Shown: positions 1-64,000 of the stretch, in pieces | How positions within the stretch are numbered: the first letter of the stretch is position 1 | How the letters are laid out: each line of letters begins with the position of its first letter | Virus record (IMG/VR): IMGVR_UViG_3300029319_000006 | Coordinates: 62,001 to 126,000 of that record | DNA: 64,000 nt | Origin: a virus | Strand: one strand, 5' to 3' | Translations under genes and position numbers: made by a program | Notes under the pieces: generated by a model | Told to the model about the DNA's origin: nothing | Database searches by the model: none | What the model saw: the letters and a program-made list of their open reading frames with translations, nothing else

Positions 1-594
1 TTGTTGTTTTATTAATTGTGTAGTATATTCCTTTAACCACATATCATTCCATACTGATGTATAGGTAGCTTCATCTACATGAAGATGAGTTTCAATTATA
101 ATGTATTCGCCTGCTTTGATATCTTCTTCTTCAAACTCTCCATGTATATACAATCTGTTTTGTTTTCTTACAAAATCTATTTGTGGTGCACCATTTAATT
201 TATTGTCTAATAATGACAAATATTGTTGTATTTGTTCATAATATGCTAAATCTCCTACATAAGAATGCATATTAGCAATATCATTTAGATGCATTTGATA
301 TTTTATACTAAACATATTTCTAGAATATAAAGATGAACTTACTCTAAACATTTTAGTTACAAATATAGTTCCTGTTGGTAATGTAATAAATTTGTTAGTA
401 ACATCAGAAGCAGTTACTAGATGTTTTGTATAAGCTCTAAAAGTTGCATCACTGTGATATTCTCTATAGTATTGAAGTGCTTCATCAACACGATCATCTA
501 CTTGATCATCATCTACATTAATTTCTGTTACAGGAGCTCCCAATCTCCTTTTACAATAATCTATTAATGTTGCTCTACTAGTTGGTGTAGCCAT
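1..594 (-). CDS. Conserved virion protein, C-terminus cut by window edge
   Basis: The frame is open from an ATG at 594 to the window edge, giving 198 residues without a stop. The N-terminus reads MATPTSRATLIDYCKRRLGA and continues with an acidic NVDDDQVDDRVDEALQYY helix. That start is one I associate with a conserved structural protein of T4-like marine phages. No enzymatic motif is visible. An AAGGAT Shine-Dalgarno lies seven bases before the ATG, and the gene follows the fibre gene ending at 605 by only ten bases, so it is co-transcribed with fibre genes. Virion location is inferred from context and family memory; the exact role is unknown. Confidence 0.7.
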   Translation of the reverse strand, partial: MATPTSRATLIDYCKRRLGAPVTEINVDDDQVDDRVDEALQYYREYHSDATFRAYTKHLVTASDVTNKFITLPTGTIFVTKMFRVSSSLYSRNMFSIKYQMHLNDIANMHSYVGDLAYYEQIQQYLSLLDNKLNGAPQIDFVRKQNRLYIHGEFEEEDIKAGEYIIIETHLHVDEATYTSVWNDMWLKEYTTQLIKQQ

Positions 595-604
595 TTGTTT
601 ATCC

Positions 605-1909
605 TTAATTTAATAATGAACCAGATGCATCATAAACATTTATTCTATAGTATGATCCGTGTTGACCATCTAATAAATCAGCATCTAATCCATTTCCAGC
701 TCCGTCTCTTGTTTTTATATCTGTGTATATTGTTGCTCCATATAATGAAGTTAATTCTGCTGAATCTATTTTTATATCACCAGAAGATAAACCTATTCCA
801 GTTCCTCCTGTAAAATGTGCTCTAACTTCACTTGCAGAAGGTCCTGTATATGTTATAACTCCTGTTCCAGAATTGTAAGCCAGAGATCCATCTCCACCAG
901 CATCTGTAATTGTTATAGCACCTCTAGCTCTAGAATTTAAAAAGTATAAATTACTTCCTTCTGATAAATCACTTGTACTAAAGGATGTAAGTCCTATTCT
1001 AGCATTTAATGTAGATCCACTTGTAGTTCCTAATGCCATTGTAGCATTTGCAGAATCAAAAGTTAATGATGAAACACCAGCAATAGGAACAACACCAATA
1101 CTATCAATAAATCCACTTGCATCTACTTTTATTTTAGGAACAAATGAATTACTTCCATAAGATCCAGCTACTCCAGATTGAGATGTTCTTGCTAGATATT
1201 TTACAGATAATTTACCATTTGCACTATCTTTAGATGTTATAACTCCAGATGTTGGAAGTGTTACTGATGTAGCTCCTGTTGTAGTAAGAGCTATAGAATT
1301 TCCTACTGTAGTAGAAAAACCATCTCCAAATGTTACATCTCCATAAATTTTAAAAGCTCTATCAGCATTCAAAACATCTATTGTAATAGTTCTATCAGCA
1401 GATAAATTATTACCCACAACAGCATTATCTGATACAAATCTAGTTTCAAAGTTTGTATTAGAAACATCTCTTAATCCAAATGTAGTAATATCTGTTATTG
1501 ATCCAGCTTCGATTGATGGAGTTGTTAATGTTGCTGAAGTTAATGTTTTATTAGTAAGAGTTTCAATACCATTAATAGTAGCAAAATTAGCACCTGATAA
1601 AGCAGCATTGAATTGACCTATAGTACCAGATAATGTATTATTAGTTAAGTTAAAAGTTTTATTAGTTAGTGTTTGAGACGAAGTTAGTGTAGGAATCTCA
1701 CTTGAATCTATTCTAATAATAACATCTTGATTCCTTGCTCCAGTCGGAACAATTTCCATACCTCCACCGTCAGTCAATGCTCTGACATAGTTACCACTAG
1801 TATTAGAATCTAGTTTTATTATTTGACTTTGTACAATGTTTATAGTAGTATTAGAGTCTAGCCCTGCAGCTAGAGATGTACTTAAAAATGTACTAAGATT
1901 TTTTACCAT
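605..1909 (-). CDS. Tail-fibre-like structural protein with LTNKT and GGDGS modules
   Basis: This 434-residue protein is rich in Ser, Thr, Gly and Asn, with no cysteines or catalytic motif. LTNKT motifs at about residues 81-85 and 118-122 are typical of marine phage fibres. From about residue 310 it has one copy of a module also found in its neighbours (SEGSNLYF, then GGDGSLAY, YTGPS, EVRAHF). The C-terminus has the fibre signature DADLLDGQHGSYYR (from about residue 409). It follows the 981-residue protein without a gap. Role: probable distal or accessory fibre, inferred from composition and neighbours. Confidence 0.75.
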   Translation of the reverse strand: MVKNLSTFLSTSLAAGLDSNTTINIVQSQIIKLDSNTSGNYVRALTDGGGMEIVPTGARNQDVIIRIDSSEIPTLTSSQTLTNKTFNLTNNTLSGTIGQFNAALSGANFATINGIETLTNKTLTSATLTTPSIEAGSITDITTFGLRDVSNTNFETRFVSDNAVVGNNLSADRTITIDVLNADRAFKIYGDVTFGDGFSTTVGNSIALTTTGATSVTLPTSGVITSKDSANGKLSVKYLARTSQSGVAGSYGSNSFVPKIKVDASGFIDSIGVVPIAGVSSLTFDSANATMALGTTSGSTLNARIGLTSFSTSDLSEGSNLYFLNSRARGAITITDAGGDGSLAYNSGTGVITYTGPSASEVRAHFTGGTGIGLSSGDIKIDSAELTSLYGATIYTDIKTRDGAGNGLDADLLDGQHGSYYRINVYDASGSLLN

Positions 1910-4855
1910 TTATGCTTGTGCCTCTGACCATTTAAGTTCGATCGTTCCGTCACCTCGACCCGCCAAGAAGAAAATATTAATAGCTAAAATATCAGGTCCA
2001 TCTGGATACTTAAAGTCTCCTCCTAATGGTGCTCCATCCATCTGTTTGATAGAAGATAGATCTTGCACAGTAGTAAGTGTTTCAAGATATCCTGTAGCTG
2101 TTGAAAATGAAAATATAGTTTCTCCAGGTAATGCAAAAGATCCTGTAGTCCAATTTATATCGTTTCTGTTAGCATATTGAGCGAATGAAGGTTGTCCTCC
2201 ATCTGCTTCAGAAACTAGACTTCTCCATGTTGCATCTCCCCAGTTTTTAGGATTCAAAATCCCTTGACAAATACAGTCACCTTGTGAGAATCCACGACCC
2301 ATAGCAACTGTAATTTCTTGCAATAACATCTGACTTCTATTAAGTAAGTCTTGTGCTCCTAATCTTCCAACTGAAGCGTTAGATACTGATGGAGCTAATC
2401 TAATAGCAAATGCAGTTCTTGGAGTTGTTGTAACTCGGAAGTCATTAACCGAATGGTTAAATAAATATCCTCGGTCAAATTGGAATCCTCCATCCATAAC
2501 TAAAGCTGAACCCCAATGTGATAATGTAGGTGAACAAGTGTTTGATATTTCAGCAACACCAGTATTTACTGAATGAGCTGCAACAGCACCAGCACTTACT
2601 GTAACATTATTACCTTGTAAAAATTGAGTTAGAGTAGCAGCTCTTGCAACTCCTGTAAAGTTACCTGGACCATCTGTTGCACTTCTTCCCGTATAAGTCA
2701 TTATTTCATTATCAATTAATAAAGTTCCATTGTCACTAAACTCATTTAATTCTTTTACAGGAATAGTTGATGCTGCACTATCAATAGTAGAAGTTAAAAA
2801 GGTTATTGGACTATCATTATCGATTGCATATCTTACTGGTAAGTTACCTGATCTCATAAATGCTTCAGTATTTAAGTTATTGTTTCTAATTCTATGACAA
2901 TATACCCATTTACCATCAGATCCTCTAACCATAAAGTGAACAAAACCAGCTCCATACCATGAATATTCAATTCCAATCATTTGCATTCTACTTGTATTGA
3001 AAGTGTATCCAGATGGACCAGTACCATCTAATTTATCTAAGTTCCATTTAGATTGAGGTACTCTTATTTGTGTTATTTTTTGTCCTCTTACTCCAGATGC
3101 AGTAATACCTCTATAATCTGGTGACATATTAAATGATGTATCACTTTCTACATTAGTTACAAAATGAGTCATACCTTTTATAGATATTTTAGATCCAGCT
3201 CTTAATTGTTCAGTAAATCTTGTATTGGATCCAACAACATTATTACTATTTTGTGTAACAGCTATTGTACCAGTAATATTAAATGTAGAAGTTCTTTGTA
3301 CAACAAATATTTGTTGTCCATCAAATTCCCAATATAATCCATTTTGATCATCAAACATTCCAGCTCTAACAGCAGCACCTACCCAATTTTTTACTTGAAC
3401 AGTTGCAATTTCAGAAAGTTGGCAAGTAGTATCTCCTAATGTTCCTGTTGCAATAACAGTAAATGTATAGTCATCTGTAATACTATTAACTGTATAAGTT
3501 CCAGAATATCCAGATGTTTCTAATCCAACTAATTCAACAGAAGCTCCAGCTTGTAACCCGTGATCAATATCATCAGTTTTTATAGTTATTGTAGCACCTG
3601 GAGATGTTCCACTTGCTGTAACAGCTTGTAAATCATATACAGGAGCAAATAATGTACCTGAAGAAAATAAGAATCCTTTACCAGATTGATATCTAAAATA
3701 TCGTTTTGTCTGACGAGTAACAGAAGCAGCATATGTTGGTGTCTTGGTTGATAATATAACACCACCATCTGAAGGTCTATGAAGAATAGTAGCATTACTA
3801 ATAGCAAATACTTGAGCATTTGCAGGACTTGTCACCGCAGCACCAGGTCTTGCATCATATTTCATTTGATTAGGTTCAGGGGATGCTTTCATAAAGAAAG
3901 GTCCTGATGCTTTATCTTTATTAGTACCAGTTCCCATTATAACGTGTAATGGTGTTCCAGGTACAAGTCCATGAGGTTTTGCAAAATGTAGTGTTATTTC
4001 CGACGGGTCCGCTCCGTCTGACGTAACGCTAGTTGGAGTAGGTAATGCAGCATTACTATACAAAGCTCCTTTTCTTACTAATGTTTCTTCTGTTTTTAAA
4101 CTATCACCATCTGAAGAGCCAACAACTCCTCTTGCATAATATTTTAATGTATGAGAGTTGGGGACAGATTCAATAATGTAACTTCCATCTGCTCTTGAAA
4201 ATCCAGATGTTCCAGCATTTAAGCTAGATACGTTTACAACATCTCCAACACTTAATCCATGAGCAGTGTTTATAGATCCATTTGCTGAATCTTTAAAAGT
4301 AACTGTTATAAGACTATTGGTTGTATTATCAGTTTGGAAATCAGTTATAATAGTATTTACTGAAAGATCAACACCAGGTAAATCATAGGTTGATGGATAT
4401 CCTTTTACTGATCCAAAACCAGCCCACTTAGTAGGTTGTAATCCATATTCAAAGTCAGCATCAATAAGTGACTCACCTTGAGATATTCTCATTCTTTCAA
4501 TAGCATCAGTACCAAAATCCCATGGTCTCATTTTCTGACCATAATCATATTTGTCTTCCGCAAAAATTTGAAGATCATCACTAGCACTCATTGCAGATGT
4601 ATCAGATTGTAAAATTAATCTAGTAAATCCATCGTGGGCAGTAGTAACAGTAGGCCAATTTGTACTTGTACTTGTAAAAAAGTTAGCTACGGTACCAGCA
4701 AAAGTGGTATCAGCAAAATTGTAAATAATTATATTATCTGTTACATTTGTTATGAGTAAAAATTTATCTAATGTGTATCGCCCAGGAACTTCAATATATC
4801 CTACACCTGCTGCACCTGGTACAAACACATAATCTCTTAGTAAATTCTTTGCCAT
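1910..4855 (-). CDS. Large virion structural protein (marine T4-like family)
   Basis: This 981-residue protein has no recognisable enzymatic motif. It contains IDADFEYGLQPTKWAGFGSV near residues 130-153, a stretch I associate with a large structural protein conserved in T4-like cyanophages. It also holds repeated beta-rich segments of the type HGL.xG..V.v.gl..sgy.g.Y.V..v, which recur three times between about residues 180 and 500. The C-terminal part (after about residue 580) looks like a compact receptor or capping domain with WYGAGFVHFMVRGSDGKW. It lies between two fibre genes with gaps of 0 and 7 bases. A tail or fibre-base structural role is likely. Confidence 0.7.
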   Translation of the reverse strand: MAKNLLRDYVFVPGAAGVGYIEVPGRYTLDKFLLITNVTDNIIIYNFADTTFAGTVANFFTSTSTNWPTVTTAHDGFTRLILQSDTSAMSASDDLQIFAEDKYDYGQKMRPWDFGTDAIERMRISQGESLIDADFEYGLQPTKWAGFGSVKGYPSTYDLPGVDLSVNTIITDFQTDNTTNSLITVTFKDSANGSINTAHGLSVGDVVNVSSLNAGTSGFSRADGSYIIESVPNSHTLKYYARGVVGSSDGDSLKTEETLVRKGALYSNAALPTPTSVTSDGADPSEITLHFAKPHGLVPGTPLHVIMGTGTNKDKASGPFFMKASPEPNQMKYDARPGAAVTSPANAQVFAISNATILHRPSDGGVILSTKTPTYAASVTRQTKRYFRYQSGKGFLFSSGTLFAPVYDLQAVTASGTSPGATITIKTDDIDHGLQAGASVELVGLETSGYSGTYTVNSITDDYTFTVIATGTLGDTTCQLSEIATVQVKNWVGAAVRAGMFDDQNGLYWEFDGQQIFVVQRTSTFNITGTIAVTQNSNNVVGSNTRFTEQLRAGSKISIKGMTHFVTNVESDTSFNMSPDYRGITASGVRGQKITQIRVPQSKWNLDKLDGTGPSGYTFNTSRMQMIGIEYSWYGAGFVHFMVRGSDGKWVYCHRIRNNNLNTEAFMRSGNLPVRYAIDNDSPITFLTSTIDSAASTIPVKELNEFSDNGTLLIDNEIMTYTGRSATDGPGNFTGVARAATLTQFLQGNNVTVSAGAVAAHSVNTGVAEISNTCSPTLSHWGSALVMDGGFQFDRGYLFNHSVNDFRVTTTPRTAFAIRLAPSVSNASVGRLGAQDLLNRSQMLLQEITVAMGRGFSQGDCICQGILNPKNWGDATWRSLVSEADGGQPSFAQYANRNDINWTTGSFALPGETIFSFSTATGYLETLTTVQDLSSIKQMDGAPLGGDFKYPDGPDILAINIFFLAGRGDGTIELKWSEAQA

Positions 4856-4862
4856 TTTCTTC

Positions 4863-6830
4863 CTATCCTAATGCGACTGAGAACGCTATTGTCTGAGCTC
4901 TTGTTGAAAAATTTGAAGCATCTGCAGAATCTCCTTTATCCCCTTTCGGTCCTCTTTGTCCTATTGATGTATAAATTTGCCAATTACTATTTATATAGAT
5001 GAATTCAATAATACTTTGACCTAAATCTAGAACAAAATTTTCTGCAAAACCTTCAATTGTAGAACCATTTCTATTGACAGTAACTGAATTTGTTGAAAAA
5101 TTAGCAACGTCAATTAATTTTACATAATCACCTGTTTGTGGATTTGCTGGTAAGGTAACAGTAAAACCTCCTCCAGAAGTATTTAATGCATATCTACCTG
5201 CATTTACAGCTGTAAAACCTGAAGTATATACTACGTAATTAGATGAAAAAGCTGCAAAGTCTGAATCAAAACCTAGATATGTTCCTCTTAATTTACCAAA
5301 ATTCCAAGTAGCTAATTCCCAATCAGTACCACCAACATTAATTGTTTGATCCGTTGGTGTACCACTATCAATACCATCCTGAACTAGATTACTAAATGCA
5401 TACCACTCACCATTATCAGCATCTCTAAAAAATCCAGCTCTTCTAATTGTTGTTCCACCATCTTTTGAATATCTACCAACAATACCAATATCAACTGTAT
5501 CTGCACTATTACTATCTGCAACTTTAATTAAGGAGTTAGTAACAGAAAGATCTGCTTGAGCATTTGATGTTTGAGTACCTGATACTGTTAAGTTTCCATA
5601 AACAACCACATCATTATTTACTGACATAGCATTAAATTGTACTGAGTCAGTAGTTCCTACTGGTTGTCCAATTGAAATTTGTCCAGCTCCACTTAAAGTA
5701 ACACCAGTACCTTGAGAAAAATGTGATCTTACTTCTGCTGGAGAAGGACCAACGTATGAAATAACTCCTGTAGAATTATTATACGTCATAGAACCATCAC
5801 CACCACCATCACTAACAGATATTGCTCTTTTAGCAGCAGAATCTGCTCTTGATGTTGTATAATATAAATTTGATCCTTCGGTTACATCTGTTGTAAATAT
5901 ACTTGCATTAATGTAAGAATCAACTCTAGTATCAAGATAATATAAATTAGTACCTTCAGGTAAATCTGTAGTTGATCTAGTTCCTAATGATGCAGCAGAT
6001 AATGTACCTTGTAGTTCTCCAGCTAATGCTTTTACATTGCTTGCTGCAATAATATCTTCACCACGTATATTCTTTCCAGCACCTATTCCTCCTACAGTAA
6101 CAATGGAACCTGATGTTTGAGTTGCTGCTTCTGTTGCATCATTTGTAGATATTCTTCCAGTATTACTAATTGTAATTAAATCATCAGCAGCAGAAGGAGG
6201 TGATAAACTAACTGGATTTTTTCCAACATTTCTTATAATATTAATTTGTGAATTAGTACCATCTAATCCAATAACTAATTTATTGCTTGCACTGTTTCCT
6301 CTTGTTCCTATAATATGATTTTGTTGATTCTTAACTCCTAATACTAAACCTGATCCATCTAAAGAGTCTTTAGATATAAAGGACAACAGAGCTTGTGTAC
6401 TATCTCCAAGATTCGTATCCATATTAAAAGATACACCACCAAACTGTTGACCAAACATAGGAGTAGAGTCTATAATAGGATCTACAATAGTTTTATTGGT
6501 AAGAGTTTGTGATCTTGTAGTTCTAATGTAAGTAGGAGTGAGAGGATCTAAGAAAGCACTATCTACTTTTACAGTAATAGCAGAATCAACTCTAGCTGTT
6601 GTATAATATAATTTAGTATTATGTTCAGTTAAATCAGCTGTATTTTTAAGAGAAAAATCACTATCGAAACCACCATATGCTCCTGTTAAACCTCCAGTAA
6701 TATTAGCTGTACCAGAAACAGTCATGTTACCAGTAACTACTGAATTTCCTCCAACAGTAAGATTGGTACCTATAGTAGCACTATCTCCTACAAATAAACC
6801 TTTTCTTACTTTAAAATCTTTAACTGCCAT
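4863..6830 (-). CDS. Tail-fibre-like protein with short collagen-like tail
   Basis: This 655-residue fibre-type protein begins MAVKDFKVRKGLFVGDSATI, the start seen in many marine phage fibres. It has LTNKT (near residue 113), two SEGxNLYY units, one GGDGSMTY/YVGPSPAEVRSHF module (about residues 340-390) and a C-terminal GQRGPKGDKGDS Gly-X-Y run followed by a short tail. The Gly-X-Y run suggests a trimerising collagen-like stalk. The gene lies in a fibre series with 7- and 12-base gaps. A fibre role is well supported by composition; the receptor is unknown. Confidence 0.78.
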   Translation of the reverse strand: MAVKDFKVRKGLFVGDSATIGTNLTVGGNSVVTGNMTVSGTANITGGLTGAYGGFDSDFSLKNTADLTEHNTKLYYTTARVDSAITVKVDSAFLDPLTPTYIRTTRSQTLTNKTIVDPIIDSTPMFGQQFGGVSFNMDTNLGDSTQALLSFISKDSLDGSGLVLGVKNQQNHIIGTRGNSASNKLVIGLDGTNSQINIIRNVGKNPVSLSPPSAADDLITISNTGRISTNDATEAATQTSGSIVTVGGIGAGKNIRGEDIIAASNVKALAGELQGTLSAASLGTRSTTDLPEGTNLYYLDTRVDSYINASIFTTDVTEGSNLYYTTSRADSAAKRAISVSDGGGDGSMTYNNSTGVISYVGPSPAEVRSHFSQGTGVTLSGAGQISIGQPVGTTDSVQFNAMSVNNDVVVYGNLTVSGTQTSNAQADLSVTNSLIKVADSNSADTVDIGIVGRYSKDGGTTIRRAGFFRDADNGEWYAFSNLVQDGIDSGTPTDQTINVGGTDWELATWNFGKLRGTYLGFDSDFAAFSSNYVVYTSGFTAVNAGRYALNTSGGGFTVTLPANPQTGDYVKLIDVANFSTNSVTVNRNGSTIEGFAENFVLDLGQSIIEFIYINSNWQIYTSIGQRGPKGDKGDSADASNFSTRAQTIAFSVALG

Positions 6831-6842
6831 AGTTCACTTTCC

Positions 6843-9800
6843 CTATGAGATTATTTGTTTAACTGGTTTAATATTAACTGTTCCCATCCCAGCTGCTCTT
6901 GTAAATTGTAATCTAATATTTGCTCCAGATACATCTGCAGATAATGTTCCTATATCACTATCATTTTCAAATGAACTTACCATACCATATTCAGCAAAAG
7001 AAACTGTTGACTTATTGTAAGTAACAAGTACCTTGGATACTTGTGATGCATCTATAACATCTTCTGACATATGAACTGTATACTCTATAGACATAAAATC
7101 TGAGTTGTGAGGAGTAGTATCAACAATAACTCCAGATCCAGATGTAGCTTGTACAAGTGTTGGAGTTGAACTTATAGATCCTAATGTATTAACTAAACTA
7201 TTTACTGTAGGACTTGCAGATGAATCAATATCTATTCTTCCTCCTGCAGTTAATGTAATACCATTACCTCCAGAAAAATGAGCTTTAACTTCAGCAGCAC
7301 TTGGTCCTGTATATGTAAATTTTCCAGATGCTGAATCATATGTCATAGATCCATCACCACCAGCGTCTATTAAACTAAACGCTTCTCTAGATCTCTTTTT
7401 AGTATAATCACTATCAAATAATGTAGTAGTAAAATTTCCACCATCAGCAGTGTTGATTGCAAACACTCCTGTAGCTGAATCAAAACTAATATTACTAATA
7501 CCAGCAACATCAATAAGACTTGCACTATCTATTTGACCTTGAGCATTTATTTTTATTCTTGGAATTTTAGTTCCTGATCCATAATGACCAGCTACCACTC
7601 CAGTGTTAGTAATACTTAAAGTATTAGATGCAGAATCAAAACTTAATCCTGTACCATTTAATGTAGTTTCATCTAATGCATCATTAAAGTCTGAATCAAA
7701 ATTAGCCTTTGTATAAATTGTTTCTACATCAAAGGAAAATCTTCCTAATGAACTATCATATGATAAATCTCCTCCTGCAGAAAAATAACTTCTTGGATTA
7801 TTACCTAATGATCCTACTAGAATTGTTCCTGTTGCATCAGGTAATTTTATAGTTCTTGCAGCAGTTGGACTATCCCAATCTAAAATACATTCATGTATTG
7901 AATTTTTATTATTATTCCATTCTAGATATTGATCTCTATGAAATACTATTCTATTATCATGGAAAACAGTATTAAGATGTATTCCTTCATCTTCAACAGA
8001 AATACTATTACCCATGGCATTTCCATGAGTAGTACAATAATATAATAAACTATCTGGTGCATTTAATGGTACAGCAAATACAACAGAAGCTCCTGGATTT
8101 CCAGCTACACCATTGACAGTAACACCAGTTGTATATGGATTTCCACTACCATCTTTAAAAGCTAATGGATGAGTACCATTAGTTCCAGCACTTTGATCAA
8201 ATGTATATGTAACACCTCTTTTTAGAGTTATAACTGGATTAGTTACACCATCTAGTACAAATTTGTTACCACCACTGCTTATAACTGTAACCACAAAAGT
8301 AGTTGAACCTGAAAAAGCACCTGATTTATTTACATTTAATTCAATACTACCTTCTTCTGATCCATTAGTAGTAGTTATAATAGATCCATTTATTGAACTA
8401 TATAATTGACTATTTCCTGAATCATCTTTTCCATAAAAGTTAATTCTTCCTAAAGTGTCTCCTGGAAGAGGAGAAACAGAAGTTCTATAAAGATCAAAAC
8501 TTGGAGATGCAATCCCTGATGCTTCATCAGAAATTAATTCCATATTAGTAAAATCACTAAATTGGTTTCCACCTTTTACCTTTAAGGATTCTTTACCACC
8601 AATAGTAAATTTAACTTCATCATCAGAACTAACTTCCATAATTGTATCACTATCAGCATCAAGAATAAATTGATTGCCTTTGATATTAACAGAACTATTT
8701 CTAATAATTTTACCATTTCGTCCAGCAGCAAGATCTTTATCAATAAAGTATAATGATAATTGAGATGAATCTATACCAAAAACTCCATTACTATCTTTAG
8801 TAACAGGAGAAGTTGTTGAAAAATGAGATCTTACTTCTAATGCAGTTGGACCATCATATGTAATAACACCAGTTGTAGCATTATAATTTAATGCTCCATC
8901 CCCCCCATTATCAGTAACACTAATAGCATTCTTAGCATCACTATCTGCTCTTGTAGAAAGATAATATAAATTTGTTCCCTCTGAAACATCTGATGTACTA
9001 TGAAAAGAAAGAAGATTAATATCTCTTCTTAATGGTCTATTGAATACCCAAGCTGCATCACTATGACTGTATATTAATGAAGCTCCAGATCCACCTAAAG
9101 TTAATCCACCATCATTACTAGCAGCAGAGTCTACAGCTGAATCGGCTAGTACTATATTTTTATCTTGTAAATTAACAGTAGTGGAATTAATCTGTGTTGT
9201 TGTTCCTTGTACTTGAAGGTTACCAAGAATTTTAACTGAACCAGTATTAGCATTATAAGCAGCTGGATCAATAATTAATTCAGCAGGACCTCTTAATGCT
9301 CCAGTTAATGTCACTTGGTTGAAAACTGGATTGGATGCAGAATCTAAAGGTTGTGGATTTTTGAAATTACCAGTTGTACTATCATAAAGTAAAGAATTAC
9401 TTGCAGAAAAATGTTTTCTTGTTTCATCTGCACTTGGTCCAGTGTACGTAAATATAGCATTGACACTATCATAAGAAAATGATCCATCACCTCCAGCATC
9501 ATTAGCAGAAAAAGCTGGTTTAACTGCTGCAATAGCTCTAGCATTAGAAAAATATAAATTAGTAGAACCTTCAGCTAAACTATCTGTAGTATATGCATCT
9601 AAAGTTGGAAAAGCTGATAATATAGTTCCTGTAGATAATTTTAAATCTAATCTACCTAATGATGGTTCATATCCAAAAGAATCAACTGTATTAGCTAATA
9701 CATTACTAGCTCCAGTAACAATACCTTTACTGTTTACTGTTATTAATGGAATTTGTGTTCCAGAACCAAATGTTCCAGGAGTAATTGCTTGTATTGGAAG

Positions 9801-10148
9801 TTTTATACTTGCTGGACGAGGAAATGCTTGACTATCAGCTTGAAAATCTGCACTATCAAATGTAATAGCGTGTTTTAAGTTGTCTTTTAATACTTGTCCT
9901 GCAGGATAAAAACCAAATTTTTGCCTATCAGAATCCCATCTTATTAAGTAAGAATAATTTCCTGGAGCAAACGCTTGACCTGATGCAATAGAATCAGATC
10001 CAGCTTTTGCAAAAAGCATTGCTCCATCTACATCATCTAAACCAGTTAAATTTCCATTAGAAACTTGACCAACACCGACAGGCCTTCCAATAGTAACTTT
10101 TTTTATAATAGTATTTTTCTTAATACTAGCATTAGCATTAGTTGCCAT
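6843..10148 (-). CDS. Giant fibre protein with embedded cupredoxin-like domain
   Basis: This 1101-residue protein carries three copies of the GGDGS/Y.GPS/EVR.HF module (DNA near 9420-9510, 8820-8930 and 7280-7380). Around residues 608-721 there is a separate domain that looks like a blue-copper (cupredoxin) fold. It has a YTFDQSAG strand, THPLAF (His ligand), then YYCTTHGNAMGN with the Cys, His and Met of a type 1 copper site in the canonical order. The C-terminal 70 residues have a different beta-sandwich-like sequence. The gene starts 14 bases after the 115-residue protein. The fibre role is inferred; the copper site is a motif-level prediction. Confidence 0.78.
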   Translation of the reverse strand: MATNANASIKKNTIIKKVTIGRPVGVGQVSNGNLTGLDDVDGAMLFAKAGSDSIASGQAFAPGNYSYLIRWDSDRQKFGFYPAGQVLKDNLKHAITFDSADFQADSQAFPRPASIKLPIQAITPGTFGSGTQIPLITVNSKGIVTGASNVLANTVDSFGYEPSLGRLDLKLSTGTILSAFPTLDAYTTDSLAEGSTNLYFSNARAIAAVKPAFSANDAGGDGSFSYDSVNAIFTYTGPSADETRKHFSASNSLLYDSTTGNFKNPQPLDSASNPVFNQVTLTGALRGPAELIIDPAAYNANTGSVKILGNLQVQGTTTQINSTTVNLQDKNIVLADSAVDSAASNDGGLTLGGSGASLIYSHSDAAWVFNRPLRRDINLLSFHSTSDVSEGTNLYYLSTRADSDAKNAISVTDNGGDGALNYNATTGVITYDGPTALEVRSHFSTTSPVTKDSNGVFGIDSSQLSLYFIDKDLAAGRNGKIIRNSSVNIKGNQFILDADSDTIMEVSSDDEVKFTIGGKESLKVKGGNQFSDFTNMELISDEASGIASPSFDLYRTSVSPLPGDTLGRINFYGKDDSGNSQLYSSINGSIITTTNGSEEGSIELNVNKSGAFSGSTTFVVTVISSGGNKFVLDGVTNPVITLKRGVTYTFDQSAGTNGTHPLAFKDGSGNPYTTGVTVNGVAGNPGASVVFAVPLNAPDSLLYYCTTHGNAMGNSISVEDEGIHLNTVFHDNRIVFHRDQYLEWNNNKNSIHECILDWDSPTAARTIKLPDATGTILVGSLGNNPRSYFSAGGDLSYDSSLGRFSFDVETIYTKANFDSDFNDALDETTLNGTGLSFDSASNTLSITNTGVVAGHYGSGTKIPRIKINAQGQIDSASLIDVAGISNISFDSATGVFAINTADGGNFTTTLFDSDYTKKRSREAFSLIDAGGDGSMTYDSASGKFTYTGPSAAEVKAHFSGGNGITLTAGGRIDIDSSASPTVNSLVNTLGSISSTPTLVQATSGSGVIVDTTPHNSDFMSIEYTVHMSEDVIDASQVSKVLVTYNKSTVSFAEYGMVSSFENDSDIGTLSADVSGANIRLQFTRAAGMGTVNIKPVKQIIS
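7985..8325 (-). other. Cupredoxin-like domain inside fibre protein
   Basis: The segment encodes a roughly 110-residue plastocyanin-like unit: VITLKRGVTYTFDQ, THPLAF, then YYCTTHGNAMGN. In cupredoxins the ligands are an upstream His and a C-terminal Cys-x(n)-His-x(n)-Met cluster, and all four are present. Boundaries are approximate. A second unit of the same type lies in the 985-residue fibre protein. Confidence 0.7.
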
Positions 10149-10162
10149 GCTCTCTCCTTAAA

Positions 10163-10510
10163 TCATCTTGTAACCGACGGGTTAACTATTATTTGACCTT
10201 CTAAAACTCTTTCAATAATATTATTACCATTACTATCTTGATTTGTAATTTCAACATCATAAACATATCTACTAGCTGTAAAAGAAGATGTTTGTTGATT
10301 AGTAAGTGTTAAGTTCAATATACCTGATGATCTTGGTGCTTGAAACATAACAGAAAAAGAAGTTGCAGAATCATTACTATGTGTTCTTCTAATTTTAGAC
10401 GCTGCAGTAAATCCTGTTAAATCTTTTACTGAACCATTTTGATTTGCTAATTCTAATTTTAGAGTGACATCAGAGCCTTGATCTATTGAAATATCTTCAT
10501 ACTGCGCCAT
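10163..10510 (-). CDS. Small beta-sandwich virion protein
   Basis: This 115-residue protein starts MAQYEDISIDQGSDVTLKLE and contains DLTGFTAASKIRRTHS and YVYDVEITNQD. The pattern is an immunoglobulin-like beta-sandwich common as a small hypothetical or structural protein beside fibres of marine phages and as the N-terminal part of baseplate-upper-type proteins. A TATAAATA late promoter lies about 36 bases upstream, so this is the first gene of a late fibre operon running left to at least position 1. Exact role unknown. Confidence 0.65.
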   Translation of the reverse strand: MAQYEDISIDQGSDVTLKLELANQNGSVKDLTGFTAASKIRRTHSNDSATSFSVMFQAPRSSGILNLTLTNQQTSSFTASRYVYDVEITNQDSNGNNIIERVLEGQIIVNPSVTR

Positions 10511-10545
10511 TTTTAAAAAACTCTTAGTTTAGTTACTTTTTCCAT

Positions 10546-10553
10546 TATTTATA
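10546..10553 (-). promoter_or_regulatory. T4-type late promoter (TATAAATA)
   Basis: A perfect TATAAATA octamer on the minus strand, followed by TGG and a 36-base leader to the ATG at 10510. It overlaps the stop codon of the glycosyltransferase ending at 10549, so it re-initiates transcription inside the late block. Confidence 0.7.
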
Positions 10554-11226
10554 AGAAATATTTTTCTAATCCTTGATACATGTAAGATTGTTCCTGACAA
10601 ATTAAACAAAGAGTTTTTCTAGGATCATGTGCCAAATGATTTTTCACATACTTGTAGGGTGTTGCATCATTTTTCCATCTGAAATAATAATCATAATCAA
10701 ACTTTAAGTATTTACAAATTGATAAATGATTGTAAGAAAGATATCTATCCAAACCACTATATTTTATCATATAGTAATCTTTATTATCAATAAAGTTTTG
10801 AAATACATGTGTCAAGGTTTTTGGATACATTCCAATAACAGAAGTGTTTATTTTTGCATCAAACTCCCATAAAATATCCTGATGATGTTGAAGATCAGGA
10901 TTAATAGTAAGAATTTTGTTTGGTTGAATTCTTTTCAATATAGAATCTATAGAATTTTGTATTACAATGTCTAAATCAAAATATAAGGTTGGAGAATTCC
11001 AAGGTAAGTTAAACAGTTGAATCTTCCACCAAAAAGATTCTAAGTCTAAACTTAAATCCAACGGAATTGGTCTTAGTTTCCAATCTAACAAATTATCATC
11101 TGTTAAGCAATAAAAAGAAAATGGTAGGGAACAATTTTTCTCTACCATTTTATAAAGTCGATCTACTCGATCTGAAGTATACTTTGTACCGTATTTAATG
11201 CATACTATATTATAATGGGTTTTCAA
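10549..11226 (-). CDS. GT-A-fold glycosyltransferase-like protein
   Basis: This 225-residue protein has an N-terminal Rossmann-like strand (HYNIVCIKYG), then KIQLFNLPW and YFDLDIVI with a DxD pair at D84 and D86, the usual metal and nucleotide-sugar site of GT-A enzymes. Its order of elements resembles the transferase at 54,884 (W.K..lF...vYlDlD), so the two may be paralogues. It overlaps the preceding oxygenase-like gene by 17 bases and belongs to the late operon headed by the tyrosine-rich fibre gene. Donor and acceptor are unknown. Confidence 0.72.
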   Translation of the reverse strand: MKTHYNIVCIKYGTKYTSDRVDRLYKMVEKNCSLPFSFYCLTDDNLLDWKLRPIPLDLSLDLESFWWKIQLFNLPWNSPTLYFDLDIVIQNSIDSILKRIQPNKILTINPDLQHHQDILWEFDAKINTSVIGMYPKTLTHVFQNFIDNKDYYMIKYSGLDRYLSYNHLSICKYLKFDYDYYFRWKNDATPYKYVKNHLAHDPRKTLCLICQEQSYMYQGLEKYFL

Positions 11227-11896
11227 GATCTTCTATGACCTCCTCCCAAAAATTATCTGCATCTTTAAATACGTATGCTACAGTTATTCTATAACAATTT
11301 GTATAAGCTGCATGATAACAAATTTTTTCTGGTTCCATATAGCTACCAAAATAAGTCATTTTACAATTCCAACCTTTTTGATCCTGTACACGAACTCTTT
11401 CTTTTTTATCTAAATCCCAATAATCAAACCAACCATCTCCTGTTTCAGACCAAGAACAAATAATGTTGTACCCAGGAGCATTAGCATTATTGTGCCAGGA
11501 AATAAATCCTCCAGGTGGATATGCAGCATTCAAAGCATTGTTGTTTGCAGATATAAAAGAAATAAGTTTAGTATTTAAATCTTTAGATGCATTACATATA
11601 TCTTCATGTGCTCTTTTATTCATAGGAAGTTTTTCTTGATCTTGCCATTTAAGTCCTGTATATCCTCTAAGAACTGCAGGAAAACCATCGTGAGCTCTAC
11701 CTTCACGCATAATTTTATTCATATAATCATCAGACACCCAATCTTCTTGTTTTTGTTCAAAATTACTTATTTGTGCTTTATTAGCAATAGCTGGTTTTCC
11801 ATTATCTTGAATAGTCATTAATTTATCTTTATATTCATCCAATATATCAATAAATTCTTGATTATTTAATTTTATATCTCTCACTGGTGTCATCAT
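11210..11896 (-). CDS. Putative 2OG-Fe(II) oxygenase-like protein
   Basis: This 228-residue protein contains PPGGFISWHNNANAPGYN (H135, N137), a DGWFDYWD turn and CYHAAYTNCYRITVAYVF (H195, R203). This matches the jelly-roll order of 2-oxoglutarate oxygenases (H-x-D/E, distal H, then R), except that the acidic metal ligand appears as Asn. That could mean a variant metal site or loss of activity. AAGGAA stands ten bases before the first of two adjacent ATGs. It sits between two glycosyltransferases in a late fibre operon, so a virion-modifying role is possible. Family assignment is moderate. Confidence 0.55.
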   Translation of the reverse strand: MMTPVRDIKLNNQEFIDILDEYKDKLMTIQDNGKPAIANKAQISNFEQKQEDWVSDDYMNKIMREGRAHDGFPAVLRGYTGLKWQDQEKLPMNKRAHEDICNASKDLNTKLISFISANNNALNAAYPPGGFISWHNNANAPGYNIICSWSETGDGWFDYWDLDKKERVRVQDQKGWNCKMTYFGSYMEPEKICYHAAYTNCYRITVAYVFKDADNFWEEVIEDLENPL

Positions 11897-11897
11897 T

Positions 11898-12704
11898 TTA
11901 CAAAATTCCTTTCTCGCTATACTTATCCATTCCAGAAGAATAATGATGTATTATAGGATGTTTAGAAGCATAAACATTTGGTTGAGTCCAGGGTAATCCA
12001 AAAGAACTATAATAATTCCATCTATAATTTTCTTCAAAAAATTTCCATTTGAGTTCTTTATATTTTGGTGAATGCCACAACAACCACCATAAAGTAAGTT
12101 GATCCCAAATCCAAAAACTTTTAGGAACTTCTTGTATCTCTATTGGTAATTCTATTGCAGCTCTTTGTTTTAAATATACATTATACCAATCCATCATAAA
12201 TTGTTTTACTAATGGATTAGTATTATTATATAAACAAACTCCTCCACAATGAGTAAGATGTTGAGGATTAGAACCAGTATATCCATTATCTAATGTATTT
12301 TCCCCCCATGACCATTCAGCAAAATGTCTAGCACCCTCTTTAGTAAGATTAACAAATCTCATATCATAGTTTTGTATTTGATCAAAAACTGTACATATAT
12401 CTTCATGGACTACTTCCATATCCACATCTAAGTACATAGTAATATCATATGGAGAATTTGCCATACCCCACATTTTTTCTCTGTTAGTACTTCCAGGTGT
12501 TGGTAAAATTTTATCGTAAGGAGTAAATAAAGTTTTTAAATTTTCATCTTCTAAAAAAAGTTTTTCTGTAAACAGAGTAATTTTAGCATCTGGCATATAA
12601 TCTAAAATAGTTTCTGCTAAAAAATATCCAGCTTTTAAAAAACTTTCAAATTTTGTAGCTACAAATACAAATCCTTTACTTAGATTCTTCTGATTGTTCA
12701 CCAT
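11898..12704 (-). CDS. GT-A-fold glycosyltransferase
   Basis: This 268-residue protein begins with GFVFVATKFESFLKAG and AKITLFTE, then has MYLDVDMEVV with D93 and D95 as the DxD motif. HCGGVCLYNN and SFWIWDQLTLWWLL follow as acceptor-side segments, and IIHHYSSGMD ends the core. This layout is that of GT8-like GT-A enzymes. It overlaps the 152-residue gene by 29 bases, so it is translationally coupled to it, and it is in the late operon downstream of the 985-residue fibre gene. Substrate unknown. Confidence 0.78.
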   Translation of the reverse strand: MVNNQKNLSKGFVFVATKFESFLKAGYFLAETILDYMPDAKITLFTEKLFLEDENLKTLFTPYDKILPTPGSTNREKMWGMANSPYDITMYLDVDMEVVHEDICTVFDQIQNYDMRFVNLTKEGARHFAEWSWGENTLDNGYTGSNPQHLTHCGGVCLYNNTNPLVKQFMMDWYNVYLKQRAAIELPIEIQEVPKSFWIWDQLTLWWLLWHSPKYKELKWKFFEENYRWNYYSSFGLPWTQPNVYASKHPIIHHYSSGMDKYSEKGIL

Positions 12705-13134
12705 TCATATTTTCCATTAATAATATAGTTGCATAAGCATTCAATTCAATAGTGTTTTTTGCTTTTCTTATTTTACTTTTTAATTTTCTATTATCAGATG
12801 CTTTTATTTCAGGTATCTCAAAAGCTGCTAATTTGTAATTAAAAAGTTCTTCAAGACGTTTAGTTTCCATAAGCTCTTTGTCTTTTTTTATTTTAGCTTC
12901 ACGTTGTTGCTTATGCCTTTTTAATCTTTCTTCTGTAAAAGCATCAATCTGTGATAATGAATTTTGTTTTAAGATTTCTTCATAATCAGTAGATATAACA
13001 CCTTTTTCATCATATTTGGAAACTTTTGCAACGCTAGTAGAAAACGATCCATCATCATGTGTAATATTAAGACGGACTGTCAATCTATCTTTCGCTGCAT
13101 TTTCCCAAAATGGATGTTTCCATTCTTTCTTCAT
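12676..13134 (-). CDS. Coiled-coil protein beside fibre gene, possible assembly factor
   Basis: This 152-residue protein has a short beta-rich N-terminus (RLTVRLNITHDDGSFSTSV) followed by a charged helical segment (TEERLKRHKQQREAKIKKDK) and a lysine-rich C-terminus. I associate this architecture with small proteins next to fibre genes in marine phages. An assembly or chaperone role is a guess from position: it lies 9 bases after the 985-residue fibre gene and before glycosyltransferases. No catalytic motif is visible. Confidence 0.6.
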   Translation of the reverse strand: MKKEWKHPFWENAAKDRLTVRLNITHDDGSFSTSVAKVSKYDEKGVISTDYEEILKQNSLSQIDAFTEERLKRHKQQREAKIKKDKELMETKRLEELFNYKLAAFEIPEIKASDNRKLKSKIRKAKNTIELNAYATILLMENMNGEQSEESK

Positions 13135-13143
13135 TTTTATCTC

Positions 13144-16101
13144 CTATGATATTCTAACGTATAATGTATAAGTTTCTTCAGTTCCACTAGATGCTTGTAT
13201 TGTAGTTCCTTCAAAGTCGGTAAGATATTCTTGTATATATCCTGTTTGATAATCTTGCTCGTAATAAGCAAGAAAGTTAGCTCCATCAAAAAATCCTTCA
13301 AAATCTCCAGCATATAGTTGTACATATGTAGCAACATACTGTTGTGTCTCTCCAACAGTTTCATAAACTGTTTCAAATGTTCCCGTATAATCTCCAGCTA
13401 TTGTACTTATATATCCTGTTTCATAAGGTACAGATTCAAATGTTCCTACATAAGTGCCTGTATAAAGTTTCGTATAATTAGCTTGAAAATAATTGACAAA
13501 ACTTCTTGTATACTGACTAGTGTAATTACGTACATAAGGTGGTCCTATATCTCTAACATAAGCTGGTCCTACTCCTAAATACATCAGACCAGCTGGTTGA
13601 TTCTGAGTATATACTCTTAAATAACCAAAACCAAAATAAGGACTACCAGATCCTGGAGCATACTGACCTCCAGTGAATCCTATAGCACCTTGATATTCAT
13701 TTTGATAGTAAACTAAAGGACCAAAACCAGTAGTAAAATAATTACCTGCATCTTCATTAGTATATGCTACGTTTCCAGTACCAGTAAAACTCTGTGTAGG
13801 AAGTCCAGCGTAAGGTTGAAGATTACTAACATAATCGACTGTTCGTATACCTAAAAATATTCTTACAAAAAATGATGAAAAATTTCTTGCACTTCCACTA
13901 TAAAATACTCTTCTACTTACTCCAAGATACGGGAACCCCACTACATATGAAACAACATTTCTATGATATATAGCATCAAAGACAGGCAAACCACCACCTG
14001 TGGCCCCACTTTGAGTTCCAAAAGCACCAGCTAGATCTGTTCCTGATACATAATAAAGTGGCATAATTACAGTTTGACCAGGTAAAGTTGTGTCGCCATC
14101 ATCAAGAAAATGTCTAACTGGATATCCAGTTCCACTAAGATAATTTGGAGATCCAGGACCACCAGGAAAAAATCTACGTGTATAAATTTCAGGACCTTGT
14201 ACATAAACAGGACCCATAGTTATTTGGCGAACATAGAAAGTAGAAACATTTCTAACGTAATAATTAGTACCTAAATAAAATTCTCTTGTATAAGTAGTTT
14301 CATAATTTGGATAATAATCAGGAAAAATATTAGCTCTTGAATAGTAACTTACATAAAAGAACTCTCCAGTAACAAAATATATCATATTGGCTGCACGAAC
14401 ATAATAACTAGAAGCTCCTGTATAAATATTTCCAAAATTACCTGGAGGTCCTGTTACATAATCTCCAGTTTCAGTAGTTCCATCACCAGGTCCAAGATAT
14501 GCTGAAAATCCAGTATATTGCTGGCCCTGATAATAAGCAACAAAATATGCTGTAAAAGGACGTAAAAAAGAACCAGTATAATTTCTTGCATAATTTCTTT
14601 GATATGATTCTTCCACATCTCTTTCATATGTTCCTGTATATGCTCTTGTATAAGCAGGACCGTCTTGAATACCTCCATAAACTTCTTCAAAAGTTCCTGT
14701 ATAAGCAGCTAGATAATCTTTTTGATATAGTGTATCATATGCTTTTAAGTATCCAGTTTCTCCTGGAATATCTGATTCATCACCACCTTCATATACTCTT
14801 GTATATGTTGCTGTATATTGGTTTGTATATCCTCTAACATAATTAATATTAAATGTGTTAGCAAAAGCTGCTACATATGCAACATCAGTTGTAGTTTTCT
14901 TTGTATCGGTAGCAGAACCTTTTGAAACCCATGTACCGGGATCTGTAGGAGCTCCATCTCCAGAAGTCCTTAGTTGATAAGTTCCAATTTTGCTATCTTG
15001 TATTCTTTTCTGAAATAATTTTCTAAAAGTTCTAGTTGATGCAGAATCCAAATCTCTTATACTAAAAAATTCAGAAGCAGCAGCTTCAGATCTATCTTGA
15101 ACAGTAATGGTGTTTCCCATTCCTTCACCATGAATATAACAAAAGTATCTTAAGCCAGAATCTGGAGCTGATGCATCTATTGTTATTTTTACATATCTTC
15201 TTAACTTACCGTTAGATGTTCCTCCTGAACTACGACCAGCATTAAAAGTTGTTGTATTGATATAATCAGAAGCTGAAACAACAGAACCATTTAAGTAATA
15301 TACAACTCCTGTTTGATAAGCTGATCCTCCATTTTTAAAAACTAGAGGGTGATCATCATTAGTAGAATCAGTCTGATCAAAAGTATAAGTGTTAAGTCTT
15401 TGAGCTGTTAAAGAAGGATTTTGAGCTCCATTAAGATAGTAATAATTTCCACTACCTGGATTTGCTACTGTAACATTAAAATTTATCGAATAAGATTTAT
15501 TAATATAAAGAGGAGCAGCAGAAGTTTGAAAAAATGAACTAGCATTACCAGTTCTTTGCCACACTTTATAATTTACAGTTGTACCATCTGTTTGAGTATC
15601 TGTAAATACAGTTCCTCTATCAGTATATCCTACTCCAGGAGATGCTTCAGAAAGTTTATAAGTTCCTAAACCATCATTAGTAAATGTATAAGTTAATGCT
15701 TTATCAATATTAGCATTGAGATCTGATTCTGGTACTTGTTTAAATCCAGTTTGTCCACCTCCATCAACCCACATTAATGGTCTGTATAAAGATAAATCTG
15801 AATCTTCCATAGCATAAGAAGAATCATATCTTTGATAAAGTCTGTAAGTGGTAGAGCCAGAGGTTATGCTTGTTCCAGGAGCTGTACCAACTGGTTCATT
15901 AAAAAATGTATCGGTAAATGTACCAACATCATTATATTTTCTACTACCAATTCTTTTAGTAGTAAGACGACCAACTTCATTAGAATCAGCTAAGCCAACG
16001 TATTCTAATAAATTAAAATATCCAAAATATTTACCGACTTCGGTATCGGTCATTTCTTTGATGCTTGTACCGCTACCGTCTCTTCTAAGTAAATTGCCCA
16101 T
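13144..16101 (-). CDS. Tyrosine-rich repeat fibre protein with cupredoxin-like domain
   Basis: This 985-residue protein starts MGNLLRRDGSGTSIKEM. Residues 1-200 form a possible attachment region. Residues about 204-334 resemble a cupredoxin (YTFDQT, DDHPLVF, then YFCYIHGEGMGN with Cys, His and Met in canonical order). From about residue 412 to 967 tyrosine or phenylalanine occurs every four residues over long runs, as in YVRGYTNQYTATYTRVY. I counted about 80 tyrosines there. It heads a late operon (TATAAATA about 37 bases upstream) that also encodes a coiled-coil protein, two glycosyltransferases and an oxygenase-like protein. A fibre role is inferred. Confidence 0.78.
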   Translation of the reverse strand: MGNLLRRDGSGTSIKEMTDTEVGKYFGYFNLLEYVGLADSNEVGRLTTKRIGSRKYNDVGTFTDTFFNEPVGTAPGTSITSGSTTYRLYQRYDSSYAMEDSDLSLYRPLMWVDGGGQTGFKQVPESDLNANIDKALTYTFTNDGLGTYKLSEASPGVGYTDRGTVFTDTQTDGTTVNYKVWQRTGNASSFFQTSAAPLYINKSYSINFNVTVANPGSGNYYYLNGAQNPSLTAQRLNTYTFDQTDSTNDDHPLVFKNGGSAYQTGVVYYLNGSVVSASDYINTTTFNAGRSSGGTSNGKLRRYVKITIDASAPDSGLRYFCYIHGEGMGNTITVQDRSEAAASEFFSIRDLDSASTRTFRKLFQKRIQDSKIGTYQLRTSGDGAPTDPGTWVSKGSATDTKKTTTDVAYVAAFANTFNINYVRGYTNQYTATYTRVYEGGDESDIPGETGYLKAYDTLYQKDYLAAYTGTFEEVYGGIQDGPAYTRAYTGTYERDVEESYQRNYARNYTGSFLRPFTAYFVAYYQGQQYTGFSAYLGPGDGTTETGDYVTGPPGNFGNIYTGASSYYVRAANMIYFVTGEFFYVSYYSRANIFPDYYPNYETTYTREFYLGTNYYVRNVSTFYVRQITMGPVYVQGPEIYTRRFFPGGPGSPNYLSGTGYPVRHFLDDGDTTLPGQTVIMPLYYVSGTDLAGAFGTQSGATGGGLPVFDAIYHRNVVSYVVGFPYLGVSRRVFYSGSARNFSSFFVRIFLGIRTVDYVSNLQPYAGLPTQSFTGTGNVAYTNEDAGNYFTTGFGPLVYYQNEYQGAIGFTGGQYAPGSGSPYFGFGYLRVYTQNQPAGLMYLGVGPAYVRDIGPPYVRNYTSQYTRSFVNYFQANYTKLYTGTYVGTFESVPYETGYISTIAGDYTGTFETVYETVGETQQYVATYVQLYAGDFEGFFDGANFLAYYEQDYQTGYIQEYLTDFEGTTIQASSGTEETYTLYVRIS
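13200..14865 (-). repeat. Tyrosine tetrad repeat region (aromatic-x-x-x)
   Basis: About 555 codons encode degenerate four-residue repeats with Tyr or Phe at each first position (for example YTRAYTGTYERD and YLKAYDTLYQKDYLAAY). At DNA level this is an imperfect 12-base periodicity around TAT/TAC. The repeats are cleanest at both ends (near 14,600-14,865 and 13,200-13,550) and more diverged, with glycine and proline, in the middle. Confidence 0.8.
15098..15490 (-). other. Second cupredoxin-like domain in a fibre protein
   Basis: The encoded segment has a YTFDQT strand, DDHPLVF with a candidate His ligand, and YFCYIHGEGMGN with Cys, His and Met. It parallels the domain at 7985-8325 element by element, including the GMGN/AMGN end. 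Compared with that copy it has an insertion between the His and the Cys-His-Met cluster. Boundaries are approximate. Confidence 0.68.
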
Positions 16102-16137
16102 ACTTTATTATACTCTAATTTTATAAATTGTCAAGTG

Positions 16138-16145
16138 TATTTATA
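16138..16145 (-). promoter_or_regulatory. T4-type late promoter (TATAAATA)
   Basis: A perfect TATAAATA on the minus strand lies 37 bases before the ATG of the tyrosine-rich fibre gene (16101), just upstream of a short non-coding leader. The spacing allows a leader of about 30 bases. Confidence 0.72.
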
Positions 16146-16148
16146 AAG

Positions 16149-16667
16149 TTATTTTGGTGGCTGAGGCCAAACCACTTTATCTGGATCTTTTAAGTTATCC
16201 ATCATTTCTCTTAATGCTTTTCTATATTTTCTCCAAGGCATTACATCTTCTTCATTATCTAATCCTTTACTAATTTCAAGATCTGCTTGTGATAATAAAC
16301 TATTTCTTTGATCTCTTATTCCACCTAGCTTAATCATTTTAATATTTTCTAGATAATCCTTATCTTGTTGAGCTTTTGTTTTTAATATAGAGCCATCTGG
16401 ATGTTTAGTAGTAGAATGTCTATTAACTTCTTTATAAGTCACATACCATGTTTTATCTTCTCTTTGTTTTGCTTGATCAATCTTTACTATTTTTAAATCA
16501 GAAGAAGGTAAAGGTCTAGTACCAGTATCAATCACTTCATAACCTAAATTTTTTAAAAAATCTGGTTTTACAGGCCCAGGAGGAAAACTAGTGTTAGGAT
16601 TAGCTCTTTTTATTTCTCCAAGATTAGAAAATATTTTTTGTGTTTCTACATGTATCCAATTTTGCAT
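16149..16667 (-). CDS. Tail-fibre assembly chaperone-like protein
   Basis: This 172-residue protein ends with IRDQRNSLLSQADL, then PWRKYRKALREMMDN and KVVWPQPPK. This R..RN.LL...D, W..YR.aLR, vvWP.PP layout is the C-terminal signature of phage tail-fibre assembly chaperones (Caudo_TAP or DUF4376-type). The N-terminal part (GYEVIDTGTRPLP, WYVTYKEV) is the beta-rich portion seen in long versions. It lies 13 bases after the 829-residue adhesin-like gene, its likely client. No late promoter separates them. Confidence 0.75.
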   Translation of the reverse strand: MQNWIHVETQKIFSNLGEIKRANPNTSFPPGPVKPDFLKNLGYEVIDTGTRPLPSSDLKIVKIDQAKQREDKTWYVTYKEVNRHSTTKHPDGSILKTKAQQDKDYLENIKMIKLGGIRDQRNSLLSQADLEISKGLDNEEDVMPWRKYRKALREMMDNLKDPDKVVWPQPPK

Positions 16668-16680
16668 TATTTCTCCTATC

Positions 16681-19170
16681 CTAAGCTATAGCTAAAAATA
16701 AATAACTAGCTCCATTTATATTTATAGTATCAGTTGCATCAGAATGATTGGATAATTTGAATCCACCTTCCATTCCACTACCAGCAGCTCCAGCATTAAA
16801 ATAATTTCCTCTCCATCTATCATAGCTATTAAGAACTCTATTAGCGGCACCGTCATCAGTAGCAATTTGTTCACTAGTTGAAGGATTTGCACCAGTCCAA
16901 GGCCAAGCTATAACAGACGCTTCTCCAGAAGCGTTAATTACCATACCATTACCACCTGCAGTATTAGAACGAGGATCATTTAAAAACATATACCATTTAC
17001 CAGCATCATCATATCTTTTTATTAAGATAAATCTAGCTGGACCACTAAAACTACAATCCACTGTTAAATTAGAACCAGTTCCTGTATAAGTTCCTACTTT
17101 AGTTACTCCAGGAAATGTTTTCCATGCACAAAATTGGTATGGATGATTATTACCACTACCAATAAGTACATTTGTATTAACATACACATAATTATTACTA
17201 ACTAGCATTGGATCATATCCTAAAAATGGATGTTGAGTAGCATAATTAGCCGAGGTTACAGTTGTTTTAGCTTCACTAGAATTCAGTCTAATATAATCAG
17301 GCATATCATATAAACTACCAGTAGAAAATGCTTTGTGATAAACATACCAGTTATTATATGCACCACCATCCATAGGGTGTATCCAAACCATTTCAGCTCC
17401 ACCATCCAGATTGTGATAATGAAAACTAGCTCCCGCATCACCTTCAATACCTGAAGAGAAACTCATTACTTTAGGTCTAGCTTTAAAATAAGCAAATGTA
17501 ACATCTGCAGCGCTATTGTTGGTTCCCCCTGTAAACGGACTAGCTCCTCCAGCTGTAGTAGTGTAATCAACAGAGTTTATAAAATAACCATCTCTAAATT
17601 TTCCAAGGGTTTGCTGTAATGCTGTATTTGAACCACCAGCCTCATTATAAGCATTATGGAAATTTGTTGATATATTTTTCCCTGTATTAACTCTTGTTGC
17701 TCCATGATTTAATGCAAAGTAATGATTTGGAAATCTATTGTTTACAGTACAGACTTGACTTTTTTCATTTCCGCTTGTACCATCACCATTGAATATAACA
17801 AAATCAGGGGGTGATATTCCTTGAACATCTGAAGAATCAAATAACCCTTGAACCATTCCCGATTTGGGTTGATCATTTGTACGAGAATTGCCCCTGTTTG
17901 GATAATCTGAGAATGAAGGAGTAAGACCATCTCTTATAGAAACAACTTGTTCACCAGATACTGGTTCTTGTAACACAGAAGGTTTAGATACAGCTAAACC
18001 CATATAAAACACACCATTACTATTATGTGAAGCATTACTAGTCGTTATATAATATCCACCACTAAAAGCTCTATGATGTGTCGCGTTATTAAGAGTACCA
18101 TAATAAGAGGTATTATTATTTTTATTGTGACTTATATAATACTGAGAAGTTGTAGCACTACCTGCATTATATTCTCCTTCATATCCGCTTCCAGCGTTTA
18201 TACCTAACTTATCAAAATACATATACCAATGTGCATTACTTGGAGTAGTAGTATCATCATCCGCTCTTTTATGAAAAAACCATTGATCATCTGTAAACTT
18301 CCATCCCCCATTACTAAAACCTGATCCTTGAGTATTCCATCCTTTTTTACTAGTACCATCTCCATACCATCCAAAAGTGCGAATTGCAGGAGTCAGTCCA
18401 TCATGTGAAAAATCATATCCTCCTCCAAGCATTACTAATATACCTTCTTTACCAAAACCCGTAGATCTTACTGTTGTACCTAATTGTAATAAAGTAGAGG
18501 TATTACCTGGACTGTAATCCCAAAATGCTCCATCTCCTGCACCATAGGAACCTGGAGGAACACCACCGGTATTATCCCATTCTATATGATAATATTGACT
18601 ACTAGAACCCATGTCGGTGCCAATATTAGATTGCCAATATAGTGGTGCTTGAGTAGCATCAATTCTAAAATACCAAGCAGCAATAGGAGGAGAATTTAAA
18701 GGGTTTGGAACATCATCCCACCCAGTTGATGAATCCACTACCATACTTGCCATAAACTTTTCTTTTTTTCTAAAAGTTACAACAGCATATTCATCATTCT
18801 GGAGATTAATTTTAGTAGAGTTAGCCATTTTAAAGCCTTTTCTAACTCCATCTAATGTCAAACTTTGAATACCATTAGCGTCTGAAAAAGCAGAATTGCC
18901 AACTTCTTGTGAAAAATAACTTTGTAATCCACCATTATAATCTGTAGAAACGAATGCATGAGTACCACTACCTCCTCCATTTAAATTATAGAAAAACATG
19001 CAACCACCATCAACACTAATGTCGACTCCAGTTTCTATTTCTCTCTGAATTGCAGTGTTGCAGTAACTACTATTTCCAGTGTAATAAGTAACACTAAAAT
19101 AATCTTCTAAATAATCTTTTTTAGCAGAACCAGCGGCTGCTTGTAACATTTTTCTTGCAACTGAACTCAT
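16681..19170 (-). CDS. Large adhesin-like virion protein
   Basis: This 829-residue protein contains repeated lectin-like or jelly-roll segments (about residues 35-115, 410-560 and 640-829), for example VDGGCMFFYN, SLTLDGVRKGF and ARFILIKRYDDAGKWYMFLNDPR. The C-terminus reads MEGGFKLSNHSDATDTININ and ends GASYLFLAIA. I associate this pattern with a family of marine phage tail or decoration proteins (recalled as DUF7483-like, not verified). It is followed by a chaperone-like gene, which supports a fibre-tip role. Three early Cys residues may be structural. Confidence 0.65.
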   Translation of the reverse strand: MSSVARKMLQAAAGSAKKDYLEDYFSVTYYTGNSSYCNTAIQREIETGVDISVDGGCMFFYNLNGGGSGTHAFVSTDYNGGLQSYFSQEVGNSAFSDANGIQSLTLDGVRKGFKMANSTKINLQNDEYAVVTFRKKEKFMASMVVDSSTGWDDVPNPLNSPPIAAWYFRIDATQAPLYWQSNIGTDMGSSSQYYHIEWDNTGGVPPGSYGAGDGAFWDYSPGNTSTLLQLGTTVRSTGFGKEGILVMLGGGYDFSHDGLTPAIRTFGWYGDGTSKKGWNTQGSGFSNGGWKFTDDQWFFHKRADDDTTTPSNAHWYMYFDKLGINAGSGYEGEYNAGSATTSQYYISHNKNNNTSYYGTLNNATHHRAFSGGYYITTSNASHNSNGVFYMGLAVSKPSVLQEPVSGEQVVSIRDGLTPSFSDYPNRGNSRTNDQPKSGMVQGLFDSSDVQGISPPDFVIFNGDGTSGNEKSQVCTVNNRFPNHYFALNHGATRVNTGKNISTNFHNAYNEAGGSNTALQQTLGKFRDGYFINSVDYTTTAGGASPFTGGTNNSAADVTFAYFKARPKVMSFSSGIEGDAGASFHYHNLDGGAEMVWIHPMDGGAYNNWYVYHKAFSTGSLYDMPDYIRLNSSEAKTTVTSANYATQHPFLGYDPMLVSNNYVYVNTNVLIGSGNNHPYQFCAWKTFPGVTKVGTYTGTGSNLTVDCSFSGPARFILIKRYDDAGKWYMFLNDPRSNTAGGNGMVINASGEASVIAWPWTGANPSTSEQIATDDGAANRVLNSYDRWRGNYFNAGAAGSGMEGGFKLSNHSDATDTININGASYLFLAIA

Positions 19171-19182
19171 ATAAAAAACCTT

Positions 19183-21081
19183 TTATTTCACATCAACACC
19201 AGCTAAAAATCCATAGTAACTAGTACCACCATTATACGATACAAAAGTAAAAACAGTAACAGCATTTGCAGCTGATGCTATTGAAGGAGCAGTTCCTCCT
19301 GGCCAATCTACAGTTGCAGGCCAAGTTACTCCATTTGCTCCTGTTCCATCTTGTATAATTACCACAGTAAAAGCAGTAACCCCACCAACACCTGGAGAGG
19401 GCACTGATGGATTACTGAATGTAAAAGTAGTTCCTCCACTTTGAACTGTATGTACAAAGAAATTTGAATTATTTAGATCTAAGTCTTGCGTACTATTACT
19501 GCCAAGAGTAGATGTAACTACTGTTTCATGGTAAGATCCTGCTGTAACTCTTGAGGATAAATTAACATAGCCACTGGCATTAGCTGTTACTACTTTACTT
19601 GCTTCAGATGTACCTAGTGAGGTTATATCATTATAGTTAAGTTCTGCACCAGTAGCAGTAACAACCGTTCCTGCATATCTAAGATTTCCTGTTGGTATAG
19701 CAACAACTCCTGTACCAGCACACTGTAATTCCATATCAACATTTTGACCAGATTGAGTATTTGTTGATAATATTACAGTATCAGATCCTACACCAGTAGT
19801 TTGGATCTTTAAAAAATTATCTGCAGTTCCTGTTTTTGAAAAAACAATTCTAGGATTTCCATCACTATCAACAATTTTATCTTGTTCATGCATTGCAACA
19901 TTAACTAATCGTTTATTAGTTAAAGTATCAGAACTTGTTGGTGTTACATATCCAGCAGAAGCATGATTTCCATAACTAAAAGCTGTATCCCAATTTGAAC
20001 TATTATCAGGTATAACAGCATAAACTCCTGCATTATTTTTTTTCAATATACCATTATCAAATGAATCAAAATCAGCATCTAAGAGAGCGGTTGTAGATGT
20101 TGTATAAGCAGAATTCCAATTGGTAGAATTATCACTCACAATAGAATATGATCCAGCTCCACTTCTTTTCATTAAACCATTAGTACTAAAATCAGCATCC
20201 AATATAGAAGTTAATGAAGTTGTATAAGCAGAATTCCAATTTGAGAATGTAGACGGAATACCACCGACAGATAATCCTGATAATCTTGCTGAATCAGTTT
20301 CTCTTATAATATCCAAAGGACCTGTTTTTAGTCCAGCTTGCCATCTATCAGTATTTTCATTAAAATATACTACCGCACTATCAGTACCAGGTCTATCAAC
20401 TGCTAATCCTGGTCTATTTGCATTGTTTACAGCAATACCATCATTTACTACAACATAAGGATCAGCAACACGTTGATTACCAACAATAGTAACACCGCTT
20501 AAAGTAGCACTCGCTGCAACTAAACCACCACTTGCTCTTATTTGACCTGAGAAGACTGCACTATCATTAACTGTCAATGATCCACCTATAGTAGTACTAT
20601 CTAAAGTGGTTATTCCTTGTACATCTAAATTTCCTGTTATTGTACCACTATCTGCTAATAATCGATCAGCATTTAAAGTTCCATCAAAAAATCCATGTCT
20701 CCATTCTTTAGTACTATCTCCAATATCAAAACTATTATCTACGTCAGGAATAATATTTGAAGTAACATCTGCACTAAAAGAAACTGTATCTGTGTCAGCA
20801 TCACCTATTCTTAAGGCTCCTCCAACAACAACATCTCCTTGCATTCTTGCATCACCAACTACTCTTAATTTACCTCCAACTGTAACATTACCAGCAAATG
20901 CAGGTGAACTATCAGCAGCAGTAAATTTTCCTGCAACTTCATTTACAGCTCCTGTAATATTTTTGGAAGTCGTTACTAGAGTAGATACATCACCAACTGA
21001 ATCAATTAATTGATTGTGTCTTAATCTTTGTAAATTAAGATTGTCTGTAATATTAGTATGTGGTATCTTAGAATTAGGCAT
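19183..21081 (-). CDS. Tail-fibre-like protein with NWNSAYTT repeats
   Basis: This 632-residue fibre-type protein begins MPNSKIPHTNITDNLNLQRL. It contains nested VTVGGKLRV and LNADRLLADSG repeats, an LTNKR motif, and two or three NWNSAYTT...LLDADF repeats (about residues 285-375). The C-terminal 90 residues (GVTWPATVDWPGGTAPSI, then FTFVSYNGGTSYYGFLAG) match the W..W.gG..P...F....gGt..yG pattern of fibre C-terminal knobs. Its start overlaps the small coiled-coil gene by 8 bases. Confidence 0.78.
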   Translation of the reverse strand: MPNSKIPHTNITDNLNLQRLRHNQLIDSVGDVSTLVTTSKNITGAVNEVAGKFTAADSSPAFAGNVTVGGKLRVVGDARMQGDVVVGGALRIGDADTDTVSFSADVTSNIIPDVDNSFDIGDSTKEWRHGFFDGTLNADRLLADSGTITGNLDVQGITTLDSTTIGGSLTVNDSAVFSGQIRASGGLVAASATLSGVTIVGNQRVADPYVVVNDGIAVNNANRPGLAVDRPGTDSAVVYFNENTDRWQAGLKTGPLDIIRETDSARLSGLSVGGIPSTFSNWNSAYTTSLTSILDADFSTNGLMKRSGAGSYSIVSDNSTNWNSAYTTSTTALLDADFDSFDNGILKKNNAGVYAVIPDNSSNWDTAFSYGNHASAGYVTPTSSDTLTNKRLVNVAMHEQDKIVDSDGNPRIVFSKTGTADNFLKIQTTGVGSDTVILSTNTQSGQNVDMELQCAGTGVVAIPTGNLRYAGTVVTATGAELNYNDITSLGTSEASKVVTANASGYVNLSSRVTAGSYHETVVTSTLGSNSTQDLDLNNSNFFVHTVQSGGTTFTFSNPSVPSPGVGGVTAFTVVIIQDGTGANGVTWPATVDWPGGTAPSIASAANAVTVFTFVSYNGGTSYYGFLAGVDVK

Positions 21082-21274
21082 TGGAAACTTTCTCTAAAAT
21101 CGTTTGAAGCATACCCTTCATATCTGAAACTTCTTTTTTTAAATTTTCTATTTCTAATCTTTGAGCATTCTTCCGTTTATTTATATTGACAATCATACCC
21201 GTGTCTTCATCTCTTCTTAAATCAGGAAATTCAGCTACTCTTTGTAATTGTCTTGGTTTATTCAATTTCATCAT
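21074..21274 (-). CDS. Small coiled-coil protein between structural genes
   Basis: This 66-residue protein has a basic N-terminus (KLNKPRQLQRVAEFPDLRRD) and a leucine-heptad helix (RLEIENLKKEVSDMKGMLQTILEK). Its start overlaps the 566-residue gene stop by 4 bases and its end overlaps the next fibre start by 8, so it is probably translated by coupling. Small proteins of this form often sit beside phage fibre genes. Function unknown; a fibre-base adaptor or trimerisation helper is a guess. Confidence 0.65.
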   Translation of the reverse strand: MMKLNKPRQLQRVAEFPDLRRDEDTGMIVNINKRKNAQRLEIENLKKEVSDMKGMLQTILEKVSNA

Positions 21275-22971
21275 GATGTAGCAATAGTCCTTATATTAGC
21301 AAATACTGGAGGATGAGTTTGTCTTGTTGTGTGCATAGTTATTTTTATTTGATACTCATCAAATGCTTTTAAATCAAAAACACTAAAAGCATATTCTCTA
21401 AATGCTGTATAATTATCAGTAGGAGCAATATCGTTATAACCCATACCTTTTACTTGTTTAGTTGTTTTACTAAATTCAACAAAACTTTGATCTGTTAATT
21501 TTGATCCATCATCACCAGCTGTTTTTGTTCTAAAATAAACACTAAATTCAGCTCCTTTTGGTCTTACAGCATCCATGTAAACTACAATAGATGTAGCAGA
21601 TGTTTCTAACTTATAAGGTATAGTTAGATGTTGTGCAGCAGCTGTTCCCCCTGAAGATGCAGAATCAGCTACAAATGATACTGATGATAAAGTATTTTTA
21701 CCAGTGGCTGCAGCAGCAGCTTGAAAATCAACTAATGCAGCTTCACAACCTACAAAAGATGTGTTAACATTAAAATGAGGGGCAACATTAGCATCATCAG
21801 TAATCATAGTTACAGTAAATTTACCTGAAGGATTACCACTAAGTCTTAAAGTTTCATTTTCAGTTGTAGCAATCATATGAGGATTTTTAAGTCTTATAGT
21901 TTTAAAAGGTAATAGTTTTATATCACTAGTAGTGTTATAAGCTGTTTCAGATCCTGCAAAACTTTTACTTGTTGTTAAATCTGCTTTTGCAAAAAGTGAA
22001 GTTTTCTTAGGTGTTACATTAGGAAGATTAAGATATATTTGATCTATACCATAATTTTCTGTAGCAAGTAATCCTGTTCCTCCAGCTCTTATACTTGCAG
22101 TAGCATTTGAATCAGCATTGAATGTATATCCAAAAGGATCAGCATTTACAATTGTTCTTTCACCTAATACACTTCTTCCAAACATTCCATTTATAGAACC
22201 ACTACTATCAAAACTATTCACTCCATCAGTTGATAATACAACTTTATCACCAGGTTGAAAACCATGTGAAGGATGTCTAACTTTTACTAATGTACTAGCT
22301 GCAGTAAATGTTAAAGGATCAAAACTATAGTGACTTAATCCATCTCTAACTGTAGATTCTGTTAATTTTTTAGGTCCTGGATTATTAGCAAACATAACAG
22401 CTGTGTGTTTAGTAGCTGTAGTAAATTGAGCTTTATAAACTTTAAATGTTACATCTTTACTATTATCTGCTTCCCAAGAAGTTCCATTAGAAGAACTATA
22501 ATATGCACCTTGTTCAGTAGATGAATTAAATGTGTAAAATTCTTGTGTACTTCCATATAAGTAATTTAAATTTTTAGCAATATACATCTGATATTGTCCA
22601 GCTGGAGCTGAAGTGTATATTACAAATGAACATAATGTGTTAGCAGGCACATATATTGGATGTCTAAATTCAAATTTAAATTCTCTAGCAGCAGCAAAAG
22701 TTGTACCAGCAAAAGATCCACCAGGATCAGTTTTAGCTCTGATTTGTGCTGCAGTAGCTGTAACTCTTGTACCAGGAATATATCTAATAGAAGAAGGTGC
22801 ACCATCTTCACTTGTTGGTCTCATTTCTATTGTGATTCCATAATCATCATCTGCTGGTGCTTTGGCAAAGAATATGCCAATTGCAGTTAATGTACTAGCT
22901 TGATCAACAACAAAGGTTTGAGCTGTTGGATTTCTTTGTTCTGCTAGTTGAAGTAAACCTGCTTGAGCCAT
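21271..22971 (-). CDS. Baseplate or tail structural protein, QTFVVDQ family
   Basis: This 566-residue protein begins with AEQRNPTAQTFVVDQASTL, followed by AIGIFFAKAPADDDYGITIE and RHPIYVPANTLCSFVIYTS. In T4-like marine phages this type of domain normally forms the C-terminal part of large DUF4815-type structural proteins (the PLAQSFF pattern). Here the two parts are encoded separately, with a 404-residue gene between them. No gap separates it from that gene. A baseplate-periphery role, perhaps analogous to T4 gp10-gp11, is inference from order after gp8. Confidence 0.65.
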   Translation of the reverse strand: MAQAGLLQLAEQRNPTAQTFVVDQASTLTAIGIFFAKAPADDDYGITIEMRPTSEDGAPSSIRYIPGTRVTATAAQIRAKTDPGGSFAGTTFAAAREFKFEFRHPIYVPANTLCSFVIYTSAPAGQYQMYIAKNLNYLYGSTQEFYTFNSSTEQGAYYSSSNGTSWEADNSKDVTFKVYKAQFTTATKHTAVMFANNPGPKKLTESTVRDGLSHYSFDPLTFTAASTLVKVRHPSHGFQPGDKVVLSTDGVNSFDSSGSINGMFGRSVLGERTIVNADPFGYTFNADSNATASIRAGGTGLLATENYGIDQIYLNLPNVTPKKTSLFAKADLTTSKSFAGSETAYNTTSDIKLLPFKTIRLKNPHMIATTENETLRLSGNPSGKFTVTMITDDANVAPHFNVNTSFVGCEAALVDFQAAAAATGKNTLSSVSFVADSASSGGTAAAQHLTIPYKLETSATSIVVYMDAVRPKGAEFSVYFRTKTAGDDGSKLTDQSFVEFSKTTKQVKGMGYNDIAPTDNYTAFREYAFSVFDLKAFDEYQIKITMHTTRQTHPPVFANIRTIATS

Positions 22972-24186
22972 TTATTTCTCCCTCACAAATAGTCCTACAA
23001 TAAATGTTTGTAAAACTCGATAATAATATCTTGTTGCTATTTTTAGTTCAAACGGTCTTTTTCCATTACCCCATTCTAAACACTCTTTGAATTCTTTATA
23101 AACTTTTTCAGCTGTTCCATTTGCTATGTGTTTACGACCAAGATATCTATAACCTCTTCTCATAGCTTCTCCCCACCATTTATTGTGAAGATTTTTCTTA
23201 CACCAATCAACTGCATTAGCTTTATCACTAGAAAGAAAAGCACCACTAGATACAGCATGAGTAGCTATAACACAACTATTATTTGAAGACTCTTTTCCTC
23301 CATTACCTTTATCACCTTGAACAGCTTCTGACCATGTTTCAGCTATATATCCACCATCACTATGTTTAGCATCTCCTTGTCCAGCTACACCTAATGCAGT
23401 AGCACTAGTACCAGTTCCTGCTTGATTATGATAAGCTAATGAATTATTAATATTTTCTATTGTATCGTGATATGTGTAGGTTCCACTCCAATTTGTAACT
23501 TGATAATACCCATATTCTTTATCATTGCCTCCATCATCATTTTTTGAAGTAGTTGTATTTGGAGTAGCTGTAGGTTGAGCATTAGTAGTAGGAGTTACTT
23601 CAGGTTCTTGCCATACTTGTTCTATTGCTGTATAAGTGTATGATGAAGTAGTACTATATTGATAATAATTTTCATATTGTCCATAACCTTTAAAAATAGC
23701 TGTTCCATAAGATTTACATTTAGCTTTATTTGGAGAGGATATATCAATAGCCATAAAAGTGTGTCCATCTGTATTCAATGGCCAACTTATGTCCGCATTA
23801 CTTTGTAAATAAAATACTCCTCTTAGTATTCCATTAGCAGTTGATGTTACTGGAGTATTTACAGCTCCTCCATTAGTAGCACCACTGTAAGCTAAATTAC
23901 TTGCTGAAGGAAATGATGTAGCATTTACATATTGTTCACCAGGTTCTTTTAATGAAGAATTACCTGATGCAGAAGTGAAATCTGATTCACTATAAGAAGT
24001 ATTTACAAATCTAGTAACTTCTTTATTTCCAAAAAATATCCAATGAGGAATATTAGGTCTTAGTCCGGTAAATTCAAAATATATAAATTTTGGTCTGTGC
24101 ACTGGAATGGGATCATAACCAACTACAGATTCATGTGTTGTTGTTTGATAACCAGTTTTTTGTACAGATACGTCTACATATGGCAT
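22972..24186 (-). CDS. Structural protein with CFI-box-like C-terminal domain
   Basis: This 404-residue protein has an N-terminal domain (KFIYFEFTGLRPNIPHWIFF) of the sort found in marine phage structural proteins. A Pro/Thr-rich linker (EPEVTPTTNAQPTATPNTTT, about residues 190-215) and a Gly/His/Ser segment follow. A C-terminal domain of about 100 residues begins CVIATHAVSSGAF and has WWGEAMRRGYRYLGRKHI. The CVIAT start followed by an Arg/Tyr helix resembles the bacterial CFIAT or CFI-box C-terminal unit. It sits between the two halves of what is usually one baseplate protein. Role unknown. Confidence 0.55.
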   Translation of the reverse strand: MPYVDVSVQKTGYQTTTHESVVGYDPIPVHRPKFIYFEFTGLRPNIPHWIFFGNKEVTRFVNTSYSESDFTSASGNSSLKEPGEQYVNATSFPSASNLAYSGATNGGAVNTPVTSTANGILRGVFYLQSNADISWPLNTDGHTFMAIDISSPNKAKCKSYGTAIFKGYGQYENYYQYSTTSSYTYTAIEQVWQEPEVTPTTNAQPTATPNTTTSKNDDGGNDKEYGYYQVTNWSGTYTYHDTIENINNSLAYHNQAGTGTSATALGVAGQGDAKHSDGGYIAETWSEAVQGDKGNGGKESSNNSCVIATHAVSSGAFLSSDKANAVDWCKKNLHNKWWGEAMRRGYRYLGRKHIANGTAEKVYKEFKECLEWGNGKRPFELKIATRYYYRVLQTFIVGLFVREK

Positions 24187-24195
24187 TTTATTTCC

Positions 24196-27165
24196 TTAGT
24201 CGTTTGTAACTACTTCGTTTGTACCCTTAACAATAAGTGAAGAGTTAGAAGTTGAAGAATAACTTTGATCAACTTTTCTTCTTACTGTAAAATAATCTCC
24301 TTCCGGAATCAATTCACTAGAAGCTATATGTTGAGGTGTTTCAAATTGATTTACATTTTCTATTGAAGTAGCTTTTTGTTGGCTAAAGTCTGCTACTGAT
24401 TCAGTATACTTAGGCCAAATTGTACTTCCTTTTACTACACATAATCCACCAGAAGCTGCTGAGTCATATGTCATTCCAATTGCTTTATGATATATTTTTG
24501 GTGTAAGTACATTTACAGATGGCATTTTATTGATTCTAGCTCTATACTCATCATTATACCAATCGGATTGTAATTTATCCTGAAAATTATCTCCTGTCAA
24601 TCCTTCCATTTGTCTTATTGTACTTTGATTATTAGGATCATACACTTCCATTTTAGCTAAATTTAATTCAGCTGCAGATAAGGTATATAATCTTTCTAAG
24701 TTACCAAGTCTTCTATCAATTCTATTGATATCAGCCATCTTATATCCTTGGTAATTATATGTAAAAGTTCCAGCATCATTTTTATTCATAGTAAATGGAT
24801 TCAAATGTATTTCATGTAATATCATATCAGCTGGATCAATATTATTTGGCATAGTAGGTTTGACTGCAGCAGTACCATAATTATAAATTAGTTGACCTTG
24901 AGGAGTCATTGTTATAGCATCAGTTCTAGGATTAAAATATTTTGCTGTTCCTATTTGTAAATTATCTTGATTCCTTGGTAAAAATTCTATTCTACTGATA
25001 CCTCCAGAAAAAGTTCCATTGGCTGGATTCTTAGATGGTCTCATATCAATACAATCTGCTAATCTATAATTTTGACCAGCTGGACTACTGAATGAAGGTA
25101 TTTTATCATAATCTAAGTTTACATATGAATTTGGTCCAAAAAATCCAGTATTTCCAGCACTTGGTGTTGAATGTAAAAAATACCTATACTGTACATTAAT
25201 TGTACCAGCAGGAGCAGAAACTCCAGACTTTAATGTTCCAGTTCCTGGTCCATAAAAATTATCTGTTTGACCATTATTAAAGTTAAATTTATATGTAATA
25301 TCTTCATTAGTTGTATCATCAATAACTTTATGAAACTTAAATATATCATTTTTAGTAACAGTGAAAACACCACTAGATAAAGATAAACTTGAATCAGTTT
25401 GAAATAATCCAGTAGTAGGATCTGGTGTTAACGTTTTTGTTTTTAAAACAAGAGATCTGTTTTCAAATGTTAATAATTTTGCATTTCCAGCAGGAACATT
25501 TCCAGGAGTTGTTGCACCATTTTTATATCCTGTTGTAATAGTTTTTGATGTGGATGTCCCAGTCATAGAGAGATTACTATAGATATCTCCACTATCCATC
25601 ACCCATAACCATTGATCAGTATCGTCAAAAGTTCCTGTTGTAGTTGAAACTGCATTTGAAGGATTAGTTAATCCTGTTTTTACTACACCTATCGTACCAG
25701 TAACAGATGATGTTTCACTAACTCTTGCTCTTGGCATTCTAAATAATAAATTGTTGTCTTGTTTATCAATAAGGTCAAAGTTACCTAAAACATTTTTTAA
25801 ATTAACAAAACTTGTACCACTTGTTCCAACACTTCTTACATCACCTAGATTATTATTACTATCTAAACTTATATCAAATACATGAGTTTTAAGAGTAGAT
25901 CCAAATTTATCAACCATTCTTACTTTAGCAGTTCCAATAGTTGTTCCTCCATGATCTCTAGCATTTTTTAAGTTTACTGTTCCATAAGTTGGTATTTCTC
26001 CAATCATACCAAAAGAACTATCAATATTTGAAAGAAAATAATTTCCGTAATTAGCACCAACAAATTCATTAGTTATTATATTAATATTTTCATCTACGTT
26101 AGGATCGTTTGGTTTTCTAACTCTGAATGGTAATGGATTATCACGAGTAATTTTATTACCTTTGATAAATGCAGTACCACTAGATATTTCAATTGATAAA
26201 AAGTCTGTACTTGCACTATCATCTTTTATTGTTATATCAAATTCACCTATTGCACTTCTCTCAATAAAATCTCCAGTAATAGCATCTGTTCTAGCATTTA
26301 ATATTTTAGCAATATTACCTAAAGTTCTATCTGATGTACTAATATTACTTACAATCTTACCATTCTTAATTTCATATATTGAATAGAATGTATCTCCTGC
26401 AGATATCGCATCTTGAGTAGTAAGAGTTAATATAATTTGTAATCTATCAGCACCAGGCGAAGTAAGATTTGGAGTAGCTCCAGCATTATCAAACAATGCT
26501 ACATTATCTGATGAAGTCACTATTTGTTGAGTTACTTTAAATCCAACTGTTTTAGATGGAGTGGCACTAAATTTATCAAGAACTAATGTTTGAGCTTCCA
26601 CATGAATTAAATGACCAGCAGCATAAGTGTCAAAAGATGGTACTTCTATGATTGAACCACTTCCCACAGCATCACTAACATTCTCAATAGTTATATTACC
26701 TAAAGTCGAAGACAGAACAGCTCCTGGAGCAAACTGTTTGGGTTGAGAGGTATCAGTGGCTACGGATGAACCTCCTGTTTTACCTTTACCCATTCTTACC
26801 ATAATTACATCTTGAGCTGCATCAGGTATAATTGCTTTTACTGTAGCAAATAAATCTCCATCATTAATTATTGTACCTTTTAAAGCAGCATGACCAGTTG
26901 GTAATGAAGTTACTTTGATATATGTGTAAGAAAATGAATCTGATCCTGCGGCTAATGTTCCAGAATTATTAAATATTGCTCCTTCACTTACAATAAATTT
27001 AGCAAGTCTTTCAATTTCTTTTTGTATAATTGTTTGAGATTGAGTTAATTCTCTAGCTTGTAATGCTTTACCTGAATTAAATAATATACGGTGGTAATGA
27101 TCACTGTCTCTATAATCATCATTATATGTACTTAAAAAAGTTGTTTTTGATACGTTAGTAACCAT
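24196..27165 (-). CDS. DUF4815-type baseplate structural protein
   Basis: This 989-residue protein starts with TFLSTYNDDYRDSDHYHRIL, then FNSGKALQARELTQSQTIIQ and KEIERLAKFI. This is the characteristic N-terminus of DUF4815-type virion proteins (Y.RiLF..G.alQaREltq.Qtilq..IErf). Beta-rich tandem domains follow, and YKMADINRIDRRLGNLERLY near residue 800 is another conserved block. It comes directly after gp8 in transcription order (10-base gap), so a peripheral baseplate role similar to T4 gp10 is plausible but inferred. Confidence 0.78.
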   Translation of the reverse strand: MVTNVSKTTFLSTYNDDYRDSDHYHRILFNSGKALQARELTQSQTIIQKEIERLAKFIVSEGAIFNNSGTLAAGSDSFSYTYIKVTSLPTGHAALKGTIINDGDLFATVKAIIPDAAQDVIMVRMGKGKTGGSSVATDTSQPKQFAPGAVLSSTLGNITIENVSDAVGSGSIIEVPSFDTYAAGHLIHVEAQTLVLDKFSATPSKTVGFKVTQQIVTSSDNVALFDNAGATPNLTSPGADRLQIILTLTTQDAISAGDTFYSIYEIKNGKIVSNISTSDRTLGNIAKILNARTDAITGDFIERSAIGEFDITIKDDSASTDFLSIEISSGTAFIKGNKITRDNPLPFRVRKPNDPNVDENINIITNEFVGANYGNYFLSNIDSSFGMIGEIPTYGTVNLKNARDHGGTTIGTAKVRMVDKFGSTLKTHVFDISLDSNNNLGDVRSVGTSGTSFVNLKNVLGNFDLIDKQDNNLLFRMPRARVSETSSVTGTIGVVKTGLTNPSNAVSTTTGTFDDTDQWLWVMDSGDIYSNLSMTGTSTSKTITTGYKNGATTPGNVPAGNAKLLTFENRSLVLKTKTLTPDPTTGLFQTDSSLSLSSGVFTVTKNDIFKFHKVIDDTTNEDITYKFNFNNGQTDNFYGPGTGTLKSGVSAPAGTINVQYRYFLHSTPSAGNTGFFGPNSYVNLDYDKIPSFSSPAGQNYRLADCIDMRPSKNPANGTFSGGISRIEFLPRNQDNLQIGTAKYFNPRTDAITMTPQGQLIYNYGTAAVKPTMPNNIDPADMILHEIHLNPFTMNKNDAGTFTYNYQGYKMADINRIDRRLGNLERLYTLSAAELNLAKMEVYDPNNQSTIRQMEGLTGDNFQDKLQSDWYNDEYRARINKMPSVNVLTPKIYHKAIGMTYDSAASGGLCVVKGSTIWPKYTESVADFSQQKATSIENVNQFETPQHIASSELIPEGDYFTVRRKVDQSYSSTSNSSLIVKGTNEVVTND

Positions 27166-27174
27166 TTTTTATCC

Positions 27175-28569
27175 TCAAAGTTGAACGACGAGTTTTATAT
27201 CGTCTGTACTAGCAGTCGTTCGAGTTTGTGCAGAAGCATTATTAATAAAGAATATTTCACCTGAATATCTGTCTACATCAGGTCTTATGTTATGTTGTCC
27301 TGTTGCAATTGTTCTTGTACTACCCAATCCTTCAACAGTAATTGTTTCTCCTGATCTAAATGGAGTAAATCCTGATGCTTCATCTTGATGATACCATATT
27401 GTAGAATCTTGAATAAAATCTACCCAAGCCTTAGCATTACTGTCTCCTGTTATTTCAACATCATTTGCAAAAGCAAAAGAACTAGAAATTGGTGATGTAA
27501 CTCTAATTTTCTTTAAACAGTTTCCTGCTGTACCTTGAAACTTATTTCTAGATGCACTGTCTACTAATGGATTTTTCCATAATGCTATTTGTCTATAATC
27601 ATTATCAACTATCCAATTACCAGAAACATTTCCTTCTGGTTTAATATGAAACATCATAGCTGAAGCTCTTAAATCATTTATTGGATTAGCTCCAAGACCG
27701 TTACTATCGTGAGCAAAAACTGGAACAACAGTAGCGTTAGTTCCTCCAGGTGAAGTTATTCTTATATTAGCTTGTTTATAACCAGATCCTAAAAATGGTG
27801 ATATGTCTGTGGTTCCAGAACTTTCACCAACTTCTACAGCTGTTATAACACCAGATCCTACAACAGCGTATGCTTTGGCTCCATTTCCATCACCTACTAC
27901 AGTCAAAGAAGTAGTTGCACTGTCATATCCAGATCCACCATTAGTTACTCTATATCCTAAGATTTGGCCAGACACAGCAGCATTTTGAATTGTAAACTGA
28001 GCAAATCCAGGATCAGTTGCTGAAGCAGAATCAACTTTCTTTACAGGCATAAAATTAGATGTAGTAAAAAAGTTTGTATCAGCAGTAGAAATAGAATACA
28101 TAAATTTCCAGATATATCCATCTGCTTCAATTGGTAATGATACATTAGTATGATCTGGTTTAACAGTAGAAACTTGGTTGTTACCTAAAGAATCTTTACC
28201 CACTCTTAAACATACGTATACATTATTTTCTGCTGTTTTTACATAATAAGATGTAGCTGGATGTCCTGTAGAATTATCATTATATTGTGCATATTGTGTA
28301 TTAGTTGTCCAATCTTTGATAGGTACCACATGAGAAAATGCTTCAATAGCTTTTACAGACTGTAAATTATATCTAAACAATCTAGTTTCTCTATCTGTAA
28401 CATTTGGTGTTGGTGCAACATCTGTATTTGCTATAGGATCCCATTGTTGTGATCTACCAACTGCTATATAGTAATTATTATTAGAATCACCAAGTTTTGT
28501 ACCCGTCGCTTCATCAAACAATTGACTTAGAAATGTTCTTTTAATTTTATCTGTAATAATTGCTGTCAT
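27175..28569 (-). CDS. gp8: Baseplate wedge subunit gp8
   Basis: This 464-residue protein aligns with T4 gp8 (334 aa) at several points: an N-terminal TSKF-like start (ITDKIKRTFLSQLF), YYIAVGRSQQWD, DGYIWKFMYSI, YRQIALWKNPL and the end segment YSGEIFFINN (T4: DGYVWEYLFEI, FRQISIITNPL, HSGEMIYMEN). gp8 forms part of each of the six wedges with gp7 and gp6. About 100 extra residues in the middle hold VTNGGSGYDSATTSLTVVGD repeats not present in T4 gp8. The downstream gene is 10 bases away. Confidence 0.9.
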   Translation of the reverse strand: MTAIITDKIKRTFLSQLFDEATGTKLGDSNNNYYIAVGRSQQWDPIANTDVAPTPNVTDRETRLFRYNLQSVKAIEAFSHVVPIKDWTTNTQYAQYNDNSTGHPATSYYVKTAENNVYVCLRVGKDSLGNNQVSTVKPDHTNVSLPIEADGYIWKFMYSISTADTNFFTTSNFMPVKKVDSASATDPGFAQFTIQNAAVSGQILGYRVTNGGSGYDSATTSLTVVGDGNGAKAYAVVGSGVITAVEVGESSGTTDISPFLGSGYKQANIRITSPGGTNATVVPVFAHDSNGLGANPINDLRASAMMFHIKPEGNVSGNWIVDNDYRQIALWKNPLVDSASRNKFQGTAGNCLKKIRVTSPISSSFAFANDVEITGDSNAKAWVDFIQDSTIWYHQDEASGFTPFRSGETITVEGLGSTRTIATGQHNIRPDVDRYSGEIFFINNASAQTRTTASTDDIKLVVQL

Positions 28570-28581
28570 AATTGTTTCCTA

Positions 28582-29580
28582 TTAAGATACTGTATGTCCT
28601 TCACCACCCATCACATACCAGTTTGTTCCGTCCCAGATAAGTGTTGCTGTATCGAATTGTTGAAATGTTACTCCTGTTGATCCTTGAGGGAATTGAGCTG
28701 CAGTGATACTTAATACTAAATCACCAGCACCTGATTGTCTTATTACATGCAAGTTAAGAGTTTTACTTGCAGGACCATTAGGTAATGTTACTGTACCAGC
28801 ACCACCTTGTAATAATAATAAACTTTTTGTGAGTGATGCAGTATCACCATTTGATAATGTTTCTGAAGATAATCCATATTGATTTATGTTTACAATTCCT
28901 GTACCTTTGGAAGAAATATCTAAACCTATATTAGCGTCTGTGCTTCCAATAACTGATAAACTAGGTGTATTACCATTTGATACACCAGTAACTTTTATTC
29001 TATTTCTTGTGTTTCCTACATCAGTAAATGAAATAACTGGATTGCCTGTAGAATCAGAAAGATGAGTTGTAATTTTAGGAGAGGATATGGTAGGTGAAGC
29101 TAAAGATTTATTTGTTAATGTTTGATTATGAGCTTCCATTACCATTACATCATTACTACCTAAAAGAGGTAAAACAACATTTCTATTTGCTGCCAGATTA
29201 CTTGGTACAAAATTATAATGATGTGATGAATCTAAATCTTTTATTTTAAATCTATCAAATGTAGCACTATCTATAGATGGTTGAGTTAAAGTTTTATTAG
29301 TTAAAGTTTGAGATGCTGTATTTAATGTTACTTCACCAGATGCATTAGGAAAATCAATATTTCTTTCTGCAGTTGGATTTACATGACCAATCTTTGTTCT
29401 AAAAGATGCTCCAATGAAATCTACACCACTATCAGTAAGAGCAGATACACCAGCACCTCCTCCGCCAACTAATGTGTAAAGTTCAGTAAAATTTTCATTA
29501 ATTTTAGTACCAGCAGTTCTTAACGTATCGCCTGTACCATCATTAGCTGAAGTACCAGTATTAATTGTTTGTCTTGCCAT
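28582..29580 (-). CDS. Fibre-type protein with three LTNK motifs
   Basis: This 332-residue protein begins with QTINTGTSANDGTGDTLRTA followed by GTKINENFTELY. This N-terminus is shared by many marine myovirus fibre or baseplate-attached proteins and is probably the attachment point. SQTLTNKTL and NQTLTNKSL motifs follow (about residues 90-160), then a beta-rich C-terminus ending FDTATLIWDGTNWYVMGG, typical of a fibre tip. A late TATAAATA promoter lies 25 bases upstream. It sits between gp7 and gp8, which in T4 are contiguous. Confidence 0.75.
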   Translation of the reverse strand: MARQTINTGTSANDGTGDTLRTAGTKINENFTELYTLVGGGGAGVSALTDSGVDFIGASFRTKIGHVNPTAERNIDFPNASGEVTLNTASQTLTNKTLTQPSIDSATFDRFKIKDLDSSHHYNFVPSNLAANRNVVLPLLGSNDVMVMEAHNQTLTNKSLASPTISSPKITTHLSDSTGNPVISFTDVGNTRNRIKVTGVSNGNTPSLSVIGSTDANIGLDISSKGTGIVNINQYGLSSETLSNGDTASLTKSLLLLQGGAGTVTLPNGPASKTLNLHVIRQSGAGDLVLSITAAQFPQGSTGVTFQQFDTATLIWDGTNWYVMGGEGHTVS

Positions 29581-29604
29581 GTTTTATCTCTTTTTTCTTA
29601 ACAT

Positions 29605-29612
29605 TATTTATA
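29605..29612 (-). promoter_or_regulatory. T4-type late promoter (TATAAATA)
   Basis: A perfect TATAAATA on the minus strand stands 25 bases before the ATG at 29580, in the 41-base gap after the short gp7. It could drive the fibre, gp8 and DUF4815 genes as one late unit. Confidence 0.7.
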
Positions 29613-29621
29613 TGTGTAAAA

Positions 29622-30689
29622 TCAAGGTCCTGTTGGATAATGAGCAGAATCTGCACTATTTGAAGAAGAATCAAACAATGTCCTATATCTATGCTCATCA
29701 AATCTTGGAAGTAGAATAACACCTGATGGTGAATCTCTATCCATTCTAATTGCTGTTGCAGTTTCAGAATCATCCATTAAGAATGAATTAGGTGTAATCA
29801 GTTCTCTAAATGTTAGTGTAGCAGTACTATCCATTATAGTTGTAAGACTTCTTTCTATGTCTTTTTCTACATCTGCTCTAATCATACCAATAGTACCATC
29901 ACCTCTTTGAATAAGTGTAGTATCTACACTACCAAGTAAATTCATATTAGCTATAGTTTCTGTAGAAGTAGTAAATACTGGTTTTGATCCTGGTCCTGAT
30001 TCTCTTAATGATTGAATAACATTACCATTTACTAATTCTAAAACAATTTGAGCTGCTAGATGAGCTCCAGCTGGGTGAACAAATAATTTATAAGCATCTT
30101 CCCATTGTTGTACAGGAATTGCACTTTTTATGAGAATAGACATTACTTGAAATTGTCCATTATCAGTTAAAAACTTTTGAGATTCTGATCCTAATACACC
30201 AGCAGCAGTTTTAATTTGCTGACCTGATGAATTAACACTATCTAAATTATAATCTATAGCAGGACCTACATGAAAAATATTTTCTTTTGGATAGATTACT
30301 TGAGGATCATCATTAAAAAATCCACGGAAGAATTGTTGTATACTATATTTGGTACCTTTAGATCTATATAATTGATTTGAAAACTTTATTGCTTCTCTTT
30401 TATTTAAGAATCCTCCAAATGTAGCATTACCTAATAATAACTCATCTTCTAAAAATTTTAATAAATCTTCTGGAACTTGAGTAGCGTCTCTACTTGAATA
30501 TAAATCATGGATTTGACCAGAAGGTTTTCCAGATGAATCCATATATTCATAATATGCATCAAACAATGCTTTTAACTTAGGATAATCAATACCAAAATAC
30601 TCTGGTAGAATATTATCAACTTCTGCTCTTTGCAGATTTAATAATCTTCTATTAAGATCAGTAGTAGTTTTATCTTGTTCGTATTCCAT
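29622..30689 (-). CDS. gp7: Baseplate wedge gp7, C-terminal-domain-only form
   Basis: This 355-residue protein aligns with the C-terminal third of T4 gp7 (1032 aa). LKALFDAYYEYMDSSG corresponds to FEAFCEAYIQYLSDG. NKREAIKFSNQLYRSKGTKY corresponds to DKRDAVARFFESRSYDFYSTKG. DAYKLFVHPAGAHLAAQI corresponds to DDVIRFVHPVGFGFIAI. The long N-terminal propeller-like part of T4 gp7 is missing. It follows gp6 with a one-base overlap and precedes gp8 apart from one fibre gene, matching T4 order 6-7-8. Role: wedge initiator that binds gp6 and gp8. Confidence 0.82.
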   Translation of the reverse strand: MEYEQDKTTTDLNRRLLNLQRAEVDNILPEYFGIDYPKLKALFDAYYEYMDSSGKPSGQIHDLYSSRDATQVPEDLLKFLEDELLLGNATFGGFLNKREAIKFSNQLYRSKGTKYSIQQFFRGFFNDDPQVIYPKENIFHVGPAIDYNLDSVNSSGQQIKTAAGVLGSESQKFLTDNGQFQVMSILIKSAIPVQQWEDAYKLFVHPAGAHLAAQIVLELVNGNVIQSLRESGPGSKPVFTTSTETIANMNLLGSVDTTLIQRGDGTIGMIRADVEKDIERSLTTIMDSTATLTFRELITPNSFLMDDSETATAIRMDRDSPSGVILLPRFDEHRYRTLFDSSSNSADSAHYPTGP

Positions 30690-32695
30690 TAATTTGCAGC
30701 ATCAGTTGTTACAGGAGTTGTTACAGACAAAGTTGGATCAAATACAAATCTATCATTTCTTACAGGAGCTAGCACACTTTGGTTAGCTGGAACTACAGAC
30801 AATTTCAATTGAGTTTCACCACCTGATAATGCAGTTGGATTAAAAAATTGTATTGTAACAGTTCCATCATTAGCATTGTAACTTCCAATGTTATCTGTTA
30901 TTACAACACCTCCTGCAGCTGTAACTATTTGTAAAGTATTAGAATTTAATAAATTTTTGATTAAACATAGTTGACTATTAAAAGTAAATTCTGTAGATGT
31001 TACTATAAATGTATCATTATCTGGAACAGCAATAGAAGCAGGAAATTGTAAAGTTTGACTTATCCTGTTGACAGCTAAAGATAATTTGTTTATATTAAAT
31101 GTTGTGCTGTTACTAGACAAATTATTATTTTGCATGTAAGTAGCTGCATCATTATATGCTTTATTTGTAACAAAAGAAACTATTTTATCCAATTGAGTTG
31201 TTGTAACAGTTCCTGGACTAGTTAATAAGGATTTAATTGTTGCAATTAAGTTTGGAACTGATGGTGCAAATCTTTGTTGCATTCTAACATTAGCTCTTGA
31301 TGATAAAATAGCTGTAGAAGATTCATCAATTAAAGATAACATATTTGATCTTCTAAATGATTGATCAAATTTACCTGTATTATTTGAAAAATAATTTGCT
31401 ACAGTAGTATCCACATTTGCTTGTACAGCATTCACTGTAAGATCAGTTAACTTAGGATTAAATTGAAAAAATGTATCTACTTCAACAAATGTTGTTACTG
31501 GATCTACAAATCTTAGATTAAATGATACTACAGCTAATTGTGCAGCTAAATCTAAAATTCCTAATTTAGTTGCTGATATAGTATCATCAGATACTGAATC
31601 TTCAAATAATATAGAAACATATACAGCTCCAAATTCTTGTAATGCATTATCTTGACCACCCCAAGATGTTATATCACTTATCAAACCTCCATAATTTTTA
31701 AGAATCATAGCTGAATAATCAGCTGCAGTCACCATTCTATTTTGAGTAGCATATTGAAATGGAGCATTTTGTCTCATAGATTCAATGCTTTCCTTATCTT
31801 TACCACCAGCAGAATTGATAAATGTTGTTACATTTAATGTAGCTGATATAGTACCAGAATTGAAAGTAGCTTGGGGAGTAAAAACACTAGCTCCATTTGC
31901 TGCAGCACCTTTAGTAGAAAGATACTGTAATTCAATTCTATTTCCTGCACTTGGAGCAATACCAAAAGTAGAACCATCACCAAAAGATAGTTCAAAGAAT
32001 CCATTTGGAGATTCTTTTAATATATAAACTGTTGAATTAGCACTTAGACTTGTTGCCTTAGTTATATTTTGAAAGGTTGTAGATTGTGTTGATGTAGTAC
32101 TATCAAATACTTTTACTGTTACAGATTCAGAATTCAAAGTTGTATCTGGAATAATATAAACAGGATTATCTTCATATTCTCCAACTAAAAATGTTTTAGT
32201 TTTTAAAGTACCTTCAGATATTGGAATTCTATTCAAACCATCAGAAGTTTTGAATTCATAAAAACCACTACCATTATCTGTAGCTTCAAATGGTTCAATA
32301 GTTTGGAATACATAACTTATATCATCTACTGTCGTATTAAATTTAGTATATGCTGGTAAACTTACTTTAGATGCTCTTCCTGCAGCAGTTGAATTGAATG
32401 TAAGTCTTACCGTTCCTATAGAAGATGCATCTGTATCAGGAATATAACCTATACCCTCAGCTAAAGAAACCATAGAAGATCTTAATTGAGCTGTTGGTAA
32501 ATAAGATTCATTCAATGCAAAGTTTGCTATAAGACCATTTATGTGAGTATTATATGCCAGAACATCTAAAATATTATTTAATCCTGAAGCCTCAAAATTA
32601 TAATCTTTAAACTCTTCTTTATTTTCAAAGAAAGTTTTTAAATTACTTTTTATATTATTAAAGTCTAACGCTGTTGATCTTATTGTTGTCGCCAT
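30689..32695 (-). CDS. gp6: Baseplate wedge subunit gp6
   Basis: This 668-residue protein is close in length to T4 gp6 (660 aa). The N-terminus LDFNNIKSNLKTFFENKEEF and LNNILDVLAYNTHINGLIAN are the gp6 signature (gp6/J-like). Further blocks are NESYLPTAQLRSSMVSLAEG and the mid-protein TQNRMVTAADYSAMI (the aTRAVTaeDYe pattern of the J-like fold). gp6 dimers form the inner ring that ties the six wedges together. It lies 4 bases after gp25 and overlaps gp7 by one base. Confidence 0.93.
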   Translation of the reverse strand: MATTIRSTALDFNNIKSNLKTFFENKEEFKDYNFEASGLNNILDVLAYNTHINGLIANFALNESYLPTAQLRSSMVSLAEGIGYIPDTDASSIGTVRLTFNSTAAGRASKVSLPAYTKFNTTVDDISYVFQTIEPFEATDNGSGFYEFKTSDGLNRIPISEGTLKTKTFLVGEYEDNPVYIIPDTTLNSESVTVKVFDSTTSTQSTTFQNITKATSLSANSTVYILKESPNGFFELSFGDGSTFGIAPSAGNRIELQYLSTKGAAANGASVFTPQATFNSGTISATLNVTTFINSAGGKDKESIESMRQNAPFQYATQNRMVTAADYSAMILKNYGGLISDITSWGGQDNALQEFGAVYVSILFEDSVSDDTISATKLGILDLAAQLAVVSFNLRFVDPVTTFVEVDTFFQFNPKLTDLTVNAVQANVDTTVANYFSNNTGKFDQSFRRSNMLSLIDESSTAILSSRANVRMQQRFAPSVPNLIATIKSLLTSPGTVTTTQLDKIVSFVTNKAYNDAATYMQNNNLSSNSTTFNINKLSLAVNRISQTLQFPASIAVPDNDTFIVTSTEFTFNSQLCLIKNLLNSNTLQIVTAAGGVVITDNIGSYNANDGTVTIQFFNPTALSGGETQLKLSVVPANQSVLAPVRNDRFVFDPTLSVTTPVTTDAAN

Positions 32696-32699
32696 TTTT

Positions 32700-33146
32700 C
32701 TATCTCAACCTTGTAACTGTAGTAGTAAATGTGATAAATTCGGAAGTATTCACAACTTGATATTCTATAGTCACACTTAGATCATTTCTTTCCGCATTTA
32801 TATTTGTTTCTAATCTCAGCAATTTAGCTCTTGGCTCGTATGTATTACATGCTGATATTATTTGTTCTTTTAATTCTTCTTCTGAATCATCATCCGCTAA
32901 TTCAAATAACATTGCTCTAATATTAGCACCAAAAAAAGGTTGGAATGGTTTTTCAAAAAAATTAGTTTGTATCAAATTTTTTAATGCTTGCGTAACAGCT
33001 GCAGCATCATTTTTTTTAAAAAGTTCACCATTAGGTTTGGCAGTAAAAGATAAATCTACATCTCTGTATTGACGAGTTCTACTAGTAACAATAGTACTAG
33101 TATTTTGCTTACCATCCTGGGTAGAAAAAACTCTAGTTGTTGCCAT
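32700..33146 (-). CDS. gp25: Baseplate wedge subunit gp25
   Basis: This 148-residue protein (T4 gp25 is 132) has the gp25/W-like pattern: YRDVDLSFTAKPNGELFKKN, DAAAVTQALKNLIQTNFFEK, PFQPFFGANIRAMLFE and LRLETNINAERNDLSVTIEY. It belongs to the lysozyme-like-fold wedge family that connects the baseplate with the first sheath ring. A CATAAATA late-promoter-like element and an AGAGG ribosome site precede the ATG. gp25 then gp6 then gp7 is T4 wedge order. Confidence 0.92.
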   Translation of the reverse strand: MATTRVFSTQDGKQNTSTIVTSRTRQYRDVDLSFTAKPNGELFKKNDAAAVTQALKNLIQTNFFEKPFQPFFGANIRAMLFELADDDSEEELKEQIISACNTYEPRAKLLRLETNINAERNDLSVTIEYQVVNTSEFITFTTTVTRLR

Positions 33147-33165
33147 GTTTAACCTCTTTAACCAT

Positions 33166-33173
33166 TATTTATG
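33166..33173 (-). promoter_or_regulatory. T4-like late promoter variant (CATAAATA)
   Basis: The octamer CATAAATA on the minus strand differs from TATAAATA only at its first base. It lies 20 bases before the gp25 ATG and overlaps the stop region of the spike gene ending at 33169. Confidence 0.5.
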
Positions 33174-35664
33174 GCTCTTTGTCCCCAACATTAAATCCTT
33201 TTTCTTTAAGAACAAAATATGCCCAAGGATAATAATATAAACTACTTCTTGACAGATTATCTCCCCAACAAGCCTTGCCTGTTGTTCTTATATCAAAATG
33301 AATTAACTCTCCACCTTTACTTCTACCAAAAAATGCAGCTCCTTTATTTGTGTATATTCCTATACCAGTCAATCCTTCATCACAAGCAATTCTCAATAGT
33401 TGTGCTCTTTGTTGATTATTTAAACCATATACAGAAATATCAACAGCATTTCCAAGTGTATGTTGACTTGTTAATCCTGCACCTTTACTTTTTGTTTTAG
33501 GATTCTTTGGATTTCTAAATCCACTTACAACAGTTAGTTTTTTTCCAAATTTTATAGAAACTCTTTCCAATTTTTGAATCAAAATAGGATCTACTCTTCT
33601 AGCTGCTTCAGGTATACTCCAAATTAAATTATTTGAAGTTCCTGCAACAGGATATGTTATATTAGGAATAGGAGATAATGGTTCTCTTAACATACATTCT
33701 ACTAATTCACCCTGTGATAGTTTATGACCATTATATTCTGTTGATACTTCTCTGTTAAAAGTTCCTGTATAATCAGATCCTAATTTAGGCATTGTAATTA
33801 TTAATCTAGCAGTTATTACAGGCCTTCTTGCAAGATCACAATCTAAACTATCATAAGATAAAATTAACTGTTCAAAATAAGCATTATCTTTTAAGTAAGC
33901 AGCTATGTCAAATAATCTTTCACTTGATTCAAAACCATTTGCATCTATTGCTCTATAAACTACAGCTCTACCTTGTGATTTCAAATCATTTATACTATTT
34001 TTCTCAATTGTTTCTGTAGGACCAGGTTTATATAATCCTTCAGTGGCTTCTAATGACACACCAGCAAACTCTTTTTGATTTCTTTTAATTTTATCAAATA
34101 TAATAGTTTGTAAATATAATGCAGCAGCTATTTCTTTTCTTTTTTGCAAATCTTTTATATGCAACATATTAGTAGGATCTTCTGTACCTAAAAATTTAGA
34201 TATAGACATTCCATTAGCTATTTTTGTTGCAATAGTAATATCTGCTTTTGTAAATGGATTAAATTTAGGATCTGGAGGAAAAGAAGATAAAACATATCTA
34301 GGTATATGAACAGCTGCATGATCAGGATGAATTGGATCAGTAGCAGATCCTGATAAAAGAGTAGATGATTCTCCATCTAAAACTCTTCCTACTGCAGGAG
34401 GTACAGCATCATTATATGTTCTACAAATAGTATCTTCTTCTAATAAACTTTGAATAAATTGTCTATTGTTTCTATTACTTGAAGCTCTTAACTTGGATCT
34501 AGCTGCTTCTACTGTAAGATCAATATTAGATATTCCATTATATCTAACAGTTTTATCCAAATTATCTTTTATAAAGTTACCATCATCAATAGCTACATTT
34601 CTTATTCCACCTTGAGATTTACTAACAAAATTTGCAACTGTATTAGATGCATTATCTGGATTTACAAAGGTATCCATTGCAGTATTAGTAGCTGTATATC
34701 CAGCAGCAGAACCCTGAGTATTTTCAGCATAGCCTTGGGAATTAGTTTCATCAGCAGTAATTGCTTGTAAAGCTGTTCCTTGTAAATCACCATGAAATGT
34801 TGGAGCAGTAACTGCTGTTTTAACATCTATATTGTTACCTGAGAAGTTTACTCCTTCTCCACCTATTATACTTCCACTTCCTCCTTGTATTGTCATATTG
34901 TTTGCTGATAAACTTATATTATCTGAAGTAGTATTAATATGTGTTTTTGCAGTAACATTCATTTTACCACCAGAAAACATTGATAAGTTTTGTCCTATAT
35001 TATTTTCTAAGTCTCCTTTTACATTATGTTGATGATTTCCTAATATAACATCAGTTTGTTTTTCTGTAACATAATTAGTTAGATTACCAATAACTCTATT
35101 AATTGATCCTTTAGAAACTGTTTTAAATTCAGAACCAAAAATGTTTTCTGTTTTATTACCTCTAGTAGTTATATTGAAATCAAGACAATCAATATTAAAC
35201 TCACCTTTAACTTTCATTGTCACATTACCGTTGTAAACTACGTTAGCATCTCCTTCTACAACTAATACTTGATCACCACCAGTAATATCAACTTTATTAC
35301 CAATTGAGTTTATACTAACTCCTCCATCTGGTCTAAGTTCTACTCCTGCTCCTGAATTGTGATAAATTAAAATTCTTTCATTACCTGGTGTATCATCAAT
35401 TTCAAAACTATGGCCAGTAATTGATTTTTGAATTCTATTTAATCCATATGTTGAGTTTATAAACTCATCTGCAAGTGCTTCTTTAGCTTGTGTAGATCCA
35501 GAAGCTAATTTTAAATCATTTCTATCTTCACCTCTTGCTTCTTTGTTAGCATTACTAGTGTACATGTATTCTGGAACAGGATGTTGACCAGTAACATCTT
35601 CTGGTAAATTATTAGTTGTTGTTCTGCCTAAATTTTCAAGCTCTTTATCATTAAAATCAGACAT
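33169..35664 (-). CDS. Baseplate central spike beta-helix with M15 peptidase domain
   Basis: In this 831-residue protein residues about 75-300 are a regular beta-helix-type spike (GAGVELRPDGGVSINSIGNK, then DANVVYNGNVTMKVKG and LGNHQHNVKGDLENNIGQNL), as in the gp5 C-terminal needle. A middle region of about 400 residues is uncharacterised. The C-terminus has SQHTLGNAVDISVYG (about residue 731) and LIHFDIR (about 788), the H-x6-D and H-x-D zinc motifs of M15-family peptidoglycan peptidases. It therefore looks like the spike half of gp5, carrying a D,D-peptidase. It follows the 497-residue hub protein with no gap. Confidence 0.82.
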   Translation of the reverse strand: MSDFNDKELENLGRTTTNNLPEDVTGQHPVPEYMYTSNANKEARGEDRNDLKLASGSTQAKEALADEFINSTYGLNRIQKSITGHSFEIDDTPGNERILIYHNSGAGVELRPDGGVSINSIGNKVDITGGDQVLVVEGDANVVYNGNVTMKVKGEFNIDCLDFNITTRGNKTENIFGSEFKTVSKGSINRVIGNLTNYVTEKQTDVILGNHQHNVKGDLENNIGQNLSMFSGGKMNVTAKTHINTTSDNISLSANNMTIQGGSGSIIGGEGVNFSGNNIDVKTAVTAPTFHGDLQGTALQAITADETNSQGYAENTQGSAAGYTATNTAMDTFVNPDNASNTVANFVSKSQGGIRNVAIDDGNFIKDNLDKTVRYNGISNIDLTVEAARSKLRASSNRNNRQFIQSLLEEDTICRTYNDAVPPAVGRVLDGESSTLLSGSATDPIHPDHAAVHIPRYVLSSFPPDPKFNPFTKADITIATKIANGMSISKFLGTEDPTNMLHIKDLQKRKEIAAALYLQTIIFDKIKRNQKEFAGVSLEATEGLYKPGPTETIEKNSINDLKSQGRAVVYRAIDANGFESSERLFDIAAYLKDNAYFEQLILSYDSLDCDLARRPVITARLIITMPKLGSDYTGTFNREVSTEYNGHKLSQGELVECMLREPLSPIPNITYPVAGTSNNLIWSIPEAARRVDPILIQKLERVSIKFGKKLTVVSGFRNPKNPKTKSKGAGLTSQHTLGNAVDISVYGLNNQQRAQLLRIACDEGLTGIGIYTNKGAAFFGRSKGGELIHFDIRTTGKACWGDNLSRSSLYYYPWAYFVLKEKGFNVGDKEP

Positions 35665-37158
35665 TTATTTCTCCAACGTTGCTAATGTTTCTTGATCTAA
35701 TGGATCAGAAGTTTTAGGATCATAGTCTTCTGAATTAGGCCTCTTCAAACGACTTTTTAGTAATACTTGAATATCTAATGCTTCAGTATTTACATCATAA
35801 ACCCATCCAACATCTTTTGCACTAAAAATTTGTATTCCAGGTTTTGCTGTAATTATTTGTTCTAACAATTCTACTAAGTTATCAACTTGTCCAGGTTTTA
35901 TTTTATTATCTTGAGATGTTTCATCTACATTGATTCCAATAATTATTGATTTCTCAAAATGATTATTTGTAATACATCTAGTGTTTTTTGATTCAATTTC
36001 TAATGGTCTTCCTCTATAAGTTATAGAATCATACCCAATATAAAAATGTTGATTGATACCATGATTATAAGCATCAACATACAATTGATGATATTCTTCA
36101 ACAGTTGTATCTTTTTTAGGAAGAAACATTACAATTACTTCTTTTATATCTCTTTCTAAATTTAACACTTCAGGAGTTATTTCATTTCCTATAATAGGTT
36201 TTAACACTTTACCATCTAATAAAGTATTTTCTTCTCTCCATAAATTTTTAAATATATCTGTTCTTTGTATTTCTAAATCTAATGGTGAAATATCAGGATT
36301 AAGTAAATTATTACTGGCTTTGTTGTTTATTTGTTTTACTAAATCAGATAATTCAAGCAATGTTTTATCAGAATATTCTGTTAATATAAGAGCAGCTTTA
36401 TCATATCTTTCATTATTAGCAAACTGAACTACTTTTTGTAAATCTTCTTCAGTGATATTTTTTGCAATACCATCCTTGTATAAAGCAGGAGATAAAATAC
36501 TTTCTGCAGATCTAAATGTTTTTTCTACTAAGTTTTCAATTGTAGATCCAAATCCACTTTGTGATTTTTTTAGTAGTTGAGATGAAGAGTTTAAAATGTT
36601 GGCAACAGCTTTATTAGCTACCTTACTTTGAGATGATATAGTTTTATATGCATTATCAATAACACTTTGAATATTTGGATCATCATGTTCATCTAAATCA
36701 ATTAATCTTCTAACAGCAGTTTCAATTTCAACCTTTTCAATATTTTCAACATTATTCTTTAGAGCAGTTGATAGAGCTTCAGGATAAGGAGCAGATATTA
36801 CTACATCTAAAAAACCATTTTGGGAATTTTCTGATACTCCTGTTATAGCTGTATAATTAGTTATTTCATCACTAGTGAGAGTTTTTATTGTTTTATTACT
36901 AGCTGATTTATCTAATTGCATTATACTCAAATCTTCAACTTGAGAAGGTTTAGATTCTTTAACTCCATCTACAACATTTTGAGAAGCATTTACTACAGTC
37001 TTGAATCCTCCTTTTATCTCACCATCTTCTGTAAATAAATGAGACTTTGCAACATCAAAGTTTTTTACAACAGTATCAACTTCAACAGCTCTTGTTTCAT
37101 CATTTAGAGAAGAATTAAGTTCATTTACTTTATCTTGGAATTTTTCTCTGTTACTCAT
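35665..37158 (-). CDS. Baseplate hub-associated protein with inactive T7-lysozyme-like fold
   Basis: In this 497-residue protein residues 1-300 are helical and otherwise unrecognised. From about residue 335 it follows the T7-lysozyme or PGRP order: EVIVMFLPKKDTTVEEYHQL, INQHFYIGYDSITYRGRPLE, then IIIGINVDE, VELLEQIITAKPGIQIFSAK and DVGWVYD. In T7 lysozyme the zinc ligands lie in VHCS, AHHEV and a later Cys; here they read MFLP, SAKDV and no matching Cys, so zinc binding appears lost. It sits between the gp5-type hub protein and the spike gene, which suggests a structural hub role. Confidence 0.62.
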   Translation of the reverse strand: MSNREKFQDKVNELNSSLNDETRAVEVDTVVKNFDVAKSHLFTEDGEIKGGFKTVVNASQNVVDGVKESKPSQVEDLSIMQLDKSASNKTIKTLTSDEITNYTAITGVSENSQNGFLDVVISAPYPEALSTALKNNVENIEKVEIETAVRRLIDLDEHDDPNIQSVIDNAYKTISSQSKVANKAVANILNSSSQLLKKSQSGFGSTIENLVEKTFRSAESILSPALYKDGIAKNITEEDLQKVVQFANNERYDKAALILTEYSDKTLLELSDLVKQINNKASNNLLNPDISPLDLEIQRTDIFKNLWREENTLLDGKVLKPIIGNEITPEVLNLERDIKEVIVMFLPKKDTTVEEYHQLYVDAYNHGINQHFYIGYDSITYRGRPLEIESKNTRCITNNHFEKSIIIGINVDETSQDNKIKPGQVDNLVELLEQIITAKPGIQIFSAKDVGWVYDVNTEALDIQVLLKSRLKRPNSEDYDPKTSDPLDQETLATLEK

Positions 37159-37159
37159 A

Positions 37160-38104
37160 TTATCCTACTACAAATTGTTGTGAAGATTTGTAATTTGCTG
37201 TTACCTTCAATGATTCATAATATCCATCAAAGGCTTGTTTAGCATTTTGTTGTCTCTCATTCAATTCATTATCTGAATAAGCAGCTACTTCATATTTTCT
37301 TAAAAAATACCATGTAGCATTAGATTCTCCTGGACCTTGATCAAAGTTAGTAGTTTTAAATGGATCAGATAAATGATTCCAAACTTTATGAGCTGGATTT
37401 GTTTTCATATCTATTATTAAAAATTCTAACTGAGTAAAGAAGTCTTCCCAAGGCTTGTTTCTAGTTTCAGCAAACGACACTAATTGCTGATATCTTCCAA
37501 CATTAGCATTCCATTGTGCTAATCCAAAAGAGTTTTCTATTGAACTTCTATTTTCTGCAGTTGGATCCAGAAGTGATTCTTTCATAAGGTTGCCTGTTAT
37601 ACCAGCTGCAGCTCTTGTAGATAATCCAGCTTTAACTAGATACTGCATTATAATAATCATTTTTGTATTAAAATCACTGTCACCATTATTATATAATGTT
37701 TCTAGTTTTTTGTCAAGTATTATACCTTGAGTAACATATTGAGAAGTTAATGGTTGCCCTGGATTTGTTTTATCAATTCTATCTCTTTGTACACTAGAAG
37801 GAATTCCTTGATGTCCTAAACTTCCTAATATTAAAGGTTTTTGTGAAGCAGATCCATCTAAGAAAATTCCAAACACAAAAGCACCTTCTAACAATTGAGG
37901 AATAAGTCCAATACCAGATACTCCTCCTTCAGTAGTAGGAATCATACACTTTGCATAAGGTAAATCTTTATCAGGAACATCTGGAGAATGTAAACCGATT
38001 ACTCTTATTTGTACTCTATCAAATAAACCATCTTTTGAAGAACCAGTAACACTTCTAACAACTCTAGCAAGAAACCATCTATTATTATCACCATAATAAT
38101 TCAT
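37160..38104 (-). CDS. gp5: gp5-type hub protein: OB fold plus tail lysozyme
   Basis: In this 314-residue protein residues 1-105 match the T4 gp5 OB-fold domain: NRWFLARVVRSVT, RVQIRVIGLHSPD, GGVSGIGLIPQLLEGAFVFG and PLILGSLGHQG (T4: NNLNWFVGVVEDR, RVRVRVVGLHPP, GTRVYGHFLD, GIVLGTYGG). Residues about 150-290 contain AGITGNLMKESLLDP (E176) and SFGLAQWNANVGRY, a phage tail lysozyme domain (Phage_lysozyme2-like) unrelated to the T4-type gp5 lysozyme insert. The beta-helix needle of gp5 is encoded separately at 33,169. Its stop overlaps the gp27-like gene start side by 4 bases. Confidence 0.85.
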   Translation of the reverse strand: MNYYGDNNRWFLARVVRSVTGSSKDGLFDRVQIRVIGLHSPDVPDKDLPYAKCMIPTTEGGVSGIGLIPQLLEGAFVFGIFLDGSASQKPLILGSLGHQGIPSSVQRDRIDKTNPGQPLTSQYVTQGIILDKKLETLYNNGDSDFNTKMIIIMQYLVKAGLSTRAAAGITGNLMKESLLDPTAENRSSIENSFGLAQWNANVGRYQQLVSFAETRNKPWEDFFTQLEFLIIDMKTNPAHKVWNHLSDPFKTTNFDQGPGESNATWYFLRKYEVAAYSDNELNERQQNAKQAFDGYYESLKVTANYKSSQQFVVG

Positions 38105-39477
38105 GTTGTTAATGGCCTTTCTGCTATTCTACCAATACTAGCTACCACATTATGTCTACTTCTTGGTATATCTATTATGTGACGTTTAGCTGTCATAATA
38201 TAATTTCCTGACCTTTTCTCATCATCTAATTTAAAGTTTTCAGGATCAGAATTTAACATTTCTAATTCTATTTGATGTCCTACACTTACATTAATATTAT
38301 TCAATGAAAATAATAAACCAGGAACAGTAATAGTATGTGGATTTCTAAACAGATATTTTATAAAATTATTTTTTATTATTGTTAATCTTTTTGATATTTC
38401 TCCTCCATAGTATCCTTCTAAACTAGATTCAGTAAAAGCATTCATGGAAAATGTAAAATATTTTCTACTAGTATATTCTTCTAATGGATCTGTCTTTAAT
38501 CCATCTGGATCTGTTGATTCTCTAAATCTAGTATCAATTGGAATAACATTTTGATCTGCAGGAAGAATACCAATTGCTGCAAGTTTTTCATATTCTTCTT
38601 TCATGTTTATTTGAGCATTCATAAACTCACCAGTGTTAACATCAAGATGAGAATAATTAGAACCTATGGCTCCAAGTTTTGCCATATCTAAAGTTCTTTC
38701 TAATCTACCAGAAGAATAATCACTTACTATTAATGCTTTTTCTTCTGGTGTTAAATCACCAGTTCCTCCGGCTAATGGTGTAGCTCCAACAGAATATATA
38801 AATGGTTTACCTTTATTAAATGGATCTCTTTCTAAAATACTTTCTAAATCAGTAAGTATTCTTTCTTTATATCCCAAACTACTAAATAAAAAATATGGAA
38901 GACCATTTTCAGTATGCATTTTGTTTACTATATTAGAAGCAGCTTCTAATGGTGTCATCCAAGGAACAATGTATCTTATTTCTGCTCCTTCTGGTTCTTT
39001 ACAATAATCAGGAACAAGACTTAAATTTAAATTTTCTGCTAATATTTTGGATACAACTTCTTTAGATGTTCCAGTGTATGATTTACTGATAGGTCTAAGA
39101 TAACTAAAGTAAGCACAATTTTCTAATATATCTAATTCTAACAGAGAAGTTGTATCATTAACTTTTACAGTTCTTCTTATACTTGTAATCATAAATGTTT
39201 TTTCAATTAATCCTTCTTGACTTGCAGGATTTTTCAATACAATTTTTACTCTTTCTGTACCAGACATTTGAGTAATTCTATACAAATCATTATCATCAGC
39301 TATAACTAATTTACCAGTTAGGTAAGGTATCATTATATTTTCAAATATATTAAGTTCTACAGCAGTAGGAGCAGCTGTTTCTTGACCAGCTATATGTAAT
39401 TTAAGATTGTCTCTAAATCTTTCTGATGAAATTGATATTTCTACAATTTCAATTTGTTCAGCTGATAATAGTTGCAT
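38101..39477 (-). CDS. gp27: Baseplate hub subunit, gp27-like
   Basis: This 458-residue protein (T4 gp27 is 391) has an N-terminus with ISSERFRDNLKLHIAGQ, FENIMIPYLTGKLVIADDND and GTERVKIVLKNP, the pattern of gp27/D-type hub barrels. PWMTPLEAASNIVNKMHTEN and LPYFLFSSLGYKERILTDL follow, then the long MLNSDPENFKLDDEKRSGNY and IMTAKRHIIDI segment typical of the second barrel. It is immediately upstream of the gp5 OB-fold gene (4-base overlap), and gp27 and gp5 bind each other in T4. Identity is based on order and pattern. Confidence 0.78.
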   Translation of the reverse strand: MQLLSAEQIEIVEISISSERFRDNLKLHIAGQETAAPTAVELNIFENIMIPYLTGKLVIADDNDLYRITQMSGTERVKIVLKNPASQEGLIEKTFMITSIRRTVKVNDTTSLLELDILENCAYFSYLRPISKSYTGTSKEVVSKILAENLNLSLVPDYCKEPEGAEIRYIVPWMTPLEAASNIVNKMHTENGLPYFLFSSLGYKERILTDLESILERDPFNKGKPFIYSVGATPLAGGTGDLTPEEKALIVSDYSSGRLERTLDMAKLGAIGSNYSHLDVNTGEFMNAQINMKEEYEKLAAIGILPADQNVIPIDTRFRESTDPDGLKTDPLEEYTSRKYFTFSMNAFTESSLEGYYGGEISKRLTIIKNNFIKYLFRNPHTITVPGLLFSLNNINVSVGHQIELEMLNSDPENFKLDDEKRSGNYIMTAKRHIIDIPRSRHNVVASIGRIAERPLTT

Positions 39478-39480
39478 ATT

Positions 39481-40515
39481 TTATTGTCTCAAAAGTCTTT
39501 GAAATTCAGAATGAATTTGACTTACTACTTCTGGTGTGAATATTTTTATTAATCTTAGATCGTTATTTTGATTTGTTAATCTATCTATATTTCTTATTTT
39601 AGTTAATCCGCTTGTTCCAGATGTTTCATTATCTACACCTCTTCCTGTATCAGTTAAGATAGGAAGATCTGCATAATTACCATCTGTATCTTCATAATGA
39701 TGAATTGCTTGGTCTTGATCACTAGTTGATAATATTCTTAAAATAGATGTACTTGCTCCAGACCATTGAGTTGTATCAGACACACCTCTTACAGAAAACA
39801 AATCAACATTATCAGCAATTGTATTAGATGATAATACAGCAGTAGCTGTTGCTTGATTACCTGATGGATCTGTTGGACTTGAAATAGTAACTGTAGGAGC
39901 ACTTACATAATTATCTCCTCCTTCTGTTACAGTAATAGAAGTAATATTTCCTGATGCATTAATAACAGCTGCAGCCTTAGCTCCACTACCTGAACCACCA
40001 GAGAATGTAATAGTAGGTAAAGAAGTATATCCAGAACCACCTGAATTCAATGTTATAGATCTAACTTCTAAAATTGGTTTAACAATTATCTGTCCTAAAT
40101 CTAAATCTTTAGATAAAATTTTTGCTTTGAATGGTGGATTAGAAAAAGGTTCTCTAGCAACAATATCTCCAACATAAAATTTACCATGTAAAGATCTATT
40201 AGTTGATAATACTGTATTAGGATAATATTTTTTGGATAAAGTAAAAATTTCACTTTCCGATAATGGCCATCCTTGTTGTCTTAGTTTATCATTCAGTAAA
40301 TAAAATGTCCAATAATAATCTTGAGTACCATATAATTGATAAGATAGGTTATCTGGTCTTTCATTATCTTTTATGTGATACAGTTCATAAAATGATAAAT
40401 CATCTTTAAATTGATCTACAATATCTACATAAGCTGTTAAATTTTGAAATGCAGCTGAATTTATCTCATCTCCAAAATTATAACTTACAAATGGAAAATT
40501 TTTAAAAAAGGACAT
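39481..40515 (-). CDS. gp53: Baseplate wedge subunit gp53 with inserted GGSGY domain
   Basis: This 344-residue protein (T4 gp53 is 196) has an N-terminal half that matches gp53: YELYHIKDNERPDNLSYQLY then GTQDYYWTFYLLNDKL (T4: YYIKGSPRPEELANAIYGNPQLYWVLLMCND). Its last residues LRLIKIFTPEVVSQIHSEFQ match LRQIKIIAKSDINSFMNDL. Between about residues 150 and 230 there is an inserted beta-repeat domain (SGGSGYTSLPTITFSGGSGS, then VTEGGDNYVSAPTVTIS). gp53 bridges neighbouring wedges during star assembly. It overlaps gp48 by one base and precedes the gp27-like gene by 3 bases. Confidence 0.87.
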   Translation of the reverse strand: MSFFKNFPFVSYNFGDEINSAAFQNLTAYVDIVDQFKDDLSFYELYHIKDNERPDNLSYQLYGTQDYYWTFYLLNDKLRQQGWPLSESEIFTLSKKYYPNTVLSTNRSLHGKFYVGDIVAREPFSNPPFKAKILSKDLDLGQIIVKPILEVRSITLNSGGSGYTSLPTITFSGGSGSGAKAAAVINASGNITSITVTEGGDNYVSAPTVTISSPTDPSGNQATATAVLSSNTIADNVDLFSVRGVSDTTQWSGASTSILRILSTSDQDQAIHHYEDTDGNYADLPILTDTGRGVDNETSGTSGLTKIRNIDRLTNQNNDLRLIKIFTPEVVSQIHSEFQRLLRQ

Positions 40516-41642
40516 TAATAACCTCCAGTAGCTACTTCACGTTTAGTGAGAGTTCTTACTTCTGTAAATTGAAGACTTAAATCTGTTTCTTGAACTTCAC
40601 CATCTGTATGAAATGACATGCCTGTTGGATTATAGTTTACATCAACGGCAGATAAGTGACAAGGTAAAATTCCTGTAGCAACATTTTTTACCTTTCCTAA
40701 ATTAGTTTTGTATAATAACTTAATATGAAATTCAGATGGATATCTTAATGCTGCAGATACACCAAAATTATTAGTTTGTTCAGGATACATTTCTTCTCTA
40801 AAAAATTGTATTATACTTTTTACAGATCTAGCTTCGTCTGGAGAAGTAGGAATCATTTTAAACGTAAACCTAAATGATCTTAAATTAGGTCCTTGTAACA
40901 TAGATCTACGATTAGGGTTTACAGCTATTCCTGTTGTAGTACTTACTGCACCTGATACTTCACTACTTACTCTTCTTGATAATCTTAACAATGCAATTTG
41001 TGCAGCTTCAGTTTGTGCACCTTTTCTTAACAATTCTGGTAATGCTTCAAAAGATTCTGTAATAGTACCATATGCATTAGATAACATTTGCATTCCAGTT
41101 TGATTACTCTGTAATCCTTGTTCTATTGCATTACCCAATATTCCTAAATCTATATTAGTGTAAGATACTGTATCCTGAAACTGTAATGCATTAGGAAGAT
41201 ATAATCTACAAGTTCTTCCTTTACCAATGTATTCAGGTAGTGGAGGTCTATCATCTCTTTTTGCATCTTGTATTTGTTTAGGAGTAGGTTGAATTGGTTT
41301 AATATCAACTTCCTTATTACCTGGTCCTACAGTATTATAATTATCTGAATTATTATCTTTTTTAATACCTAATAGATCAAAACCACCAGCACCTTTACTA
41401 ATATCTGTTACTAACGAATCAGCAAATGCACCTAACGGTTTAGGTGTTTTTTGTTTAGCAGTAAATGTGATATATCCTCCATAATCTTGTACGTTTTCCA
41501 ATGGAAATCTAAGTTGTTGAGGTGCTGTATCATTTACATTACCAGTACCTGGATTAATTCTAGCAGTTAATCCACTTGCAACTGTATCGAATACATTTGA
41601 TAACGGATTTGCTTTTGCAAATAGATTTGTGATATCTACCAT
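40515..41642 (-). CDS. gp48: Baseplate tail-tube cap gp48
   Basis: This 375-residue protein (T4 gp48 is 364) has LRFPLENVQDYGGYITFTAK, then LRSFRFTFKMIPTSPDEARS and VKSIIQFFREEMYPEQT in mid-protein. The C-terminus has HLSAVDVNYNPTGMSFHTDG, then LSLQFTEVRTLTKREV. The fold pattern (phi.f.f.m.P.s..E...i..ii..F) is that of the gp48/gp54 tube-baseplate family, and the final block fits the T4 sequence FTLEITMREIITLNRASLY. Its start is served by the minus-strand TATAAATA at 41676-41683. Confidence 0.82.
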   Translation of the reverse strand: MVDITNLFAKANPLSNVFDTVASGLTARINPGTGNVNDTAPQQLRFPLENVQDYGGYITFTAKQKTPKPLGAFADSLVTDISKGAGGFDLLGIKKDNNSDNYNTVGPGNKEVDIKPIQPTPKQIQDAKRDDRPPLPEYIGKGRTCRLYLPNALQFQDTVSYTNIDLGILGNAIEQGLQSNQTGMQMLSNAYGTITESFEALPELLRKGAQTEAAQIALLRLSRRVSSEVSGAVSTTTGIAVNPNRRSMLQGPNLRSFRFTFKMIPTSPDEARSVKSIIQFFREEMYPEQTNNFGVSAALRYPSEFHIKLLYKTNLGKVKNVATGILPCHLSAVDVNYNPTGMSFHTDGEVQETDLSLQFTEVRTLTKREVATGGY

Positions 41643-41652
41643 TTAATTCTCC

Positions 41653-41660
41653 ACTAAATA
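41653..41660 (+). promoter_or_regulatory. Possible late promoter (ACTAAATA) for gp4 operon
   Basis: ACTAAATA on the plus strand lies 32 bases before the gp4 ATG at 41692, in a 49-base divergent gap. It differs from TATAAATA in two of eight bases, so this is tentative. It would pair with the minus-strand late promoter in the same gap. Confidence 0.35.
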
Positions 41661-41675
41661 CAAAATAGTTAACAA

Positions 41676-41683
41676 TATTTATA
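41676..41683 (-). promoter_or_regulatory. T4-type late promoter (TATAAATA)
   Basis: A perfect TATAAATA on the minus strand lies 34 bases before the gp48 start at 41642. It heads the longest late operon in the window, through gp53, gp27-like, gp5 and the spike genes. Confidence 0.72.
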
Positions 41684-41691
41684 AGGCAATA

Positions 41692-42201
41692 ATGGCATAT
41701 TCTGGTCGCTATAAAGTCAAAAACAGATCCAAGTACAAAGGTAATGCTGATGAAGTAGTGTTTAGATCACTATGGGAAGCTAAAGTTTTCAAGTGGTGTG
41801 ATACTAATTCTCAAATAAAATTTTGGGGTTCTGAAGAAGTTGTCATACCTTATTTCTATGAAGTAGATAAAAAATATCACAGATATTTTATGGATTTAAA
41901 AATTACTTATAGTAATGGTAAAACAATATTAGTGGAAATAAAACCTGAAAAAGAAACTATTCCTCCTGATTTCAAAGGAAAGAGAACAAAAAGATATATT
42001 ACAGAAGGAATGACATATGTAAAAAATATGAATAAATGGGCAGCTGCACAAAACTATGCAGCAGATAGAGGATGGGGATTTGAAATATGGACAGAAAAAC
42101 ATTTACAAGCCATGAAATTATTACCCAATCCTAAGAATGAACTTAAACCTCTTCCTAAGCTAAAAAGATTAAAACCACTAAGATCTAAAAAAAGAAGATA
42201 A
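41692..42201 (+). CDS. gp4: Head completion protein gp4 (nuclease-fold)
   Basis: This 169-residue protein (T4 gp4 is 150) has the gp4/gp50 pattern: MAYSGRYKVKNRSKYKG, then FRSLWEAKVFKWCDTNSQIK, WGSEEVVIPYFYEVDKKYHR and YFMDLKI. ILVEIKPEKETIPP gives a PD-(D/E)xK-type core with the D in FMDLK and the E-x-K in VEIKP. T4 gp4 is needed for head completion and tail joining. It is first in the plus-strand operon, 9 bases before the next gene, and has an AAGG ribosome site. Confidence 0.9.
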   Translation: MAYSGRYKVKNRSKYKGNADEVVFRSLWEAKVFKWCDTNSQIKFWGSEEVVIPYFYEVDKKYHRYFMDLKITYSNGKTILVEIKPEKETIPPDFKGKRTKRYITEGMTYVKNMNKWAAAQNYAADRGWGFEIWTEKHLQAMKLLPNPKNELKPLPKLKRLKPLRSKKRR

Positions 42202-42209
42202 ATACTGTT

Positions 42210-42794
42210 ATGGCAAATTTGTTTAGAAACTTAGAACAACAGGCATTTAAAGCAGGGATTACTCCTAGAACTCAACAATCCAGAGAATGGTTTAGGAAAA
42301 AAGCTGCTGGTCTTAGAAGAATTAATAGAAATGCTTTGATGAGAGAAAAAGAACTAATAAGTTCTCCAAAGCATATTATTGGTTCTATGCAAATGTTTTT
42401 TTATGATCCAAAGACAAAAGATACATTACCTTATTATGATACATTTCCTCTTTCTGTCATAATAGGACCAGCTGATGGAGGATTTATGGGATTAAATTTG
42501 CATTATCTTCCTCCAATATTGAGAGCTAAATTTTTGGATAGCTTGTTAGATTTAGCAAGTAATAAAACATATGATGAAGATACAAAATTTAATATTAGAT
42601 ATAGTATGTTAAAAAGAGCTGCAAAATTTAGATATTTCAAACCATGTATAAAACATTATCTTTCCAGTAATGTAAGAAGTAAATTTTCTACAGTTTCTGC
42701 TACTGAATGGGAAATTGCAACATTTTTGCCAACAGCTCAATGGAAAAAGTCCAATTCCAGTAATGTTTATTCTCAATCAAGAAGGATGATTTAA
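42210..42794 (+). CDS. gp2-like DNA end-protector or head protein
   Basis: This 194-residue protein has NLEQQAFKAGITPRTQQSRE, FFYDPKTKDTLPYYDTFPLS and VIIGPADGGFMGLNLHYLPP, followed by FKPCIKHYLSS and TEWEIATFLPTAQWKK. I recall this family from T4-like cyanophages, where it is labelled DNA end protector (gp2) and sits beside gp4. T4 order 2-4-53 supports this, but alignment to T4 gp2 (274 aa) was not confirmed. The end overlaps the next start by one base (TAATG). Confidence 0.6.
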   Translation: MANLFRNLEQQAFKAGITPRTQQSREWFRKKAAGLRRINRNALMREKELISSPKHIIGSMQMFFYDPKTKDTLPYYDTFPLSVIIGPADGGFMGLNLHYLPPILRAKFLDSLLDLASNKTYDEDTKFNIRYSMLKRAAKFRYFKPCIKHYLSSNVRSKFSTVSATEWEIATFLPTAQWKKSNSSNVYSQSRRMI

Positions 42795-43531
42795 TGGTAC
42801 AATCAATTGATCAGTTAAAAAGTTTAGTAAGTGCTAAAGATGGTATAGCACGTCCTAATCTTTTTAGAATAAAATTTCCATCATTACCAGGAGCATCATC
42901 AGAAGAAATAAACATTTTATGTAAAGATGTTCAACTTCCAGGAAGACAAATTTTAAGTAACGAAAGAAGAATTGGTCTTAAAAGAGAAAAAGTACCTTAT
43001 GGTTATGCTGTAGAAGATATATCTTTAACATTTCATGTTTTAAATGATTATGGTATAAAAGAGTATTTTGAATCTTGGCAAAACCTAGCTATAAATCAAC
43101 AAACACAAGAAGTTGGTTATCAGAGAGGATATGGAGGATATGCTAGACAAGTTGAAATAGAACAATTCAAGAAGGTGACAAAACTTCCTAATAAATTTAC
43201 TTCAAGTATATCTAAAAGTTCTAATTCATTTCTACCTAAGTTAAGTGATCTTGATATAGTTCAAAGTTTTTTTGGTATACAAGATGAAATAAATGATTTA
43301 GTTGTTTATAAATGTAAATTAATTGATGCTTATCCAACTACATTAACAGCTATTCAACTTAATAATGAATTAGATGGAGTTGTAGAATTGAACATACAAT
43401 TGTCTTACACAAATTGGGAATCACCATTTGTACTTTCTCCATCTAATATAAAAGATGCAATTCAAACTAAAATAAGTTCAACGATAGTAGGATTTTTAAA
43501 TGACGGGATTAATAATTTAATTAAAATATAA
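42794..43531 (+). CDS. Tail-tube-fold protein, gp54-like tube initiator
   Basis: This 245-residue protein has PNLFRIKFPSLPGASSEE, INILCKDVQLPGRQILSNER and VEDISLTFHVLNDYGIKEYF, then YKCKLIDAYPTTLTAIQLNN and VVELNIQLSYTNWE. This is the gp19 tail-tube fold: an N-terminal strand, the CkdvqLPG loop, then the sltFhv strand. At 245 aa it is longer than gp19 (163) and nearer gp54 (320), and it lies beside gp26-family genes, so tube initiator (gp54) is favoured. A tube-protein paralogue cannot be excluded. Confidence 0.62.
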   Translation: MVQSIDQLKSLVSAKDGIARPNLFRIKFPSLPGASSEEINILCKDVQLPGRQILSNERRIGLKREKVPYGYAVEDISLTFHVLNDYGIKEYFESWQNLAINQQTQEVGYQRGYGGYARQVEIEQFKKVTKLPNKFTSSISKSSNSFLPKLSDLDIVQSFFGIQDEINDLVVYKCKLIDAYPTTLTAIQLNNELDGVVELNIQLSYTNWESPFVLSPSNIKDAIQTKISSTIVGFLNDGINNLIKI

Positions 43532-43543
43532 TAAGGATTTGAT

Positions 43544-44245
43544 ATGGCACTACCCAGACTAAATGATGTACCAAAATATACATTAAAAATACCATCAACA
43601 AAAAAGGAGATTACTTACAGACCATTTTTAGTTAAAGAGCAAAAAGTTTTACTTATGGCTCTTGAATCTCAAAATGATAAACAAATATTACAAGCAGTAT
43701 TAGATACAATTGAAGCATGTGTACTTGATAAAATAAATGCAACTAATTTAGCACTATTTGATTTAGAATATGTATTTTTAAAAATTAGATCTGTAAGTGT
43801 AGGAGAAGGAGCAGAAGTTACAATAAAATGTCAAAAGTGTGAGAATCCAGTAAAGACTAAAATAGATTTAAATAGTATTACTTTTGATAAAATGCCTGAA
43901 AATAGAATTAAAATAAATGACAAATATACTATACAAATGATGTATCCAACTTTTAATACTACTATATCAGGAGTATCTAATTCTACATTAGCAGAACAAG
44001 TATATATTTCTGCAATAGGATGTTTAGATAAACTACTTACAAATGATGAAGTGATAGATTTTAAAGATGAAACAGAAGAAGAAAAAAAGGCTTTCTTAGA
44101 AAGTTTAACTGCTCTTCAGTTTGAAAGTATAATTGAATTTGTAAATAATTTACCACGTTTGAGAAAAGAAGTAGAATATAAATGTGAAGAATGTAATACT
44201 ATTAATAAAACTACCCTGGAGGGGTTACAAGATTTTTTATCCTAG
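43544..44245 (+). CDS. gp26: Baseplate hub chaperone gp26
   Basis: This 233-residue protein (T4 gp26 is 208) begins PRLNDVPKYTLKIPSTKKEI and TYRPFLVKEQKVLLMALES, the gp26 signature. Cys pairs C96/C99 and C214/C217 suggest a zinc ribbon. The gene ends in GATTTTTTATCCTAG, where a TTTTTTA heptamer lies four bases before the stop in the correct frame for -1 slippage. An upstream GGAGGGG is also present. The gp26-only product is 233 residues; slippage would give about 296 residues with the extension described next. Confidence 0.85.
   Translation: MALPRLNDVPKYTLKIPSTKKEITYRPFLVKEQKVLLMALESQNDKQILQAVLDTIEACVLDKINATNLALFDLEYVFLKIRSVSVGEGAEVTIKCQKCENPVKTKIDLNSITFDKMPENRIKINDKYTIQMMYPTFNTTISGVSNSTLAEQVYISAIGCLDKLLTNDEVIDFKDETEEEKKAFLESLTALQFESIIEFVNNLPRLRKEVEYKCEECNTINKTTLEGLQDFLS
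44218..44239 (+). other. Candidate -1 frameshift signal (internal SD plus T TTT TTA)
   Basis: GGAGGGG at 44218-44224 is an internal Shine-Dalgarno-like element, followed by 8 bases and the heptamer T TTT TTA (44233-44239), aligned to the gp26 zero frame (TTT TTA). The gp26 stop (TAG, 44243-44245) follows four bases later. A 6-bp stem (ATGATT...AATCAT, 44255-44274) lies about 15 bases downstream. This is the dnaX-like arrangement known to promote slippage in bacteria. Confidence 0.72.
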
Positions 44246-44430
44246 GCCTTTCCCATGATTCTTTGACAAATCATTATCATGTAAATTATCAGTTAATACA
44301 AAACCACAAATATTCCTTAACTGATGTAGAAACAATGATACCATGGGAGAGGGAAATTTATTTAACTATGCTTATTGATGATATTAAAAAACAAAATGAA
44401 GAAGCACAAAAACAAAATATGCAAAGGTAA
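44239..44430 (+). CDS. gp26 -1 frameshift extension (gp51-like), no start codon
   Basis: In the -1 frame, codons run from ATC at 44239 to TAA at 44428-44430 without a stop, 63 residues. The sequence has LGLSHDSLTNHYHVNYQLIQ, then HKYSLTDVETMIPWEREIYL, a conserved-looking helical block. No ATG lies between the preceding in-frame stop (44206-44208) and the core of the block. I recall similar short proteins beside gp26 in T4-like marine phages labelled gp51, the hub assembly catalyst; that is memory, not verified. It probably exists as a gp26 fusion. Confidence 0.7.
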   Translation: MLGLSHDSLTNHYHVNYQLIQNHKYSLTDVETMIPWEREIYLTMLIDDIKKQNEEAQKQNMQR

Positions 44431-44433
44431 GTC

Positions 44434-46122
44434 ATGTCTAATTTAAAAAATGTAGTAGAAGAACTACAAAATCAGCAGGAAGGTCTTAATGATGTTAATT
44501 CTAGTATTCAACAATTAATTAAGATACAAACAGATCAACTTAAATCAGAAAGAAGACAAGCTGGTGATGACTTAGAAAAACAAATCGAATCTAATCGAAA
44601 GAAAAAAGCTGGAACACAGTCAAGAGCTCCTGCTCCTAGATCTTTTGCACAAGGTTTAGGTCAAGGTACTGGTATTAGTGCAGTACTTGGAGGTGTCCAA
44701 GGTTTATTTCCTTCTTTTGCTGGTGCTTTAGGTGGTGCATCATTAGCAGGATTATTAGGAAAATTTACTGGAAGATTAGTATTAGGATCAATTGGTTTCT
44801 TTTTAGGTAAGGAGTATTTGGATAAACATGTAGATAAACTTACTAATATGTTAAATTTAGATACTATCAATATATTTGGAGAAGATTATGATACATCTAA
44901 AATAGTTTCTGGATTAACTGGAGCATTTGCATTAGTATTAGGTCCTGCTGCAATAGGAGCTGCTGTAAAAAGATTCTTTGGAGGAGCTTCATTTAGAAAT
45001 CAAATACTTGGAGGTCCTTCTGGTGGTGCTGGTCCAAGAAGAGGATTTGGCTTTATAGGAAGATTAGGATTAGGTGCTGCAGTTCTTACAATAGGTAGTT
45101 TATTAGGAGATAAAATTGGTGAATTAACAAGCAATCAAGACTTAGATGATGCAGTAACAGCAGCTGCTTCAACAGCTGGTTTACTAATGATGTTTAACCC
45201 AAAAGTTGGTATACTTGCTGGTTTAGCTGTTTTTGCTTATAAAGGTTTTCAGGCTTTAGATAAATGGCTAGATGGCAAAAAAGCTGAAGCTATGAAAGAG
45301 TTACAAAGAGAATTAGATAGTACAGTAATTCCTGGCACTACCAAATATTATTCAGATATGTCAGCTGAAGATTTTAGAAATTTAGAAGAAAAATCTTTAG
45401 GATTTAATGTAGCTTCAAGATTACAAACTAGAGCAGCTGATGCATATACTGGAGGCTATATGGAAGCATCTGGAAATGAAAGTGCTTCATATAGAACCAG
45501 AGCAGCAGAATTAGGAAATGCTGCTAAAATAGCTATGGTTAATATGAGTTTAAAAGATGGTAATAATAAAAAAAGAGTTATTGATGCAAAACTAGAAGCT
45601 GCTGTTGAAGGTAATGCTTTAGTTGCATCTGAATTAGCAAATTTTTATTATAATAAGTTTGGTTCGGATTACTTATCAGCTATAGATAATGATTTACAAA
45701 GAGCTGATGGTATATTTGCTCCAGGTCTATATGGAATAACTGAAGACAAAAGAAAAGCATTTTTAAATAATATTAATAATTTACAAATGGAGAGAATGAG
45801 AGGTTCAGGAGATGGAAATTATGACTCTCTTATTTTACAAAATACCAGTGGTGCTAAAAAACCAGGATATTTAAGTAAAATTACAGGAGCAATTAGTAAT
45901 TTTATGGGAAGAGGCTTAGCTGATATATCTAATCCTGGAATGACTAATCAACCTTCTGTGTTTATTGATAATAGTAACAGCAATAATAGTACTGTTAATA
46001 ACAATGGAAAAACCTCCGCAACAAGTTCTGGATCAAGTGGTTCAGCCACTGACTTTGATGTCATATTTGATCCATTAGTTATATACGGAGGTGGTTCTAA
46101 AGGAGTTAGTCCAGAATATTAA
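44434..46122 (+). CDS. gp29-like tail tape-measure or hub protein
   Basis: This 562-residue protein (T4 gp29 is 590) has an N-terminal coiled coil (NVVEELQNQQEGLNDVNSSI), then a Gly/Ala-rich hydrophobic centre with several membrane-like segments (GVQGLFPSFAGALGGASLAG, LGSIGFFLGKEYL, IVSGLTGAFALVLGPAAIGA). Helical segments and a Ser/Asn-rich C-terminus follow (DNSNSNNSTVNNNGKTSATS). T4 places gp29 after the gp26/51/27/28 hub genes. Its ATG lies 3 bases after the frameshift ORF stop, and its stop overlaps gp32 tail to tail. Identity rests on position and composition. Confidence 0.65.
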   Translation: MSNLKNVVEELQNQQEGLNDVNSSIQQLIKIQTDQLKSERRQAGDDLEKQIESNRKKKAGTQSRAPAPRSFAQGLGQGTGISAVLGGVQGLFPSFAGALGGASLAGLLGKFTGRLVLGSIGFFLGKEYLDKHVDKLTNMLNLDTINIFGEDYDTSKIVSGLTGAFALVLGPAAIGAAVKRFFGGASFRNQILGGPSGGAGPRRGFGFIGRLGLGAAVLTIGSLLGDKIGELTSNQDLDDAVTAAASTAGLLMMFNPKVGILAGLAVFAYKGFQALDKWLDGKKAEAMKELQRELDSTVIPGTTKYYSDMSAEDFRNLEEKSLGFNVASRLQTRAADAYTGGYMEASGNESASYRTRAAELGNAAKIAMVNMSLKDGNNKKRVIDAKLEAAVEGNALVASELANFYYNKFGSDYLSAIDNDLQRADGIFAPGLYGITEDKRKAFLNNINNLQMERMRGSGDGNYDSLILQNTSGAKKPGYLSKITGAISNFMGRGLADISNPGMTNQPSVFIDNSNSNNSTVNNNGKTSATSSGSSGSATDFDVIFDPLVIYGGGSKGVSPEY

Positions 46123-47036
46123 TCTTCGTTAGCTAACTTAGAAAAATAAGCCATAGTGTCATCATCATCCAATGCAGTCTCTGCAGTTTTAGCTTTAGGA
46201 GCTGGTTCTGATTTTATTGGTGGCTCTGGATCAGTTTTAAAGTTATCATATGGAATCTCATCATCTAAAGCAATCTCTTCTTTTACAGTACGAGGAGAGC
46301 TTTCTCCTAATACAGAAGCCAATCTTACTTTTAATTCATCATAAGACTTATAATTCTTAGGATCAGTCCATTCTGATAGATCTTGTTGTTTGTTATAGAT
46401 CTCTTCTAACTTTGCTTCATCATCTGATATTGCAGATGGTGATTTAAAAGTAGATGTATCATAATTAGGATATCCTTCTACTTTTCTAATCTTTAAAGTA
46501 AAGTCTGCACCCTTCCACATATCAAATGGATTGACTGGTGACTCATCTGGAAATTGAGGTTGCATACTATCCATAATCTTATCAAAGATCTTTTTACCAA
46601 ATCTAAATAGTTTTACAGTACCATCATTTTCCGGATTAGCAGGATCATTAACAATAAGAACATTAGCTACATATCGTAAGTTTCTCTTACGTTGTCTTAC
46701 TAGTGCCTTAGCAGCATTAGAACCATCTTGATTCCAAAGTCTACTATTCATTTCACCAACAGGATCTTGTTGTCCAATAGATGTTAAAGATTTCTCAATA
46801 TACCATTGACCAGTTGGTCCTTTGAAAGCATGTTCCCAATATCTAACCCATGGAGTAGCAGCTCCTGCATCTCCTGGTAAGAATCGAATAACAGCATAAC
46901 CATTACCAGCTTTATCTCTAGTAGGTTTCCAAAATCTATCATCAGTGAATGTTTTAGGTTCGGCAGGTCCATTGCCTGCCATTTCAACTAGTTTAGATAA
47001 ATCAGTTGATTTACTTTTTAACTCTGCAAAGCTCAT
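46119..47036 (-). CDS. gp32: Single-stranded DNA-binding protein gp32, no zinc-site cysteines
   Basis: This 305-residue protein (T4 gp32 is 301) has the N-terminal LAST-like MSFAELKSKSTDLSKL. The core blocks YAVIRFLPGDAGAATPWVRY and VRQRKRNLRYVANVLIVNDP, then KLFRFGKKIFDKIMDSM and WKGADFTLKIRKVEGYPNYD, follow T4 gp32 closely. The C-terminus is acidic (ALDDDDTMAYFSKLANED). It contains no cysteine, so the zinc subdomain ligands of T4 gp32 (H-C-C-C) are absent; EKSLTSIGQQDPVGE stands there. gp32 binds ssDNA in replication and recombination. AGGAGA precedes the ATG. Confidence 0.93.
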   Translation of the reverse strand: MSFAELKSKSTDLSKLVEMAGNGPAEPKTFTDDRFWKPTRDKAGNGYAVIRFLPGDAGAATPWVRYWEHAFKGPTGQWYIEKSLTSIGQQDPVGEMNSRLWNQDGSNAAKALVRQRKRNLRYVANVLIVNDPANPENDGTVKLFRFGKKIFDKIMDSMQPQFPDESPVNPFDMWKGADFTLKIRKVEGYPNYDTSTFKSPSAISDDEAKLEEIYNKQQDLSEWTDPKNYKSYDELKVRLASVLGESSPRTVKEEIALDDEIPYDNFKTDPEPPIKSEPAPKAKTAETALDDDDTMAYFSKLANED

Positions 47037-47085
47037 ATATATCTCCTATTGTTTATATTCAGTGTGTACAGTGTATATTATTATA

Positions 47086-47652
47086 TTACTTTTTCCAGAT
47101 CCAGGCAACTAGTGCATCTCTGGTTCCTTTATTTATTTGATTAACTTTATGGAAAGTTCGTGAATCAAAAAATAATGTTTCTCCAACTTCCAAAGGTACG
47201 GGATGAACACCTTGATCATTTCCTTTAATCCAAAATTCACCACCGGATAAATCATCACTCTTAGATAAAATAGTAGAAGTAGAAAAAATTCTTCTTAACT
47301 TTTCTCCAGGTTGATCAATAGCATCACGATGCATTTTAAAAAAATCTCCTTGAACATACTTTATGTATTGAAGCTCACCTATCTTGTATTGATCTTTAAA
47401 CAGAGAATCATTCCATAAAGGAATTATATCTAAAATTTGATTACACAAATTAGGATAATTTTCTGGTATAACTGGAGCTATAACACATTTTCTACTAGAA
47501 GGATTAACATAACTATTTTTTTGTCCTGTTTGTTCATTATAGTTTACTACAGTTCCAGGACGAAAATCCAAATTATCAGATATTAGTCGTTTAATATCCT
47601 CAGTACTTATTTGTTTTCTTTTTATATAAAGTTTTTGTAAATCATATTCCAT
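47086..47652 (-). CDS. 2OG-Fe(II) oxygenase, prolyl-hydroxylase type
   Basis: This 188-residue protein has YVQGDFFKMHRDAID with H108 and D110, then LSGGEFWIKG and ETLFFDSRTFHKV with H168, and GTRDALVAWIW with R178. This HxD...H...R order in a jelly-roll setting is the P4H/2OG-Fe(II) oxygenase active site, with R178 as the 2-oxoglutarate anchor. Phages often carry such genes; the substrate (protein or nucleotide) is unknown. Transcription order is gp33, this gene (1-base gap), then gp32. Confidence 0.85.
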   Translation of the reverse strand: MEYDLQKLYIKRKQISTEDIKRLISDNLDFRPGTVVNYNEQTGQKNSYVNPSSRKCVIAPVIPENYPNLCNQILDIIPLWNDSLFKDQYKIGELQYIKYVQGDFFKMHRDAIDQPGEKLRRIFSTSTILSKSDDLSGGEFWIKGNDQGVHPVPLEVGETLFFDSRTFHKVNQINKGTRDALVAWIWKK

Positions 47653-47653
47653 A

Positions 47654-47914
47654 TCAATCCACTGGTAATGTATTTCCTCGAGGCAAAAAATTTAAATTCT
47701 GTGCCTCTGCTTCAACTTTTTCTTTAATAGATGGTGCAATGTATTTGTTTACATCCTCTACTTCTAAATCAACTATAAATTCACAAACATATATGATAGC
47801 ATCCATATAAGAAAGTTTATGATCTTTTACGGTACTTTCTATTAGTTTTGTAAATCTTACTTTTGTTAAAAATTGATTTTCTTTTTCTGTAGGGTTTGAT
47901 TGTTGGGTTGTCAT
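47654..47914 (-). CDS. gp33: Late-transcription coactivator gp33
   Basis: The 86 residues from ATG 47914 align with T4 gp33 (112 aa): FTKLIESTVKDHKLSYMDAI, then EVEDVNKYIAPSIKEKVEAE (T4: VEEFGMSYLEATTAF, FAKFIPSGIIEKIQSEA). gp33 links sliding clamp and RNA polymerase for late transcription, which agrees with TATAAATA promoters in this window. AGGAA nine bases upstream favours ATG 47914; a GTG at 47944 could add ten residues. The N-terminal 98 bases overlap the 3' end of the gene at 47817. Being next to gp32 matches T4 order. Confidence 0.78.
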   Translation of the reverse strand: MTTQQSNPTEKENQFLTKVRFTKLIESTVKDHKLSYMDAIIYVCEFIVDLEVEDVNKYIAPSIKEKVEAEAQNLNFLPRGNTLPVD

Positions 47915-48389
47915 CTTCGTACATTTCCTGTGTATAAACTGCACCTATATCTTCGTAGAAAAATCCAACGCTTCTCTTAGGAGTACCATCAGCATTATAT
48001 GCCATATGATCTTTTCGTACTCTATATTTAATTAAATGTTGATGATGTTCACCATAGAATAGATCTTTGTATACACCATCTCTCAAATAACTTTGAAGAT
48101 TTGATAAATAGGTATCTTCTATATTGAAAGCATCTCTTTGTTTAGAGTCATTAGATTTATTCCAGTTCTTCATACCAGAAAGTTTATCTTTACAAGTTTT
48201 AATCCATCCTTTAACTTTTTTAGGAGATAATGGATGGTCGTCAGGTAAAAATCTGATATCTTCATGGATAGTTAAGTTAGCTGAAGTTTTTTTGTTTTCT
48301 CTAGCTTTATTTATACGGTCTCTTAAAACTTGCCTTTGAGCTTCAGTAAGGTTACGTTTCCTTCTAATTTTTTTAATTGGTCTGTTCAT
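47817..48389 (-). CDS. Conserved basic protein beside gp33
   Basis: Translation from ATG 48389 gives 190 residues (GGAGG eight bases upstream; an upstream ATG at 48404 is less likely). The N-terminus is basic (MNRPIKKIRRKRNLTEAQRQ), followed by HEDIRFLPDDHPLSPKKVKG and WIKTCKDKLSGMK, blocks I recall in hypothetical proteins of T4-like cyanophages beside gp33. The C-terminus is basic (RKRKSIFNKSKIYKTNRKYR), which suggests nucleic-acid binding. A sigma70-like promoter (48411-48439) precedes it. It overlaps gp33 by about 98 bases in another frame. Confidence 0.65.
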   Translation of the reverse strand: MNRPIKKIRRKRNLTEAQRQVLRDRINKARENKKTSANLTIHEDIRFLPDDHPLSPKKVKGWIKTCKDKLSGMKNWNKSNDSKQRDAFNIEDTYLSNLQSYLRDGVYKDLFYGEHHQHLIKYRVRKDHMAYNADGTPKRSVGFFYEDIGAVYTQEMYEDDNPTIKPYRKRKSIFNKSKIYKTNRKYRKRS

Positions 48390-48410
48390 AATAATATCCT
48401 CCATTAGATT

Positions 48411-48439
48411 ATTATCGCATAGCTCATTAAAAAAGTCAA
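48411..48439 (-). promoter_or_regulatory. Early sigma70-like promoter (TTGACT-17-GATAAT)
   Basis: On the minus strand TTGACT (48439-48434) and GATAAT (48416-48411) are 17 bases apart, preceded by AAATTAACTG. The predicted leader contains GGAGG and the ATG at 48389. It shares the extended -35 block with three other sites in this region. Confidence 0.7.
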
Positions 48440-48452
48440 CAGTTAATTTAAA

Positions 48453-48695
48453 TTATATTTTACAAAAGTATTTTACGTTCTCAACTCTAAACGATCTAAA
48501 TGCTTCTTTGTTAATATCCCAAGCTCTAATAACTTTGTCATTAGGTTGAGTCTCTTTACCTTTCAATTCATAATTAATTTTATCAGGATTAAGAGTACAT
48601 ATCATGTCTCTCTCTTCACCATTTACTTTTGTAAATATTACATTACAATCAGATTCACGTAAATCACGTATCATTTCATCTCTATAGAATTCCAT
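48453..48695 (-). CDS. Small WYL/SH3-like protein
   Basis: Translation from ATG 48695 gives 80 residues starting MEFYRDEMIRDLRES, then NVIFTKVNGEERDMICTLNP and KVIRAWDINKEAFRSFRVEN. This resembles a small SH3-like WYL_2 (DUF2693-type) protein of T4-like marine phages. An ATG at 48713 would add six residues (MTGDKK) and overlap the upstream gene by 14 bases; the GGGGAT element before 48695 and the family start favour the shorter form. Function unknown; a nucleic-acid or regulatory role is a guess. Confidence 0.6.
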   Translation of the reverse strand: MEFYRDEMIRDLRESDCNVIFTKVNGEERDMICTLNPDKINYELKGKETQPNDKVIRAWDINKEAFRSFRVENVKYFCKI

Positions 48696-48699
48696 TTTT

Positions 48700-48921
48700 T
48701 TATCCCCAGTCATTATCTAATCCAGTTGTTTGTCTATAACGATCACCATAATACTGTTCAGCATATTTAGATTCATCTGTATAATAGAAATCATCATTAG
48801 TTAATCCATTATATTGAACACGTTTAGCTCTAGCTTGTCTTTCTTGTTTACGCATAAACTTAGCTGACTCATTCTTGAGTAATCGTACAAATTTTTCTTG
48901 TGGTGTTAATCTCTTAGCCAA
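48700..48921 (-). CDS. Small conserved basic-acidic protein, TTG start
   Basis: This 73-residue protein reads MAKRLTPQEKFVRLLKNESA, then RKQERQARAKRVQYNGL and an acidic, Tyr-rich end (DDFYYTDESKYAEQYYGDRY). The start codon is TTG, with a strong AGGAGG nine bases upstream, which decides the start. The highly charged sequence suggests a small nucleic-acid- or protein-binding early protein. I recall homologues as hypothetical proteins in cyanophages. Function unknown. Confidence 0.6.
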   Translation of the reverse strand: MAKRLTPQEKFVRLLKNESAKFMRKQERQARAKRVQYNGLTNDDFYYTDESKYAEQYYGDRYRQTTGLDNDWG

Positions 48922-49007
48922 TTTATTAGTCCTCCTATTCCTTCAACAATAATTGTAAGTATAATTAGTATGCTTAAAAACATAAAACATCCTACCACTG
49001 CTCCCAT
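48906..49007 (-). CDS. Possible tiny membrane protein
   Basis: A 33-residue ORF from ATG 49007 encodes MGAVVGCFMFLSILIILTII and a short amphipathic tail, so it would have one transmembrane segment. It overlaps the TTG-started gene by 16 bases. AGGAG lies seven bases before ATG 49007, but the -10 element GATAAT of the promoter at 49006-49034 covers this start. A transcript from that promoter would begin inside the ORF. There, AGGA plus ATG 48983 would give 25 residues. Supported by hydrophobicity and ribosome sites only. Confidence 0.45.
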   Translation of the reverse strand: MGAVVGCFMFLSILIILTIIVEGIGGLINWLRD

Positions 49008-49034
49008 TATCATATCTCCTTTCAATAATGTCAA
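49006..49034 (-). promoter_or_regulatory. Early sigma70-like promoter (TTGACA-17-GATAAT)
   Basis: On the minus strand TTGACA (49034-49029) and GATAAT (49011-49006) are 17 bases apart. AAATTAATTG precedes the -35, close to the AAATTAACTG block at the other early sites. The -10 overlaps the start of the tiny ORF at 49007. Confidence 0.65.
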
Positions 49035-49037
49035 CAA

Positions 49038-49640
49038 TTAATTTAATAATTCGAAAATTTCTTTCCAATTTTTTACTTTTGTAATTTCTTCTTTATTACA
49101 ATCAAAATTCATATTATGACCATGTTCAATCAATATTGAAGATAATCCCCAATCTCTACCAGATATAGCATTATCAATTTTATCTTCTATCCAAAATAAT
49201 CCTGAATCTTTCCATGGTCTGAAACATTCATCTTTATCAGCAGCAGTTCCTAAAAAAGTAAATCCATCAAATACAGTTTCACCAAACATTTTTCTTAGAT
49301 TCATTTTTCTAAGTTCACATGCATATGGATTTTTAGAAAGAGAAGTAATAACATGAAAGACATATCCAAGTTCTTCGTGTAACTTTCTTACATATTGAAT
49401 TGCATCTCTCTGAGGAGGTAAGAATCCCATTGCTGCAGATTCATTAAAATGTTTAACTAATGATTTAGCTACATCACTAGATAACTCATATCTTTCTTTC
49501 ATATCATAACTGTATTTGTTTACAGGATCTTCACTAATTGTATAACCATTAGCTTGCATCCATGTATTGAAAGCATATTCCCAATTTAAAAGTACACCGT
49601 CACAATCTACAAGGATTAATCTATCAAGTTGTTTATTCAT
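49038..49640 (-). CDS. HAD-superfamily phosphatase, 5'-nucleotidase-like
   Basis: This 200-residue protein has LILVDCDGVLLNWEYAF with D12 (nucleophile) and D14, an HVITSLSKNPYACELRKMNL block with the motif II Thr/Ser, and GLFWIEDKIDNAI with the motif IV acidic pair. This is a HAD hydrolase. Fold and size suggest the 5'(3')-deoxyribonucleotidase or phosphatase type also seen in T4-like phages. It overlaps the next gene upstream by one base. Substrate is inferred from family, not from the sequence. Confidence 0.78.
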   Translation of the reverse strand: MNKQLDRLILVDCDGVLLNWEYAFNTWMQANGYTISEDPVNKYSYDMKERYELSSDVAKSLVKHFNESAAMGFLPPQRDAIQYVRKLHEELGYVFHVITSLSKNPYACELRKMNLRKMFGETVFDGFTFLGTAADKDECFRPWKDSGLFWIEDKIDNAISGRDWGLSSILIEHGHNMNFDCNKEEITKVKNWKEIFELLN

Positions 49641-49996
49641 TATAGATTTCCTAACTTCTTTTGCTCAGCAGCAGCTTCCTGCATTATTTGAGTAAATGTA
49701 GGCTCAAGTGCTTCCTCGAACCTTTCCCAATCATGTCTACTATACTGATAATGTCTATTTTGAGCATAAGGCGCCCAACCAAAGAATGTTCTAAAATGAG
49801 CTTTTCTATTACAAAGACCATTGTTGAACAAATCGTATATTAGATTCTGAGCTACACGAAACTTATCTAGTTTCTTGTTTGTTGATCTTGAATTTTCACA
49901 TTTACCTGATAAAGGTACTAACTCATTGAGTTGTTCTCTAAGAGCTTCAAATCCTTCGTTTGTAGCCCATGAATTTTTAAATAATTCTAATTGCAT
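49640..49996 (-). CDS. Conserved hypothetical protein (FNNGLCNR motif)
   Basis: This 118-residue protein has NEGFEALREQLNELVPLSGK, then KLDKFRVAQNLIYDLFNNGL and CNRKAHFRTFFGW. I recall this block from hypothetical proteins in T4-like cyanophages. Mostly helical, no catalytic motif. It overlaps both neighbours by one base and is in the early unit served by the 50372-50400 promoter. Confidence 0.65.
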   Translation of the reverse strand: MQLELFKNSWATNEGFEALREQLNELVPLSGKCENSRSTNKKLDKFRVAQNLIYDLFNNGLCNRKAHFRTFFGWAPYAQNRHYQYSRHDWERFEEALEPTFTQIMQEAAAEQKKLGNL

Positions 49997-50346
49997 TATT
50001 CAATCTCCTTAAATCCAAAACTAGATACTTTAAATCTTTTACCATTCCAAAATGCATTTTCATTTTCCATATGCACAACCATTTCATCAAAAGTCATTGT
50101 AGATCTAAGACCTAAATATCTTCTATTCTTTTCATCCCAATGTAGTGGAGCTAAAACTTCAACATTATCGTTAGCATCCATTCCTATTTTCTTGCTCCAA
50201 GAACCACCCAAATTTTGAGTCCAACGATATGCATACTCAAGTACATCATCAATATCTTTAACATTAGACGGATTTGGAATATTAACTAGAGCAACAGGAG
50301 TAGGTGTTTCATCTCTCATTGCTTTGTGTATAACTGTGATTTTCAT
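49996..50346 (-). CDS. Conserved hypothetical early protein
   Basis: From ATG 50346 it is 116 residues: MKITVIHKAMRDETPTPVAL, then IDDVLEYAYRWTQNLGGSWS and YLGLRSTMTFDEMVVHMENE. A GTG further upstream would fall inside the -10 box, and AAGGAG lies five bases before 50346, so this start is chosen. I see no known motif. It is the first gene of an early transcript. Confidence 0.65.
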   Translation of the reverse strand: MKITVIHKAMRDETPTPVALVNIPNPSNVKDIDDVLEYAYRWTQNLGGSWSKKIGMDANDNVEVLAPLHWDEKNRRYLGLRSTMTFDEMVVHMENENAFWNGKRFKVSSFGFKEIE

Positions 50347-50371
50347 ATTAACTCCTTCATTTCTTAATATC

Positions 50372-50400
50372 CTTATCACTTATTTTTAAACAAAAGTCAA
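50372..50400 (-). promoter_or_regulatory. Early sigma70-like promoter (TTGACT-17-GATAAG)
   Basis: On the minus strand TTGACT (50400-50395) and GATAAG (50377-50372) are separated by 17 bases, preceded by AAATTAACTG. The leader includes AAGGAG and ATG 50346. Confidence 0.65.
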
Positions 50401-50443
50401 CAGTTAATTTCAAAAAAACACATTTTTTTTAATTTTTTTTATA

Positions 50444-50451
50444 TATAAATA
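50444..50451 (+). promoter_or_regulatory. T4-type late promoter (TATAAATA), plus strand
   Basis: A perfect TATAAATA in an AT-rich gap, 22 bases before ATG 50473, with TAGAGG as the ribosome site. It is divergent to the early promoter at 50372-50400. Confidence 0.7.
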
Positions 50452-50472
50452 GATAAAAAATAGAGGTATAAG

Positions 50473-51195
50473 ATGTTATTTAAAACTATAATGATAAGAG
50501 TAAAAAATGATATAATTTCTGAATCTTATGCTGAATATTGTAAACAATCTTGGGAGTTTGCAAATATAAGATTTTATGATGCAGTTACTCCATCTCAAGT
50601 ACATTTACAAGATGGTAAATTAAAATTTGGAAGAAAAAACAATAAAGATTTAACTCCTACAGAAAAGGCATGTTTTTATAGTCAGTACAATTTATGGAAA
50701 AAGTGTGCTAAAGAAAGAATACCTATATTAGTGTTGGAACATGATGCATATTGTACTAATAGATCTGCAATTGAATTTAATCCTAATTTAGGTGTTCAGT
50801 TTTTTGGTCAACATGCTATGGAAGCTGTAATGTATCATCCAGATTTTTGTAATATAATAGTAGAACATTGTCAAGGTGATCATTGGGTTACAGGACCAAT
50901 GAAATTAGTAGATGCATTGTTAGGATATTTCAATCCTGGAGCTCAAAGTAGATATGGAATTCCTCATGCAAGATATCAAGGAAGATTGGCACCAGTTAAA
51001 TCTTGTATTGATGAGAGATATGGTACAACAGTAAAACATTTTAATGGTTCTACTACAGCAGATAGAGTAAAAGGAGCAGATAGAGAATTATTTAAAATGA
51101 TTGATCTTAGACCAACTAAAAGAAAAATGGAATTACGTTTAAGAGATGCAAAATTAGTAATTCCTTCTGAGCAGGAAGTAGTAACAGAAGATTAA
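50473..51195 (+). CDS. GT25-like glycosyltransferase, lone plus-strand gene
   Basis: This 240-residue protein has LTPTEKACFYSQYNLWKKCA and IPILVLEHDAY with E89-H90-D91. GT25 (LPS-type) transferases have a lgEvaC..SH..iw block followed by a VLEDDA motif; here the middle residue is His. It is the only plus-strand gene in this early block, under a TATAAATA promoter. Its stop overlaps the methyltransferase stop on the other strand by the four bases TTAA. It resembles the minus-strand genes at 56,094 and 56,744. The substrate is unknown. Confidence 0.72.
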   Translation: MLFKTIMIRVKNDIISESYAEYCKQSWEFANIRFYDAVTPSQVHLQDGKLKFGRKNNKDLTPTEKACFYSQYNLWKKCAKERIPILVLEHDAYCTNRSAIEFNPNLGVQFFGQHAMEAVMYHPDFCNIIVEHCQGDHWVTGPMKLVDALLGYFNPGAQSRYGIPHARYQGRLAPVKSCIDERYGTTVKHFNGSTTADRVKGADRELFKMIDLRPTKRKMELRLRDAKLVIPSEQEVVTED

Positions 51196-51830
51196 TAATA
51201 ATATCCTATAACCATAAATCTTGTATAATTTTCCATTTTCATACTATCTTGATATAAAATATCAGTAATATTATTTTTTAAAGCTAACTCTTCTGTAGAT
51301 TCAACTAAATTAATATGTCCTTTTACCCCTTCATAATCATTTGATTGTAGTGCATATGTAGGTCCATAATCAGCAGAAATATCTTTCATGTGTTCACAGC
51401 TACAATTAATAACCAAGTCATAATTACTATGAGGTTCTGAATAATCTAATGCATCACATTGTATACTATTATAATTTTTTTCCATATTATTAATATCAAA
51501 ATACAAATCTCTTTGTTTGTGAACTATTGGATTAATATCAACAAAATCATACCAACCAACATTACAATTGTATTTCATTAATTCATAAAGAAGAATAGAA
51601 TTCCAACTTCCAAGAACTAATACATTATCCCATTTTGTTCCAAATTTAGATATTTCTTCAACTAACCAAGATTTACATTTTATTTGATTAGGTCTAAAAC
51701 TTTCTGCAAATTGTTTATCTAATTTTTTAGACATAAACATTTGAAAAGATATTTCAGTTACTTTTCCTAGTATATCAAACCCTGGATTTTGAAGCATTAA
51801 GTAAATACCGTATTGTACTGTTGAGTACAT
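51192..51830 (-). CDS. SAM-dependent methyltransferase-like protein
   Basis: This 212-residue protein has [19 protein letters not shown] as the glycine-poor motif [15 protein letters not shown] as motif II and [12 protein letters not shown] as motif IV. The Rossmann order fits a class I methyltransferase, but motif I reads LGSWNS instead of the usual GxGxG. It overlaps GMP reductase by 34 bases and ends tail to tail with the plus-strand GT. Substrate unknown; glycan or small-molecule methylation is a guess from neighbours. Confidence 0.62.
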
Positions 51831-52966
51831 CTAATAAATGTGGTGCACTTACTCAATTGTTTTAATTTGTTAGCTCCAACATATGTACATGTAGATCTTA
51901 CTCCACCAAGTATTTCTTGTATAGTAGATTCTACTCCACCTTTATATGGTACCATTACTTCTCTTCCTTCAGCAGCTCTGTAATCTTTCAATCCTCCAAA
52001 GTGTTTGTCATTTGCAGCTTGACTACTCATTCCATAAAATAGAACTTGTTTTTCAATTCTGTGAATTCTGTTTATAGAACCACCATGATGTAACATTGTT
52101 CTATGAGATCCTTCATCTAATATTTCACTAGTAATATATTCTTTTTGTACAATATTTCCACCACCTTCATCATGTCCTGCAAGCATACCACCTAACATTA
52201 CAAAATCTGCTCCTCCAGCAAATGCTTTAGCAATGTCACCTGGGCATGTACAGCCTCCATCAGCAATGATATGTCCACCAAGGCCATGAGCAGCATCAGC
52301 ACACTCCATAATAGCACTAAGCTGAGGATAACCAACACCAGTTTGAATACGAGTAGTGCAAACGCTCCCAGGACCGATCCCAACTTTAACAATATCTGCT
52401 CCACTTAAAATCAACTCCTCTGTCATTTCACCAGTTACTACATTTCCAGCAATAATAACTATATTAGGATAATTAAACCTAAATTTCTTTACAAAGTCAA
52501 CAAATCTTTCACTATAACCATTAGCAACATCAATACAAACATATTTTAATAATCTATTACATTGTTCATATACTTTACGAAACTTTTCATGGTCTTGGTC
52601 AGTTATTCCAATACTCATAGCAACATAATCTGCACGTAAACCAATAGGAACTTTATCAGTTCCTTCATGGTCAAAATAATCTACTAATTGTTGTACTGTA
52701 TAAGTTTTTACTAAACAAGTCATAATTCTTTGTTTAGCTAATGTGTCAGCCATTGTCATAGTACCAACACCATCCATATTACTAGCTATAATAGGAATGC
52801 CTCTATAATGTTTATCTTCTTGAAATTTAGGATGACCACTATACTCATAGTTCCGAAAAGTAAATCCACGAGAAAGTTCTATTTCTTTTCTACTTCCTAG
52901 AGTACTTCTTTTAGGACGGATTAATACATCCTTGAAGTCTAACTTCACATCTTGTTCTATTCTCAT
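51797..52966 (-). CDS. guaC: GMP reductase (GuaC) with an internal insertion
   Basis: This 389-residue protein closely follows E. coli Gua[77 protein letters not shown] (catalytic Cys at about residue 203) and ACTYVGA-like [12 protein letters not shown]. GuaC reduces GMP to IMP with NADPH. Relative to E. coli it carries about 25-30 extra residues near residue 275-305 ([20 protein letters not shown]). It is followed by a methyltransferase-like gene (34-base overlap) and preceded by the IscA gene. It probably shifts purine pools during infection. Confidence 0.9.
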
Positions 52967-53271
52967 TATACACCAAAACTCTCACCACATCCGCAACTTG
53001 CTGTTGCATTAGGATTAATCACTTTTAAATAAGATCCACCAAGTTCTTTAACATAATCAATTGTACATCCAAAAACAAACATTTCTGCCATTGGGTCTAA
53101 CCACAAATTCTCTACTGTTGGTTCCTTATCTGTTATTCCCCATTCGTATTGGAAACCAGCACAGCCTCCACCTCTAACCGAAAGTGATACATTTGGTTTT
53201 CCAACAGATTGTAAATACTCTTTTGCTGAGTCTGTCAGCTTAAGAGGTATTTTCAGGGTAGTGCCTTGCAA
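52966..53271 (-). CDS. A-type Fe-S carrier (IscA/HesB-like)
   Basis: This 101-residue protein has [14 protein letters not shown] (C37) and [14 protein letters not shown] (C93 and C95), the three conserved cysteines of IscA/ErpA/HesB iron-sulfur carriers. It lies 1 base before guaC and overlaps the start side of the 75-residue gene by 32 bases. It may supply clusters to host or phage enzymes in infection. I recall similar genes in marine phages. Confidence 0.9.
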
Positions 53272-53467
53272 TGGTTTCTATTATCTCCTGGTGTTTAGCT
53301 ATCTCACATATCTCTTTTTCTAAAGATTCAACAACACAACTATGTTCACCTATTCCGGCTGGAGCAGAAAGATAAATTTCTACATTTGCTTTATGCACTT
53401 CTATCATACCTTGAGCTTTTGCAATTATTGCGTCCAGCATCATTTTTCTTTTCTCGCTGAGGTTCAT
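53240..53467 (-). CDS. Conserved hypothetical helical protein
   Basis: This 75-residue helical protein (EKRKMMLDAIIAKAQGMIEV, then SAPAGIGEHSCVVESLEKEI) is recalled from T4-like cyanophages. AGGAGA lies eight bases before the ATG. A 108-base gap upstream separates it from the 98-residue gene; a TATAAATA lies in that gap. Function unknown. Confidence 0.65.
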   Translation of the reverse strand: MNLSEKRKMMLDAIIAKAQGMIEVHKANVEIYLSAPAGIGEHSCVVESLEKEICEIAKHQEIIETIARHYPENTS

Positions 53468-53567
53468 TTTTTCTCCTATTTTTCACATCAGTTTTGTCAA
53501 TTGGTTCAACTTTTCTTGTATTTGTTACGTAATAATTATTAGGTGATATTTGATAAACATTTATCAT
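53391..53567 (-). CDS. Possible overlapping small ORF
   Basis: A 58-residue ORF starts ATG 53567 (MINVYQISPNNYYVTNTRKV) and overlaps the N-terminus of the 75-residue gene in another frame. No Shine-Dalgarno is visible and the start lies only six bases after a TATAAATA. The first 28 residues fill the otherwise empty 108-base gap. Low support. Confidence 0.2.
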   Translation of the reverse strand: MINVYQISPNNYYVTNTRKVEPIDKTDVKNRRKNEPQREKKNDAGRNNCKSSRYDRSA

Positions 53568-53572
53568 AGTTG

Positions 53573-53580
53573 TATTTATA
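53573..53580 (-). promoter_or_regulatory. Possible late promoter (TATAAATA), weak context
   Basis: A perfect octamer on the minus strand at the end of the 98-residue gene, 106 bases before ATG 53467. The long leader and its location in an early block make the function uncertain. Confidence 0.35.
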
Positions 53581-53872
53581 CCATTCTTAATTGTTTTACT
53601 GCACCCTCAACTCTTGGTGGATATCTTCCTAAAAATGTTCCTGCTTTTAAAGCATCTCTTACAATATGTTGTTTATGTATATGATCTATAATATCCCAAT
53701 TTTCATCTATTTTTCTAGCTAATCTATCAAACAATGCATCACTTAATATTGGATTATCTTCTTCATAGTACGCATAAGCTGCCATAAGATACCATGGTAT
53801 AGTCATATTAACATTATTATCAACTTTATCTAAACATTCCTTATCGTACAATTTGTTCTCCTCTTTCGGCAT
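53576..53872 (-). CDS. Small protein with DNA-ligase-like N-terminal helix motif
   Basis: This 98-residue protein has WYLMAAYAYYEEDNPILSDA and LFDRLARKIDENWD. The YY..DnP.lSDa.fD.L pattern is reminiscent of the N-terminal Ia domain of NAD-dependent DNA ligase, which binds NMN, but no nucleotidyltransferase domain follows. It ends RYPPRVEGAVKQLRM. Its start overlaps the HExxH gene by 32 bases. Function unknown. Confidence 0.6.
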   Translation of the reverse strand: MPKEENKLYDKECLDKVDNNVNMTIPWYLMAAYAYYEEDNPILSDALFDRLARKIDENWDIIDHIHKQHIVRDALKAGTFLGRYPPRVEGAVKQLRMV

Positions 53873-54227
53873 AAAAAGCCTCCGTTAATTCTTTTTCTAT
53901 TCTATACGCTTCCTGTTCAAATGGTCTTTCATAATATGGTAAATCGGTACTCATATCTACCTTTCTCAGATATTGATTCACATGAACTAATTCATGGAAT
54001 AAAGTTGTAATGATTTCTAGTGGGGAGAGAGAACCGTCGAATCTGATCGTAAAATCACGATCATCTTCATGCATGCAATCGCCATTGACTCCTTGGTTAC
54101 GTATTCTAATAATATTTATAAAAATATTTTTATGTCTAGGAAATAAAGATTTACTACCAAATAATAATACATCTGATATAAGATCTTGTAATTTTTTAGT
54201 TCTTATATTTTCAAAACTAATTAACAT
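53841..54227 (-). CDS. HExxH metallopeptidase-like protein
   Basis: This 128-residue protein has LFHELVHVNQYL (H78, E79, H82) and ERPFEQEAYRIEKEL, where a downstream glutamate could be the third zinc ligand. This is the short zincin-like layout found in many phages (SprT- or WLM-like). DDRDFTIRFDGSLSPLEIIT gives a conserved strand-helix before the active site. The mapped promoter puts the transcript start at or next to the ATG. Substrate unknown. Confidence 0.7.
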   Translation of the reverse strand: MLISFENIRTKKLQDLISDVLLFGSKSLFPRHKNIFINIIRIRNQGVNGDCMHEDDRDFTIRFDGSLSPLEIITTLFHELVHVNQYLRKVDMSTDLPYYERPFEQEAYRIEKELTEAFYAERGEQIVR

Positions 54228-54232
54228 ACTTA

Positions 54233-54261
54233 CTTATCGCATATTAAAACACAAAAGTCAA
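54233..54261 (-). promoter_or_regulatory. Early sigma70-like promoter (TTGACT-17-GATAAG)
   Basis: On the minus strand TTGACT (54261-54256) and GATAAG (54238-54233) are 17 bases apart, preceded by AAATTAACTG. It lies between the glycan cluster and the HExxH gene at 54227, with almost no leader. Confidence 0.65.
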
Positions 54262-54264
54262 CAG

Positions 54265-54891
54265 TTAATTTTTAGTTCTTATTTCTACATTTTTTCCGAC
54301 AGGAAATTTTATCTGGTTATGAGGATGATATAGTATCCACTGAACATTTTGAAACTCATTGAATATTCCTTGCCAGATTGGTCTCCATCTATCATTAAGT
54401 CTAACATTATTAGTAGCACCTCGATCAGAGTTCAATACAAAGTCTGTATAACTTCTCAGATTCATATCAAACAAACTATCGAATCCGTACATATGAATTT
54501 CATCACATTTTAATTTATTAGCTGTATAATGAGCAGCCATATGTCCACAATTAAAGTTAGTATATCCTTGACCTACTTGTCCTTCTTCACCTGGCATTCT
54601 TGCATATGGAGGTAACACAGTATAAAATTCTTTAATTTTATGACCAAATCTCATTTTAAAATTACCTTGATTTTGATCATACCAAACTTTAGGTCTATAT
54701 CCTAGAGTCCAATCATATTGAATTTGTACACTTCCCTCAGTTAATGCATTACACATTTTAAAATCTACTATACATGAAGTATAAAAATTTAAATGAAAAG
54801 GAGGTTGATTACACGCTATATGTAAACCTCTAGCTGGTTTATACATTGCAACTTGATCACCATTACCAATAATATGTGCTACTTTACTCAT
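54265..54891 (-). CDS. Uncharacterised glycan-cluster protein
   Basis: This 208-residue protein begins SKVAHIIGNGDQVAMYKPAR, a glycine-turn after the first strand, followed by GLHIACNQPPFHL and a C-terminal segment CDEIHMYGFDSLFDMN. The IIGNG...NQ...HMYGFDSL layout is like DUF115 or sialyltransferase-type (GT42-like) proteins, which bind nucleotide sugars, but I cannot confirm a family. It overlaps the GT at 54,884 by 8 bases and ends the cluster. Confidence 0.55.
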   Translation of the reverse strand: MSKVAHIIGNGDQVAMYKPARGLHIACNQPPFHLNFYTSCIVDFKMCNALTEGSVQIQYDWTLGYRPKVWYDQNQGNFKMRFGHKIKEFYTVLPPYARMPGEEGQVGQGYTNFNCGHMAAHYTANKLKCDEIHMYGFDSLFDMNLRSYTDFVLNSDRGATNNVRLNDRWRPIWQGIFNEFQNVQWILYHPHNQIKFPVGKNVEIRTKN

Positions 54892-55579
54892 TATGCCAAT
54901 ATTCTTTTATCCATTGTTGGGGTTCATATGTAGCCATTGGTGTTACTATAGTTTCTGTCATAGCTTGTATAATACTTGGTCTGCCATGAAAACAAATTAT
55001 AGACACATTCTCTTTAGGAGGTCTTGGATACACATTGTACTTATATGATTTTAATTTACCTGGATATTTGTTTTGAAGTAATGTTCTATTATAAGGATTC
55101 ATTTTACTACTAAGGTATTCTCCATCACCTCTAAATCTATCAATAACATGATCATATCCTAATACAAATTCATTCCAAAGATAATTGTTAGGATTAAAGT
55201 CCCAAGACATTACTCCTGTTTGTAACACTCCTTTTAAATGAGGTTGATGAGCATTAACTGCTCCAACATCTTCTATACCCATAAACCAACTATCATCTGT
55301 TAATAACCAATCTAGGTTTCCTGTAATCAAAGTATCTAAATCCAAATACACCATTCTTTCAGAAGTTTTTTGAGCAGGATCAAACATTTGTAATTTATTC
55401 CACCAACCTTCATATCCAGGTCTAAGAACTTTTACATCTATTCCACTTATTGCTTTATCACTATAACATACAAAATTATGATCTATTGTAGTGTTTCGTT
55501 TGACTGCAGCTTTTAAATTATAAACATAATCAATTGGAAATTTATTTCCCCAATAAACACATGCTACTGTTGGTTTCAT
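54884..55579 (-). CDS. GT-A-fold glycosyltransferase
   Basis: This 231-residue protein begins KPTVACVYWGNKFPIDYVYN with a Rossmann-like strand. It has WWNKLQMFDPAQ and MVYLDLDTLITGNL with D80-L-D82 as DxD, then QTGVMSWDF and a C-terminal IICFHGRPSI with the metal-binding FHG. This is the GT8/GT32-type layout. It overlaps Apt by 4 bases and the next gene by 8. It resembles the transferase at 10,549. The substrate is unknown. Confidence 0.8.
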   Translation of the reverse strand: MKPTVACVYWGNKFPIDYVYNLKAAVKRNTTIDHNFVCYSDKAISGIDVKVLRPGYEGWWNKLQMFDPAQKTSERMVYLDLDTLITGNLDWLLTDDSWFMGIEDVGAVNAHQPHLKGVLQTGVMSWDFNPNNYLWNEFVLGYDHVIDRFRGDGEYLSSKMNPYNRTLLQNKYPGKLKSYKYNVYPRPPKENVSIICFHGRPSIIQAMTETIVTPMATYEPQQWIKEYWHNE

Positions 55580-56097
55580 TTTTTATCCTCCATAATTAAA
55601 GATACAATATCAATATCAATTGGTTTAGGTCTTGTATATTTTAAATCTATTATAGTACCAGCTCCTAAAACCTTAGCTCCTGTTTGTTGTATCAAAGATT
55701 TAGTAGCCATAATACTTCCGCCTGTTGCTACTAAATCATCTATAATTATACACCTACTTGTGTGTCCTAACAACCCTTTTTGTAATGTTAATTCTGATTG
55801 ACCATATTCTAAATTATATTTTTGATATAGTAACTTACCTGGATAAGCTGAGTTTGGTTTTCGGACCATTAAAAATGGAATATCTTTTATCATAGATAAT
55901 GCACTACCAACAACAAAACCTCTACTTTCAATACCAACTATATGAGTTGGTCCTTTAAATTTTTTTACTTTTTTAGCTAATTGGTAAATGCTATATCTGA
56001 ATGCACCACTACTAAACAAACTATTCATATCATAAAAATTTACACCTTTGACAGGATAGTTAGGTATAGTTCTAATATAATCTAATATTAGTTTCAT
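55576..56097 (-). CDS. apt: Adenine phosphoribosyltransferase
   Basis: This 173-residue protein has IPNYPVKGVNFYDMNSLF, VGIESRGFVVGSALS, PGKLLYQKYNLEYGQSELTL and CIIIDDLVATGGSIMAT (residues about 117-131), the PRPP-binding motif of Apt. Apt makes AMP from adenine and PRPP. Host-type length. It sits in the middle of the glycan cluster with 4-base overlaps on both sides, so it is expressed with the transferases. Together with GuaC it suggests the phage tunes purine salvage. Confidence 0.9.
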   Translation of the reverse strand: MKLILDYIRTIPNYPVKGVNFYDMNSLFSSGAFRYSIYQLAKKVKKFKGPTHIVGIESRGFVVGSALSMIKDIPFLMVRKPNSAYPGKLLYQKYNLEYGQSELTLQKGLLGHTSRCIIIDDLVATGGSIMATKSLIQQTGAKVLGAGTIIDLKYTRPKPIDIDIVSLIMEDKK

Positions 56098-56741
56098 ACT
56101 TCCTCAATAATATAATTTTCATTATACATATGTTTTGCTAGACAACCATACTGTCTTTGAATAGTAGAAAAATTTTCTTTTACTTCTACAGGCCATGGAT
56201 AATATTCTTCTAACCAAGGAAATGTTTGTAAGTTTAAAAATATATCTGTAGGAGCTCCTCTAGTAATTCCTGTTTCTACCATTATTTTAGCTGCATTAGG
56301 TTTGACTCTATATGCATGAGCACCTGGAAAATATGGTTTAGATACAAGTCTATTTCTTCCTAAAGCCATAGGAGTGTTAAATTTACCATATGATGGTTTT
56401 CCAAAAGATATACAACCATTGTGTTCAATTGAAGGGATATTTTCCATTATAACTGCATCATGTTCAAATATAGTAACTTCTTCTCCAGATTCCATACTAT
56501 ACATCCATAAAGATAAATGAGAACAAAAAGCTGCCATAGCATTATGTTCTCTTGAATATTGACTATTATTAAATTGTTCTGTGTTTATTTTATGTTCAGA
56601 AATAAAATCAAAACATGTATGAGGGGTGAATGCTTGATAATAATCTATTTCCAAACCAAACTTTTTTCCAGACTCTACACATCTATCAGCAGCTTGATGA
56701 GATTTATCATTATCAATTATAGTTATAACAAAGTGTTTCAT
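56094..56741 (-). CDS. GT25-like glycosyltransferase
   Basis: This 215-residue protein has HNAMAAFCSHLSLWMYSMES then GEEVTIFEHDAVI with E93-H94-D95. The A..CshlslW block followed by ffEhDA is the GT25 arrangement with His in place of the second Asp. It is a paralogue of the genes at 50,473 and 56,744. Overlap with Apt is 4 bases, and the gap to the next upstream gene is 2. Substrate unknown. Confidence 0.72.
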   Translation of the reverse strand: MKHFVITIIDNDKSHQAADRCVESGKKFGLEIDYYQAFTPHTCFDFISEHKINTEQFNNSQYSREHNAMAAFCSHLSLWMYSMESGEEVTIFEHDAVIMENIPSIEHNGCISFGKPSYGKFNTPMALGRNRLVSKPYFPGAHAYRVKPNAAKIMVETGITRGAPTDIFLNLQTFPWLEEYYPWPVEVKENFSTIQRQYGCLAKHMYNENYIIEEV

Positions 56742-56743
56742 AA

Positions 56744-57868
56744 TTATCCTTGGGTAGTAGAAGCAACTCCTTGTAATGTTGTGTAGTATGGATAAACTAC
56801 TCTCATTAAATGTCCACCCATCAATTGTTTACACATAAGAGCATCATTTGGCCACAATCCAACATCATCAATTATTTCAAATAATTTTCTAGCAGGACCT
56901 GGGTTCATTAAATATGCTGAATTACCAGCTAAACCTTGTGGTACAGATTTATCATCCACCCAAGGTACTTCTCTATAAAAATGCTTAGGTTTGTTTTCTC
57001 CTGTTACACCATTTTGTAACATATTCATAGCATTATCTAAAGAGCTATTCATATTAGGATTAAAAAGTTTCTTGTCAATTTGACTAGAAGCTATTTTTTC
57101 TCCTTGACTGTTGTGATGTACTCGTTTCATTAAATTAGCTTCTACTATTTCATCACCTACAACACTAGGTGAAAAAGCTCCACCCCAGCCATCAGGTATG
57201 ATTTTATTATCTGCTATACTATTACCAGAATTAAGAACTTTTTCATAGTATAAGTGTGCCTTTCGTGTTGCTCCTAATGGATTATTCAACCCTATAACAC
57301 AATTTCTTTTTTCCCAACCAGGTGGCATTTCTTGATAATCAAATTTTCTTGTAAAAATAGCATCATGTTCCAATACCATAATTGGTGTGTTTATCATTAA
57401 ACAGAATCTCCATACATTCATATGAGATAACAAACATGCAACTACTTTTTTTTGATCTTTTGCGCCATAAGCATGAACTTTCAAACCAGATCTTAAATCT
57501 ATTTTCTGTGTCCCTGGTTTTACAGGCCATGTCCAATCAGTAATTTTTTTACTAAAACTTTGTAATGCAGGTTGTAAAGTTTCAGGAGTAACAGCTGGAA
57601 TAATAAAAGGAGACAACTTAGAATTAGTAGCTTGTATTGATCTAATACATTTACGAGCAGCTGCAATACTATTTGTATTGTTTATGTCTGTAATGATACC
57701 AGCACATATTTCAGATTGAATTCTTCCATCTTGTGGACTAAGTCTTTCAAATTCAGGTACTAGATTTTTTTTAAATTGTTCTACAGTTTCAGCTTTTGAT
57801 AAATTCTCACTTCGTCGAATTTTATCTTCATTTTCTCTAGCTGTTGCACCTTTTGTAACATCTACCAT
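56744..57868 (-). CDS. GT25-like glycosyltransferase, long form
   Basis: This 374-residue protein has a charged N-terminus and then VVACLLSHMNVWRFCLMINT and PIMVLEHDAIF with E167-H168-D169, followed by GWGGAFSPSVVGDEIVEANL and a C-terminal AYLMNPGPARKLFEIIDD. The block has the GT25 layout with the EHDA variant. A CATAAATA late-promoter element ends 19 bases before its ATG. It is longer than the paralogues at 50,473 and 56,094; the N-terminal 130 residues have no match that I recognise. Confidence 0.7.
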   Translation of the reverse strand: MVDVTKGATARENEDKIRRSENLSKAETVEQFKKNLVPEFERLSPQDGRIQSEICAGIITDINNTNSIAAARKCIRSIQATNSKLSPFIIPAVTPETLQPALQSFSKKITDWTWPVKPGTQKIDLRSGLKVHAYGAKDQKKVVACLLSHMNVWRFCLMINTPIMVLEHDAIFTRKFDYQEMPPGWEKRNCVIGLNNPLGATRKAHLYYEKVLNSGNSIADNKIIPDGWGGAFSPSVVGDEIVEANLMKRVHHNSQGEKIASSQIDKKLFNPNMNSSLDNAMNMLQNGVTGENKPKHFYREVPWVDDKSVPQGLAGNSAYLMNPGPARKLFEIIDDVGLWPNDALMCKQLMGGHLMRVVYPYYTTLQGVASTTQG

Positions 57869-57886
57869 AAGTTTTCCTTTTTATTG

Positions 57887-57894
57887 TATTTATG
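57887..57894 (-). promoter_or_regulatory. T4-like late promoter variant (CATAAATA)
   Basis: CATAAATA on the minus strand, one base from the TATAAATA consensus, 19 bases before ATG 57868. It overlaps the stop of the upstream transferase (57890). If functional it makes part of the glycan cluster late-expressed. Confidence 0.5.
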
Positions 57895-58603
57895 GTTCTA
57901 TTAATCCACGTTCTACAAGTTCCTCATAATTTTTCATCTTTGCTCCATATACTCCTTGTGAATCATCATAAGGTTTTTTTCTTATGTGAATCATATAACA
58001 ATTTTCTACATTAGGTAAGTAATGACTATAACACCATTTTTCATCTAAACATTTATCGTATATACTATAACCTAAATTTCCATGTACGGCAAGCATATGC
58101 ATAATACCTTCTTCAACATATGGATGTGGACTTATTTGTCTCATCATTGCTCGAGTTACTGGATTAATTTGAGCTCTAAATGCTTGTCTTACTTCTCTTG
58201 GTAATACATAACAAGCTCCAGACCATAATTGAACATCTCGACTAGTAAAACCTGGAAACAGTTGAACAAAGGCTGGATGTTGTCTATTTTTATGAACATC
58301 ATCATAACATGCAACTCCTTTAGCTTCAAATACATTTTCTGTCATCCCTTTACGAACAAACATATCTGAGTCTAACATAACAACAGTATCATATTCATCA
58401 TATTCTTCATTAAGCATAGCAAGTTTTTGACATTGCATTCGAAGATCTTCCATAAATGGTTTACCATCTAATAGTTTATATTCCGCACCTAAACTTTTTG
58501 CATACCTTTCTATATTAGCTACACTTTTTTCTACAATCGGATGTGAATTTTGACCCAAGTATTTTTCATGTGGTTGAAAATGTTGAAGAATAATATTTTT
58601 CAT
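57890..58603 (-). CDS. GT-A-fold glycosyltransferase
   Basis: This 237-residue protein has NIILQHFQPHEKYLGQNSHP, then YDTVVMLDSDMFVRKG with D78-S-D80 as DxD, LWSGACYVLPREV and a C-terminal CYMIHIRKKPYDDSQG. Layout is GT8-like. It overlaps the next upstream gene by 4 bases (58600/58603). It shares its opening (iilQH) with the gene at 58,600, so the two may be diverged tandem copies. Substrate unknown. Confidence 0.78.
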   Translation of the reverse strand: MKNIILQHFQPHEKYLGQNSHPIVEKSVANIERYAKSLGAEYKLLDGKPFMEDLRMQCQKLAMLNEEYDEYDTVVMLDSDMFVRKGMTENVFEAKGVACYDDVHKNRQHPAFVQLFPGFTSRDVQLWSGACYVLPREVRQAFRAQINPVTRAMMRQISPHPYVEEGIMHMLAVHGNLGYSIYDKCLDEKWCYSHYLPNVENCYMIHIRKKPYDDSQGVYGAKMKNYEELVERGLIEP

Positions 58604-59283
58604 AATATTTCTAATCCATATATTTCTCTTACTACTTGAGGTATATTATTTTTTCTTGCATTACAAAAGTGTAAAAGAGTAGCATCTTTATGAGCCTCTT
58701 CAGGTAAATCACAAAATCTATCATGTGGTAATTGTAATTCCTTATGATCTTTTAATATTCCAGTTATATGAAATAGATGGTGAGTCAATATCTCATCATT
58801 AGGTGGTAATCCATCAGAAGATTTGTTATTATCTATTATATCCTTTTTTAGAGCTTTTCTCAACTCTTTTCTGTATTCTTTTTTTAATTTTACACAATTA
58901 CCAAAGAACATAGGTTGACCTTTATGATATAAGGTAGGCCATTTTCTACCATTTTTACTAGCATCTACTTTAGACATACCTTTTAAATGTAATCTACCAA
59001 TACCTTCATAATTAAATATATTATCTATATTCTTTGTAGCAATCATATCCATATCTAATAATAACACATCATCATATGAATCAAATTTTTGACTAAGTAC
59101 ATATAATTTTTGTAGTATTAACCAAGGCTTTTCTTGTTTCTGTTTTACCATATCCATCATTGGATAATCTTTTAGTAAAAGATATTCACTATTAATTGAT
59201 TTAGCATATTTCCTTATAGTTTGTTCTGCCATTGATGTCCATTGAGGAAAATCACCACACCAATGTTGTACAATTAAATTCAT
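58600..59283 (-). CDS. GT-A-fold glycosyltransferase
   Basis: This 227-residue protein begins LIVQHWCGDFPQWTSMAEQT with IRKYAKSINSEYLLL, then DDVLLLDMDMIATKNI with D77-M-D79. A basic helical insertion (KLKKEYRKELRKALKKDIID) and a C-terminal KDATLLHFCNARKN follow. The alignment of strands before DxD is the same as in the genes at 57,890 and 59,867. Tight overlap (4 bases) with both neighbours. Substrate unknown. Confidence 0.78.
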   Translation of the reverse strand: MNLIVQHWCGDFPQWTSMAEQTIRKYAKSINSEYLLLKDYPMMDMVKQKQEKPWLILQKLYVLSQKFDSYDDVLLLDMDMIATKNIDNIFNYEGIGRLHLKGMSKVDASKNGRKWPTLYHKGQPMFFGNCVKLKKEYRKELRKALKKDIIDNNKSSDGLPPNDEILTHHLFHITGILKDHKELQLPHDRFCDLPEEAHKDATLLHFCNARKNNIPQVVREIYGLEIL

Positions 59284-59879
59284 CTTGAAAACACCATCAC
59301 ATATCCTCCATGTCTTGCAAGACCTGGACCTTTGCAGATTGTATCTTTTAACTTAAATCCATATAATTTAATTATATCTGTAATTTCTGATCCTACAGCA
59401 TTTAAAGGATCTTGTTGAGTAACACCTTTCATATTCTGATAATCAGACCATTCTATAGCTAATATACCAAACTCTGAAACTTGATTACACCATGTCTGTA
59501 ACGTAAGTTTTACATCATTAGTATGATCTAATGAATTAGAATAAACAATATCATGCTGGCCAATCCATTCATCTTTTTGTTTATTAAAATCCCAAACTTC
59601 TGTCATAGGAGCATACTTAGCTTTTTCACAAATCTCTGTACCAACAATCTCACATTCTGGTAAATAAAAATTAAAATGTCTTTGTTCTTCTCCACTTCTT
59701 GTTCCATGACATAAGACACTTGATATATTAATATTATTTTGTTTTGTATATTCAACTATTTTTTCAATAGTAGCTTGTCTAACATAAACTGTTCTATTAT
59801 ATTTGAAATCTGTAGTCTTTTTTTGAGAATTTATATAATCATTATAATCTTGATATTCATAACTTTTCATAATTTCCAT
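59280..59879 (-). CDS. SAM-dependent methyltransferase-like protein
   Basis: This 199-residue protein has SVLCHGTRSGEEQRHFN as motif I, ECEIVGTEIC as motif II and GQHDIVYSNSLDHTND, a motif IV-like strand. FGILAIEWSDYQN follows as motif V. The layout is a class I methyltransferase of the glycan-associated type. The start at 59879 overlaps the upstream transferase by 13 bases; a second ATG three codons later is possible. Substrate unknown, probably a sugar or a lipid-linked glycan. Confidence 0.68.
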   Translation of the reverse strand: MEIMKSYEYQDYNDYINSQKKTTDFKYNRTVYVRQATIEKIVEYTKQNNINISSVLCHGTRSGEEQRHFNFYLPECEIVGTEICEKAKYAPMTEVWDFNKQKDEWIGQHDIVYSNSLDHTNDVKLTLQTWCNQVSEFGILAIEWSDYQNMKGVTQQDPLNAVGSEITDIIKLYGFKLKDTICKGPGLARHGGYVMVFSR

Positions 59880-60673
59880 TCCGTTACTGGTAAGTTAACA
59901 ACTCTATCAATTTTTTCAGGGTCAAACTTATTAGCTCCTGCTAATTGTACATGAACAAAATTACTTTGATCTCTAAGATCTACTACGGGTCTTGGATCTT
60001 TTGTATCTGGTTGATAATGTACACTACTGTTCCATTTATAATCCATTGTTATCCAATTCATTTTAGCTACTTCTAACATAGCATGTAGATATGGTTGATC
60101 ACAAGTATAAAATTCTGGTAATCCTGAATTTTGAATCATAGAAGTATATAATTGAAATTTTAGAAATTTATATTTTGCTTTTAACATTCCAGGTTTAGAA
60201 TAAACTACAACTCCTGAATTATATACTTTAGGTAAACCAGATTTTGTTCTTGGAAGTTTCACGTTAAAGAATGCTTCTATAATTTTTACCCATCTTTCAT
60301 CATTCATATTATTAATACCAGCAATAGTATGTTTAGTTCTTACATCAGGAGCATTCCATTCTTCACATATTCCTATATCAATTGGTGTTCCTTTAAATTG
60401 ATCAAATATATTTTCTGTTAATCCTATTACTGGAAATACATCAGTATCTACATATAAAACATAATCATAATGTTCAGACATATAATCATTAAATATAGGT
60501 TTAAATGATCCATAATGAGAGGAAAAAGAACCTAAATTAGTAACAAACTTAGGATTATGTTCGTATACATATTCAGAATTTATTTCCTCAGCATAACGTC
60601 TCATACATTTTACGCTATGTTCACTTTCGCTGGTTTCTTCACCATCTCTGTATTGATATATTAATGTCCTCAT
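59867..60673 (-). CDS. GT-A-fold glycosyltransferase
   Basis: This 268-residue protein begins RTLIYQYRDGEETSESEHSV and has YVLYVDTDVFPVIGLTENIF with D76-T-D78 as DxD, then KVYNSGVVVYSKPG, EFYTCDQPYLHAMLE and FVHVQLAGANKFDPEK. This is the full GT8-like order, including the Cys-Asp-Gln block and a C-terminal His. It overlaps the methyltransferase by 13 bases and the FkbM gene by 1. The acceptor is unknown. Confidence 0.8.
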   Translation of the reverse strand: MRTLIYQYRDGEETSESEHSVKCMRRYAEEINSEYVYEHNPKFVTNLGSFSSHYGSFKPIFNDYMSEHYDYVLYVDTDVFPVIGLTENIFDQFKGTPIDIGICEEWNAPDVRTKHTIAGINNMNDERWVKIIEAFFNVKLPRTKSGLPKVYNSGVVVYSKPGMLKAKYKFLKFQLYTSMIQNSGLPEFYTCDQPYLHAMLEVAKMNWITMDYKWNSSVHYQPDTKDPRPVVDLRDQSNFVHVQLAGANKFDPEKIDRVVNLPVTEWKL

Positions 60674-61365
60674 TAGAAACCCTTGTATCTTTTTTGATAA
60701 TTATGTATTTGTTGAACTATATCTTTTTTAATAAAAACTGCATCAATTTGATTCCATATTCCTTTTCTTATTGCTACATGATGTACTCCTGATGGAACAA
60801 AATCATGTTCATATAATGTTTCTATATATTGATCAAAACGTGGAGCTCCTTTGTTATACCACATAATAGGCATTTCAGTTATAATAGCTTTTGTATGTTT
60901 CAATGCTTCTTTGCTACCATTAAATATATCTATTTCTGATCCTTGAGTATCTATTTTTATAAAATCAGGTTGAGGTAATTTGTTTTGTTTAATTAAACTA
61001 TCTAAAGTAATAGTTGTTACATCTATACTATGATTTTCTAAGTAGTTATCAGTCATTTCTTGATATACGCTGTTACCGGTAGTTTGTTCTCTATCATTAT
61101 CTGATAAGTAAAATTTTACTTCTTTATCATCTTTATCAGACAACACAGCATATATTGAATGACTATGGTTATCATCTAATAATTTATTTCCTGCAAAAGC
61201 CTCAATCAAGTAAAACATAGTTTCTCTTGGAAATTTATGTTTCCATTTTCTGTACCATTTTCCTTCATTAGCTCCTATGTCATACACATTCTTAAATGTT
61301 ATTCCAGCATCTAACAATTCTTGAAGAATAAATTCTAATGTTCTTTCTGGGGATCCTGTAATCAT
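60673..61365 (-). CDS. FkbM-family methyltransferase
   Basis: This 230-residue protein has FKNVYDIGANEGKWYRKW as motif I, FYLIEAFAGNK, NSVYQEMTDNYLENH and PDFIKIDTQGSEIDIFNGSK, the DTQGSE signature of FkbM-type methyltransferases. These methylate sugars or glycan-linked hydroxyls. One base lies between it and the SqdB-like gene, and a one-base overlap links it with the GT at 59,867. Substrate is not visible. Confidence 0.85.
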   Translation of the reverse strand: MITGSPERTLEFILQELLDAGITFKNVYDIGANEGKWYRKWKHKFPRETMFYLIEAFAGNKLLDDNHSHSIYAVLSDKDDKEVKFYLSDNDREQTTGNSVYQEMTDNYLENHSIDVTTITLDSLIKQNKLPQPDFIKIDTQGSEIDIFNGSKEALKHTKAIITEMPIMWYNKGAPRFDQYIETLYEHDFVPSGVHHVAIRKGIWNQIDAVFIKKDIVQQIHNYQKRYKGF

Positions 61366-61366
61366 T

Positions 61367-62509
61367 TTACCACTCCGGTGATGTTAGTATATTATCAGGA
61401 TCTAAATTATCTTTCATCTTTTCAGCTATAAATTTAATATCATCTATAAGAGTATTTGAAAGAGTAATTGGTTCAAAACCTAAACTACGAAGACCTTGAT
61501 TATCTACTTCTAATTCATTTTCTTTTAATTCTTTTCTTGGATTAGGTACATATTGAATATTCGCACCATATTTTTCAGCACATAATTCTGCTAATTCCTT
61601 TACATTTCTTACTTCAGCAACTTGATTAAATATTCTTACTTTATTTCCTTCAGGGATACTTTCTACTGCTAATTTTATACAATTAGCTGTATCTTGAATA
61701 TGAATAAAAGCTCTAGTCTGACCTCCAGTTCCATAAACTGTTATATCATTACCAGTTGCTGCCTGAGAAATAAATCTATTTAATACTGTTCCATAGATAC
61801 CATCATAATCAAATCTGTTCACTAATTTTGGATCTAACATAGTTTCTTCTGTTTGAGTTCCCCAACATATACCTTGATGAAGATCAGTAATTTTGATACC
61901 CCAGTTTTTATTATAGAACTGAAATAGGATTTGGTCAAGAGATTTTGTCATATGATAAACACTACCAGGATTAGTTGGATAAAGTACATCAACATCTTTT
62001 TGTGTTGAATTAACTTTTATATTTAAATATCCTTCTGGTATTTTACCAAAATCTTTAGAATATCCATATACACCCATAGTACCTAAATGAACTAAATGAC
62101 ATTCAGGAACAATATTAACAATAGCATTTAGAATATTATGTGTAGTCGTAATATTGTTTTCAACAGTATATCTTCTATGCATTTCAGAAAGCATTGAATA
62201 TGGAGCAGATCTTTGTTCTGCAAAATGAATTATAACTTCTGGTTTCATTTTTTGAACATAATTCGTAAATCCTAAATAATTTATAGCAACATCAATCTGT
62301 CCAAATTTTAATGGCATACCATGTCTTAAAGCTGCATCTATTCTATTCTCCATTGATTCAATATTAGTAAGAGAATTACTATGTGTCTCTTTATCAATTT
62401 TCCTTCTGGAAAAATTATCTAATATGTGAACATCATGTCCAGCTTTAGCTAACTTCAATGAAGTTGGCCAACCACAAAAACCATCTCCTCCTAAAACTAA
62501 AATTCTCAT
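61367..62509 (-). CDS. UDP-sulfoquinovose synthase-like SDR enzyme
   Basis: This 380-residue protein closely follows plant and cyanobacterial SQD1/SqdB. GGDGFCGWPTSLKLAK is the NAD motif, IIHFAEQRSAPYSM follows, then CHLVHLGTMGVYG with T144, VYHMTKSLDQILF with Y185 and K189, DLHQGICWGTQTEET, and YGTGGQTRAFIHIQDTANCI. SQD1 residues T145, Y182 and K186 have clear equivalents. The enzyme makes UDP-sulfoquinovose from UDP-glucose and sulfite. It overlaps a 68-residue gene by 4 bases. Sulfolipid or sulfonated-glycan use is inferred. Confidence 0.82.
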   Translation of the reverse strand: MRILVLGGDGFCGWPTSLKLAKAGHDVHILDNFSRRKIDKETHSNSLTNIESMENRIDAALRHGMPLKFGQIDVAINYLGFTNYVQKMKPEVIIHFAEQRSAPYSMLSEMHRRYTVENNITTTHNILNAIVNIVPECHLVHLGTMGVYGYSKDFGKIPEGYLNIKVNSTQKDVDVLYPTNPGSVYHMTKSLDQILFQFYNKNWGIKITDLHQGICWGTQTEETMLDPKLVNRFDYDGIYGTVLNRFISQAATGNDITVYGTGGQTRAFIHIQDTANCIKLAVESIPEGNKVRIFNQVAEVRNVKELAELCAEKYGANIQYVPNPRKELKENELEVDNQGLRSLGFEPITLSNTLIDDIKFIAEKMKDNLDPDNILTSPEW

Positions 62510-62712
62510 TTTAAATCTGTACCTTCCTCATGGCATGATAATTGAATTGAATAATATTGATTACTTTCATGCCAAGACCAATTATCTAAATTAGCCATTG
62601 CTTCACATTGTTCTAATGGCATAGGTTGATTAAGAACATATTGATTTCCTATATAAACCCAATCCGTTCCTGTATTTCCCCATAAAGAAAATACTAATAA
62701 ATATTTTACCAT
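62506..62712 (-). CDS. Small conserved hypothetical protein
   Basis: This 68-residue protein reads MVKYLLVFSLWGNTGTDWVY, then YVLNQPMPLEQCEAMANLDN and SWHESNQYYSIQLSCHEEGT. It starts with a short hydrophobic stretch that could be a signal or anchor. Two cysteines may pair. It overlaps both neighbours (7 and 4 bases), so it is probably co-translated with the two sugar-nucleotide enzymes. Function unknown. Confidence 0.6.
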   Translation of the reverse strand: MVKYLLVFSLWGNTGTDWVYIGNQYVLNQPMPLEQCEAMANLDNWSWHESNQYYSIQLSCHEEGTDLK

Positions 62713-63662
62713 TGATTGCTCCCATAATAATTTCTATACCATTGTACAAATTCTTTTACACCTATTTCAATAGGAGTTTTAGGATTATATCCTAACTGTC
62801 TTATTTTAGTTGTATCAGACCATGTTTCTTTAGCATCTGCATCATGTTTTGGTCTCATAGTTTTTGCAGATGTCTTACCTAATTCTTTTTCGATTATTTC
62901 TATAAAATCTAATAGCTGAACTTGTCTACCATTACCTATATTATATATTTCTCTTTTACTCATGTTATTTGATATGATGTGTATACCGTCTACTATATCA
63001 TCAATATATGTAAAATCTCTTTTCATATCTCCATGATTAAATACTTCAATAGGTTTATCATTAAGTATTTTATCAGTGAATCCAAATAAAGCCATATCAG
63101 GTCTACCCCATGGTCCATAAACTGTAAAGAACCTTAGACCTATTGCATTAGGTATTTTAGATATATGAAACATATGTTCATTCAATTGTTTAGTATATCC
63201 ATAAGGACTTAGCTGAGGTCCTAACTTATCTGATTCTTTCCAAGGTAAAGGATTACCATGCATAACACAAGATGTTGAAGCATAAATTACATTTTCAACA
63301 TCATGTTTTTCTAATACTTGTATCAAATTTAAAGTACCAGTAACATTATTATCAACATACTCTTGAGCGTTATCCATAGAATATCTGACTCCAGCCATAG
63401 CTGCTAAATGTATAACCAAATGAGGTTTTATTTTTTTAATATATTTGTCTAAACCATGTAAATCGTATAAGTCAAGATTCTTACATTTAATTTCATATTT
63501 TTCTTTTAAATATTTGGCTCTGTCTCTTTTCAATTTAGGATCATAATACATATTAAAATTATCAAATCCATAAACTTCATATTCACCACTTTCTTCTAAA
63601 TTAATAGCTGTATGAAATCCAATGAATCCAGCCATTCCTGTTATTACTACTTTAAGAGCCAT
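62706..63662 (-). CDS. UDP-glucuronate 4-epimerase-like SDR enzyme
   Basis: From ATG 63662 it is 318 residues (GGAGG six bases before favours this over ATG 63668). VITGMAGFIGFHTA is the NAD motif, YGFDNFNMYYDPKLKRDR the family signature and LAAMAGVRYSMDNAQEYV the substrate loop. It has STSCVMHGN with Ser/Thr and SPYGYTKQ with Y154 and K158. This matches GAE or CapI-type epimerases, which interconvert UDP-GlcA and UDP-GalA. It overlaps the small gene by 7 and the last GT by 11 bases. Confidence 0.83.
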   Translation of the reverse strand: MALKVVITGMAGFIGFHTAINLEESGEYEVYGFDNFNMYYDPKLKRDRAKYLKEKYEIKCKNLDLYDLHGLDKYIKKIKPHLVIHLAAMAGVRYSMDNAQEYVDNNVTGTLNLIQVLEKHDVENVIYASTSCVMHGNPLPWKESDKLGPQLSPYGYTKQLNEHMFHISKIPNAIGLRFFTVYGPWGRPDMALFGFTDKILNDKPIEVFNHGDMKRDFTYIDDIVDGIHIISNNMSKREIYNIGNGRQVQLLDFIEIIEKELGKTSAKTMRPKHDADAKETWSDTTKIRQLGYNPKTPIEIGVKEFVQWYRNYYGSNQW

Positions 63663-64000
63663 TAACATCCTCCATTAATTGTTTAATATTTTCTCCTCTA
63701 TTAGGCAATAAATCTTTCAAAAAGAAATGTACAAAATTGCATTCGTTTATTCTAGTATTAGCAGTATACAACCCATTCCATTTCCAGTCAAGGTTTTTTA
63801 TTTTCATGTTTTCTTCTCTAATCCATGTATTAAGAAGTGTCTGATCTGTCGACCATTTCCATGCTCCTTGACCATCTATAAAATCTTTAAACCTAGGTCT
63901 TCTTAAAAACTCTGTAGGTGTTTGACCTTTTAGATATGGAAGTATTGATTGGTTCATAACCATTACACCCATATTCATAAACTCACCACCTAATTGATTC
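63652..64000 (-). CDS. Glycosyltransferase-like protein, N-terminus beyond window
   Basis: The frame is open to the window edge and begins with NQLGGEFMNMGVMVMNQSIL here, so the start lies beyond 64000. STDQTLLNTWIREENMKIKN and LDWKWNGLYT, followed by FVHFFLKDLL, resemble the C-terminal half of GT-A transferases (the nmGVmv, DQ..LN and FvHf blocks). The first 9 codons at its 3' end overlap the epimerase gene. The catalytic DxD would be outside the window. Confidence 0.62.
   Translation of the reverse strand, partial: NQLGGEFMNMGVMVMNQSILPYLKGQTPTEFLRRPRFKDFIDGQGAWKWSTDQTLLNTWIREENMKIKNLDWKWNGLYTANTRINECNFVHFFLKDLLPNRGENIKQLMEDVNGS

Follow-up and report, generated by a model that had tools for sequence, protein, structure and literature searches.

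How is a viral fibre built when its sequence returns to a tyrosine or phenylalanine every four residues, and what part do the genes beside it play? The question is posed by a 64,000-nucleotide stretch of an IMG/VR virus record (IMGVR_UViG_3300029319_000006; the whole stretch is called the window here), in which one open reading frame (ORF) encodes a 985-residue protein of this kind. We examined this protein, its relatives in environmental sequence, and the genes linked to them. The account that we favor, at a probability of roughly 70%, is that the protein would be a giant antiparallel hairpin fibre of a T4-like phage, with dedicated partner and enzyme genes.

A tail operon gene with a four-residue aromatic period

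The ORF occupies positions 13144 to 16101 on the minus strand (read from 16101 to 13144), as indicated by the ORF call, its period-4 statistics, and its family; the coordinates given in an earlier note on this DNA were right. A plus-strand reading of the same interval was ruled out by its many stops. Residues 412 to 967 contain 80 Tyr and 40 Phe. Within this segment, Y/F pairs at a spacing of four residues numbered 57 versus 25.6 expected (z = 7.8), an excess reached in none of 2,000 composition-preserving shuffles. Spacings of 8, 12, and 16 were likewise enriched, and spacing 2 was depleted (4 versus 25.6). The same spacing statistics detected no period 4 in the N-terminal 411 residues. These values bear out the earlier claim of an aromatic residue at every fourth position with some 80 tyrosines. 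The period was also said to extend over about 550 residues; it is real over that span but not continuous. Runs of three or more tetrads cover approximately 38% of residues 409 to 963 and are concentrated at 409 to 523 and 856 to 963, with shorter runs between them and an irregular middle. The suspicion that the repeat belongs to no known family agrees with our searches of Pfam, PHROGs, NCBIfam, BFVD, and PDB, none of which matched it.

The gene is encoded in a tail/baseplate structural operon, with a baseplate wedge protein (phrog_438), a hub/lysozyme protein (phrog_430), a tail fibre (phrog_9017), and a tail assembly chaperone (PF16778) around it. Given these neighbors, the product is most naturally read as a tail fibre, probably located on the tail, of an aquatic T4-like phage, and the original description as a fibre protein is upheld in the sense of a fibre-like structural gene. 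Homology to described fibre families was not found in Pfam, NCBIfam, or PHROGs, and the relatives of the protein likewise had no match there. The records nearest to the baseplate protein were those of phage C48C1 (33%), a Pelagibacter phage (29%), and others, including cyanophages (approximately 26%).

The repeat is inserted between two parts of a terminal module

The domains of the window protein, all on the minus strand, begin with a head of two helix-plus-beta-hairpin modules (modules 1 and 2; residues 1 to 205, positions 15487 to 16101), delineated from the AF2 model and the aligned family (A5/A6). AF2 pLDDT was mostly 71 to 94 in blocks up to residue ~200, and the matching head of a short relative (L014) reached ~90 or more for most blocks. 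An inserted cupredoxin-like domain with the motif H...C-x2-H-x3-M follows (residues ~205 to 340, positions 15082 to 15489). This insert was recognized by tblastn, in which it matched cyanophage gp7 and also the neighboring fibre gene at 6843 to 10148. AF2 confidence was low across it, and the fibre of relative L003 lacks it. The sole PHROGs match of the whole fibre lies here (70 amino acids, phrog_30742, E = 6e-5); tblastn of the entire fibre against phages also returned mostly this insert, the low-complexity repeat being masked by BLAST. The domain is common to the window fibre, the gene at 6843 to 10148, and gp7 of Prochlorococcus phage P-HM2, which carries the motif variant C-x2-H-x2-M. Baseplate and fibre proteins of phages may thus include a copper-binding site.

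The first half of module 3 (residues 341 to 408, positions 14878 to 15081) has GTWV at residues ~389 to 392, with W391 as an anchor, and AF2 pLDDT of 83 to 96 at residues ~351 to 400. We propose this segment as the base of a hairpin. On the tetrad map, proposed arm 1 spans residues 409 to 660 (positions 14122 to 14877), the hairpin itself being carried over from the family, and proposed arm 2 spans residues 716 to 967 (positions 13201 to 13956). The proposed tip between them (residues ~661 to 715, positions 13957 to 14121) is centered at residue ~688 by its midpoint from the base anchors. The C-terminal strand, ending in TYTLYVRIS (residues 968 to 985, positions 13147 to 13200), is conserved in the family and would return to complete module 3; AF2 pLDDT was 96 to 97 at the very C terminus. 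The N-terminal part of the protein comprises three related modules, of which modules 2 and 3 share GTWV...DT...LW.RT. In module 3 of short family members, GTWV...DTR leads into the tetrads, and SLWLRTA follows them at the extreme C terminus. From this order we infer that the repeat has been inserted into the hairpin loop of the last module.

The fibre family is common in environmental sequence

We searched IMG/VR with a DNA pattern for Y-T-G-x-[YF]-x3-Y-T-G-x-[YF]-x3-Y, used in place of tblastn. At least 120 stretches matched, nearly all of which hold an ORF with a strong period of 4, up to ~3,700 amino acids in length. A scan with the linked glycosyltransferase GT268 (see below) detected at least 80 loci, some on contigs that overlap the pattern set. 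Among the matches listed, the fibre family was present in nearly 200 fetched loci, and the pooled scans gave 227 tetrad ORFs (130 nonredundant) containing 12,220 tetrads. Among 50,697 phage records, phage C48C1 (Kyanoviridae), whose fibre has 3,347 amino acids, was the only carrier of the 152-amino-acid, GT268, and oxygenase genes described below. Two contigs assigned to bacterial genome bins hold the fibre and module genes; both are probably misplaced phage contigs.

The consensus of the 12,220 tetrads is [YF]-[TSA]-G-[NDT], a composition rich in Y, G, and T, with 0.4% Pro and 1.1% Lys. In-phase sites flanked by aromatics are occupied by Y (58%), F (28%), R (4%), and W (1%), and G, T, and N are almost excluded there. 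Arginine is the commonest nonaromatic replacement in phase (e.g., YARTRATAY in L017, L171, L172, and other relatives). One member, L158, which was found via its linked glycosyltransferase, has Y at only 10% of its tetrad starts. L153 and L173, in the same gene slot, have two tetrad arms of 17 residues separated by a long insertion at the tip; NYAGPT (period 6) and NYLGEASGAV (period 10) repeats make up this insertion and keep Y-x-G but not the spacing.

Among close relatives, 34 of 64 indels inside tetrad regions were multiples of four residues, versus 19 of 85 outside (binomial P = 1.4e-6, with events not fully independent). Total fibre lengths often differ by 8 residues, equivalent to 4 per arm. 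The idea that a 12-base period permits expansion and contraction is supported for the family by these indels. In the window, TRF detected no tandem repeat at the DNA level in the fibre gene and no remaining 12-base tandem repeat.

Arm symmetry and covariation support an antiparallel hairpin

Period alone gives a chain no direction, and a fibre-like protein from a phage group that has such fibres could carry its tetrads as an ordinary repeat rod (a beta-solenoid, triple beta-spiral, or similar) with the C terminus distal. In the clean subfamily, however, the repeat has the properties of an antiparallel hairpin. Members with a single interruption (n = 28; arm lengths, 17 to 77) have equal arms (r = 0.989), with a difference of exactly 4 in 19 of the 28. 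The mean absolute arm difference was 3.75, versus 29.4 for a randomly placed interruption, for which the smallest null value was 18.2. Interruptions are also matched between the arms, for example in L017, L109, L006, and L112, where those of arm 1 and those of arm 2 face each other and lie equally far from the tip. When 68 long members were taken together, their mirror correlation exceeded that of shifted controls (combined P = 1e-7); by this crude test, most of these members taken singly have no significant mirror symmetry, and many have irregular arms, as a rod would allow.

Residue identities across the arms gave the same register from base and tip. With registers anchored at the tip, opposing aromatics were identical (Y:Y or F:F) in 230 of 276 pairs versus 187 ± 5.9 expected (z = 7.4), and no excess was found at shifts of ±4, ±8, or ±12. 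With anchors at the base (GTW and the C-terminal LW/LY) and no use of the tip, 249 of 268 pairs were identical versus a null value of 193.6 (z = 9.9) at one of eight in-phase registers, the remaining registers giving z between −3.5 and 1.0. In L014, the base- and tip-derived registers coincide (constant, 580). In the cross-arm register, Gly opposes Gly, and T, S, N, and A occupy the other face. Counts for R as a cation-pi partner opposite Y were small and had no single-register specificity. A mirror relation within a protein points to antiparallel pairing, which can create one; direct DNA duplication cannot. A rod with constant-offset pairing predicts neither equal arms, nor matched interruptions, nor mirrored Y/F covariation, yet all three were found, and we consider such a rod quite improbable. 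The earlier expectation of a regular aromatic-stacked beta structure survives in part: aromatic-paired beta structure fits, and its best explanation is one giant antiparallel hairpin, not an open repeat rod.

The same data leave little room for an unstructured, low-complexity drift of a Tyr-rich segment. Biased composition (rich in Y, G, and T) and slippage-like growth are what drift would produce, but the strict phase, the spacing-2 depletion, the use of R and W as in-phase replacements, and the covariation at a single register are not; the covariation test refutes drift at the family level, and we find this explanation hardly credible.

Structure predictions bear mainly on the base. The AF2 model of L014 had a mean pLDDT of 85, with values of 42 to 59 over most of its tetrad blocks. 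The models of both L014 and the window protein return the C-terminal strand to the N-terminal modules with pLDDT above 95, a packing read from confidence values and strand assignments and not from coordinates. Foldseek with the L014 model, whose repeat part was modeled with low confidence, gave no PDB or BFVD match at E ≤ 0.001, a result that speaks weakly against a rod of a known fold; most of the weak, nonsignificant PDB matches (E ~ 0.6 or worse) were to stems of pore formers and to FliF ring proteins, and these fit a hairpin. The arms might instead pair between chains, arm 1 with arm 2 of the next subunit, in a domain-swapped multimer. All of the mirror evidence fits this arrangement equally well, the base is the common starting point of both arm ends, and trimers are the usual state of phage fibres. 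Nonetheless, the single-chain AF2 models close the base hairpin within one chain with high confidence, and we regard a swap as unlikely. An antiparallel hairpin is strongly supported by these sequence patterns as the form that the repeat of the clean subfamily would take.

The window fibre belongs to a more irregular subfamily

The window fibre falls in a second, more irregular subfamily whose C terminus reads TYTLYVRxA. Covariation in this subfamily peaks at the expected register, with z of only 1.8. Three members (L116, L153, and L173) have equal arms, and in L152, L064, and L147 the breaks are mirrored. In the window fibre itself, the mirror symmetry of the breaks is modest (r = 0.46, P = 0.046), and the computed hairpin center, residue 688, falls inside its largest nontetrad gap. 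Its AF2 model had a mean pLDDT of 50 and values below 50 over nearly all of both arms. A hairpin is likely in the window fibre too, with weaker direct support than in the clean subfamily.

A putative assembly partner and putative modifying enzymes are linked to the fibre

Directly downstream of the fibre on the same (minus) strand lies a gene for a dedicated 152-amino-acid partner (chap152; 12676 to 13134), a putative assembly chaperone or adaptor. It was present directly downstream of the fibre in 90 of 93 testable tetrad loci. Profile comparison of its family with the upstream tail assembly chaperone revealed no convincing relation, and no conserved stretch was found in the family for use in an IMG/VR profile search. 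The next gene (GT268; 11898 to 12704, minus strand) encodes a GT-A-type glycosyltransferase with a DxD motif and was found in 83 of 86 testable loci. Its D93 and D95 were invariant in 26 sequences. GT8/Nucleotid_trans-like Pfam matches were weak, occurring in 4 to 5 of the 26 members (best E = 3.5e-4 to 1.4e-3) and not in that of the window; the GT profile had nothing significant in PDB.

GT268 is followed by OXY228 (11210 to 11896, minus strand), which resembles 2OG-Fe(II) oxygenases and was found in 73 of 78 testable loci. Enzymes of that class have an HxD/E...H metal triad and a distal R. In a 28-sequence alignment of OXY228, H135, N137, H195, and R203 (H135-x-N137...H195...R203) were invariant, so that Asn stands where the known enzymes have Asp or Glu. 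OXY228 had no 2OG-oxygenase match in Pfam and no profile match in PDB. A second, ordinary 2OG-Fe(II) oxygenase (PF13640, above the cutoff) is encoded at 47086 to 47652 of the window. Beyond OXY228 lie a second DxD glycosyltransferase (GT225; 10549 to 11226, minus strand; phrog_1962 glycosyltransferase, E = 8e-11) and a conserved 115-amino-acid gene (10163 to 10510, minus strand). A GT8-like gene is also located near 63757, at the right end of the window. In L003, two radical-SAM-like genes, judged from Cys motifs by eye, follow the module at 10162 to 12560.

The linkage is reciprocal. Starting from GT268 loci, chap152 was found in 77 of 77 and OXY228 in 74 of 74, and a strongly tetrad-periodic ORF lay directly upstream of GT268 in 70 of 77. 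Of the other seven, two contain Y-x-G repeats of irregular spacing, and in four of the last five a tetrad ORF lies at another place in the locus. Across 28 GT clusters (60% identity), chap152 was linked in 28, OXY in 25, and a tetrad ORF in 26. Part of this linkage reflects general synteny, because the 115-amino-acid gene has a homologue in 111 of 202 loci.

These enzymes might act on the host surface or on another virion protein, since host-recognition regions collect such genes. A role in modifying the host O-chain has been proposed for the glycosyltransferases, mostly GT8, that pelagimyophages encode in the corresponding region, their host recognition cluster (PMC7029224). In favor of such a role, GT225 paralogues in relatives often stand in tandem on the opposite strand. 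Two to four tandem GT225-like genes lie past the oxygenase, on the strand opposite to the fibre, in L210, L017, L089, and L122. Against a host-surface target, the order fibre-chap152-GT268-OXY is retained at the frequencies given above although the module proteins of relatives are only ~23 to 53% identical to those of the window, the linkage holds in both directions, and none of the 202 loci has a relative of either of the two genes that lie immediately upstream of the window fibre. We consider a target other than the fibre rather unlikely. Judging from the linkage, GT268 and OXY228 are likely to modify the fibre.

The earlier note had suggested that the operon's two glycosyltransferases and oxygenase-like gene might modify the tyrosines. 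The association of the enzymes with the fibre is tight, but a specificity for Tyr is weakened by the residue frequencies at in-phase sites and is not favored because F replaces Y freely and L158 has so few tetrad-initial tyrosines; Tyr as the sole or main acceptor is doubtful. Tyr modification as the reason for the period was rejected on the same free use of F.

A proposed construction and its relation to known systems

What is visible in the sequences is the period, the arm symmetry and cross-arm covariation of the clean subfamily, and the gene linkage. In the construction that we propose, three small N-terminal modules would form the base of the fibre, and the beta-hairpin loop of the last module would be enormously extended, running out along arm 1, turning at the tip, and returning along arm 2 until the last strand, LYVRIS, completes the base module. 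Aromatics would face aromatics (Y:Y, F:F) and glycines would face glycines, making a cross-strand aromatic ladder on one face, with T, S, N, D, and A on the other. Each matched step in length would add or remove four residues in both arms. A fibre would consist of several such chains, probably three, packed together, and the next genes (assembly partner, glycosyltransferase, and oxygenase-like enzyme) would most likely fold and decorate it. The odds seem to us even for a wider claim, that this is an undescribed class of viral fibre, mostly of uncultured aquatic T4-like phages, in which one giant antiparallel beta-hairpin (arms of perhaps up to 1,500 residues) with an aromatic-pair ladder grows in matched four-residue steps and is coinherited with its assembly partner and with hydroxylating and glycosylating enzymes.

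Triple-helical or solenoid repeats usually determine how long a phage fibre is, and the C terminus lies at its tip. A ribbon that folds back so that its two ends meet at the base would, if true, follow a different construction rule, one that covariation between the arms reveals from sequence alone, and would offer a natural way to design aromatic-paired beta ribbons that can be extended. Because of its strict link to a glycosyltransferase gene and an oxygenase-like gene, the fibre is a concrete case in which modification of phage fibres can be tested. The family is common in environmental sequence and nearly missing from described phages, and a single host in culture would make it accessible to experiment. 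Tail fibres are a known class; what appears to be new is the repeat, together with its folded-back construction and the enzyme module fixed to it. Such a repeat was described nowhere in the open literature searched, a scope that most subscription papers and bioRxiv preprints fall outside.

Long tail fibres of the T4 gp34-37 type are trimeric beta structures. The window protein resembles them as a large, repetitive, beta-rich product of a T4-like baseplate/tail fibre operon with adjoining chaperone-like genes; it differs in its four-residue aromatic period, in a repeat with no sequence or fold match to theirs, and in a C terminus that would return to the base, leaving no distal tip. In Trp-zipper and other beta-hairpins with cross-strand aromatic pairs, too, aromatic residues on the two antiparallel strands face one another directly. 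In those designed peptides the hairpin has few residues and uses W, whereas the arms here range from 17 to probably hundreds and use Y, F, and R. Pore-former stem hairpins and the FliF ring protein share with the proposed fibre a very long amphipathic antiparallel hairpin rising from a globular base. Those matches were nonsignificant and without sequence similarity, and the Y-x-G-x period, which is not known from pore-former stems or FliF, and the phage tail operon set the present family apart.

Collagen-type repeats have Gly at every third residue, with Pro and Lys as acceptors. A collagen-type hydroxylated repeat was ruled out here by the period of 4 and by the scarcity of Pro and Lys in the tetrads. 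The collagen system, including the mimivirus hydroxylase and glycosyltransferase enzymes (PMC9546862), is nevertheless similar in coupling a short-period fibrous protein to an oxygenase and glycosyltransferases; it differs in forming a triple helix where beta structure is proposed here, and the enzymes of the two systems have no detected homology. The pelagimyophage host recognition cluster (PMC7029224) likewise combines GT8-like phage enzymes with a variable structural region in T4-like marine phages. In contrast to that cluster, the GT268 family is strictly tied to a single family of fibres, and C48C1 was its only carrier in the phage records that were searched.
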